A stretch of DNA of 38,274 nucleotides, taken from NCBI GenBank assembly GCA_902590655.1, contig CACIXQ010000007.1:1-38274 (forward strand), given 5' to 3'. This stretch comes from an uncultured marine group I thaumarchaeote. Lineage in GTDB: Archaea; Thermoproteota; Nitrososphaeria; Nitrososphaerales; Nitrosopumilaceae. The notes under the pieces were generated by a model that saw only the letters and a program-made list of their open reading frames with translations, ran no database searches and had not been told where the DNA came from. Every line of letters begins with the position of its first letter. The stretch's first letter is position 1. This document shows, piece after piece, positions 1 through 38,274 of this stretch. A program made the translations under genes and the position numbers.

Positions 1-387
1 AGTAGTATCAACAATTTTCCTAGCAATGTCATTTCTAGTGATCTCAGGTGTTGCGCATATCACACTGTTAATCCAGAGTTTTTTCCTTTTTGCTAATAAA
101 TCCTCACCAGTTATCATTCCAATGTCATCTATTGTCAATGTGTTTTTCAAAAACTCATAATGTTGATTTACCAATACTTTAGTAGGTGCTAAAAATAAAA
201 CTCCTCCATTTCCTTTAGCAAGATAATCAGCTATAACATGTAGTGCTACCACAGTTTTCCCTAGGCCAGTTGGCAATATGATCAAACAATTTTCATTTTT
301 TGCTTGATTAGCTAAATTAACCTGGTAATCACGTACATCAACAGAATTCGGTGTAATGAATTTATGTTCAACATTCTTTGCAGACAA
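1..387 (-). CDS. Hef/FANCM-like SF2 DNA helicase, N-terminal part (truncated by window edge)
   Basis: My own minus-strand translation gives 129 codons that run off the left edge. Near the N-terminus is a Q-motif-like RDYQVNLANQA, then Walker A PTGLGKT, motif Ia LFLAPTKVLVNQH and GMITGE. This order and wording match the archaeal Hef helicase (XPF/FANCM family, replication-fork repair). Motif II and any C-terminal nuclease domain lie outside the window, so a helicase-only form cannot be excluded. No in-frame ATG exists between the upstream stop and the conserved region. I chose the TTG at 387-385, which begins LSAKNVEHKF; the exact start is uncertain. A TATA-like tract sits at about 420-430. 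The gene diverges from the dCMP deaminase operon. Confidence 0.85.
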   Translation of the reverse strand, partial: MSAKNVEHKFITPNSVDVRDYQVNLANQAKNENCLIILPTGLGKTVVALHVIADYLAKGNGGVLFLAPTKVLVNQHYEFLKNTLTIDDIGMITGEDLLAKRKKLWINSVICATPEITRNDIARKIVDTT

Positions 388-491
388 TTTACATCTATGA
401 GAAATTATGGTTATTTTGATTTTATAGTTTTAAATTGCATATTTTTGACCTGATCATAATCTCAAATCATACTTTTTAGGCGTAACAAAAA

Positions 492-516
492 ATTCTCTCA
501 TCTTATATTAGAGAAT
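492..516 (+). promoter_or_regulatory. TATA promoter flanked by 7-bp inverted repeat, dCMP deaminase-polB operon
   Basis: A TATA-like box (CTTATATTA, 502-510) is centred about 25 nt before the ATG at 531, as expected for a leaderless archaeal transcript. It lies between perfect 7-bp arms ATTCTCT (492-498) and AGAGAAT (510-516). The arms could be an operator that overlaps the TFB/TBP site; that role is inferred. The rest of 388-491 shows only the putative TATA of the divergent helicase gene. Confidence 0.45.
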
Positions 517-530
517 ATGAAAATACATTC

Positions 531-1043
531 ATGCCAGCACAATTTGAAAGACCATCTTGGGATGAATATTTTATGTTACAGGCTGAATTGGCTAAATTGC
601 GTTCAAATTGCATGACACGAAAGGTTGGCGCAGTGATAGTTCGTGATCACAGACAAATTGCTACAGGTTATAATGGGACCCCACCTGGAATCAAAAATTG
701 TTTTGAGGGTGGATGTAAAAGATGTCAAGATAGAATGGATGGTAAAATAAAATCTGGCACTTCACTTGATCGCTGTCTCTGCAACCATGCTGAGGCTAAT
801 GCAATAATGCACTGTGCGATTTTAGGAATTGAAGCTGGTACGAAAGATGCAATTTTGTATAGTACATTTGTTCCATGTCTGGAATGTAGTAAAATGGCAA
901 TTACAATCGGTATTAAAAAAATAATATGCCTTGATGATTATCCGGAGACAGATTTTGGCTTAATTAAAGAATCTGGTGTTACTATAGAATTACTTGATAA
1001 AAACAAAATCCAATACTGGGCAAAAACATTACTAAATCTGTAA
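531..1043 (+). CDS. Deoxycytidylate (dCMP) deaminase
   Basis: This 170-aa cytoplasmic enzyme belongs to the zinc-dependent CMP/dCMP deaminase family. It deaminates dCMP to dUMP, the substrate for thymidylate synthesis. The zinc and catalytic signature is visible as C84-N-H86-A-E88 and P-C116-L-E-C119. The inserted GGCKRC segment before the HAE motif is typical of dCMP deaminases rather than cytidine deaminases. The ATG at 531 is preceded by a TATA box at leaderless distance; the ATG at 517 is out of frame. The gene is followed after 1 nt by polB, so nucleotide supply and replication appear co-transcribed. Family-level assignment is secure, and substrate dCMP is likely. Confidence 0.92.
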   Translation: MPAQFERPSWDEYFMLQAELAKLRSNCMTRKVGAVIVRDHRQIATGYNGTPPGIKNCFEGGCKRCQDRMDGKIKSGTSLDRCLCNHAEANAIMHCAILGIEAGTKDAILYSTFVPCLECSKMAITIGIKKIICLDDYPETDFGLIKESGVTIELLDKNKIQYWAKTLLNL

Positions 1044-1044
1044 A

Positions 1045-3597
1045 ATGTCAAATCAACAGGAAGAAAACCCAATAGAAAAAATGCCATATGGTATGTTGAT
1101 TTCTGCAACATACAAAAACAAAAAGGCTGTTTTAAAATTCTATGATCCAAAATCAGAAAAAATCATTTTATGGGAGGATAAAACTGGACACAAACCATAT
1201 TGTTATACAAAACTTGGATTAGATGACATACCAAATGAAATTGCTGAACGTGATGATGTTATTGAGATAAAGCCAACTAAACTGTTGGATGTATTACAGG
1301 ACAAATCAATTAATGTATCAAAAATACTAGTTAAGGATCCACTAGCTATAGGTGGAACACAGACAAACAAAAGCATAAGAAATCTGATTGATACATGGGA
1401 ATCTGATATAAAATATTATGAAAGTTATCTTTATGATAATTCACTAATTGTTGGGAAATATTACAAAATAGAAAACGATTCTGTTATCCCATATGATCTA
1501 GAAATTTCTGATGAAACCAAGTTGTCATTAAAAAATTTACTGCTGGATAAACAAAGTGATACGAATCTACCTAACACAAAGGAATTTGATGATAACGTTT
1601 CACGATGGGCTAATCTTTTGAATCAGCCTATACCCAAAATCAAAAGAATGAGTTTGGATATTGAAGTTGAATCAGAGATTAATCGTATACCTGATCCAAA
1701 AGTTGCAGAAAAAAGAATCACTGCAGTAGGTTTTGAAGGAAGTGATGGATTAAAGCAAGTTTTCGTTTTACGTGTAAGTGAAAATGAAGAAGGTGTAAAT
1801 GAATTACTGCCTGATGTCAAAATAAAATTTTATGATGAAAATAAAGAAAAAGAAATGTTGTTAGATACATTTGAGCTAATGGAAAAATATCCATTAATTA
1901 TAACATACAATGGTGATGGATTTGACATGCCATATCTCTATAACCGTGCGAGTAGGTTAGGAATTGATATACAAAAAAATCCATTATACATGATGAGAGA
2001 TTCAGCTACGCTAAATCATGGTGTACATCTTGATCTGTACAGAACTATGTCTAATCGTGCATTTCAGATTTATGCATTTGGTCAAAAGTATACTGATTTT
2101 TCATTGAATAGTGTATCAAAGGGATTACTGGATGAAAGTAAACTTGATTACGGTGTTGAGCTTGATGATTTGACATTATATCAAAGAGCGAATTACTGCT
2201 ATAATGATGCTAGATTAACATACAAACTAACTAGTTTCAATAATGATTTGCTAATGAACTTGCTTATTGTAATTAGTAGAATTGCTAGAATGCCAATAGA
2301 TGATATATCTAGGATGGGTGTATCACAATGGATTAGGAGTTTATTGTATTATGAACACAGAAATAATGGTATCTTAATTCCAAGACGACAGGAACTAGAC
2401 AATAAATCATCTAATGTTATGAATGAAGCAGTAATCAAAGATAAAAAATTTCGTGGTGGACTGGTGGTAGAACCAGAAGAAGGAATACATTTTGATGTCA
2501 CGGTAATGGATTTTGCTAGCCTATATCCTAGCATCATAAAGGTCAGAAACCTATCATATGAAACTGTTAGATGCACACATGATGAGTGTAAAAAAAACAC
2601 AATACCGCAAACAAATCATTGGGTCTGTACTAAAAAAAATGGGATGACATCAGTTCTAATTGGATCATTGCGTGACTTGAGAGTAAATTACTACAAAAAT
2701 ATGGCAAAAAATGATACACTTACTGTAGAAGAAAAACAGCTTTTCACTGTTTCCAGTCAAGCGCTTAAAGTCATACTCAATGCAAGTTATGGAGTTATGG
2801 GTGCAGAGATTTTCCCTTTGTATTTTTTGCCAGCAGCAGAAGCAACTACTGCAACGGGTAGGCATATTATCCTAAGCACCATTGAAAAATGTAGGAAATC
2901 TGGCATTGATGTCCTATATGGCGATACTGATTCACTATTTGTAAAGAAACCTACATCAGAACAGGTTGAGGACATAATTGCTAAGGCAAAATTGGAACAT
3001 AATGTTGAATTAGAAATTGAGAAGGAATACAGATATGTTGTTTTAAGCGGTAGAAAGAAGAATTATCTCGGAGTTACAAAACAGGGTAAGGTTGATGTCA
3101 AAGGCCTAACAGGAAAAAAATCACATACACCACCGTTTATCAAAGCATTATTTTACGAATTACTTGACATATTAGCTGAAATTAAAACGGTTGATGATTT
3201 TGAACGTGCAAAAAATAAAATTTCTGATAAGATTTCTCAATGTGCAAGAAAAGTACAGGCTAAAGAAATACCATTAAATGATCTTGCATTTAATGTCATG
3301 TTAAGCAAGGCTCCAGCTGAATATACAAAAACTATACCACAACATATTCGTGCAGCAAAACAATTGGAATCGATTAGGGAGATAAAAAAAGGTGACATAA
3401 TATCGTATGTCAAAATATTAAACAAACCTGGTGTGAAACCAATTGAAATAGCTAAAACAAGTGAAATTGACTCATCAAAATATATGGAATTTATGGAAAG
3501 TACACTAGACCAACTAACATCATCAATGGACTTGGATTTTGATGTAATGTTGGGAAAACCAAAGCAAACTGGGTTAGAACAATTCTTCTGGAATTAA
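1045..3597 (+). CDS. polB: Family-B replicative DNA polymerase with 3'-5' exonuclease and PIP box
   Basis: This is an 850-aa family-B DNA polymerase. Proofreading motifs are Exo I SLDIEVE (D205, E207), Exo II YNGDGFDMPYLYNRA and Exo III YCYNDARLTYKL. The polymerase motifs are A DFASLYPSI (D489), B KVILNASYG (near K575) and C YGDTDS (D627, D629). All catalytic acids are present, so the enzyme should be active. The last ten residues, QTGLEQFFWN, form a consensus PCNA-interacting peptide (Q-x-x-L-x-x-F-F), which points to PCNA-tethered synthesis. The length is normal for archaeal PolB and no intein is present. The ATG lies 1 nt after the dCMP deaminase stop, and the SemiSWEET gene starts 4 nt downstream. 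Confidence 0.97.
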   Translation: MSNQQEENPIEKMPYGMLISATYKNKKAVLKFYDPKSEKIILWEDKTGHKPYCYTKLGLDDIPNEIAERDDVIEIKPTKLLDVLQDKSINVSKILVKDPLAIGGTQTNKSIRNLIDTWESDIKYYESYLYDNSLIVGKYYKIENDSVIPYDLEISDETKLSLKNLLLDKQSDTNLPNTKEFDDNVSRWANLLNQPIPKIKRMSLDIEVESEINRIPDPKVAEKRITAVGFEGSDGLKQVFVLRVSENEEGVNELLPDVKIKFYDENKEKEMLLDTFELMEKYPLIITYNGDGFDMPYLYNRASRLGIDIQKNPLYMMRDSATLNHGVHLDLYRTMSNRAFQIYAFGQKYTDFSLNSVSKGLLDESKLDYGVELDDLTLYQRANYCYNDARLTYKLTSFNNDLLMNLLIVISRIARMPIDDISRMGVSQWIRSLLYYEHRNNGILIPRRQELDNKSSNVMNEAVIKDKKFRGGLVVEPEEGIHFDVTVMDFASLYPSIIKVRNLSYETVRCTHDECKKNTIPQTNHWVCTKKNGMTSVLIGSLRDLRVNYYKNMAKNDTLTVEEKQLFTVSSQALKVILNASYGVMGAEIFPLYFLPAAEATTATGRHIILSTIEKCRKSGIDVLYGDTDSLFVKKPTSEQVEDIIAKAKLEHNVELEIEKEYRYVVLSGRKKNYLGVTKQGKVDVKGLTGKKSHTPPFIKALFYELLDILAEIKTVDDFERAKNKISDKISQCARKVQAKEIPLNDLAFNVMLSKAPAEYTKTIPQHIRAAKQLESIREIKKGDIISYVKILNKPGVKPIEIAKTSEIDSSKYMEFMESTLDQLTSSMDLDFDVMLGKPKQTGLEQFFWN

Positions 3598-3601
3598 CAA
3601 A

Positions 3602-3892
3602 ATGGAATTAGACGAAACAACGATGGGGATTATTGGAATTCTAGCTGGCATCTTGATTTTATCAGGTTGGGTTCCACAAATAATGAGAGGATATAGAACC
3701 AAAAAACTAAATGATGTTTCATCATATCTAATGATCCTAATTTTTGTGGGTGCAGTTTTATGGTTAATTTATGGTATAGCCCTAGACGATGTCTACATAA
3801 TGGGAGTAAATTTGGCTGCGATGGTTTTAACGATGATTGTACTATCTATGAAATTAAAATATGAGAAAGCGGCACAACCAACTAGTGAATAA
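3602..3892 (+). CDS. SemiSWEET-type (PQ-loop/MtN3) small transporter
   Basis: The 96-aa integral membrane protein has three predicted transmembrane helices and the diagnostic proline-glutamine pair P25-Q26 in GWVPQI. This is the single three-helix bundle of bacterial and archaeal SemiSWEETs, which dimerise to make a sugar-permeable pore. The substrate here cannot be read from sequence. It starts 4 nt after polB and ends 1 nt before the triosephosphate isomerase ATG, so it sits inside the replication/glycolysis operon. Other PQ-loop roles are possible, but the length and motif fit SemiSWEET best. Confidence 0.8.
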   Translation: MELDETTMGIIGILAGILILSGWVPQIMRGYRTKKLNDVSSYLMILIFVGAVLWLIYGIALDDVYIMGVNLAAMVLTMIVLSMKLKYEKAAQPTSE

Positions 3893-3893
3893 T

Positions 3894-4550
3894 ATGTTCA
3901 TAATTAACTGTAAAAACTATAATGAAATTTCTGGTGAAAAAATTAACAGACTTGCAACTATTGCAGAAAAAATTTCAAAGAAACATAAAATTCAGATTGC
4001 GTTAGCCCCACCACATCATCAACTTGCATCAATAAAGAAATCAAAGCTTCTTGTATTCGCACAACATCTTGATGATGCCAAAGTAGGTAGTACTACTGGA
4101 TACATGATTCCTGAAATTGTAAAAAAATCCAAAGTTAATGGTGCCCTGATTAACCACAGTGAACATAGAATTTCATCTAAAGAAATTACAAGTCTAGTTA
4201 AGAGACTAAAAAAATTAAAAATGAAAACTGTTGTTTGTGTAAAGAATGTACAGGAAGCAGAAAAATATGCAAGACTTAACCCTACGTACATTGCAATTGA
4301 ACCACCAGAATTAATTGGTACTGGTAGAGCAATTTCTAATGAACGACCTGAACTAATTACAAAATCGTTATCATCTGTAAAAAAAGCAAGAAATTCAACA
4401 AAACTTCTTTGTGGTGCAGGAATTGTGACAGCCGATGATGTCAAACGTGCGATGGAACTAGGCTCACATGGCATCCTAGTAGCAAGTGGAATTGTCAAAT
4501 CTAGAAATTGGAATAAAGATATTGAAGGGTTTGCTAAGGCAATCCTTTAA
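3894..4550 (+). CDS. tpiA: Triosephosphate isomerase, archaeal type
   Basis: The enzyme interconverts dihydroxyacetone phosphate and glyceraldehyde 3-phosphate in gluconeogenesis/glycolysis. From the ATG at 3894 it is 218 aa, the short archaeal length. Conserved residues are N5 and K7 in the N-terminal NCKNY, the electrophilic H88 in LINHSEHR, and catalytic base E136 in AIEPPELIGTG; CGAGI near the C-terminus is part of the phosphate site. An upstream in-frame ATG at 3861 lies inside the SemiSWEET gene and adds eleven non-conserved residues, so I prefer 3894, 1 nt after that gene's stop. Its place before PPDK fits a gluconeogenic role. Confidence 0.93.
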   Translation: MFIINCKNYNEISGEKINRLATIAEKISKKHKIQIALAPPHHQLASIKKSKLLVFAQHLDDAKVGSTTGYMIPEIVKKSKVNGALINHSEHRISSKEITSLVKRLKKLKMKTVVCVKNVQEAEKYARLNPTYIAIEPPELIGTGRAISNERPELITKSLSSVKKARNSTKLLCGAGIVTADDVKRAMELGSHGILVASGIVKSRNWNKDIEGFAKAIL

Positions 4551-4588
4551 AAACGGCTCAATTTGATTTGATAATCTAAGTGATAGTA

Positions 4589-7237
4589 ATGAAATCGATC
4601 TATGCGTTTGAGGAAGCTGATAGTAAAAACAGAATGCTGCTCGGAGGTAAGGGTGCTGGTCTAAGTGAAATGACAAGGTTGAAACTTCCAGTCCCACCTG
4701 GATTTACAATTACTACAGAAGTTTGCAATAAATACTATCAAAACGGAAAAAAACTTCCAAAAGATGTGATGCCTTTAGTAATGAAAAATATTGCTAAGAT
4801 GGAAAAAAAGACAAATAAAAAATGGAATTCTATAAAAAATCCATTACTAGTCTCAGTTAGATCAGGTGCTGCAATTTCTATGCCAGGAATGATGGATACG
4901 ATTTTGAATTTAGGATTAAATGAAAAGACAGTAGAGGGATTTGCACAACAAACAAAAAATCCTAGATTTTCATGGGATTCGTATAGACGGTTTATTCAAT
5001 TATTTGGAAAAGTTGTATTTGGAGTAAATGATGAAAAATTTGATCATGTTTTAGATTCTGCAAAAAGCAAACAAGGCGTGACTGACGATAGCAAACTAAA
5101 CGTAGAATCACTCAAGAAAATTGTTGTAGAGTATAAGAAAATTTGTGAAGAACATACAAAAAGAAAATTCCCAGATACTCCTAATGAGCAATTAAGATTA
5201 GCAATTGAGGCAGTATTCAAAAGCTGGATGGGAGAAAGGGCAGTCGTTTATAGAGAGAAAAATGGAATCACAAAAGACATTGCAAATGGAACAGCAGTAA
5301 ATGTTGTAACAATGGTATTTGGAAACATGGGAGACGATAGTGCAACAGGAGTGGTTTTTACAAGAAACGGACATAATGGTAAACGAGAAATTGAAGGAGA
5401 GTACCTTACCAATGCTCAAGGAGAAGACGTTGTTGCGGGAGTCAGAACCGGAAAAAATATTGAGTTATTAAAAAAAGAAATGCCAAAATCCCACAAAGAA
5501 CTAAGTAATGCATGTGCAAAATTAGAGAAACATTTCAGAGAACCACAAGATATAGAGTTTACAATTGAACAAGGAAAATTCTATCTATTACAAACAAGAA
5601 CTGCAAAAATGAGTGCAGGTGCACTTGTAAAAACCTCAGTAGATATGGTAAAAGAAAAATTAATTGATAAAAATAAGGCATTAACCAGAATTCCAGCCCA
5701 ACAGCTTGAAGCATTACTACACAGAACAATGGATGAATCAAGGGTTAAAGAGCATAAACAATTGGCAAAAGGAATTGCAGCGTCTCCAGGGGCTGCTAGT
5801 GGAATTGCAATTTTTGATGTAAAAAGAGCAATAGAATTAGGAGAGGCAGGGAAAAAGGTCATTTTAGTTAGAAAAGAAACAAAACCAGAAGACGTTCCAG
5901 CATTTTTTGCAGCAGAGGGAATTCTAACAAGCCTTGGAGGCAAATCATCACATGCTGCGATCGTATCAAGAGGGATGGGTAAACCATGTATTGTGGGATG
6001 TGCAGAACTGAAAATTGATTATGATAACAACACATGCAGTGCAAATGGAATTACAGTAAAAGAAAATGACATGATTTCAATTGATGGTAGTATAGGCACC
6101 ATATTCATTGGAGAAGTGCCAACTGTTGAGCCCAAAGTCACTAAGGATTTTCAAACAATTCTTGGCTGGGCACAAAATGTAAAGCAATTAGGAATTCGTG
6201 CAAATGCAGATACACCAGATGCGGCCAAACTTGCAAGACAATATGGAGCACAAGGAATTGGACTTTGTAGAACAGAGAGAATGTTTAACGAGGTAGATAG
6301 AATTGGATTGTTTGTTGAAATGATTATGGCTCAATCAGCAGAAGAAAGAAACCTAGTACTAAAAAAATTACAAGAATTACAGAAAAGTGATTTCGTAGAA
6401 ATCCTAAAGGCAATGGAAGGATACAAAGTCACAATCAGACTACTGGATCCACCATTACACGAATTTTTACCAAATCCTGAAGAATTGAAGGAAAAAATGA
6501 ATAAAGAAAATGATAACAGTGAAAATACTAAACGGGTTTTAGATAGAGCACGTGAACTAGCTGAAATTAACCCAATGATGGGACATAGGGGAGTAAGAGT
6601 AGCAATTACATATCCAGAAATATACAAAATGCAAATTACTGCAGTGTTTGAGGCCGCTGCTCAACTTGCAAAAACTAAGGTTAATGCAAAACCACAGATA
6701 ATGATTCCACAGGTAGGAAGTTTAGCGGAATTAAATTATATAAAATCAATTTATGACGATGTCAAAAAACAAATGCAGAAAAAATACAACCTAAAATTCA
6801 AAATAAACTTTGGAACGATGTTAGAGGTAGTTCGCGCATGTCTTACATCAGATGAATTAGCAGATACTGCAGAATTTTTCAGCTTTGGAACAAATGATCT
6901 AACACAAGCAGTGTTTAGTTTTAGTAGAGAAGATGCAGAAGGAAAATTCCTTCCGGAATATATGGAAAAAGAGCTCTTAGAGACTAGCCCATTCCAATCT
7001 ATAGATGTTAATGGAGTTGGTCATCTAATGAGAATCGGAATTAAACAGGGAAGAGGTATCAAAAAAGACTTGGAAATTGGCATATGTGGAGAGCATGGGG
7101 GAGATCCTAATTCAATTAAATTTTGTCATTCGACAGGTGTCTCCTATGTTAGTGCATCGCCACATAGAATTCCTATAGCGATACTCGCGGCAGCACAAGC
7201 TGTTATCGAACAAAAGAAAACTAAATCAAAAAAATAG
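4589..7237 (+). CDS. ppdK: Pyruvate, phosphate dikinase
   Basis: PPDK converts pyruvate, ATP and phosphate to phosphoenolpyruvate, AMP and PPi, and supplies PEP for gluconeogenesis from fixed carbon. The 882-aa protein has the N-terminal ATP-grasp domain (GGKGAGLSEM near residue 20), the swivelling phosphohistidine domain with GGKSSHAAIVSRGMGKPCIVG (H455), and the C-terminal PEP/pyruvate barrel with FGTNDLTQ and ICGEHGGDP (C833). Counting from the ATG at 4589 places the catalytic histidine at 455, the number used for the Clostridium symbiosum enzyme, which supports this start over the GTG at 4580. It follows tpiA by 38 nt and may be part of the same transcript. Confidence 0.96.
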   Translation: MKSIYAFEEADSKNRMLLGGKGAGLSEMTRLKLPVPPGFTITTEVCNKYYQNGKKLPKDVMPLVMKNIAKMEKKTNKKWNSIKNPLLVSVRSGAAISMPGMMDTILNLGLNEKTVEGFAQQTKNPRFSWDSYRRFIQLFGKVVFGVNDEKFDHVLDSAKSKQGVTDDSKLNVESLKKIVVEYKKICEEHTKRKFPDTPNEQLRLAIEAVFKSWMGERAVVYREKNGITKDIANGTAVNVVTMVFGNMGDDSATGVVFTRNGHNGKREIEGEYLTNAQGEDVVAGVRTGKNIELLKKEMPKSHKELSNACAKLEKHFREPQDIEFTIEQGKFYLLQTRTAKMSAGALVKTSVDMVKEKLIDKNKALTRIPAQQLEALLHRTMDESRVKEHKQLAKGIAASPGAASGIAIFDVKRAIELGEAGKKVILVRKETKPEDVPAFFAAEGILTSLGGKSSHAAIVSRGMGKPCIVGCAELKIDYDNNTCSANGITVKENDMISIDGSIGTIFIGEVPTVEPKVTKDFQTILGWAQNVKQLGIRANADTPDAAKLARQYGAQGIGLCRTERMFNEVDRIGLFVEMIMAQSAEERNLVLKKLQELQKSDFVEILKAMEGYKVTIRLLDPPLHEFLPNPEELKEKMNKENDNSENTKRVLDRARELAEINPMMGHRGVRVAITYPEIYKMQITAVFEAAAQLAKTKVNAKPQIMIPQVGSLAELNYIKSIYDDVKKQMQKKYNLKFKINFGTMLEVVRACLTSDELADTAEFFSFGTNDLTQAVFSFSREDAEGKFLPEYMEKELLETSPFQSIDVNGVGHLMRIGIKQGRGIKKDLEIGICGEHGGDPNSIKFCHSTGVSYVSASPHRIPIAILAAAQAVIEQKKTKSKK

Positions 7238-7251
7238 TGCTGTTAAGTAAT

Positions 7252-7279
7252 ACTAAAATTTTTATAATGAAAATTTAGT
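7252..7279 (+). promoter_or_regulatory. Imperfect inverted repeat around the TATA box of the XRE-CBS gene
   Basis: The arms ACTAAAATTT (7252-7261) and AAAATTTAGT (7270-7279) pair at 9 of 10 positions across an 8-nt spacer TTATAATG that carries the TATA box. The following ATG is at 7288. A symmetric site over the TATA box is what an autoregulating HTH repressor would need. The AT-richness means part of the match could be chance. Confidence 0.4.
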
Positions 7280-7287
7280 GAGTAATT

Positions 7288-7824
7288 ATGTTGCCAAGTC
7301 TGGAAACGATAAAGGAAGAAAGAAAGAAACTGAATATGACACAAAAAAGACTGGCTGCTATGACCGGTGTCAGTACATCCATGATAAATCAAATTGAATC
7401 AGGAAGATGCAGGCCATCATATGATACTGCAAAAAGAATTTTTGAAAGTTTGGCAAAACTTGAGGGTCAAGCATCAACACGTACGGCGGGCGATATCTGC
7501 AGTGAAAAAATTGTTAGGTTAACACCAAGCAATACAGTTCGTGAGGCAGGAAAAAAAATGCATGAAAAAACAATCGATCAGATACCAGTTTTTGATAATG
7601 ACGAGATCAAAGGATTAGTTACTATCGATATTGTTAACGAATACACAGAACGGAAGGACACTAAAATTAAAAATGTGATGAATCCAAAACCGCCTGTAAT
7701 TGATTTTAAATTTCCGGCAAATGCACTTTCACAATTAACTAGGATTTCTGGTTGTGTCCTTGTGGAAAAAAATTCTAAAATTATAGGAATAATTACCTCA
7801 TCAGATTTGCTGAAAATGATGTAA
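7288..7824 (+). CDS. XRE-family HTH regulator with two CBS domains
   Basis: The 178-aa protein has an N-terminal Cro/C1-type helix-turn-helix (residues about 6-58, MTQKRLAAMTGVSTSMINQIESG) joined to a C-terminal pair of CBS domains (about 67-122 and 125-178, the second ending GIITSSDLLKM). CBS pairs bind adenine nucleotides or related ligands, so the protein is probably an energy- or nucleotide-responsive transcription regulator. HTH-CBS fusions are common in archaea. The inverted repeat around its TATA box suggests autoregulation, and its position behind ppdK suggests metabolic genes as possible targets; both are inferences. Its stop is 2 nt from the stop of the convergent 81-aa ORF. Confidence 0.9.
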   Translation: MLPSLETIKEERKKLNMTQKRLAAMTGVSTSMINQIESGRCRPSYDTAKRIFESLAKLEGQASTRTAGDICSEKIVRLTPSNTVREAGKKMHEKTIDQIPVFDNDEIKGLVTIDIVNEYTERKDTKIKNVMNPKPPVIDFKFPANALSQLTRISGCVLVEKNSKIIGIITSSDLLKMM

Positions 7825-7826
7825 TA

Positions 7827-8072
7827 TCATATTTTTTTTATTTCTGGTCTATCACTATTGCCAATATCATAACCATCACGTCTAAGATATTTCAGGGTAA
7901 GTTTGTATACCAATTCATCGTGATTTACAGTTTCCAATATAGTTGACCATGCCAACTTACCATCTTCACTAATCTTTGGCTTTAGTTGTGATGTAAAATC
8001 TTCAGCTAACTGCTTACATTCTTCATACGTTTTCCCATGGCGGTATTCTGTACCTCTACCGCAACTATCCAT
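7827..8072 (-). CDS. Conserved-looking 81-aa protein of unknown function in the mutase operon
   Basis: I do not recognise a family. The 81-aa soluble, charged protein has one cysteine near the N-terminus and no transmembrane segment. Its N-terminus (RGTEYRHGKTYEECKQLAEDF) and C-terminal TLKYLRRDGYDIGN look like a small folded domain. The ATG overlaps the end of the methylmalonyl-CoA epimerase gene by 8 nt, which implies translational coupling and co-expression with the mutase operon. An accessory role in methylmalonyl-CoA or cobalamin chemistry is possible from context only. Confidence 0.75.
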   Translation of the reverse strand: MDSCGRGTEYRHGKTYEECKQLAEDFTSQLKPKISEDGKLAWSTILETVNHDELVYKLTLKYLRRDGYDIGNSDRPEIKKI

Positions 8073-8457
8073 TGGAACATAGCTCCGTTAAAACTCCCTT
8101 CATAGATTTTGGATGAATGAATGTTACTTTTGTTCCAGCTGAACCATCTCTAATTTTTCCCAAAAATTGGATTCCACATACTTCCATTCTGGATACCTCG
8201 TCTACTATGTTTGGTGTTTCAAGAGCTATATGATGTAACCCACTTCCACGTTTTTCCAAGAATTTCTTTATTGGGCTTGAATCATTTGTGGGTTCCATGA
8301 GTTCTATGTTAGCATTTTCAAGATGAAGTATTGCTACTTTAACTCCCTCAGATTCTACAGTTTCAAATTCAATATCTTTTACATCAAGTGCATCCTGATA
8401 TGCCTTAGCGGCATCTTCAACATTTTCCACAGCAATCGCAACATGATTTATTTTCAT
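8065..8457 (-). CDS. mce: Methylmalonyl-CoA epimerase
   Basis: The 130-aa enzyme of the vicinal oxygen chelate superfamily interconverts (S)- and (R)-methylmalonyl-CoA. It links propionyl-CoA carboxylase to the mutase in the 3HP/4HB cycle. Two beta-alpha-beta modules are visible. Candidate metal ligands are H5 (INHVAIAV), an acid in the IELMEP segment, H76 (GLHHIALE) and E125 (KGVLTELC). The length is standard. Its ATG overlaps the mutase large-subunit stop (CTAATGA on the coding strand), as in a coupled operon. The neighbouring mutase and MeaB genes make the assignment secure. Confidence 0.95.
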   Translation of the reverse strand: MKINHVAIAVENVEDAAKAYQDALDVKDIEFETVESEGVKVAILHLENANIELMEPTNDSSPIKKFLEKRGSGLHHIALETPNIVDEVSRMEVCGIQFLGKIRDGSAGTKVTFIHPKSMKGVLTELCSNG

Positions 8458-10040
8458 TAGAATACCTCCTTTGGTCTATATTCACCAAAAACCTCCCTGA
8501 ATGTGTTACTAATCTCACCGGTTGTGGCATAAGCCAATACTGAATCCAAGATAAACGGCATCAAATTCTCATCAGTTTCTGCTGCCTTCTGCATTTTTGA
8601 TAATGCGTATTCTGTTTTCTTATTATCACGTGATTTTCTTATCTGTTTTATTGCCCTTTCTTGTTTCTTGCCTAGTGAATCATCTATTCGTAATAGATCA
8701 TGCTTCTTTTCAGATTCCTCACTGAATTTGTTTACACCAACTAGTGTCCGCTCATTATCATCTACTTCCTTCTTCAGTCGATATGCATTTTGTCTAATTT
8801 CTGATTGGAAAAATCCCTTCTCGATTGCCTTAAGTGCTCCACCCATCTTATCAATTTTTTTGAGATAATCCCATACTTGTTCTTCAATTTCATCACAAAG
8901 TGATTCTATGTAATAAGAACCAGCCATAGGGTCCACTGTCTTTGTTATTCCACTTTCATATCCAATGATTTGTTGTGTTCGTAATGCAATCTTTGCAGCT
9001 TCTTGTGAAGGAAGTGCTAATGCCTCATCCTTCGAATTTGTATGAAGTGACTGTGTTCCACCAAGAACAGCAGCCATTGCTTGTACCGCTACACGGACAA
9101 TGTTATTATCAGGTTGTTGTGCTGTTAATGATTCACCACTTGTTTGTGTATGAAATCTAAGATGCAATGATTTAGGATTTTTTGCATGGAATCTTTCCTT
9201 TAGGATTTTTGCATATACTTTTCTTGCAATTCTAAATTTTGCTATCTCCTCAAAAAATTCTATAGTACAACAAAAGAAAAATGAAAGTCTTGGTGCAAAA
9301 TCATCAATTTTTAATCCACGGTCAATACATGTTTGAATATATTCAATTCCATTTGCAATTGTAAATGCAATTTCTTGTACAGCTGTAGCACCAGCCTCAC
9401 GCATATGGTAACCAGAAATTGAGATTGGATACCACTGTGGTACATTTTTTGCACAGTAACCAATCATATCACCGATTATTCTCATAGATGGTTGTGGGGG
9501 ATAGATGTAGGTATTCCTTGCTACATATTCTTTCAATATGTCGTTTTGAGTTGTGCCCCTGAGTTCCTTGCTTGAAATTCCCTGTGATTTCCCTACAGCA
9601 ATATAATATGCAAGAAGTGTTGATGCTGTTGCATTGATTGTCATGGATGTTGAAACCTTTCCTAAATTAATTCCATTGAATGCAGTTTGCATATCTTTGA
9701 TTGATGCAATCGATACACCAACCTTTCCAACCTCACCTTCCGCATGTGCTGAATCAGGATCATGACCAATTTGTGTAGGTAGATCAAAAGCCATTGAAAG
9801 TCCAGTTTGACCACTATCTAACATGAATTTGTAACGTTTGTTTGACTGTACAGCATCACCAAAGCCAGAATACTGACGCATTGTCCAAAGTCTATCACGA
9901 TACATCCCTGAATGGATTCCACGTGTAAATGGATATTCCCCAGGACTTTCCGTTGAATTTTTTGATTTGCTGTAAAATGGTTTAACTGAGATATTAGAAT
10001 CAGTTACGAATTGTTTAGGTTTTACTTTCTCCTTTGCCAT
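8457..10040 (-). CDS. mcmA1: Methylmalonyl-CoA mutase, large (catalytic) subunit
   Basis: This 527-aa subunit holds the substrate-binding TIM barrel of adenosylcobalamin-dependent methylmalonyl-CoA mutase, which isomerises (R)-methylmalonyl-CoA to succinyl-CoA. Signatures are EYPFTRGIHSGMYRDRLWTM (substrate-binding N-terminal loop), MAFDLPTQIGHDPD and QPDNNIVRVAVQAMAAVLGG. The protein stops after the linker, without the C-terminal B12 domain. That domain is encoded separately at 14138-14560, as in other archaeal two-subunit mutases. meaB lies 4 nt upstream and the epimerase overlaps the stop. In thaumarchaea this enzyme belongs to the 3HP/4HB CO2-fixation cycle. Confidence 0.96.
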   Translation of the reverse strand: MAKEKVKPKQFVTDSNISVKPFYSKSKNSTESPGEYPFTRGIHSGMYRDRLWTMRQYSGFGDAVQSNKRYKFMLDSGQTGLSMAFDLPTQIGHDPDSAHAEGEVGKVGVSIASIKDMQTAFNGINLGKVSTSMTINATASTLLAYYIAVGKSQGISSKELRGTTQNDILKEYVARNTYIYPPQPSMRIIGDMIGYCAKNVPQWYPISISGYHMREAGATAVQEIAFTIANGIEYIQTCIDRGLKIDDFAPRLSFFFCCTIEFFEEIAKFRIARKVYAKILKERFHAKNPKSLHLRFHTQTSGESLTAQQPDNNIVRVAVQAMAAVLGGTQSLHTNSKDEALALPSQEAAKIALRTQQIIGYESGITKTVDPMAGSYYIESLCDEIEEQVWDYLKKIDKMGGALKAIEKGFFQSEIRQNAYRLKKEVDDNERTLVGVNKFSEESEKKHDLLRIDDSLGKKQERAIKQIRKSRDNKKTEYALSKMQKAAETDENLMPFILDSVLAYATTGEISNTFREVFGEYRPKEVF

Positions 10041-10044
10041 ACAA

Positions 10045-10968
10045 TCACTTCATTATACTGTTAGATATTTTCTCTGCAGCCTCAAACGGATCAATTTTTC
10101 TGTCTTGGACTTTTTTGAGATAACCTGAATATGCTTTATTTGAATGGAGCATCGTTGCAACTTTTTGGTTAATGGTATTTAAGATAATATCATCAAGTTC
10201 TATGGAAAGCCTTTGCTTCTCTGATAATTTTTTCTCTTTCTTTCTTTTTCGCATAATCTTTTTTAATTCTGTTACAAATTCAGTAACCCCTTTACCCGTC
10301 TTTGATGATACTTTAAGGATTAGTGGATTTTTTTCTGCTGTTCCAATAAAGTCTTGAACTGATTGAAACAATTGTGAAGCACCATCAAGGTCACTTTTAT
10401 GTACAAGGTAAATGTCGCCGATTTCAGTAATTCCTGCCTTTATAGTTTGAATGCTATCTCCCGTATGTGGATTGAACACTACTACTGTGATGTCAGCTAT
10501 GTTAGAAATTTCAATTTCGGTCTGCCCTGCTCCTACACTTTCAATAATTATTGGATCAAAACCAGCATATTCTAAAACACGTATACTATTTCGTATCGAT
10601 CTTGAAATTGCACCAGTTGCACCTCGTGATGCCATACTTCTGATATATGTTCCAGAATCAGTTGATTCTGTCATCCGTACTCTATCGCCAAGTATTGCAC
10701 CACCAGATACATGGCTTGTTGGATCAATTGCTAAAACAGCTGGCTTCAAGCCAGACTTTTTCAATTTAGTTGAGATTTTATCAATCAATGATGATTTTCC
10801 TGCACCTGCTGGGCCAGTTATACCAATAACCACAGATTTTCCTGACGTCTTGAATATTTTTTTAATTAATTTTCTTGATTCTTTTTCATCGTTTTCAAAA
10901 ATTGAAATTGCTTTTGCTATTGCTCCACGCTTTGCCTTTTTTAAATCAGAAGTTATGTTCAAGTACAA
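10045..10968 (-). CDS. meaB: MeaB/ArgK-family G-protein chaperone of methylmalonyl-CoA mutase
   Basis: This 307-aa GTPase protects and reloads the B12-dependent mutase. Walker A is GPAGAGKSS (52-60). Also visible are the MeaB-specific AIDPTSHVSGGAILGDRVRM and the switch region IIESVGAGQTEI. The guanine-specificity motif, usually NKxD, reads H190-K-S-D193, an unusual substitution. The start is TTG (10968); a second TTG two codons later is possible. A TATA-like element on the minus strand (10986-10995) is centred about 22-28 nt upstream of the two. It is the first gene of the meaB-mcmA1-mce-orf81 operon, with 4 nt between it and the mutase. Confidence 0.93.
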   Translation of the reverse strand: MYLNITSDLKKAKRGAIAKAISIFENDEKESRKLIKKIFKTSGKSVVIGITGPAGAGKSSLIDKISTKLKKSGLKPAVLAIDPTSHVSGGAILGDRVRMTESTDSGTYIRSMASRGATGAISRSIRNSIRVLEYAGFDPIIIESVGAGQTEIEISNIADITVVVFNPHTGDSIQTIKAGITEIGDIYLVHKSDLDGASQLFQSVQDFIGTAEKNPLILKVSSKTGKGVTEFVTELKKIMRKRKKEKKLSEKQRLSIELDDIILNTINQKVATMLHSNKAYSGYLKKVQDRKIDPFEAAEKISNSIMK

Positions 10969-11034
10969 TTATCTTTTGTTTCTGCGATAAATATTGGTTA
11001 TCTTTCACCTTTAGGTTGCACTAATAATACACAT

Positions 11035-11109
11035 TCAAGAGTTTGCCTCAATGTCGTCTTCAAGGTCTTCTCCAAGACCCTTCCACCATTGATCAAGCTC
11101 CCTTGCCAT
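11035..11109 (-). CDS. Candidate 24-aa acidic micro-ORF (leaderless)
   Basis: An ATG-started ORF of 24 codons lies in the 183-nt gap between meaB and the membrane-anchored protein. The peptide begins MARELDQWWKGLGEDLED, with two adjacent tryptophans, an acidic second half and a predicted amphipathic helix. A clear TATA element (CTATATAC on the coding strand, near 11136) is centred 27 nt upstream of the ATG, the leaderless spacing used elsewhere in this window. An in-frame stop lies upstream, so this is not the end of a longer gene. The function is unknown and the evidence is promoter spacing plus non-random composition. Confidence 0.45.
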   Translation of the reverse strand: MARELDQWWKGLGEDLEDDIEANS

Positions 11110-11151
11110 TTGAAAAATTTAGGTGATTATTGTATATAGATCTGCTGGTTG

Positions 11152-11559
11152 CTAGATTTTGCTATAGATTATCCTTGGTTTTAATTCACCCTGCTCATAA
11201 ATTTCGGTTTTTAATCCAATCTCACCAAATTGATCGTGATTTATAGAAAACACAACTGGGATAGTTGACCAACCATACTTTGGTTCAGAATTAATTTGAA
11301 CGATTTCTATAAATGAGCTCTGTGAAAATTCCTTATGGAATGTTTCTTCCATGCCCAAAATCTCAAGTGTAGCCAAGTTTGTTTTTTTAGAATTATCATT
11401 ATAGGTAATTTTGACAATTTCACTTTCTGGCTCATACACGGCATCGACAAAAATTGTCTTAGATATTGTAGATTCGTCAAGTGTTGAATTAGATGTGATT
11501 GTAAACACTATAACTATTATCGCGATTATCGACGCAGTAGCAATAATCTTTCTATTCAT
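11152..11559 (-). CDS. Membrane-anchored extracellular protein of unknown function
   Basis: The 135-aa protein starts with positive MNRK, followed by one hydrophobic helix (about residues 5-21, IIATASIIAIIVIVFTI) that could be an uncleaved anchor or signal peptide. The remaining ~110 residues are hydrophilic and beta-rich, without cysteines, and are probably displayed outside the cell. I recognise no domain. It starts 2 nt after the stop of the M1 aminopeptidase gene on the same strand, so the two are likely co-transcribed. Confidence 0.7.
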   Translation of the reverse strand: MNRKIIATASIIAIIVIVFTITSNSTLDESTISKTIFVDAVYEPESEIVKITYNDNSKKTNLATLEILGMEETFHKEFSQSSFIEIVQINSEPKYGWSTIPVVFSINHDQFGEIGLKTEIYEQGELKPRIIYSKI

Positions 11560-11561
11560 TC

Positions 11562-14069
11562 TCAGCCAAATTCTACTTTAATACGATGCAAAAAGTTTGA
11601 TCTAATTCTAACTCTTTCTAATGTTTGTTCTATAACACGTTCTGTTCCAGGTAATGGATTTTTTTTGAAAAAGTTACGTACCTCTTTTTCCTGTCTATCA
11701 TCAATCACACTGCCAACACTAGCAACAATTCTATTTGCAAGTGGATTACCAACACCAAACTTTTTGACTAATTTTTCCCAATGGCTTTTAAGCCATGGCC
11801 AAAGCACAGTCTTACCATGTAGGTTAGCTGACACACCCATAATTGGAACACGAATATTTTGTGAACGTACCTCAGGAGTTAAGGCTAGATTCAGTGTTTT
11901 AAGCAATAGATTCTTTTGTTTAAAATTACACATTGCTGCAAGAAACCGAATCTTTTCTTCCTGTAATGTGGATTTTCTATATAGTGACAAAAGTTTATTG
12001 TAAGTTTTTTTATCTCCCTGCCATGCCATCAAGACAAAAACTGGTTCCTGTAAATCAGCGGTAAGCGAATTTTTATTTTTAAGGAATTTATTGAATCGTT
12101 TTTTTGCTTCGTTGAGTATTTCTTCATCACCAAGTTTCCCAAGTGCAGTGATAACAAAGCTACGTAACAATGAATCTGTATGCCTCTCATTTTTCTTTGA
12201 ATCCCAACCAAGGCGGTCAAATATGGAACCTAAAAATTGTGCAGTGTATGCACGTATTTCATCAGTGAATCTTTCATTGATAGTAAGTTTGTATATGCTG
12301 TAAAGATTTTGTGCCAAATTTAGTAGTGTGATATAATCATCTTCGTCATGATACGATGTAGTAAAATCAAGATATTCTTGCAGCTGTTTTGTACCTGATA
12401 CACATTCTGAAAACAAATCATTCTGTAACCCCCATCTGTCAACATGATTTAGTATTTTTTCGTCAATCAGCAATGATAGATTTGCCAAACTGTGATCATC
12501 GTATTGAACTCTGTAAAAACCATAACGGCCAGAATTAATGATAAAATTTGAATCCTTATTTTTGAGTGATACAGTACTGGATCGTGACTTTAGTAGGATT
12601 GAATTTTGATGGTTTCCCTCCTCGATGTGTATTGGAATAGCCCATCTATTTTTGGAGGCTCGACTACCATCAGATAGGAAGCGTCTTTGTGTTAATGATA
12701 ATTTTGAATTATTTCGTTTAACATCCACAACTGGGTAACCAACCTGATCAATCCACGTTTTCATCATTGCATCAACAGGTTTTCGCGCTACCTTGCCAAT
12801 TGAATTCCATAAATCCCGCCCCTCCGCATTTGAATATTTGTGCAATGTAAGATAATGCTTGAGACCCTTACGGAAGTTTTCTATTCCAACATAGTTTTCC
12901 AACATACGTAAAACACTACCACCTTTGTCATAGCTTATTGCATCAAAGATTTCCCTAATTTGTGCTGGGTGATTTACGTTGACATTTATCGGGTGCGAAT
13001 TTTTTAATGCGTCAAGACTCATGGCCTCCAACATTGCATCGTCTAGGAATTGGTCCCAAAGATTCCATTCTGGGTAAAATTTGTCTACAATCTTTGTTGC
13101 CATGAATGTTGCAAAACTTTCATTCAGCCAAAGATCATTCCACCATTTCATTGTAACAAGATTACCAAACCATTGGTGAGCTATTTCGTGTGATATCACC
13201 TCTGCAATGTATTGCTTTGTTCTAGTCGAAGATGTTTTTGGATCATAAAGCAAAATTGCTTCCCTAAATGTAATTGCACCCCAATTCTCCATAGCACCAG
13301 CAGCAAAGTCGGGGATTGCTATCATGTCAAGTTTTGGAAGAGGATATTTTATGCCAAAGTATTTTTCATACTCACCAAGAAACTTCCTGGTAAAAACAAG
13401 TGAAAGTTTACCTTTATTCTTGTTACCCTTCGTAGTAACAATTCTAATCTTGATATTTCGTAACTTCCCATGCAAATATTCAAACTCACCCACACCAAGA
13501 TACAAAAGATAAGTTGACATTATTGGAGTCCGCCCAAATTTGTATAGGATTTTTGCTCCAGACTTTTTCTTGGATATCACTGGCATGTTTGAGATGGCAT
13601 CCATGTGTTTATCGACAAGAAGTGAAACATCGAATGTTGCTTTAACTGCCGGCTCATCCCAACAAGGAAATGCTCTTCTCGCGTCAGCAGCTTCAAATTG
13701 TGTTGTGGCAAGATACTTGGTTTTTCCCTTTTTATCCTTATACTGGCTTTTGTAAAATCCTAAAAGTCTATCATTTAATGTACCAGTAAATTTTATGGAA
13801 AGTTTTGCCTTACCCTTTATTTTCTTTGCAAGTTTAATGCTCAGTTTTTCATCTTTTTCATTTAGAGATGACTTTGTAGGGATGATTTTTCCTCCCTGTA
13901 TAATATTAGACTCTTTTATGCTAAGTTCTGCGGCGTCTAGTTTAATTGAATTAGTTGGTTTTGGTAAATTAAGAGTAATAATTTCTTCACCGTTAAACTT
14001 GAAATTATGGAATAATGGTTCAAACATAATCTCATAGTTAATTGGTATTATGCCTGCCATACGGTGCAT
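11562..14069 (-). CDS. M1-family zinc aminopeptidase (tricorn-interacting factor F2/F3-like)
   Basis: This 835-aa metallopeptidase removes N-terminal residues from peptides, probably those released by the proteasome. It has the exopeptidase motif G258-A-M-E-N262, zinc motif HEIAH (294-298) with third ligand E317 in NESFA, and QFEAADARRAFPCWDEP upstream. The C-terminal helical domain resembles ERAP2/tricorn factors F2 and F3. There is no signal peptide, so it is cytoplasmic. Either the ATG at 14069 or the one at 14060 (M4) could be used; a TATA-like tract just upstream fits a leaderless start at the second better. The small membrane-anchored gene follows by 2 nt. Confidence 0.94.
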   Translation of the reverse strand: MHRMAGIIPINYEIMFEPLFHNFKFNGEEIITLNLPKPTNSIKLDAAELSIKESNIIQGGKIIPTKSSLNEKDEKLSIKLAKKIKGKAKLSIKFTGTLNDRLLGFYKSQYKDKKGKTKYLATTQFEAADARRAFPCWDEPAVKATFDVSLLVDKHMDAISNMPVISKKKSGAKILYKFGRTPIMSTYLLYLGVGEFEYLHGKLRNIKIRIVTTKGNKNKGKLSLVFTRKFLGEYEKYFGIKYPLPKLDMIAIPDFAAGAMENWGAITFREAILLYDPKTSSTRTKQYIAEVISHEIAHQWFGNLVTMKWWNDLWLNESFATFMATKIVDKFYPEWNLWDQFLDDAMLEAMSLDALKNSHPINVNVNHPAQIREIFDAISYDKGGSVLRMLENYVGIENFRKGLKHYLTLHKYSNAEGRDLWNSIGKVARKPVDAMMKTWIDQVGYPVVDVKRNNSKLSLTQRRFLSDGSRASKNRWAIPIHIEEGNHQNSILLKSRSSTVSLKNKDSNFIINSGRYGFYRVQYDDHSLANLSLLIDEKILNHVDRWGLQNDLFSECVSGTKQLQEYLDFTTSYHDEDDYITLLNLAQNLYSIYKLTINERFTDEIRAYTAQFLGSIFDRLGWDSKKNERHTDSLLRSFVITALGKLGDEEILNEAKKRFNKFLKNKNSLTADLQEPVFVLMAWQGDKKTYNKLLSLYRKSTLQEEKIRFLAAMCNFKQKNLLLKTLNLALTPEVRSQNIRVPIMGVSANLHGKTVLWPWLKSHWEKLVKKFGVGNPLANRIVASVGSVIDDRQEKEVRNFFKKNPLPGTERVIEQTLERVRIRSNFLHRIKVEFG

Positions 14070-14137
14070 AATTTGAAACGTTATGTAAGTTTATTCAGAT
14101 TCAAAAGATTTTAAGGGAAACATGAGTATGTTATAGT

Positions 14138-14560
14138 ATGAGGCAAAAGACTGCATCTCGTAAGATTAAGATCCTTGTTGCAAAACTGGGTTTGGATGGT
14201 CATGATAGAGGTGCATTAGTACTTTGTCGTGGATTCAGGGATGCTGGCATGGAAGTAATTTACTCTGGGTTATTTGCAACACCTGATAGAGTAGCACAAA
14301 TTGCTGAAGATGAAGATGTGGATGCAGTTGCACTTAGTCTTCTAAATGGAGCACATGGAACACTGTTCCCCAGAGTTGTTAAGGAATTAAAGAAAAAAGG
14401 AATCAAGGATGTGCTTGTTGTTGGTGGTGGAACAATTCCCGAGGAAGATAAAAAAATGCTTGAGAAATCTGGTGTAAGTGGAAACTTTGGACCAGGAACA
14501 TCACTTGATAACATAGTTAGTCATATTACAAGTGGTGTGTCAAAACTTAGAAAATTATAA
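14138..14560 (+). CDS. mcmA2: Methylmalonyl-CoA mutase, small B12-binding subunit
   Basis: This 140-aa Rossmann-like domain binds adenosylcobalamin through the DxHxxG motif, seen as D20-G-H22-D-R-G25 within KLGLDGHDRGA. It continues with ALSLLNGAH and VVGGGTIPEED, both typical of the B12 domain of methylmalonyl-CoA mutase. It supplies the cofactor half for the large subunit encoded at 8457-10040. The two are on opposite strands, separated by the M1 peptidase and smaller genes, so subunit stoichiometry must be set by separate promoters. A TATA-like ATTTTAAG lies about 27 nt before the ATG. Its stop abuts that of ilvC. Confidence 0.96.
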   Translation: MRQKTASRKIKILVAKLGLDGHDRGALVLCRGFRDAGMEVIYSGLFATPDRVAQIAEDEDVDAVALSLLNGAHGTLFPRVVKELKKKGIKDVLVVGGGTIPEEDKKMLEKSGVSGNFGPGTSLDNIVSHITSGVSKLRKL

Positions 14561-15559
14561 TTATTCAGTAGAATCAGGCCACATCATTTTTCGCATTTGT
14601 TTTCCAACTTGCTCTATTTGATGTGAATCTAATTGCTTCATATATTTATCAAATGCTTCCTTCCCACTTTTTTCATATTCGCTTAGCCATTCTTTATTGA
14701 ATGTTCCATCCTGTATTTGATTTAGAACTTTTTTCATCTCTTCTTTAGTTTGTTTGTTCATAACCATTGGACCACGTGTTAGACCACCGTATCTTGCAGT
14801 TTCACTTACACGTCTCCACATTCCATTAATTCCGTATTTCTGAATCATATCAACAATAAGTTTCAATTCATGTAAAACTTCAAAATATGCAATCTCTGGT
14901 TGGTATCCAGCTTCAACTAATGTTTCAAATGCATTAACGACCATAGAAGCAGAGCCACCACAAAGATCTGCTTGTTCACCAAACCAATCTGTTTCAACTT
15001 CTTCCTTGAATGTTGTCTTGATTAAGCCAGCACGTGCACTCCCAATTCCTTTGGCAATTCCAAGTGTTCTATCCCATGCTGTTCCAGTTTTATCTTGTTC
15101 TACGGCAACAATTGATGGCGTTCCAAAATTATCAAGATATGTTTCTCTTACCTTAGAACCTGGACCCTTTGGTGCAACCATGATGATATCAACATTATCA
15201 GGTGCTTTTATCCATCCCCAATAAATTGCAGCAGCATGTGAAAATGCTAATGCATTACCATCAGAGAGATTTGGTTCTATCTCATCCTTGTAAACTTTTG
15301 ACTGAACCATATCAGGAATTAAGATGTGTATGATGTCAGCCTTTTTGCAAGCTTCTGCGACAGATAATACTTCATGCCCATCATTCTTTGCCTTATCCCA
15401 GCTAGCACCACCTTCCTTTAGTCCAATTATCACTTTGAGACCTGAATCTTTGAGATTATTTGCCTGTGCATCTCCCTGAATACCATACCCTATGATTGCT
15501 ATCGTTTGATCCTTGATTGGATCCAAACTAATATCAGAATCTTTCCAAGTTTGTGCCAT
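14561..15559 (-). CDS. ilvC: Ketol-acid reductoisomerase, class I
   Basis: The 332-aa enzyme catalyses Mg2+-dependent alkyl migration and NAD(P)H reduction of 2-acetolactate/2-aceto-2-hydroxybutyrate in valine, leucine and isoleucine synthesis. The N-terminal Rossmann domain has GYGIQGDAQANNL (G24 onward; most relatives have GYGSQGHAHA), and the cofactor loop reads GLKEGGASW. The C-terminal knotted domain has the metal-binding segment DWFGEQADLCGG. Length fits the short class I form. A TATA element (15582-15590, read on minus) is centred 27 nt before the ATG, so ilvC has its own promoter although the zinc-ribbon ORF ends immediately upstream. Confidence 0.96.
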   Translation of the reverse strand: MAQTWKDSDISLDPIKDQTIAIIGYGIQGDAQANNLKDSGLKVIIGLKEGGASWDKAKNDGHEVLSVAEACKKADIIHILIPDMVQSKVYKDEIEPNLSDGNALAFSHAAAIYWGWIKAPDNVDIIMVAPKGPGSKVRETYLDNFGTPSIVAVEQDKTGTAWDRTLGIAKGIGSARAGLIKTTFKEEVETDWFGEQADLCGGSASMVVNAFETLVEAGYQPEIAYFEVLHELKLIVDMIQKYGINGMWRRVSETARYGGLTRGPMVMNKQTKEEMKKVLNQIQDGTFNKEWLSEYEKSGKEAFDKYMKQLDSHQIEQVGKQMRKMMWPDSTE

Positions 15560-15581
15560 TAAAAAAATTCAAAATTCTACA

Positions 15582-15590
15582 CATATAATC
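15582..15590 (-). promoter_or_regulatory. TATA box of ilvC
   Basis: GATTATATG on the minus strand is centred about 27 nt upstream of the ilvC ATG (15559), the spacing of a leaderless transcript. It overlaps the stop codon of the upstream zinc-ribbon ORF. Confidence 0.5.
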
Positions 15591-15709
15591 TATATCTTGT
15601 ATTCCCTATTGCATTTGATACATCTGACTTTAACACAGTCAGAATCAAGTCGTTTAAACTTCTTTGAGCCACAATGTGTACAGATTGGGCATGTTCGTGC
15701 TGATTTCAC
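15590..15709 (-). CDS. Small zinc-ribbon protein (39 aa, GTG start)
   Basis: I found this by translating the 180-nt gap by hand. From a GTG start it encodes 39 residues with paired cysteines: C7-P-I-C10-T-H-C13-G, then C25, then R-C30-I-K-C33-N-R-E-Y. The two knuckles, CPICTHCG and CIKCNREY, match a one-zinc ribbon, and the basic residues between them suggest nucleic-acid or ribosome binding. It lies 30 nt downstream of the degenerate EF-Tu-like gene on the same strand and has no TATA box of its own, so co-transcription is likely. An in-frame TAG bounds the ORF 5' of the GTG. The specific role is unknown. Confidence 0.65.
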   Translation of the reverse strand: MKSARTCPICTHCGSKKFKRLDSDCVKVRCIKCNREYKI

Positions 15710-15739
15710 AAGCAGTATTTTAGTAAACTACATTTGAAG

Positions 15740-16657
15740 TTAATTGATTTTTCCACTGCCTATTATTCGTACGCTAGTTGATTCTGGCCTTATGAGAAGA
15801 CAAATATCATTTTTCTTACAGATTATTGGTTTTTCCAATGTTAACTTGAATGGAGATATTGATGAAATTTTTGCTGCTTTTATTTGAAGCCCAATGTTAA
15901 GAAGACACATTTGGTTATCAGAAATTTTTTCCTTATAATATGGCGACTGATTAAATGTAATCAACAATTCAGTTTTGACTTCTAATGAATCATCAATTGT
16001 GAGAATATCGCCCCTTTGAATTTCGTCTGGTTTAATTCCTTTTAATGAAAGTCCAACTCTGGCAGGACAAACTGCCTCTTTCATATCGTCATCATGCATC
16101 TGAATAGATTTTATCATAACTTCAGAGCCAGTTGGTAAATGTTTTAGTTTATCATATTGCTTAATTGTCCCCTGTAATATTTTACCCAACACTACAGTTC
16201 CAACCCCCTTGACATCAAAACAGTGATCTATCACAATTTGTATTGGACCATCATTTGTTATCGGAACAAAACTAGATAATTCCTGCTTGATACTGGGCGA
16301 ATCAATTTTTTTATAATTTTTCAAAACTGTTCCTTTGATCATAGAATTGAATTGATTCTCATCAACTTCGTAAGAATGACTAATGATACCATCACTTTTT
16401 CCTAGCATATCTAATGCAATAATTTGTTCACCAACATACCTATCAAGCGATGCAACATAGAAAATCACATACTCTGCAATGTTTATAGCCTGTAAAAGCG
16501 GTTGAATTTTTTCTGGGAACCCATTTGGGGCAATCCATGTTCGAATGATATCAGATTCCTTCTTATCATAAAGTGTAAGATCAGTACTGGTACCTTTTTT
16601 ACCAAAATCATTTGCAATTGTCTGCTCACCTAATACAACAAAATTGATCGATCTCAT
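15740..16657 (-). CDS. EF-Tu/SelB-like translation factor with degenerate GTPase domain
   Basis: The 305-aa protein keeps the EF-Tu fold order. Residues 1-125 look like a G domain, with EF-Tu-like GEQIIALDMLGKSDGIIS, followed by a clear EF-Tu domain 2 (about 135-225: DVKGVGTVVLGKILQGTI, then PARVGLSLKG and IQRGDIL) and a domain-3-like barrel. The G domain lacks a proper P-loop (the expected position reads GEQTIANDFGKKGT), the DxxG motif and the NKxD motif, and is about 60-70 residues short. It should therefore not hydrolyse GTP in the usual way. It resembles SelB-like/EF-1A-like paralogues; it is not canonical EF-1A or aIF2-gamma. The zinc-ribbon gene follows. Confidence 0.8.
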   Translation of the reverse strand: MRSINFVVLGEQTIANDFGKKGTSTDLTLYDKKESDIIRTWIAPNGFPEKIQPLLQAINIAEYVIFYVASLDRYVGEQIIALDMLGKSDGIISHSYEVDENQFNSMIKGTVLKNYKKIDSPSIKQELSSFVPITNDGPIQIVIDHCFDVKGVGTVVLGKILQGTIKQYDKLKHLPTGSEVMIKSIQMHDDDMKEAVCPARVGLSLKGIKPDEIQRGDILTIDDSLEVKTELLITFNQSPYYKEKISDNQMCLLNIGLQIKAAKISSISPFKLTLEKPIICKKNDICLLIRPESTSVRIIGSGKIN

Positions 16658-16728
16658 GTTAATTCACATAATTCCTAAACAAATAATGTTTGTGTGTTTG
16701 ATATTTGATTATCATACTGTTTTACCAC

Positions 16729-16758
16729 TATGATCTAGATCATAATTATTTTTTTATA
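16729..16758 (+). promoter_or_regulatory. 16-bp perfect palindrome plus TATA box upstream of membrane micro-ORF
   Basis: TATGATCTAGATCATA (16729-16744) is a perfect 16-bp palindrome. Six nucleotides later comes a strong TATA element TTTTTTATA (16750-16758), centred 27 nt before the ATG at 16782. A symmetric site touching the BRE region is a plausible operator for a dimeric regulator. The remaining gap 16658-16728 up to the divergent EF-Tu-like gene shows nothing else I can name. Confidence 0.55.
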
Positions 16759-16781
16759 CCCCTAAATTGCGTCGCTAAATT

Positions 16782-16862
16782 ATGGGAATGAACAAAAAGG
16801 GAGCTGCAATTGCCATTGGTATAATTGCCTTCATAATTTGTATTGGTGTAGGTAGCGGATAG
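16782..16862 (+). CDS. 26-aa hydrophobic membrane micro-ORF
   Basis: The ORF runs from ATG 16782 to TAG 16860-16862. It begins MGMNKKGAAIAIGIIAFI and ends ICIGVGSG: a short positively charged N-terminus followed by one transmembrane helix and a glycine-rich tail, probably N-in. It sits at leaderless distance behind a strong TATA box and next to a 16-bp palindrome. The coding region is isolated, with intergenic DNA on both sides (16658-16781 and 16863-16906). No function is known to me. Promoter quality and composition support it as a real expressed peptide. Confidence 0.6.
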   Translation: MGMNKKGAAIAIGIIAFIICIGVGSG

Positions 16863-16906
16863 TATTATCACTGTTTGACTATTCAACAACAGAATACTTG
16901 TTGATT

Positions 16907-17677
16907 TTATGGAAATGAATTGAGAACTTTAGCATAACTTACAAAACGATGGTTTTTTGGTTTTACCATTGTTTGTACATATTTTGTTATTGTCTTTCCA
17001 TAGGCTCCCTTGTAGCCAATTGGTGCTATTACCCAATTCCATTCATGTGCTAAACGTAAAACATCATCATATGGACTGTAATAATTTCGAATTTTTGTAG
17101 AAATGATTTTTTGCATAAAAGAACCGTTACTAGGACTAAATGAATCAGCAGGGATAGAGCCTCCAAAAAGATAGACTGCTTTTATAATTCCATTATTTTT
17201 TGCGTTTTTTGCAAGGTTTTTTACAGTGCTTTGAATCACGTGTGCACCAAGTGAATGCCCAACTAAACGAATGTTAGTGTTGGGACTTCTTCGTTTAAAA
17301 TCAATTACAAACTTGGCTAAATTTCTTCCATTTTTATTTGCGATAGTTATACCAGTGTATAACGCTTGAAGTGCATATGAAATGTATTGTGCACCAGATG
17401 TGTTTGAATCATAACTGTAACCTATTACAGGATGTTTGTATCCGAGTTTTGTTAACCTTCTTTTTGCAATTACAAATTTTGCTAGTGCACCAGATGAGTT
17501 ATTCCTTAATCCATGAACAATTATAGTGATTTCCTTTGATCCAATCATCCTCTCAAACTCTTTTTTTGGATACAAATGGTATGAATCATGATTAATTGTT
17601 GTTCCTGAATAAAGATCATAAAATCCTCTAGTAGATATACGTGGAAAAATTTTTTTCAATTTAGTTATGGTCTCCAA
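16907..17677 (-). CDS. Alpha/beta-hydrolase (lipase/esterase-like)
   Basis: The 256-aa protein has the nucleophile elbow G140-H-S142-L-G-A-H, preceded by a core strand and oxyanion region ITIIVHGLRNNS (about residues 50-61). Likely acid and base residues are in YSPYDDVLRL and the C-terminal PKNHRFVSY. There is no signal peptide, so it is likely cytoplasmic. The fold and the serine nucleophile are clear, but the substrate is not; the closest resemblance I see is to DUF726/lipase-class hydrolases. Its start overlaps the metG 3' end by 17 nt on the same strand, which suggests co-expression with ahcY-metG. Confidence 0.8.
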   Translation of the reverse strand: METITKLKKIFPRISTRGFYDLYSGTTINHDSYHLYPKKEFERMIGSKEITIIVHGLRNNSSGALAKFVIAKRRLTKLGYKHPVIGYSYDSNTSGAQYISYALQALYTGITIANKNGRNLAKFVIDFKRRSPNTNIRLVGHSLGAHVIQSTVKNLAKNAKNNGIIKAVYLFGGSIPADSFSPSNGSFMQKIISTKIRNYYSPYDDVLRLAHEWNWVIAPIGYKGAYGKTITKYVQTMVKPKNHRFVSYAKVLNSFP

Positions 17678-19316
17678 GTTTTGATTTCTGTTCCTCTATG
17701 ATTGATTCTTCCACTTTTTCAAATAATGGAGAAACTGAACCTAACTTGTGATTCTGTTTTAGTGCAATATTTGAAATTTCAGCAAAGCCTTGTGTTGAAA
17801 CATCTCCGTCCAATCCAAGCTGTGACCAAATTTTCTGTGATGACTCTGGCATGAATGGATAAATTGCTATTGCCAAACTTCTGACTGCATTAACTGATAA
17901 GAAAACACAAGAATTGGTTCCTGGACCATTTTTCCATGGTTCCTTATGCTGAAAATATTGGTTAAAGTGAGCAGAAAACTGTAATATTTTTTTTAATGCT
18001 CTGTCAAGGTGATTTCCCTCCATTAGTGCACTGAGATCTGATGTAAGTTCATTGATCATTTTTTCTGATTCCCTATCCATGTTATCAAAATCCTCAGGAT
18101 TGGGAACAACTGCATCAAAAGATTTTACAGTAAAACCAAGCGCACGGTTAACAAGATTACCAAGATTTCCTATCAGCTCTGAATTAATTTTTGTTGCAAA
18201 TTCATCCCAGTCAAAGTTAAGATCATCCTGTGAGTATGGATTTATTGAAACAAGATAAAATCTTAGATAATCTGCAGGAAAAATTTCTAAAAATTCTTTT
18301 AGACCAATATACCAATTTCTGCTCTTTGAAATTTTCTTTGATTGTAATGTAAGGTGACCTCTAGTTGGAATATAATCAGGAAGTTTGTATTCCTCATTAA
18401 TTCCTAAACGCATTGCAGGTAAAAACAAATAATGATGATATACTATATCCTTGCCAATAAAATGATAGATGTCTGATTCGTTCCAAAAGTTTTTTCCATC
18501 TTTACCATTATCATTTAGAAATTTTATTGTTGATGAAATGTATGCAAGATGGTTATCAAACCATCCATAGAATACTTTTTCCTTTTCACTATCAATTGGA
18601 ATTGGAATGCCCCAAGATATGTCTCTAGTTATGTCCCAGTCAGTTAGACCCTCTTTGATCCAGTTCTGGACATATTTTTTTACATCTTTTTGAAGATTGT
18701 TGTTGCTATCAAGGTATTCAGCTAGTTTATTTGAAAAATTTTTCAATTTGAAAAAGTAATGTTTTGTTTTTTCCTTAACTGGAGTCTGTCCACAAATTGA
18801 GCAACGTGGATCCTTAATTTCATCTGGAACACGACCACATTTTTCGCATAGATCAGAGTATTGATCATCAGCATTACAGTATGGACATATCCCAATTACA
18901 TACCTATCAGGCAAAAATTTCTTGTCGGTATTACAATAAAGTTGTATAATTTCATTTTCATAAATATGTCCACCCTCCTCAAGTTTTTTGAAAACATCTT
19001 GTACAAACTGTTTATTTTCTGGGGAACTAGTTTTGTAAAAAAAGTCAAATTTGATGTTAAATGCTTCAAAATCTTCAAGATCACGTTTATTCCAATGTTC
19101 AACATAATCTTCAGGTGTCTTCCCTTCTTTTTCTGATTGTATTAGAATAGGGGTACCAAAATCATCAGATGCGCATATGTAATATACCTCAACGCCTTTT
19201 TGCCTTAAAAATCGAGTTGTAATATCAGCTGGTAGATATGTTGATGCAACATGGCCTAAATGGATTTCTCCATTTGCATATGGCAGTGCGCTTGTGATAA
19301 TTGCCTTTGAATTCAT
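17661..19316 (-). CDS. metG: Methionyl-tRNA synthetase
   Basis: The 551-aa class I synthetase charges tRNA-Met. The HIGH motif appears as H19-L-G-H22 in NGEIHLGH, and the KMSKS motif as KKISKS (about residues 324-329). The zinc-binding insert has four CxxC knuckles between about residues 143 and 182 (CPYC, CEKC, CSIC and a leading C). The C-terminal anticodon-binding helical domain is present, but there is no appended tRNA-binding domain after it, as in other short archaeal forms. ahcY is 33 nt upstream on the same strand, which links SAM recycling with methionine use. Confidence 0.96.
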   Translation of the reverse strand: MNSKAIITSALPYANGEIHLGHVASTYLPADITTRFLRQKGVEVYYICASDDFGTPILIQSEKEGKTPEDYVEHWNKRDLEDFEAFNIKFDFFYKTSSPENKQFVQDVFKKLEEGGHIYENEIIQLYCNTDKKFLPDRYVIGICPYCNADDQYSDLCEKCGRVPDEIKDPRCSICGQTPVKEKTKHYFFKLKNFSNKLAEYLDSNNNLQKDVKKYVQNWIKEGLTDWDITRDISWGIPIPIDSEKEKVFYGWFDNHLAYISSTIKFLNDNGKDGKNFWNESDIYHFIGKDIVYHHYLFLPAMRLGINEEYKLPDYIPTRGHLTLQSKKISKSRNWYIGLKEFLEIFPADYLRFYLVSINPYSQDDLNFDWDEFATKINSELIGNLGNLVNRALGFTVKSFDAVVPNPEDFDNMDRESEKMINELTSDLSALMEGNHLDRALKKILQFSAHFNQYFQHKEPWKNGPGTNSCVFLSVNAVRSLAIAIYPFMPESSQKIWSQLGLDGDVSTQGFAEISNIALKQNHKLGSVSPLFEKVEESIIEEQKSKLGDHN

Positions 19317-19349
19317 TTGATTAGGATTTGTAAAGTTTGGTTAAGAAGT

Positions 19350-20588
19350 TTACCAACTGCCCATGTATTTGACTTGTTCCTTTGTCAACTTGTCAATTTT
19401 AACATTCATAGCATTCAGCGCATCAATTGCTATTTGACGGTCTATTTCTTTTGGAACAGTTATCACACTTTTTGGCATTTTTTTATGGTTTTTTAGGATG
19501 TAAAGGATTGAAAGTAGTTGGTTTGAAAAAGATTGTGCCATAACTTCTGGTGGATGGCCCTCTGCTGCTGTTAAATTTGCAATTCTACCTTCCCCAATAA
19601 GATAAATTTTTTTCCCATTTTTGAGTACGCATTCATCAAGATATGGACGTACTTGTTTAACAGATCTTGATTGTTTCAGAAGAAATTTAGAGTCAACTTC
19701 AACATCAAAGTGACCAACATTTCCAAGTACAGCTCCATCCTTCATTGTTAAGATATGCTCCTTTCTGATTATACCTGTCATGCCAGTAGTTGTGATGAAT
19801 ATTTCGCCAATTTTTGCTGCCTGTGACATTGGCATTACATCAAATCCATCCATATGAGCCTCTAATGCACGTATAGGATCCACCTCTGTCACGATAACTT
19901 TAGCATTCATTCCACGGCAATTAGATGCAACACCTTTACCAACCCAACCATAACCTGCAACTACAATACGCTTAGATGCCAGCAATAAATTCATGGCACG
20001 TAGATATCCATCTATTGTACTTTGACCAGTACCATATTTGTTATCAAACATATGTTTAGTATATGCATCATTCACTGATATCACAGGATAACGAAGCTTT
20101 CCTTGTTTCTCTACTGCCCTAATTCGATTTACACCTGCCGTAGTTTCTTCAGTTGCCCCAAAAATTTTCAAAGAATTATATTTTTTATCAAAATGTGCTT
20201 TAACGTTCATGTCAGAACCATCATCGGTTAAAATTTGTGGCTTATGATTTAGTACTTGTTGTATACACCAATCATATTCCTTTGGACTTTGACCAGCCCA
20301 ACAATATGTATGAATTCCCTGTGAAGCAAGAAATGCTGCTATATCATCCTGGGTAGTGAGTGGATTACCACCACAACATGCAACATTAGCTCCTAATTCT
20401 TTTGCACCAATTAGTAAAACTGAAGTTTCTTTAGTAATGTGTAAACAAAATCCTAAAGTTACACCCTTGAGTGGTTTTGATTTTTTCAATCTAGATATTG
20501 TGTTATCTAGAATTTGCATATGTGATCTTGCCCATTCGTAGGAAAGTTTTCCTTGTTTAGCCAATTTTGGATTTTTTACTTTACTCAA
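19350..20588 (-). CDS. ahcY: S-adenosyl-L-homocysteine hydrolase
   Basis: The 412-aa NAD-dependent enzyme splits S-adenosylhomocysteine into adenosine and homocysteine and so relieves inhibition of methyltransferases. The NAD-binding Rossmann motif is GYGWVGKG (about residues 211-218). Substrate-site segments include DDGSDM, NDAYTKHMFDNKYGTGQS and GNVGHFDVEVD. The C-terminal KYMGSW replaces the usual ending in KPxxYRY, as in several archaeal forms. The start is TTG at 20588, because a TAA lies in frame three codons upstream and no ATG is available. It probably leads an ahcY-metG-hydrolase operon. Confidence 0.96.
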   Translation of the reverse strand: MSKVKNPKLAKQGKLSYEWARSHMQILDNTISRLKKSKPLKGVTLGFCLHITKETSVLLIGAKELGANVACCGGNPLTTQDDIAAFLASQGIHTYCWAGQSPKEYDWCIQQVLNHKPQILTDDGSDMNVKAHFDKKYNSLKIFGATEETTAGVNRIRAVEKQGKLRYPVISVNDAYTKHMFDNKYGTGQSTIDGYLRAMNLLLASKRIVVAGYGWVGKGVASNCRGMNAKVIVTEVDPIRALEAHMDGFDVMPMSQAAKIGEIFITTTGMTGIIRKEHILTMKDGAVLGNVGHFDVEVDSKFLLKQSRSVKQVRPYLDECVLKNGKKIYLIGEGRIANLTAAEGHPPEVMAQSFSNQLLSILYILKNHKKMPKSVITVPKEIDRQIAIDALNAMNVKIDKLTKEQVKYMGSW

Positions 20589-20669
20589 TATATGTTAAAT
20601 TTTATGTGAGTATAAAATCCTATCAATTTGAAAAACTTTTTACCTAAATGAATTATTACCTATTACATA

Positions 20670-20975
20670 TTGGCTTGGAAAAAAATTGCTGAAAAAAATA
20701 CAATAAACTTGAACAATGGAAAAGAATTTGATATTAACGGGAAAAAAATTGCTATTTTTAATCAAGACGGATACCACGCCATGGATGCAATATGTGTGCA
20801 TCAAGATAGTTCAATCGCTACCGGGAAACTTGACGGTGATATTGTGGAATGCCCATCACATTTTTGGCATTATAATATTAAAACAGGTGAACTTCAAGAT
20901 TATTTGAAAGGTGTAAAGCTTCAAACATATCCAGTTGAAGAAAGAAATGATGGAATATACATTGATTTAGAGTAA
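20670..20975 (+). CDS. Rieske-type [2Fe-2S] ferredoxin
   Basis: The 101-aa soluble protein has the full Rieske ligand set: C42-V-H44 and C61-P-S-H64 (CPSHFWHYN). It has no transmembrane anchor and no oxygenase domain, so it is a ferredoxin-type electron carrier like those that serve dioxygenases or nitrite-reductase small subunits. The partner is not adjacent. The start is TTG at 20670, with MAWKKIAEKN matching the usual N-terminal strand of the family. It diverges from ahcY and converges with the small membrane ORF, the two stops 3 nt apart. Confidence 0.93.
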   Translation: MAWKKIAEKNTINLNNGKEFDINGKKIAIFNQDGYHAMDAICVHQDSSIATGKLDGDIVECPSHFWHYNIKTGELQDYLKGVKLQTYPVEERNDGIYIDLE

Positions 20976-20978
20976 CTA

Positions 20979-21209
20979 TTATACACTAAAAAAATCATTT
21001 AATGAAAATTTTATTGTTGTAAAATTTTCAGAAATACTTTCAAGAATTTGATTAAATTTGGTTTGTATGACTGGATCATTTTTCATATTTTCTATATCAG
21101 TAGCTGTGGCACCAGCATATGGTGCAATGAATTCTTCAAAACTATCAGATAAAAGTAAAAAAGCTCCACCACCAATGATTATAGCGGTTAAGATCAGTCT
21201 GCCTATCAT
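20979..21209 (-). CDS. Small membrane-anchored protein of unknown function
   Basis: The 76-aa protein has one N-terminal transmembrane helix (about residues 4-20, RLILTAIIIGGGAFLLL) followed by a soluble domain of about 55 residues that is rich in acidic and polar side chains. I do not recognise a family. The hydrophobic start and compact fit between the Rieske gene and nadE support it being real. It diverges from nadE across a 121-nt AT-rich spacer. Confidence 0.65.
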   Translation of the reverse strand: MIGRLILTAIIIGGGAFLLLSDSFEEFIAPYAGATATDIENMKNDPVIQTKFNQILESISENFTTIKFSLNDFFSV

Positions 21210-21300
21210 GAATTATGCTTTTTGAAAATTAATAAAAAATTCGAAATGTAAAATTATTGATTAATTGAAAAAAATAGTTAGTATTATTGATTAGATACAA

Positions 21301-21308
21301 TTTTTATG
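21301..21308 (+). promoter_or_regulatory. TATA box of nadE-cysS
   Basis: TTTTTATG is centred about 27 nt before the nadE ATG (21331). A purine stretch GGTGGG directly before the ATG is too close to act as a normal ribosome-binding site in a leaderless transcript. Confidence 0.45.
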
Positions 21309-21330
21309 CCTAAAATCTAAGGATGGTGGG

Positions 21331-22170
21331 ATGAACCGGGAAATTCTGAATGAGGTCATAGGGCAAGATTATGTAAAAATCCAACAGGATATTGAGGTGT
21401 TCTTGAAAAATTCTGTTTCACAGAATAAAGCTGATGGAGTGATTTTTGGTCTTAGTGGTGGTATAGATTCAACAGTAGTTGCATACTTGGCTGCAAAGAT
21501 ATTTGGAAAAAGGGCTTTGGTATTGGTAATGCCAGATTCTACTGTATCACCTTCAAATGAAACCAATGATGCGTTAAAAGTTGTTGGCGAGCTGGAACTT
21601 GATTACAAACTAATCGACATAGACGTAATCCACAAAGTGTATTCAAACCACTTGGAACCAGATGAACGTGCATTGGGAAACCTAAGAGCTAGAATAAGAG
21701 CAAATATCATCTACTATTATGCTAACCTCAAAAATTTCTTAGTTCTAGGAACTAGTGATAAGAGTGAGTATTCTATAGGATATTTTACCAAATTTGGTGA
21801 TGGTTCAGCAGACTTGTTACCAATATCTAAACTCTATAAGACACAACTACGAGAATTTGCAAAAATACTTGGAGTTCCTAATAATATTATCACAAAAAAA
21901 AGTAGCCCAAATCTCTGGAAGGAACATATTGCAGAGGAGGAACTTGGTATTACATACGAGGAAATTGATTCAATATTGTATTGTCTTGAGAAAAGACTAA
22001 CTATTGATGAGATTATCAAAAAAACAGAAATCAAGAAAGAATCTGTCGAAAAGATTTACCATATGCATGAAAAGAGTTGGCATAAGCGATTACCACCAAA
22101 GATGGTAGTTGAAAACATGGATGAAATCAATAAATTGATAAGCAGGATGGAAAATGATGCAAATATTTGA
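21331..22170 (+). CDS. nadE: NH3-dependent NAD+ synthetase
   Basis: The 279-aa enzyme amidates nicotinic acid adenine dinucleotide to NAD+. The N-type ATP pyrophosphatase loop is S42-G-G-I-D-S-T48. Other conserved blocks are LGTSDKSEYSIGYFTKFGDG and KKSSPNLW. There is no N-terminal glutaminase domain, so ammonia is the direct nitrogen donor, which is plausible in an ammonia-oxidising cell. The 3' end overlaps cysS by 17 nt, so the two are translated from one message. Confidence 0.95.
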   Translation: MNREILNEVIGQDYVKIQQDIEVFLKNSVSQNKADGVIFGLSGGIDSTVVAYLAAKIFGKRALVLVMPDSTVSPSNETNDALKVVGELELDYKLIDIDVIHKVYSNHLEPDERALGNLRARIRANIIYYYANLKNFLVLGTSDKSEYSIGYFTKFGDGSADLLPISKLYKTQLREFAKILGVPNNIITKKSSPNLWKEHIAEEELGITYEEIDSILYCLEKRLTIDEIIKKTEIKKESVEKIYHMHEKSWHKRLPPKMVVENMDEINKLISRMENDANI

Positions 22171-23545
22171 CACGCTAAATAACAAAAAAACTGAATTAAA
22201 ATTTTCTAATAAAGTTAGGATATACTTGTGTGGTGTTACTGTTTATGACGATGCGCATATTGGTCATGCACGAACCATAATCGTTTTTGATGTACTACGT
22301 AGATTCTTGGAATCACAAAAAATTCCTGTTGAATTTATTCAAAACTTTACTGATGTTGATGATAAAATAATAGATAGGGCAAATCAAGAAAAAATATCAG
22401 CACTAGAACTTGCTGCAAAATATACTAAAAATTACTTTGATGATTTTGATGGGTTAAACATCAAAAGAGCCACATTATATCCGAAAGCAACCGAACATAT
22501 TGAAGACATGCAAAATTTGATTTCTAATCTTGTTGATAAAAAATTTGCATATGTGACAAAAAATGGAGTCTACTTTTCTGTTTCAAAATTTGATAACTAT
22601 GGTAAACTATCCAAAAAACACACAGATGATTTGGTTTCTGGCGCTAGAGTAAATATTGATGAAGAAAAAAATGACCCAATTGATTTTGCGTTATGGAAGT
22701 TTTCAGAATCTGAACCATCATGGGATAGTCCATGGGGCAAAGGTAGGCCTGGATGGCATATCGAATGCTCTGCAATGAGTTTGAAGTATCTTGGTGAGAG
22801 CTTTGAAATTCACGGTGGTGGGCGTGATCTTATTTTTCCACATCATGAAAATGAAATTGCCCAATCAGAATCTTTTACATCAAAACAATTTGCAAAAATT
22901 TGGATGCATATTGGCATGATAACCATTAATGGTGAAAAAATGTCAAAATCTGTGGGAAATGTCAAATCAGTCAATCATGTTTTAGGGGACTGGGGTCCTA
23001 ACATCATTAGATTATTTTGCCTCTCTGGTAGTTACTCAAAACCAATTGATTATTCTGAAAAACTATTAAGAGAAAATATAACAAAACTCAGACAGATAGA
23101 ATCGTGTTATTATGAACTTAGGTTAGCAGTTGGTTCTGGCACAAATTCAACTGCTGATAAACTTCTAGATGAATGTAAAAATGAGTTTGATTCAGCATTA
23201 AACAATGACTTTAACACACCGCTTGCACTTACTGCATACTACAAATTGATCAAAGAAGTCAATTCATTAGCGGCAGAAGAAGAAATCACGGAAAATTATG
23301 CGAAAATAATTTTGCCAGAATTTGAAAGGATGTCAGAAATACTGGGAATAGATATTATGAAGGTGAGTGATGAAGAAAAAAATAGTATTAATCAGATGAT
23401 AAAAAAACGTGATGAATATAGAATAGAAAAAAATTATGAAGAGGCTGATAAAATTAGGGATGAAATTGCAGGAAAAAATATCATCTTTATTGATCATAAA
23501 AATAGAACCACATGGGTAAAGCAAGAAAAAATTAATGCTGAGTAA
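22154..23545 (+). CDS. cysS: Cysteinyl-tRNA synthetase
   Basis: The 463-aa class I synthetase charges tRNA-Cys. Motifs are HIGH (H35-I-G-H38) and KMSKS (262-266). Predicted zinc ligands are C26 (YLCGVTVYD), C205 (HIECSAM) and the histidine pair of FPHHENE (near 230). The C-terminal helical anticodon-binding DALR region is intact. Two ATGs stand in tandem at 22154 and 22157; either is compatible. The stop is directly abutted by the stop of the convergent YchF-like gene (TAATTA). Confidence 0.96.
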   Translation: MMQIFDTLNNKKTELKFSNKVRIYLCGVTVYDDAHIGHARTIIVFDVLRRFLESQKIPVEFIQNFTDVDDKIIDRANQEKISALELAAKYTKNYFDDFDGLNIKRATLYPKATEHIEDMQNLISNLVDKKFAYVTKNGVYFSVSKFDNYGKLSKKHTDDLVSGARVNIDEEKNDPIDFALWKFSESEPSWDSPWGKGRPGWHIECSAMSLKYLGESFEIHGGGRDLIFPHHENEIAQSESFTSKQFAKIWMHIGMITINGEKMSKSVGNVKSVNHVLGDWGPNIIRLFCLSGSYSKPIDYSEKLLRENITKLRQIESCYYELRLAVGSGTNSTADKLLDECKNEFDSALNNDFNTPLALTAYYKLIKEVNSLAAEEEITENYAKIILPEFERMSEILGIDIMKVSDEEKNSINQMIKKRDEYRIEKNYEEADKIRDEIAGKNIIFIDHKNRTTWVKQEKINAE

Positions 23546-24757
23546 TTATTTTTTTGATGCACTAACTAGAGAAATAACATCTCTATCTCGTAATTGGTAA
23601 TTTGTCGGAACTCTCAAATTATATCTTAAATCTTTTGCATACAGAAGACCTTTTGTTAAGTCCGAATGAATCTCTTTTGCTAAATCGATTACAGTTGAAC
23701 CGTCCTTTAGTAATATAAGATCAGGTAACACTCTACCCCTTTTATCAGAAAGATTTTCTGGCGTTGTTACAGGATAAATGGAATTCATTTTCAGTAATTT
23801 GAACACTGTAACGTTTATTGCAAATTGAACTCCAGTACGCATGTATTCTCCCATAATATCACTCTCTATGAAATTGAGAGCGTTTTTTTGTTTTTGATTA
23901 AGATCATTTTCTTTTAAAATATCAAATTTTTCTGAACCTGGTGAATATTTAATGAGATTTTTTTGTTCAGCACGCCTCAATGATAATTCACTATCTGCAC
24001 TTGCTGGAACTACGATGATATCATTATATCTTTCACGTAATCTCTGAAAGTTTTTTGCCGCTCCATCTATGTCTATTTTATTTGCTACAATCAAAGTTGG
24101 TTTAGATGTTCTTCGAAGTTCGGTTGCAAATTTTTTACTATCATTAATATCATAGTTTTCAATGTCCTTTTCTTCTAGGTTAGTAATTTTTAATGCATCT
24201 TTGACATGACTTCGTTTTACACCCATTCCCTGATATAGTTCAGTTAATGCGTCAATCTGATCATTATCATTACTAATCATTTTTTGTAGTTTATCTCGAT
24301 TACCTTCAAAAATTTTTTGATACCACATGTTTAACTCTTCTTCAATATCAGCAAAATCTGAAACAGGATCACCTGTTCCTGTTTCAGTAATTCGTCCACT
24401 AGAATCAATTCCGCCAGATGCATCTACAACATGTAATAATGCATCAGATTGTGATGCAATAGAAAGAAACTGATTACCTAATCCTTTTCCCTTCCATGCA
24501 TCCTTAATCAATCCAGGTAAATCAATTAATTCTATTGGAATGTATCGCCAGCCATCTTTGCATTTTGAATTATTAGGATTATCAATTACATTAAATTCAG
24601 GATGTACACAAAGTGTTATTGCGTATCCAACAGAAGTTGATGATTTTTTAGTTGTAAAAGGGTAAGTTGAAATTTCATCAGATGATAATGTAGATGAATT
24701 AAAGAACGTAGTTTTCCCTGTATTCGTTTTACCTATAAGACCAATTTTTATCGGCAT
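23546..24757 (-). CDS. Archaeal YchF/OBG-type P-loop NTPase with TGS domain
   Basis: The 403-aa protein has Walker A G9-K-T-N-T-G-K-T near the N-terminus, switch ELIDLPGLI (DxxG), LLHVVDASGG, the specificity motif VANKID and a C-terminal TGS domain (about 320-400, ending RDRDVISLVSASKK). This order defines the OBG-HflX family, and the archaeal branch is close to YchF/DRG. These bind ribosomes or translation complexes. Nucleotide choice (ATP or GTP) is not certain; NKID favours GTP. It lies upstream of nothing else on its strand and meets cysS tail to tail. Confidence 0.9.
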   Translation of the reverse strand: MPIKIGLIGKTNTGKTTFFNSSTLSSDEISTYPFTTKKSSTSVGYAITLCVHPEFNVIDNPNNSKCKDGWRYIPIELIDLPGLIKDAWKGKGLGNQFLSIASQSDALLHVVDASGGIDSSGRITETGTGDPVSDFADIEEELNMWYQKIFEGNRDKLQKMISNDNDQIDALTELYQGMGVKRSHVKDALKITNLEEKDIENYDINDSKKFATELRRTSKPTLIVANKIDIDGAAKNFQRLRERYNDIIVVPASADSELSLRRAEQKNLIKYSPGSEKFDILKENDLNQKQKNALNFIESDIMGEYMRTGVQFAINVTVFKLLKMNSIYPVTTPENLSDKRGRVLPDLILLKDGSTVIDLAKEIHSDLTKGLLYAKDLRYNLRVPTNYQLRDRDVISLVSASKK

Positions 24758-24777
24758 AAATAAAAAACAGTTACAAA

Positions 24778-25038
24778 TTATTTATCTCTGCTGTCTTGTT
24801 CTACTTTATTTTTGAGTTTTTCACACGAGTTTTCTAATTCGGAAATCATCCAACGTATTTCACTCAAATCCTCTTCAGTTAGATCATCATTCCATTTTTC
24901 TAAAATCACTTTAGAAATTTGAGTGCAGTTATACAATAATGCCCAGGATGGATGATGCTCAGACGTTGAATCTGCTAGTTCTTGAATATCATATAATGCT
25001 CTTTCCGCACGTGATATTGGATCATTAGTAGAGTCCAT
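24778..25038 (-). CDS. Small acidic helical protein of unknown function
   Basis: The 86-aa soluble protein is strongly charged and predicted largely alpha-helical, with heptad-like stretches in EDLSEIRWMISELENSCEKLKNKVEQ that suggest a short coiled coil. I do not recognise a family. It begins 2 nt after the CoA-binding protein gene and lies 20 nt before the YchF-like gene on the same strand, so these probably form one transcript. Confidence 0.75.
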   Translation of the reverse strand: MDSTNDPISRAERALYDIQELADSTSEHHPSWALLYNCTQISKVILEKWNDDLTEEDLSEIRWMISELENSCEKLKNKVEQDSRDK

Positions 25039-25040
25039 GA

Positions 25041-25451
25041 TCAGAAAAGTCGTTGGTGTTCAGCTAACATGCATCTATTAAAAACAATTATTATTCCATT
25101 ATTCCTTGCTAGTTCTTCAGCTTCAGAATTATGAATACCTTCCTGGAGCCAAATCACTTTTGGCTTTTTTTTAATTGCGTCTTCAACAAATGGCAATACA
25201 TCTTCAGATGGTCTGAAAATGTCTATGATATCGACATGGTGATCCAATGATGATATGTCTGGATATGATTTTTTGCCTAATATCTCAGTAGCATTAGGAT
25301 TAACTGGTGTTATATCAAATCCCTGTTCAGACAGATATTTTGGTACAAAATGTGCTGCTTTTTCAGAATTTTTTGACATCCCAACAACAGCCACGTTTTT
25401 TAATGAAAATATTTGTTTAATTTCTTCATCAGTATAGGAATCCCTTTCCAT
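25041..25451 (-). CDS. CoA-binding (YccU-like) domain protein
   Basis: This 136-aa single Rossmann-like domain belongs to the CoA_binding_2 family, like E. coli YccU. It shows VAVVGMSKNSEKAAHFVPKY, then DITPVNPN, a conserved YPDISSL and DIIDIFRPSEDV, and WLQEGIHNSEAEELA near the C-terminus. Family members bind CoA or related nucleotides; the physiological role is not established. It is the first gene of a minus-strand transcript and shares a TATA-containing spacer of 51 nt with the divergent birA. Confidence 0.88.
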   Translation of the reverse strand: MERDSYTDEEIKQIFSLKNVAVVGMSKNSEKAAHFVPKYLSEQGFDITPVNPNATEILGKKSYPDISSLDHHVDIIDIFRPSEDVLPFVEDAIKKKPKVIWLQEGIHNSEAEELARNNGIIIVFNRCMLAEHQRLF

Positions 25452-25472
25452 GTATTTTATAGTTGAAATTAG

Positions 25473-25481
25473 TTTTTATAA
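25473..25481. promoter_or_regulatory. Single TATA element centred between two divergent leaderless genes
   Basis: TTTTTATAA, centred at about 25477, is 26 nt from the birA ATG (25503) on plus and 26 nt from the CoA-binding gene ATG (25451) on minus. Its complement TTATAAAAA is also a good TATA sequence. The whole spacer is 51 nt and contains no second TATA in the right place for plus. Confidence 0.5.
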
Positions 25482-25502
25482 TTTTTAGTATAGAGTTTAA
25501 TC

Positions 25503-26492
25503 ATGATTACTTCATTTGATAATTTCAGTTTTCTCAAAATACTTGCATTTTTGAAGGCGCATAGATCCGAGTTTTTATCAGGTCAAGATATGAGTGACAT
25601 TCTAAAAATAAGTAGGGTTGCTGTATGGAAAGATATCAAAAAAATTCGTTCACTAGGATATAAAGTAGAATCAAAACAAAATATTGGGTATAGGCTAATT
25701 GATTCTTCAAAACTACCACTCCCATGGGAGATTAAGGAAGACCTGAACACTGAATTTTTGGGAGGACGAATTTATTATTTTAATACAATTGATACAACAC
25801 AAAATCTTGCGATGAAAATTGCATCTAAAAAAAATGAAAATGGTAGTGTTATCATCTCAAAAAAACAGACCGGTGGTAGGGGTAGAATGAAACGAAAATG
25901 GAAATCACCAGTTGGTGGAATTTGGATGTCGGTTATAATCCATCCAGAGTTTGATGTCACATATGCAACTCTCATTCCTATTGCGACATCACTAGCATTA
26001 TGTATTGCAATAGAAAAAACATTAAAAATTAATACGAAACTAAAATGGCCAAATGATATAACATTGAAGGGGAAAAAAGTTGCTGGTGTATTAACTGATG
26101 CATCAATTATCTCGAATTATATTGAAAGTATGGTTTTAGGTATAGGAATTAATTTTAAAATAAATCCTAATGAATTAGAAAACTCGATAAAAAAAACCCC
26201 AAATTTTTATGGTGTTACTACGTTAGTGAAAAAAAACGAAAGTATGGTCCCCCTAATTAGGCAATTTTTGTATGAACTAGAAATTGTGCTGAAATTAATT
26301 AACTCTGCACAAATAAAAAAAATAAGAAATGAATGGACTAAAAGATCATCTACAATTGGAAAAAATGTATCCATTATAACAAATGATGGTCATATAAGAG
26401 GAAGGGCTCTAAAAATAGATAATGATGGTGGACTAGTAATTTCTAGGGGTAAAAAAACTGAAAGGGTACTTGTAGGTGATGTTAAAGAATGA
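25503..26492 (+). CDS. birA: Bifunctional biotin-protein ligase / biotin operon repressor
   Basis: The 329-aa protein has an N-terminal winged helix (residues about 10-65, SGQDMSDILKISRVAVWKDI), a central biotinyl-AMP synthetase domain with G125-R-G-R-M-K-R-K-W and KWPND (181-185), KKVAGVLTD, and a C-terminal SH3-like domain. It activates biotin and attaches it to the carboxyl-carrier protein; in thaumarchaea that is the acetyl-CoA/propionyl-CoA carboxylase of the 3HP/4HB cycle. The HTH suggests it also represses transcription when loaded with biotinyl-AMP. No biotin genes are visible nearby. Confidence 0.95.
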   Translation: MITSFDNFSFLKILAFLKAHRSEFLSGQDMSDILKISRVAVWKDIKKIRSLGYKVESKQNIGYRLIDSSKLPLPWEIKEDLNTEFLGGRIYYFNTIDTTQNLAMKIASKKNENGSVIISKKQTGGRGRMKRKWKSPVGGIWMSVIIHPEFDVTYATLIPIATSLALCIAIEKTLKINTKLKWPNDITLKGKKVAGVLTDASIISNYIESMVLGIGINFKINPNELENSIKKTPNFYGVTTLVKKNESMVPLIRQFLYELEIVLKLINSAQIKKIRNEWTKRSSTIGKNVSIITNDGHIRGRALKIDNDGGLVISRGKKTERVLVGDVKE

Positions 26493-26543
26493 TTAGTAGA
26501 TATGTTTTAATCATAATTTTAAAAAATTGTAATGATATAATGT

Positions 26544-28073
26544 ATGATTAAAAATAACGGATTATTATTTTTTATTTTCCTACTTGTAACTGTGACACTA
26601 TTTGTTGATCATGCGTACAGTCAGGAATCATATGTTGATGAATATCAGAAAATCAATGATATGATCATAACTGCACAGAAATCACTTTTGGACGGTAAGT
26701 ATAGTGATTCAATAAGAATTTATGATGAACTGTTAGAAATTGACCCCAAAAACTATAAAATTTTCGAAATGAAGGGGTTGGCACTAAGTAACTTAAGATT
26801 GGAATCTACTTTGGCATCACAAGCACATGCAAATGCAGCATTACGTGACCCATCTAACTTGAATAAACTATCGATGCTGGAATATTACAAGGCACTAGAA
26901 ATTAATCCAAATAGCATTTTTGCTTTAAATGGTATGGGAATTGGTTTTGGAAATTTTGGTGAATATTCAGAGGCCAAACGTTATTTTGAAAAATCCCTGA
27001 TCATAAATCCCGATAATGTAGTAACTAAAAATTATCTTTCAGCCGTTGAGAAAATAAGAGAAAAATACTCATTAGATGTATTTGAGACACCAACAAAAAA
27101 ACCTGAATTTCTTCAACAGCTTGAAGAAAATACAATACCATATTGGATTAAAAATACAGCAGGGTGGTGGTCAAAAAATAAAGTAAGTGATGTTGAATTT
27201 ATTTCAGGAATTGAATATCTGATTAATAATAAAATTATGAATATAATAGCACAAAATAGTAGTGAGAATTCTTTGAATACCATACCATCTTGGGTTAAAA
27301 ATAGTGCAGGATGGTGGTCCAATAATGAGATAAGTGATGCTGAATTTATTTCAGGAATAAAATATCTTATTGAAAATAATATAATCAAAGTTAGTACACA
27401 GACAGATTCTGAATTACTTCAAAAAGATTTAGAAAGAAAAGCATGGAACTTTGAACGATACTTAATTGACATTCAAACTGATATGAAAAAACAAAATAGG
27501 TATATTGAAAATATAAATCCAAGTGAATATGTTATTATAAAATACTGGAAAGATTATCATAAGTGGAATCTTGAGCAATTTCTGAATAGACCTGACGCTT
27601 TTCCGGACAGAACCATAATCATTGACCCAGAAACTGGAATGTATGTCATTCAATATTTAATTTACGTTAATGAACAACCACCTGGACTTCCAATTGATCA
27701 TATCAGTACTTTAGAAAATTCCTTTAATTTCTGGGAAAAATATGAATTTGATACAACTGATGGTAAAAAAGCCATTGCGAAATTTTATACAACAACAGAA
27801 AAATTTGAAGCAAATGTTTGGGTGACATGGGTTGTAAGGGATTTAGGTGAGGGTGTACTTGGTCATGCTAATTTGGGTAAGGGTGTTGTGGAAGTTGCAA
27901 TTGGCGGTTATGGTTGTGATGGTAGCTTCCAACTATTTGATACTGATACGGTTGAATACATCATGACGCATGAATTGGGTCATTCAATTGGATTAAAACA
28001 TTCTTCAAATCCAAATGGTATGATGTACCCAACTATTCCAGATACGGGATATGAGTATTGTTTACTGAACTAG
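26544..28073 (+). CDS. Secreted protein with TPRs, two GWW repeats and C-terminal metzincin domain
   Basis: The 509-aa protein has a signal peptide (residues 1-26, cut near AYS-QES). TPR-like helices follow (about 35-175, with LLEIDPKN, ALEINPNS and SLIINPDN). Two near-identical repeats at about 198-233 and 247-282 follow the pattern IPxWxKNxAGWWSxNxxSDxEF. The C-terminal half holds the zinc motif HELGHSIGLKH (476-486), with Met-turn GMMYP shortly after, so it is a matrixin-like metzincin with all ligands present. It is probably an extracellular protease or cell-envelope remodelling enzyme. The GWW repeat is one I associate with secreted thaumarchaeal proteins. It is apparently transcribed alone. 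Confidence 0.88.
   Translation: MIKNNGLLFFIFLLVTVTLFVDHAYSQESYVDEYQKINDMIITAQKSLLDGKYSDSIRIYDELLEIDPKNYKIFEMKGLALSNLRLESTLASQAHANAALRDPSNLNKLSMLEYYKALEINPNSIFALNGMGIGFGNFGEYSEAKRYFEKSLIINPDNVVTKNYLSAVEKIREKYSLDVFETPTKKPEFLQQLEENTIPYWIKNTAGWWSKNKVSDVEFISGIEYLINNKIMNIIAQNSSENSLNTIPSWVKNSAGWWSNNEISDAEFISGIKYLIENNIIKVSTQTDSELLQKDLERKAWNFERYLIDIQTDMKKQNRYIENINPSEYVIIKYWKDYHKWNLEQFLNRPDAFPDRTIIIDPETGMYVIQYLIYVNEQPPGLPIDHISTLENSFNFWEKYEFDTTDGKKAIAKFYTTTEKFEANVWVTWVVRDLGEGVLGHANLGKGVVEVAIGGYGCDGSFQLFDTDTVEYIMTHELGHSIGLKHSSNPNGMMYPTIPDTGYEYCLLN
27135..27389 (+). repeat. Two in-frame tandem repeats (about 36 codons, 49-codon period)
   Basis: Codons 198-233 and 247-282 of the secreted metzincin encode units that share about 24 of 36 residues, both with N-x-AGWWS and EFISGI. 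The nucleotide copies are diverged, so the duplication is old and kept at protein level. Confidence 0.8.
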
Positions 28074-28116
28074 TAATTGTCATTCCATAAAATGAGAATA
28101 AATTAGCTTTAGCTAT

Positions 28117-28158
28117 ACACGAATAAACACGAATTAGTAGGAATGTCCATTTATATTA
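28117..28158 (+). promoter_or_regulatory. tfb promoter: direct repeat ACACGAAT x2 and TATA box
   Basis: The octamer ACACGAAT occurs at 28117-28124 and 28127-28134, a 10-bp period that places both on the same helix face. The TATA box TTTATATTA (28150-28158) follows and is centred about 28 nt before ATG 28182. A short inverted repeat TAGCT-TT-AGCTA precedes them. The rest of the 102-nt gap after the metzincin gene shows nothing further. Confidence 0.4.
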
Positions 28159-28181
28159 TAATTTTGTAATAATATGTGGAA

Positions 28182-29084
28182 ATGGAAAACACACCAGTAG
28201 AAAAACAACGTTGCCCTTCATGTACTAAAACAAAAATGATAATGGACAACAATACAGGGGAACTATTCTGTAGTTTTTGTGGATTTGTTATGCCAGATAA
28301 GGTTGTTGAGGGAGGACCTGAGTGGCGTTCATTTTCGAATGACGGTTCAGATAGAAGTCGTGTTGGTGCCAGTACATCAATTACAATGCACGATATGGGT
28401 CTTTCAACTATTATTGGACAACAAAACAAAGATGCAACTGGTAAACCATTAGACTCTTCTATGAAAAAATCTATGGAGAGACTTAGGACATGGGATAGTC
28501 GTTCACAAGCACATTCATCAGCAGAAAGAAATCTTCGTCAGGCATTAAGTGAGATGGATAAAATGAAAACTAAACTTTCACTTACTGATGCAGTTATTGA
28601 GAAGGCTGCATACATATACAGAAAAGCAATTGAAAGAAAACTTGTAAAGGGTAGATCTATCCATGGTTTAGTGGCAGCCTGCATTTATGCTGCATGTAGA
28701 GATACAGAAACACCACGAACTTTAGACGATATTGCTGATGGGATAAATATTAGACGAAAAGATGTTGCACGATGTTATAGATTGGTTTTCAGAGAACTCG
28801 ATCTGAAAATACCTGTAGCTGATCCTGTCAAAGGCGTGTCTAGAATCGCAAGTATTGCTGGACTTGGTGAAAAAACCAAACGAAAAGCGATCAATCTCTT
28901 AAACAAAGCGAAGAAACTTGGTATAGTAGCAGGAAAAGATCCTATGGGAATTGCCGCTGCCGCATTATATCTGGCATGCATCACATCAGGTGGAAATAAA
29001 ACACAAAAGGAGATATCAATAGCTTCTGGTGTTACGGAAGTTACAATCAGAAATAGATGTGCTGGATTAAAAAAACTCTTGTAA
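28182..29084 (+). CDS. tfb: Transcription initiation factor B (TFB)
   Basis: TFB recruits RNA polymerase to the TBP-TATA complex. The 300-aa protein has the N-terminal zinc ribbon (C-P-S-C and C-S-F-C-G), the B-finger/reader segment PEWRSFSNDGSDRSRVG, and two cyclin-fold repeats (about 110-200 and 205-300) with RSIHGLVAACIYAACR and PMGIAAAALYLACI. The C-terminal recognition helix ends TIRNRCAGLKKL. A GTG at 28176 would add two residues; the ATG at 28182 fits the TATA spacing better. Thaumarchaea commonly carry several TFBs, so this may be one of a set. Confidence 0.96.
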   Translation: MENTPVEKQRCPSCTKTKMIMDNNTGELFCSFCGFVMPDKVVEGGPEWRSFSNDGSDRSRVGASTSITMHDMGLSTIIGQQNKDATGKPLDSSMKKSMERLRTWDSRSQAHSSAERNLRQALSEMDKMKTKLSLTDAVIEKAAYIYRKAIERKLVKGRSIHGLVAACIYAACRDTETPRTLDDIADGINIRRKDVARCYRLVFRELDLKIPVADPVKGVSRIASIAGLGEKTKRKAINLLNKAKKLGIVAGKDPMGIAAAALYLACITSGGNKTQKEISIASGVTEVTIRNRCAGLKKLL

Positions 29085-29105
29085 TTAATATATCCTATAT
29101 CAAAA

Positions 29106-29663
29106 TCATTTAATCTCTGATAAAGCATCAGCTTCCTTTCGTCGTGTTACAATGAATATTCCTAATGTGATTCCAGCTTGGTAAATTGCATAAAGCCATA
29201 CTTGAAATGTTGTTGGAACAAAATCAGTAAATTTACCAAGTAATGATACAATCAACACAATGGAACTAAGTACAAAAATAAAGTATCGTGCAATATTTGG
29301 TATATCGGCAAATCTCAAAAAAATAATTAAAGTAATTGAGATAAAAGTCGCAATTACAGTTCCGACACCAGTATTGACACCAACTAGATCTAGGATCAAC
29401 ACAAATGCTTCATCAGTTGTAGTTGGAATTATGAATTCAGACATTGAAAGTTTCTCTGGTTCAGCAAATTTTAGTACGCCAAATACAGCATTCGCAGAAA
29501 AAAGTGCCAATAATGATAATGAAACAGCTCTTGCATGCTTTCTAAAGCTTGGGAAACGATTTCTAATACCCCTGCCTAATATTGCTCCCTGCAATAATCC
29601 AATTCCCAAAACTATAGCAAATGTTATCAAAAAATTCTGTTCTGCTAAATCTAGTATACTCAA
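29106..29663 (-). CDS. Polytopic membrane protein of unknown function
   Basis: The 185-aa protein has about five predicted transmembrane helices (near residues 12-30, 46-62, 100-118, 126-145 and 155-175), a basic loop RNRFPSFRKHAR after the first helix and a charged C-terminal tail RRKEADALSEIK inside. I recognise no family or catalytic motif. It lies tail to tail with tfb (21-nt gap) and downstream of the Lrp-like gene on the same strand. Confidence 0.75.
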   Translation of the reverse strand: MSILDLAEQNFLITFAIVLGIGLLQGAILGRGIRNRFPSFRKHARAVSLSLLALFSANAVFGVLKFAEPEKLSMSEFIIPTTTDEAFVLILDLVGVNTGVGTVIATFISITLIIFLRFADIPNIARYFIFVLSSIVLIVSLLGKFTDFVPTTFQVWLYAIYQAGITLGIFIVTRRKEADALSEIK

Positions 29664-29708
29664 ACTCTATCAATTTGATAAAAAGCTACTAACATTAGAT
29701 GTTATTGA

Positions 29709-29948
29709 TTAACTCTGTCCTTCAATTCCCATAAGGGTTAATGTTGAACGAATTTTGTCAATTTTACGAATTTTCCATGTTATTGTTTCACGTAGGTCCT
29801 CAACTTGAGAAGATTCTATCTTTGCCAATATATCATAGGCACCAAATGTTCCATGGACTTCCTTGATACCATCAACAGCTTTCAGTGCAGTGATAACATC
29901 TTCCTCTGAACCAATCTCACAATTGATCAAAATGTATGCTTCTGCCAT
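29709..29948 (-). CDS. Stand-alone Lrp/AsnC effector-binding (RAM) domain
   Basis: The 79-aa protein is one alpha-beta ferredoxin-like RAM/AsnC_trans_reg domain without any DNA-binding helix-turn-helix. Visible features are AYILINCEIGSEEDVITAL, GIKEVHGTFGAYDILAKIE and RSTLTLMGIE. Such domains form rings that bind amino acids and may modulate full-length Lrp proteins. It diverges from the QueD-like gene. The adjacent downstream membrane protein may be co-transcribed. Confidence 0.88.
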   Translation of the reverse strand: MAEAYILINCEIGSEEDVITALKAVDGIKEVHGTFGAYDILAKIESSQVEDLRETITWKIRKIDKIRSTLTLMGIEGQS

Positions 29949-30016
29949 AACTATATCAGATCATACAAATATTTAACCTAGATAGGTATTTCAAGCCCTA
30001 AAAATATTCATAATAA

Positions 30017-30379
30017 ATGCAAACAAAAATTGGTGTAGAATTTGAGATAGATTTTGCTCATACTTTAAAAGGTCATCCAAAATGTGGAAAACCACATGGA
30101 CATACATCTCGAATAATTGTGGAAGCCGCTGGAGAATTAAAAACTGGTTCAACATATGAAGATAATATGGTAATTGAGTTTGATGAAATGAAAAAAATAT
30201 GTTGGGAAACTATACAGAAACTAGATCACACAAATTTGGATACTATGTTTGATTTTGCCACATCAGAAAATATAGCTATGTGGATTTTTGATAATCTAAA
30301 AGAAAAAATTCCAATCTATAGTGTAAAATTCTTCGAGGGAAATAACAAGTACTGTGAGATAACGAAAAATAATACATAA
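30017..30379 (+). CDS. 6-pyruvoyl-tetrahydropterin synthase / QueD-like enzyme
   Basis: The 120-aa T-fold protein has zinc histidines H15 (FAHTL), H27 and H29 (C23-GKPHGHT), with catalytic C23. Also present are LDHTNLD, TSENIAMWI and the base-binding glutamate in FFEGN. These mark the PTPS/QueD family. In archaea the likely product is 6-carboxy-tetrahydropterin for archaeosine (7-deazaguanine) synthesis, but PTPS-III or other pterin roles cannot be excluded from sequence alone. The short length matches archaeal QueD. It converges with acs, with the stops 5 nt apart. Confidence 0.9.
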   Translation: MQTKIGVEFEIDFAHTLKGHPKCGKPHGHTSRIIVEAAGELKTGSTYEDNMVIEFDEMKKICWETIQKLDHTNLDTMFDFATSENIAMWIFDNLKEKIPIYSVKFFEGNNKYCEITKNNT

Positions 30380-30384
30380 TTTTC

Positions 30385-32355
30385 TCAATATTTATTTTTT
30401 TTAACAGCACCTTGAAGTTCAGTAAATGCATCTTGCACATCTTTAACTGCTGCACTATCCTCTAATGTACTAATATCTCCAACATTTTCATTTCCTGCAA
30501 TTGCCTTTAACACTCTCCTCATTATTTTACCACTGCGGGTTTTTGGTAATTTGGGCACAAAATAGATCTCACGTGGTGTAGCAATTGGACCAATCCCATC
30601 CCTTACTACTTCTATGAGTTCTTTTCGTAATGAATTCTCTTCAGTTTGAACATTTTGTTTCAAAACTACAAATGCCACTATAACTTCCCCTCTAATATCG
30701 TCAGGAATACCACAAACAGCAGATTCTACAACATCATCATGTGAAACCAAACTACTTTCAAGTTCAGCAGTACCAATACGATGCCCAGCAACTTTAAGAA
30801 CATCATCAGCACGACCAAGAAGCCAAAAATATCCGTCAGAATCTTTTATCGCATAATCACCAGGGTAATAATTATTCTTGAACTTTGACCAGTAAACATT
30901 TTTGTATTTTTCGTCATCTCCCCATAACGTAAGTAGCATTCCAGGCCATGGTTTTCTTATTAGCAAGTAACCCTTTGTATCGGATTTTACTTCGTTCCCA
31001 TCTTCATCAACTACTGCAATATCAACTCCCGGTATTGATCTTGTAGCTGAACCAGGTTTGAGCGGAATTGTCTCAAGACCTGGTAATGGAGAAAGCATCA
31101 TGCCGCCCGTTTCAGTTTGCCACCATGTATCAATTATTGGGCAATTTGATTTTCCAATTGTATTAAAGTACCAAACCCACACTTCAGGATTTATTGGTTC
31201 CCCAACTGTTCCAAGAAGTCTAAGTGACGAAAGATTGAATGAATTTGGTATGCTGTCACCAAATTTCATGAACATTCTTAGTGCAGTTGGTGTAGTGTAA
31301 AAAATTGTTACACCGTATCTATCAATTATATCCCACATTCGTGATGCATCAGGGTAATCAGGTACACCCTCATACATTATTTCAGTTGCCCCATGAAGAA
31401 GTGGTCCATATACCACATAGCTGTGGCCTGTAACCCATCCAATATCTGCTGTGCAGAAAAAAATGTCAGTATCCTTAATATCGAATGCCCATTGAAATGT
31501 TGAATTCAAATGTGTCAGATAACCACCAGTTCCATGAAGTACACCCTTTGGCTTTCCAGTTGTTCCTGAAGTATACAAAATGAAAAGTGGGTGAATGCTA
31601 TCAAGTGGTTCTGGTTCACATTTATCAGATGATTCTTTCATTAATTCATGCCAAAGTCTGTCCTTTGGTCCAAGTTGTAAATTCCCATCTTCCCTTTTCA
31701 AAACTATAACATGCTCAACAAAATCAAGACCGTCTATTGATTCATCAATAATTTCTTTTAGATTAATTGAACCACCTCTCCTATATCCTATATCAGCAGT
31801 AACAATTACCTTAGATTTTGAGTCATCAATTCGATCCCTTAATGATGTTGCACTGAAACCAGAAAATACAACTGTATGAATCGCGCCTATTCTAGCACAG
31901 GCAAGCATAGTGATTGGAAGTTCAGGTACCATAGGAAGATAGATTGTAACACGGTCACCCTTTTCGACACCAAGTGATTTTAGTACATTTGCAAATTTGC
32001 AGACATCAGTATAAAGATCAGCATAAGTGACTGTTCTATTGGTTCCATCTTCTCCTTCCCAAAGTATTGCTGGTTTTTCTGCTATTCTATTTTGATGTAT
32101 ATCAAGTGTGTTATAGGATGCATTGATCTTACCATCAACAAACCATTTAGCAAATGGTGCATTCCATTCAAGAGTTTTTGTCCATGGTTTAAACCATGAA
32201 AGCTTTTTTGCTTCGTCATTCCAAAATGAAACACTATCTAATTCAGCTACAGAATCATCACCATATTCTAGTAATACACGCTTGTAAAATTCTTCTCCAC
32301 GATTTTGAGTTAAGGACGGTACCGCAGGGGCATGCTGACTACAGAAAAATTGCAC
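30385..32355 (-). CDS. acs: Acetyl-CoA synthetase (AMP-forming) with a foreign N-terminus
   Basis: From about residue 40 (SFWNDEAKKLSWFKPWTKTL) to the end the protein is a normal ACS. It has YTSGTTGKPKG (about 260-270), TVGEPINPE, DTWWQTETGG and the C-terminal TRSGKIMRR with the regulatory lysine (about 609). It activates acetate, or possibly propionate or 3-hydroxypropionate. The first 39 residues are abnormal. Residues 20-39 (EEFYKRVLLEYGDDSVAEL) are a ThyX motif, and residues 5-18 are read antisense to an inverted thyX 3' fragment. The usual ACS N-terminal segment is absent, and no start codon lies between the junction and the conserved core. ACS identity is certain, but the 5' end is doubtful. 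Confidence 0.9.
   Translation of the reverse strand: MQFFCSQHAPAVPSLTQNRGEEFYKRVLLEYGDDSVAELDSVSFWNDEAKKLSWFKPWTKTLEWNAPFAKWFVDGKINASYNTLDIHQNRIAEKPAILWEGEDGTNRTVTYADLYTDVCKFANVLKSLGVEKGDRVTIYLPMVPELPITMLACARIGAIHTVVFSGFSATSLRDRIDDSKSKVIVTADIGYRRGGSINLKEIIDESIDGLDFVEHVIVLKREDGNLQLGPKDRLWHELMKESSDKCEPEPLDSIHPLFILYTSGTTGKPKGVLHGTGGYLTHLNSTFQWAFDIKDTDIFFCTADIGWVTGHSYVVYGPLLHGATEIMYEGVPDYPDASRMWDIIDRYGVTIFYTTPTALRMFMKFGDSIPNSFNLSSLRLLGTVGEPINPEVWVWYFNTIGKSNCPIIDTWWQTETGGMMLSPLPGLETIPLKPGSATRSIPGVDIAVVDEDGNEVKSDTKGYLLIRKPWPGMLLTLWGDDEKYKNVYWSKFKNNYYPGDYAIKDSDGYFWLLGRADDVLKVAGHRIGTAELESSLVSHDDVVESAVCGIPDDIRGEVIVAFVVLKQNVQTEENSLRKELIEVVRDGIGPIATPREIYFVPKLPKTRSGKIMRRVLKAIAGNENVGDISTLEDSAAVKDVQDAFTELQGAVKKNKY
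32239..32298 (-). pseudogene. Short N-terminal-half thyX fragment fused in frame to acs
   Basis: The minus-strand codons for GEEFYKRVLLEYGDDSVAEL correspond to the conserved first-domain motif of long (about 500-aa, tandem) archaeal ThyX-like proteins, where it normally continues GGAH. Here the next codon begins the ACS sequence DSVSFW. Only about 60 nt of this half remain. It is in frame with acs but on the opposite strand to the C-terminal thyX remnant. Confidence 0.7.
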
Positions 32356-32489
32356 AAGAAATGTATCGGTTGATCAATAAAAAACATCCAGCATTATCAA
32401 AAATCATAAAATTTGTAGATATGAATCAGTATGATCTAGAAAGATTTGAAGCAGAGAAACGAACAGAAGAAAAAAGGAAAAATGAGTGA
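32304..32489 (+). pseudogene. thyX: 3' remnant of a FAD-dependent thymidylate synthase (ThyX) gene
   Basis: On plus, the codons from about 32307 read ELRTVPQGHADYRKIAQ and continue for another 43 residues (HPALSKIIKFVDM, then YDLERFEAEKRTEEKRK) to TGA at 32489. This is the C-terminal region of long archaeal ThyX-like proteins. Upstream of about 32304 the same frame becomes antisense to the ThyX/ACS codons on minus, so the remainder of the gene is missing here. Its stop overlaps the msrB start (ATGAGTGA, 32482-32489), which shows that thyX and msrB were translationally coupled in the intact arrangement. Confidence 0.75.
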
Positions 32490-32880
32490 AAAATTTTCTA
32501 AAACAGATGATGAATGGAAGGACCAACTATCACCAGAAGAATATAGTATATGTAGAAAGAAAAACACTGAACCGCCATTTACAGGGATTTATTGCGACTG
32601 TAAAGATAAGGGAACCTACAAATGTACATGTTGTGGTCTAGAACTTTTTTCATCTGAAACAAAATTTGATTCTGGAACTGGATGGCCTAGCTTTTCTCAG
32701 GCATTAAATAATGATAACATTGAGTTTGTCAAAGATACAAGTTATGGTATGATAAGAATGGAAGTTAATTGCAAAAAATGTGGTTCACATTTAGGACATG
32801 TTTTTGATGACGGACCACAACCCACTAACCTACGATATTGTATAAACTCCATCTCCTTACATCTGGATAAGTTAGACTAA
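32482..32880 (+). CDS. msrB: Peptide-methionine (R)-S-oxide reductase
   Basis: The 132-aa enzyme reduces methionine-R-sulfoxide in proteins. The ATG at 32482 begins MSEKFSKTDDEWKDQLSPEE, the usual MsrB N-terminus; the upstream in-frame ATG at 32446 would add residues inside thyX. Two zinc CxxC pairs are visible, in TCCGLE with the preceding C and in CKKCGSHLGH. The catalytic cysteine is in RYCINS, with GTGWPSF and GHVFDDGP also present. It needs its own promoter now, because the upstream thyX is only a remnant. Confidence 0.95.
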   Translation: MSEKFSKTDDEWKDQLSPEEYSICRKKNTEPPFTGIYCDCKDKGTYKCTCCGLELFSSETKFDSGTGWPSFSQALNNDNIEFVKDTSYGMIRMEVNCKKCGSHLGHVFDDGPQPTNLRYCINSISLHLDKLD

Positions 32881-32905
32881 ATAATCCATTAAGAAATACT
32901 ATACC

Positions 32906-33916
32906 ATGCGAATAATACTTTGTGGTTTTGGAACTGTTGGACAAAGCTTTGCTAAACTCTTAGAATCAAGATCTGAAGATTTGTATGCGAGATATGGACT
33001 CAAACCAAGATTAGTTGGTGTCTTTGATACAGGTGGTAGTGCAATAGATTCCTCCGGGCTTAATATTAGTAAATTAATTGATGCTAAAAAAAATCATAAT
33101 TCTGTCAAAAAATACTCCGAAACGGAAAACAACACATCAGGAACTGAAATGGTTAACGAACTAGAGGCTGAAGTTCTCATTGAAACTACACAAAGTAATT
33201 ACAACGATGCTGAACCTGGATTGACCCACATAACTAATGCCATGAAGCGTGGTATGCATGTGATATCAGTAAACAAAGGACCACTAGCTCTTGCCTTTCC
33301 ATCACTGATGGAACTTGCAAATTATAATCAAGTACTTTTTCGTTTTAGTGGTACAGTAGGTGGTGGCACACCAATTTTAGATTTTGCAAAAAATAGTTTG
33401 AGAGGTGAACGTATAGTTTCATTTGATGGAATACTGAATGGTACTACAAACTACATCTTAACAAACATGGCAAATGGGATGTCATTTGATGATGCACTTG
33501 GTGATGCTAAACAGAAGGGATACGTTGAAGCTGATGAATCTCTTGATCTTGATGGACTTGATGCAGCTGCTAAACTAGTAATTTTAGCAAATTGGATAAT
33601 GGGAATGAAGGTTACAATGCCTGATATCAAAAGAACTGGAATTAGGAAAATAAACAATGATGACATCAAACGTGCTGCAGGGAAAAATTCTGCAATTAAA
33701 CTGATTGCAAGTTGTGATAAAGAATTGGTGGTTGAGCCAAAAGAGATTGCTACTGATGATCCATTATGTGTAAGTGGAACATTAAACGCAATTTCATTCA
33801 CCTCAGAACATTCTGGAACCCAGACAATTATTGGTCGTGGTGCAGGTGGTACTGAAACAGCCAGTTCTATCCTACGTGATCTGATAGATATTAGAAATGA
33901 GAGTACGAAAGCTTGA
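32906..33916 (+). CDS. hom: Homoserine dehydrogenase
   Basis: The 336-aa enzyme reduces aspartate semialdehyde to homoserine for threonine and methionine synthesis. It has the NAD(P)-binding motif CGFGTVGQ (6-13), catalytic-region NKGPLA, GTVGGGTPIL, NGTTNYIL and DLDGLDAAAKL. There is no aspartokinase domain and no C-terminal ACT domain, so feedback control is not evident. The stop overlaps the TTG start of the PUA gene (TTGA), which indicates coupled translation. Confidence 0.95.
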   Translation: MRIILCGFGTVGQSFAKLLESRSEDLYARYGLKPRLVGVFDTGGSAIDSSGLNISKLIDAKKNHNSVKKYSETENNTSGTEMVNELEAEVLIETTQSNYNDAEPGLTHITNAMKRGMHVISVNKGPLALAFPSLMELANYNQVLFRFSGTVGGGTPILDFAKNSLRGERIVSFDGILNGTTNYILTNMANGMSFDDALGDAKQKGYVEADESLDLDGLDAAAKLVILANWIMGMKVTMPDIKRTGIRKINNDDIKRAAGKNSAIKLIASCDKELVVEPKEIATDDPLCVSGTLNAISFTSEHSGTQTIIGRGAGGTETASSILRDLIDIRNESTKA

Positions 33917-34389
33917 AATCAAATCTGATATCAAAAAGTGAAACTTCAAAAATATTGGAGCAAATCAAATCTCAATGGAATATTGAATTACCTAAGCAGA
34001 AAAATGTTAGGACACATGATGTAAATGAAAATGGTGTTATAATAACTGGTGATGGGATAACAGCTATAAAGATTGGAGAAAATATACTACCATTTTTGGA
34101 TGACATTACAATATTAGAAAAATTTCCATATGTGAAAGTGGATATGGGTGCAATCAAATTTGTATGTAAGGGTGCAAACGTGATGAGACCTGGAATCACA
34201 AAATTTTCTGACTTTGAAAGTGGTGAAATAGTTTGTGTCATAGAGGAATCACAAAATAAGTTTCTAGCTGTGGGTAAAGCAGAAATATCAAGTAAGGAAG
34301 CAGAGGGCGCGAACAAAGGCGAGGTTATAAAAAACATGCATTACATATCAGATGATTTTTGGGAAGCCAAAAAAGAAATCAAAGATTAA
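33913..34389 (+). CDS. PUA-domain protein, MCT-1/Tma20-like
   Basis: The 158-aa protein starts at TTG inside the hom stop (TTGA, 33913-33916). It has an N-terminal pre-PUA region (about 1-70) and a C-terminal PUA domain (about 75-150). The segment AIKFVCKGANVMRPGI is close to that of eukaryotic MCT-1/DENR-partner and Tma20, which bind the 40S subunit and aid tRNA loading or recycling. A translation-initiation or ribosome-recycling role is therefore likely, though other PUA RNA-binding roles are possible. It overlaps the convergent proteasome gene by 4 nt (TTAA shared stops). Confidence 0.87.
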   Translation: MKSNLISKSETSKILEQIKSQWNIELPKQKNVRTHDVNENGVIITGDGITAIKIGENILPFLDDITILEKFPYVKVDMGAIKFVCKGANVMRPGITKFSDFESGEIVCVIEESQNKFLAVGKAEISSKEAEGANKGEVIKNMHYISDDFWEAKKEIKD

Positions 34390-34985
34390 TTTATGTTTTG
34401 AGTCGTTTCTTTGGACCCATCCTTATTCATGACTAAAACATCTATGTTGTCACCGCTGGCTGAATCTCTCATACTTGCAGCACGAACTGATTTTACAGCA
34501 AGATCAACAGCCTGGTCCTCAGTAAGATCCTTTTTGTACTGTTGATCCAAAATTCCTAATGCCATTTCTGCTCCAGTACCAACTGCCGCATATTCATCAG
34601 GTAGAACCGAACCAAGTGGATCCAAAGTGTATATTGTAGGCTCACCAACAACTCCCCCGACAATAACTTGTGTCAGTAATGGGAAGAACCTTCTTTCATA
34701 CATCATATTTGACATCATTTTTGCAACGGTATTTGGTGGTACCTCACGTTTAATTTCCATTTTTCTGATTTTAGCCAATGCTGAAACCTGTAATGAAAGA
34801 ATCTGCATATCAGCAACTAAACCAGCACATGCTGCACCAACTTGAGGTGTGATGACAAATGTCTTTTTGGTAGTCTTACTTACTACGAAATTCCCATAAG
34901 CAATTCGTCGTTCACTAGCAAAAACTACTCCACTATTGTATGTAATACCAACAGCCGTAGCACCAGGCATATACATTGCAGTCAT
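34386..34985 (-). CDS. psmB: Proteasome beta subunit lacking the catalytic Thr1
   Basis: The 199-aa protein is a 20S beta subunit: GVVFASERRIAYG, then SKTTKK, GAACAGLVADMQ and SASGDNIDVLVM near the C-terminus. Active subunits are cut at G|TTT(V/I)G so that Thr1 becomes the nucleophile. Here the site reads PG8|A9-T-A-V-G, so Thr1 is replaced by alanine after an 8-residue leader. It is thus probably an unprocessed, inactive or regulatory beta subunit, comparable to the ATA-type beta of Sulfolobales. The lysine expected at position 33 (SKTTKK) is present. An active beta must be encoded elsewhere. The start is ATG 34985, with alternatives at M4 and M6. Confidence 0.93.
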   Translation of the reverse strand: MTAMYMPGATAVGITYNSGVVFASERRIAYGNFVVSKTTKKTFVITPQVGAACAGLVADMQILSLQVSALAKIRKMEIKREVPPNTVAKMMSNMMYERRFFPLLTQVIVGGVVGEPTIYTLDPLGSVLPDEYAAVGTGAEMALGILDQQYKKDLTEDQAVDLAVKSVRAASMRDSASGDNIDVLVMNKDGSKETTQNIN

Positions 34986-35042
34986 AGATCAAGTGGATTC
35001 TCGGGAGAATAAAAGTTCTTGCGATAACATATTTAGAAAATA

Positions 35043-36404
35043 CTAGTTAGATCTAGCAAAGTTATCCAAGATAAGACACATGCATTTTGTGGCTTTTTTT
35101 AGTAGATCAATACGTGTAAACTCGTTTGGGGAATGAATTCGTGAAAATACATGTGTAGAACCAATAGCAATTGCTGGTGCATTCAAAATATTTGTAAATG
35201 CATGCATAGGACCAGTTCCAGCACTAGAAATGCTTAACAGATATTTTCCAAATGACTTGTATGCAGCATCTGTAACATTGTATACAAATGGATGTTTAGG
35301 ATTTGTTCTTGCTGCGGCCTCGCCATGATATATTTTAATTTCAATATCAGCAAATCCCTTACTCCTAAGGTGGCGTTTTAATCTCATAGCCTGCCTCTTG
35401 GGATTCATTTTAGGTACCAATCTAAAATCAATTTTTACACGTGCCTCTGCTGGCAGAACAGTTTTTGCACCTTCACCATAATAACCAGAGATTATACCAG
35501 CAATATTACATGTCGGTTCAGCAACTAGAGATTTTTTAATCTCAAGTCCAGTTTTGTTTCCCAGAAATTTCTTAATACCATATTCTTTTTTGAATTCTTT
35601 TTCATCAAATGGGAATTCCTTGAGAATTTTGATATCAGATTTACTGAGAGGTTGTACTTCTTTGTACCAATCTTTGATCAAGATTTTCCCTGATGAATTA
35701 CGTAGTGTTTTTATGGCTTCAGTTAAACGCCAAGCAGGATTTTTAATCAATACAGCAAGACTTGAATGTGCATCCATCTTTGATTCCCTCAATGTCAATT
35801 CAACATACAGTAATCCTTTCATTCCAAGATCTATAATTGGTCTATTTTTACTATCAACATGCCCAAACTCCCATATCACACCATCGCAAGAAAACTTCTT
35901 TTTGTATTTTCTTAGATATTCCTCAATATGTGCACTGCCAGTTTCCTCCTCCCCCTCTATAACAAATTTTACATTGCATGGAACATCTCCTGTAACTTTT
36001 AGAAATGATGCAATTGCTCTTATTCGTGTAATCAACTCGCCTTTATCATCAGATGAACCTCTACCATAGATTTTGTTTCCTTTTATTTTTCCGCTAAATG
36101 GATCATCATGCCAAAGTTCAACAGGTTCAACTGGCTGTACGTCATAATGATTATAAAATAGCAAAGTCTTGTTTGGATTTCTCTTTGATTTTACTTCGCC
36201 ATACACAATTGGTGGATAGTCTTTCATAGACAAGATTTCTGCCTTTATGCCTGATTTTTTTAAAGTATTTTTTACAAGGTTTGCACATTTTTTTATTCCC
36301 TGATTTTTTGCAGAAACACTTGGTTGTTGTATCAGTACACGGAGATCACTGACAAGTACATTCATGTTTTTATCAACATGCTGCAAAACTTTTTTTATAT
36401 TCAT
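35043..36404 (-). CDS. M20-family metallopeptidase (carnosinase/dipeptidase-like)
   Basis: The 453-aa dizinc peptidase has H86-Y-D88 in YNHYDVQP, the bridging aspartate in GRGSSDDKGE (119-120), general base E152 with metal ligand E153 in EGEEETGS, and a C-terminal metal histidine in FSRIHSPNE. A dimerisation (lid) domain lies between about residues 195 and 330. The family includes dipeptidases and acyl-amino-acid hydrolases; the substrate is not clear. There is no signal peptide, so it is cytoplasmic. Its start overlaps the NAD(P)HX dehydratase by 4 nt. Confidence 0.9.
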   Translation of the reverse strand: MNIKKVLQHVDKNMNVLVSDLRVLIQQPSVSAKNQGIKKCANLVKNTLKKSGIKAEILSMKDYPPIVYGEVKSKRNPNKTLLFYNHYDVQPVEPVELWHDDPFSGKIKGNKIYGRGSSDDKGELITRIRAIASFLKVTGDVPCNVKFVIEGEEETGSAHIEEYLRKYKKKFSCDGVIWEFGHVDSKNRPIIDLGMKGLLYVELTLRESKMDAHSSLAVLIKNPAWRLTEAIKTLRNSSGKILIKDWYKEVQPLSKSDIKILKEFPFDEKEFKKEYGIKKFLGNKTGLEIKKSLVAEPTCNIAGIISGYYGEGAKTVLPAEARVKIDFRLVPKMNPKRQAMRLKRHLRSKGFADIEIKIYHGEAAARTNPKHPFVYNVTDAAYKSFGKYLLSISSAGTGPMHAFTNILNAPAIAIGSTHVFSRIHSPNEFTRIDLLKKATKCMCLILDNFARSN

Positions 36405-37270
36405 TTTATTTTATCAAATGATTTCATGACACTAGGTAACTCATCTAGTAAATCAGTCGCAGTCATATGAGGTCCAAGTTTCTTTTGTGTACTTTTGCCA
36501 GCAAGACCATTAAAATATGCACTAATTACGGCAGATTCTAATCCATTTCTATTGCGTGCAAGCATTGCTGCTATAATACCTGAAAGTATATCACCAGTAC
36601 CTCCAACAGTCATTCCTGGTGTATTTGTTGGATTAAGGTAGGTTTTTTCACCATCAGAAATTATATCAGTTGGTCCTTTTAGGAGAATCGTAATAGAATA
36701 TTCTTTTGCAAATTTTTCAACTATTGCAATACGTGCTTTCTTTGATTCTGGTGGTGCCTCCCCAAACATCTTTTTGAATTCACCCGCATGTGGAGTAACA
36801 ACTACATTTTTTCCAGATAAAAGTGGAAGAATGTAATTTACTAAGGCAGTTGCATCAAGTGAAATCCTAACATCTCTATCCAACAATGATTTAACCAACA
36901 GTTTTAATGCCTCAGGATCCTGAATTGAAAGACCCATACCTATAGTAGCAGAGTCTAGATCAACAGGAATCTGACCTAATAGTTTGTTAACCGCGCCACG
37001 TGTAAGTTTAGAATCAGTCAAAGGAATTACAATGAGATTTGGCGAAACAGCACGGGTAGATTGTACATTAATTTTTGGGACACATGTGTATACGAGATCA
37101 GAACCTGTCTTTAATGCAGCAAGTGATGAAAGTGCTGGTGCGCCATGATAGATGTAACTCCCACCAAGAACTAAGACCTTACCGTTGTCACCTTTTCTTG
37201 AAGATAATTTTCGTACTGGGATGAACTTTTTTACTAGTTTTGATGTTATAGTACTTGACAATACACACAC
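36401..37270 (-). CDS. nnrD: ADP-dependent (S)-NAD(P)H-hydrate dehydratase
   Basis: The 289-aa ribokinase-like enzyme repairs hydrated NAD(P)H. It shows KVLVLGGS (31-38), the conserved TPHAGEF (159-165) and the nucleotide/anion motif GGTGDILSG (223-231). The N-terminal epimerase domain (YjeF_N), fused in many archaea, is absent, so the epimerase must be separate or spontaneous epimerisation must suffice. The start is GTG at 37270, next to the trmI stop; a TTG three codons later is an alternative. It overlaps the M20 peptidase gene. Confidence 0.92.
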   Translation of the reverse strand: MCVLSSTITSKLVKKFIPVRKLSSRKGDNGKVLVLGGSYIYHGAPALSSLAALKTGSDLVYTCVPKINVQSTRAVSPNLIVIPLTDSKLTRGAVNKLLGQIPVDLDSATIGMGLSIQDPEALKLLVKSLLDRDVRISLDATALVNYILPLLSGKNVVVTPHAGEFKKMFGEAPPESKKARIAIVEKFAKEYSITILLKGPTDIISDGEKTYLNPTNTPGMTVGGTGDILSGIIAAMLARNRNGLESAVISAYFNGLAGKSTQKKLGPHMTATDLLDELPSVMKSFDKIK

Positions 37271-38125
37271 TTACTTTTTTGATGAATAAACTTTCTTTTT
37301 ACTGGTGGTTTTAGCCTTAATCTTTCGTGATTTTTTTGCAGGTTTTTTATCGAAGAATGATTTTCTGGCATAGGCAAGATATGTTGTATGCCCAATTCCC
37401 CGAAAAGAATGTCTTGTCTTTCCTTCTCGCGCTTCAATATGACGAAGAATTTGTTCAGTGCATTCAATATCAGAAAATTCATTTTGCACCAGAATGTGAA
37501 CCAATTTTTCAAGTTGGTTCATAGTTGGGCAGATTGCTATGAAGCCACCACTTCCTTTCAACATTTTTCGTGCCTGTGGAACTACACTCCAAGAATCACC
37601 AAGATCCACAACAACAAGATCAATCTCTGAATGTGGTAATTTTTTTGCTTTCTTAAAATCAAATTCTTTCATTGTAATGTATTTTGACATTCCAGCTTTT
37701 TTGATATTTTTTTCAGCAATTTTCATAAATTTTGGTTCCACATCGTATGTATACACATGACCTCGTGGCTTTACTATTCCAGCTAGAAATGATGTTAGTG
37801 AACCACTGCCAGTTCCAATCTCAACAACCTTTTGACCACTAGTAAGACCAGTTCTTGCAACAATGTAACCTAAATCTTTTGGGTATACTATCTGAGTTCC
37901 ATGTTGTATTTTCATCACAAAGTCATGTATGGTTGGTTCGAAAAGATACACATACTTGTCCTTGTTTGTGACAAGTCTAGAACCATATTCTTTACCAATT
38001 GCATCACTATGCTTTATCACTCCGATATGAGTATGGAGTTGATCATTTTTTGAAATTTTAACTAACCATTTTTTTGAGTCGTTGTAAAAGAACAAAACAT
38101 AGTTGTTTTGCTTTATTTTTGCCAT
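37271..38125 (-). CDS. trmI: tRNA (adenine-N1)-methyltransferase TrmI (m1A57/58)
   Basis: The 284-aa class I SAM methyltransferase has the SAM motif EIGTGSGSLT (102-111) after a small N-terminal OB-like domain (about 1-60). Motif IV reads DLVVVDLGDSWSVV, and the C-terminal consensus HSFRGIGHTTYLAYARKS is near 238-255. Archaeal TrmI modifies A57 and A58 in the T-loop and acts as a tetramer. A lysine-rich tail of about 27 residues (KKPAKKSRKIKAKTTSKKK) follows; it is unusual and could aid RNA binding. It is the first gene of a trmI-nnrD-M20 transcript, preceded by a TATA-like tract. Confidence 0.94.
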   Translation of the reverse strand: MAKIKQNNYVLFFYNDSKKWLVKISKNDQLHTHIGVIKHSDAIGKEYGSRLVTNKDKYVYLFEPTIHDFVMKIQHGTQIVYPKDLGYIVARTGLTSGQKVVEIGTGSGSLTSFLAGIVKPRGHVYTYDVEPKFMKIAEKNIKKAGMSKYITMKEFDFKKAKKLPHSEIDLVVVDLGDSWSVVPQARKMLKGSGGFIAICPTMNQLEKLVHILVQNEFSDIECTEQILRHIEAREGKTRHSFRGIGHTTYLAYARKSFFDKKPAKKSRKIKAKTTSKKKVYSSKK

Positions 38126-38188
38126 GAGATTAGATACTAAATTTGATTATATGTAATAATCTATCTGTTTAGTGTAGGAATAATAACA

Positions 38189-38197
38189 AAATATAAA
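38189..38197 (+). promoter_or_regulatory. TATA box of the right-edge gene
   Basis: AAATATAAA is centred about 29 nt before the ATG at 38222. The 96-nt spacer from trmI (38126-38221) otherwise holds only the divergent trmI promoter. Confidence 0.35.
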
Positions 38198-38221
38198 AAA
38201 ATGAGAAATACAGAATAGCAG

Positions 38222-38274
38222 ATGCTAAAAAATAATATTTACACATTTTTTGGAATTTTCCTAGTTAGTATGAT
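38222..38274 (+). CDS. Possible secreted or membrane protein, N-terminal fragment
   Basis: An open frame begins at ATG 38222 and runs off the right edge with 17 complete codons. It begins MLKNNIYTFFGIFLVSM, a lysine followed by a hydrophobic stretch, as in a signal peptide or first membrane helix. A TATA-like AAATATAAA (38189-38197) lies about 29 nt upstream. The rest is outside the window, so this is a candidate only. Confidence 0.4.
   Translation, partial: MLKNNIYTFFGIFLVSM

Follow-up and report, generated by a model that had tools for sequence, protein, structure and literature searches.

The window analysed here is the whole of contig C7 (38,274 nt) of a 74%-complete genome assembly from an uncultured marine group I thaumarchaeote, and the genome-wide counts given below cover 413 kb of 911 kb. 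Four genes run along the minus strand in this part of the window: KARI (14561–15559), a protein with EF-Tu domain 2 (15740–16657), an alpha/beta hydrolase (DUF726/DUF900-like; 16907–17677) and metG (17661–19316), which the hydrolase gene overlaps. Between the second and third of these, on the plus strand, lies a micro-ORF of 26 aa (16782–16862, stop TAG) encoding MGMNKKGAAIAIGIIAFIICIGVGSG, divergent from the EF-like gene and convergent with the hydrolase gene. The interval 16658–16906 is without any other gene, in agreement with the first-pass annotation, which had called the locus otherwise empty. Among the neighbouring genes there is none for a membrane complex that could point to a partner of the peptide.

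The divergent neighbour encodes a 305-aa protein that carries EF-Tu domain 2 (PF03144, E 6.4e-15), weakly matches the eIF2-gamma C-terminal domain, and has no GTPase domain detectable in Pfam. It is described here as a putative SelB/EF-like protein whose G domain is degenerate or missing, and it occurs in most genomes of the genus.

The ATG at 16782 does open a single-helix peptide, as had been proposed. One transmembrane helix is predicted at about residues 8–24 (hydropathy 2.76 over these residues), and across the orthologues described below the hydrophobic stretch covers 17–18 residues with a mean hydropathy of 2.7–3.0. Two lysines (K5 and K6) precede the helix, its N-terminal half carries a run of small residues (G7, A8, A9, A11 and G/A13), and C20 is invariant. 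By the positive-inside rule, the peptide is predicted to be oriented N-in/C-out. In the 413 kb, the micro-ORF is the most hydrophobic among the few intergenic ORFs of 20–59 aa with a TATA-like box at leaderless distance, and the combination of ORF and TATA box exceeds chance.

Evidence that the ORF is translated comes from the close relatives. When 100 relatives were searched at the DNA level, the locus turned up in G024, G011, G010 and G030 (a further match, in G055, proved to be an unrelated 28-bp stretch in other sequence), and the peptide stands at the same place in these four other species of the genus, as MGMNKKGAAIAIGIIAFIICIGVGSG, identical in the source genome and G024, and as MGMNKKGAALAIGIIAFIICIGLGSG, MGINKKGAAVAVAIIAFIICIGLAG and MGINRKGAAIAVAIIAFIICIGLAN. 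Over codons 2–24 the variable columns number 3, 3 and 13 at the first, second and third codon positions (13/19 at the third; hypergeometric P = 2.6e-4), and for the more distant pairs dN/dS is 0.03–0.32 and pN lies well under pS, in a test that comprises five sequences only, two pairs of them near-identical. Constraint is not uniform, since both differences between G010 and G030 within codons 1–24 are nonsynonymous. M1 rather than M3 is the start, because M3 is replaced by I in two species. All five copies end in a stop codon (TAG, TAG, TAA, TAA and TGA), and the frame beyond the stop is not conserved; on this ground, and because the stop codon itself changes, readings of the ORF as what is left of a longer, truncated protein or as a case of stop readthrough were rejected. 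Judged by its codons, the micro-ORF is a real protein-coding gene maintained by evolution, and with fewer than 50 residues, one hydrophobic helix and a coding sequence under selection its predicted product would belong with the small single-pass membrane proteins. The first-pass annotation had named a lack of conservation in close relatives, of peptide or palindrome, among the grounds for refutation; the peptide withstands this check and the palindrome, as described below, does not.

Upstream of the ORF, comparison of the five genomes reveals a conserved 21-bp promoter box (16738–16758), GATCAT(G/A)ATTATTTTTTTATA, made up of an upstream element and a TATA box, TTTATA (16753–16758). The box is identical in the four orthologues (GATCATGATTATTTTTTTATA) and differs by one substitution in the source genome; further upstream, identity between the two subclades falls to about half. 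The TATA box starts at −29 from the ATG, and from its end to the ATG there are exactly 23 nt (16759–16781) in all five genomes; within this spacer only 10–11 of the 23 positions agree between subclades. A fixed length with a diverged sequence is what would be expected of a leaderless promoter and transcript. The arrangement, with TATA some 22–30 nt upstream of the start codon and no room for a leader, is the one expected of leaderless archaeal genes; in the source genome, the stretch at about −33 to −26 from the start codon is richer in TATA-like boxes than the rest of the upstream sequence, and this likewise fits leaderless genes. Transcription is therefore predicted, from this spacing, to start at or next to 16782 and to yield a leaderless mRNA. 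Orthologues, codon pattern and promoter spacing together support the earlier idea that a single-helix membrane peptide has a leaderless micro-gene dedicated to it. The 413 kb of source genome contain no other copy of the promoter box at up to 3 mismatches, and a regulon sharing it was rejected, as the other matches in the genus, at 2–3 mismatches, have no similar peptide behind them.

The palindrome that had been read as an operator fares differently. A perfect 16-bp palindrome, TATGATCTAGATCATA, does lie at 16729–16744 upstream of the TATA box. Of the distances first given for these elements, that from palindrome to TTTATA is corrected from 6 to 8 nt (or 4 nt, counting all of the TTTTTTTATA run) and that from the TATA end to the ATG to the 23 nt above. 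The symmetry is perfect only in the source genome, with 8, 5, 4, 1 and 0 of 8 pairs kept in the source genome, its sister G024, G011, G010 and G030, respectively; what is conserved is its 3' part, GATCAT, which belongs to the promoter box. Perfect palindromes of at least 16 bp number 10 in 413 kb (about 1 per 41 kb), three of them in the window. Allowing up to 3 mismatches, the motif was found once in the window, near the 0.50 expected from shuffled sequence, and in the source genome it gave 18 matches per strand against 11 for the reversed-pattern control; the genome count is not far above control, and there is no clear excess of related sites. On conservation and background counts the “palindromic operator” of the first-pass annotation was rejected, its “tightly controlled” gene is likewise not supported, and the palindrome is probably a coincidence without a role kept by evolution. 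That it might be a genuine repressor site acquired by the source species alone, as could be suggested by so perfect a symmetry a short way before a TATA box that is conserved, is improbable given the loss of symmetry already in the sister species, the genomic frequency of such palindromes and the lack of a clear excess of related sites.

Downstream of the ORF, folding predicts a stem-loop (16883–16904; 7-bp stem, 8-nt loop, then a short T run) that is a candidate terminator between the convergent genes. A stem of other sequence is found at the same place in G010 and G030, and the predicted fold of G011 lies elsewhere (predicted folds in this comparison range from −5.2 to −11.2 kcal/mol).

Promoter, ORF and stem-loop lie in a segment of 253 bp (16658–16910) that is either present or precisely absent. 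The order KARI, EF-like gene, hydrolase, metG is kept in 7/7 close genomes checked, except that the contig of G030 ends short of KARI. From the EF-like start to the hydrolase end there are 249–259 bp in five genomes and 0 bp in G004 and G026, in which the hydrolase stop overlaps the EF-like start as ATGA; no copy of the peptide is found elsewhere in the assemblies of G026 (94% complete) or G004 (81% complete). The gene is dispensable, because these two relatives carry the bare junction instead, and so sharp a presence or absence among close relatives offers a natural experiment on how genes are gained and lost. With outgroups as root, the tree of the EF-like protein has G004 as its first branch (support 92) and places G026 with G010 and G030 (94), a group also recovered in the concatenated gene tree (99). 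Accordingly, either the segment was gained after the split of G004 and lost in G026, or it is older and was lost twice; as the neighbours differ in less closely related members of the genus, the direction is given here as alternatives.

The EF-like gene of G026 (contig C7) differs by 1–3% from that of G010 (contig C1) for most of its length, whereas the divergence between the same two genomes is about 9–20% in metG and in most of the hydrolase gene. We take the low divergence as a sign of recent homologous exchange near the missing segment. The identical junction in G004 and G026, along with this apparent exchange, is also compatible with an ancestral empty allele that spread by recombination. 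A tentative scenario, which we hold to be possible but not probable, is de novo birth of the gene within a single archaeal clade. In it, a stretch of some 250 bp bearing its own promoter, the ORF and a possible terminator came to lie between two genes that overlapped, became fixed as a coding gene, and in G026 was afterwards lost or replaced through recombination. If true, this would be an instance of archaeal gene birth that can be dated.

Alternatively, what is conserved could be chiefly regulatory DNA or RNA, namely a divergent promoter segment serving the EF-Tu-like gene, with the ORF incidental. The two genes that overlap by ATGA in G004 and G026 are held apart by the segment, which by parting the EF-like gene from the metG–hydrolase run should give that gene a promoter of its own; the 21-bp box, moreover, is conserved at the DNA level. 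Against this, the codon-position pattern, a stop maintained through three different stop codons and the fixed spacing from TATA to ATG all point to a translated ORF on the plus strand, and we consider a mainly regulatory segment quite unlikely.

Beyond this clade, a search of 300 genomes of the order yielded no homologue of the peptide, and the order-wide profile search returned, besides the true orthologues, only weak partial matches (best E 0.034), many of them within longer frames, which we have taken as chance. The sole match in a search of GTDB contigs was G024's own contig (AG-426-M08). Nothing useful came from one exact DNA pattern in IMG/VR, from tblastn against phages and plasmids, or from PDB and Rfam searches with the micro-gene; Pfam gave no match to the peptide even at E 10, and none of the papers searched joined Nitrosopelagicus, possibly the genus concerned, with “small membrane protein”. 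Within the databases covered, the sequence family thus appears new and undescribed, although single-helix microproteins as such are a known kind.

The best reading is that the gene is young, dispensable and leaderless and encodes a membrane microprotein, which probably acts on a membrane partner. The promoter (box at 16738–16758) would direct transcription at or next to the ATG, the ribosome would translate the 26-aa peptide from the leaderless mRNA, and the peptide would insert as one helix with its lysine end in the cytoplasm and its C-terminus outside. Its small-residue face could then bind a larger membrane protein laterally, and a small accessory or modulatory partner is, we infer, its most likely role. 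We regard it as probable, by a modest degree, that the locus is a protein-coding leaderless micro-gene of one clade of a Nitrosopumilaceae genus whose membrane peptide binds a larger membrane protein.

A peptide of this kind might instead act conditionally on the lipid bilayer itself, as a stress-type or type I toxin-like peptide that depolarises the membrane or slows growth under the control of an antisense RNA or repressor. Bacterial type I toxins are small, single-helix and patchily distributed, and the archaeal peptide resembles them in size, in its single helix and in its clean presence or absence among close relatives. However, in a leaderless design an antisense RNA has no ribosome-binding site that it could block, no clear TATA box is seen by eye on the other strand across the 3' part, Rfam gives no match, no copy is found in phages, in plasmids or elsewhere in the genomes, and the operator needed for tight repression is not conserved. 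We hold a toxin-like peptide to be unlikely.

Residues K6, G7, A8 and A9 fit the class III signal-peptide consensus of archaeal pilins, K-G-A-A followed by a hydrophobic helix as in pilins and archaellins, and a mini-pilin would be cut after G7. Yet prepilin peptidase (PF01478) was found in 0/31 genomes of the genus against 12/14 control genomes, and the peptide has neither a head domain nor, even at E 10, any Pfam match; an archaeal type IV pilin-like protein is on these grounds rejected, and a mini-pilin is hardly tenable.

A membrane microprotein with a protein partner has known counterparts. KdpF, CydX, AcrZ and MgtS are bacterial single-helix small membrane proteins of about 25–50 aa with short soluble ends, and the archaeal peptide is like them in size range, single helix, soluble ends and proposed mode of partner binding. 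Unlike them, each of which is encoded beside a known partner complex or has a link to one, it has no partner nearby, and it has no sequence relatives outside one clade of the genus. Among archaea, MtrI (PMC12774963) and MtrR (PMC13370731) of Methanosarcina mazei are small proteins reported to act on an energy complex of the membrane. They too are described as unannotated, lineage-restricted products of archaeal small ORFs, but they are shown to work on their complex, whereas for the peptide described here we infer the function.

Genes this short escape annotation, and comparative evidence alone indicates that marine ammonia-oxidising archaea, with genomes of about 1.1 Mb, keep leaderless micro-genes for membrane peptides.

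As a separate observation, a second TATA-preceded single-helix micro-ORF of 35 aa, MKNGKGWFIAMAITVTLVYTGFITLIPWHDGNWWF, lies on the minus strand of another contig of the source genome (G000:C6:23486-23590; locus L118:1501-1605). It has no Pfam match of its own, and matches to it occur in 12 other genomes among the 201 searched in the order. In the source genome, G126, G240 and G219 it is convergent with, and adjoins, a gene for a CorA-type Mg2+ transporter (an assignment tested with PF01544 in the source genome and G219), and because it does so in all four genomes checked, its position suggests a CorA-linked membrane microprotein.
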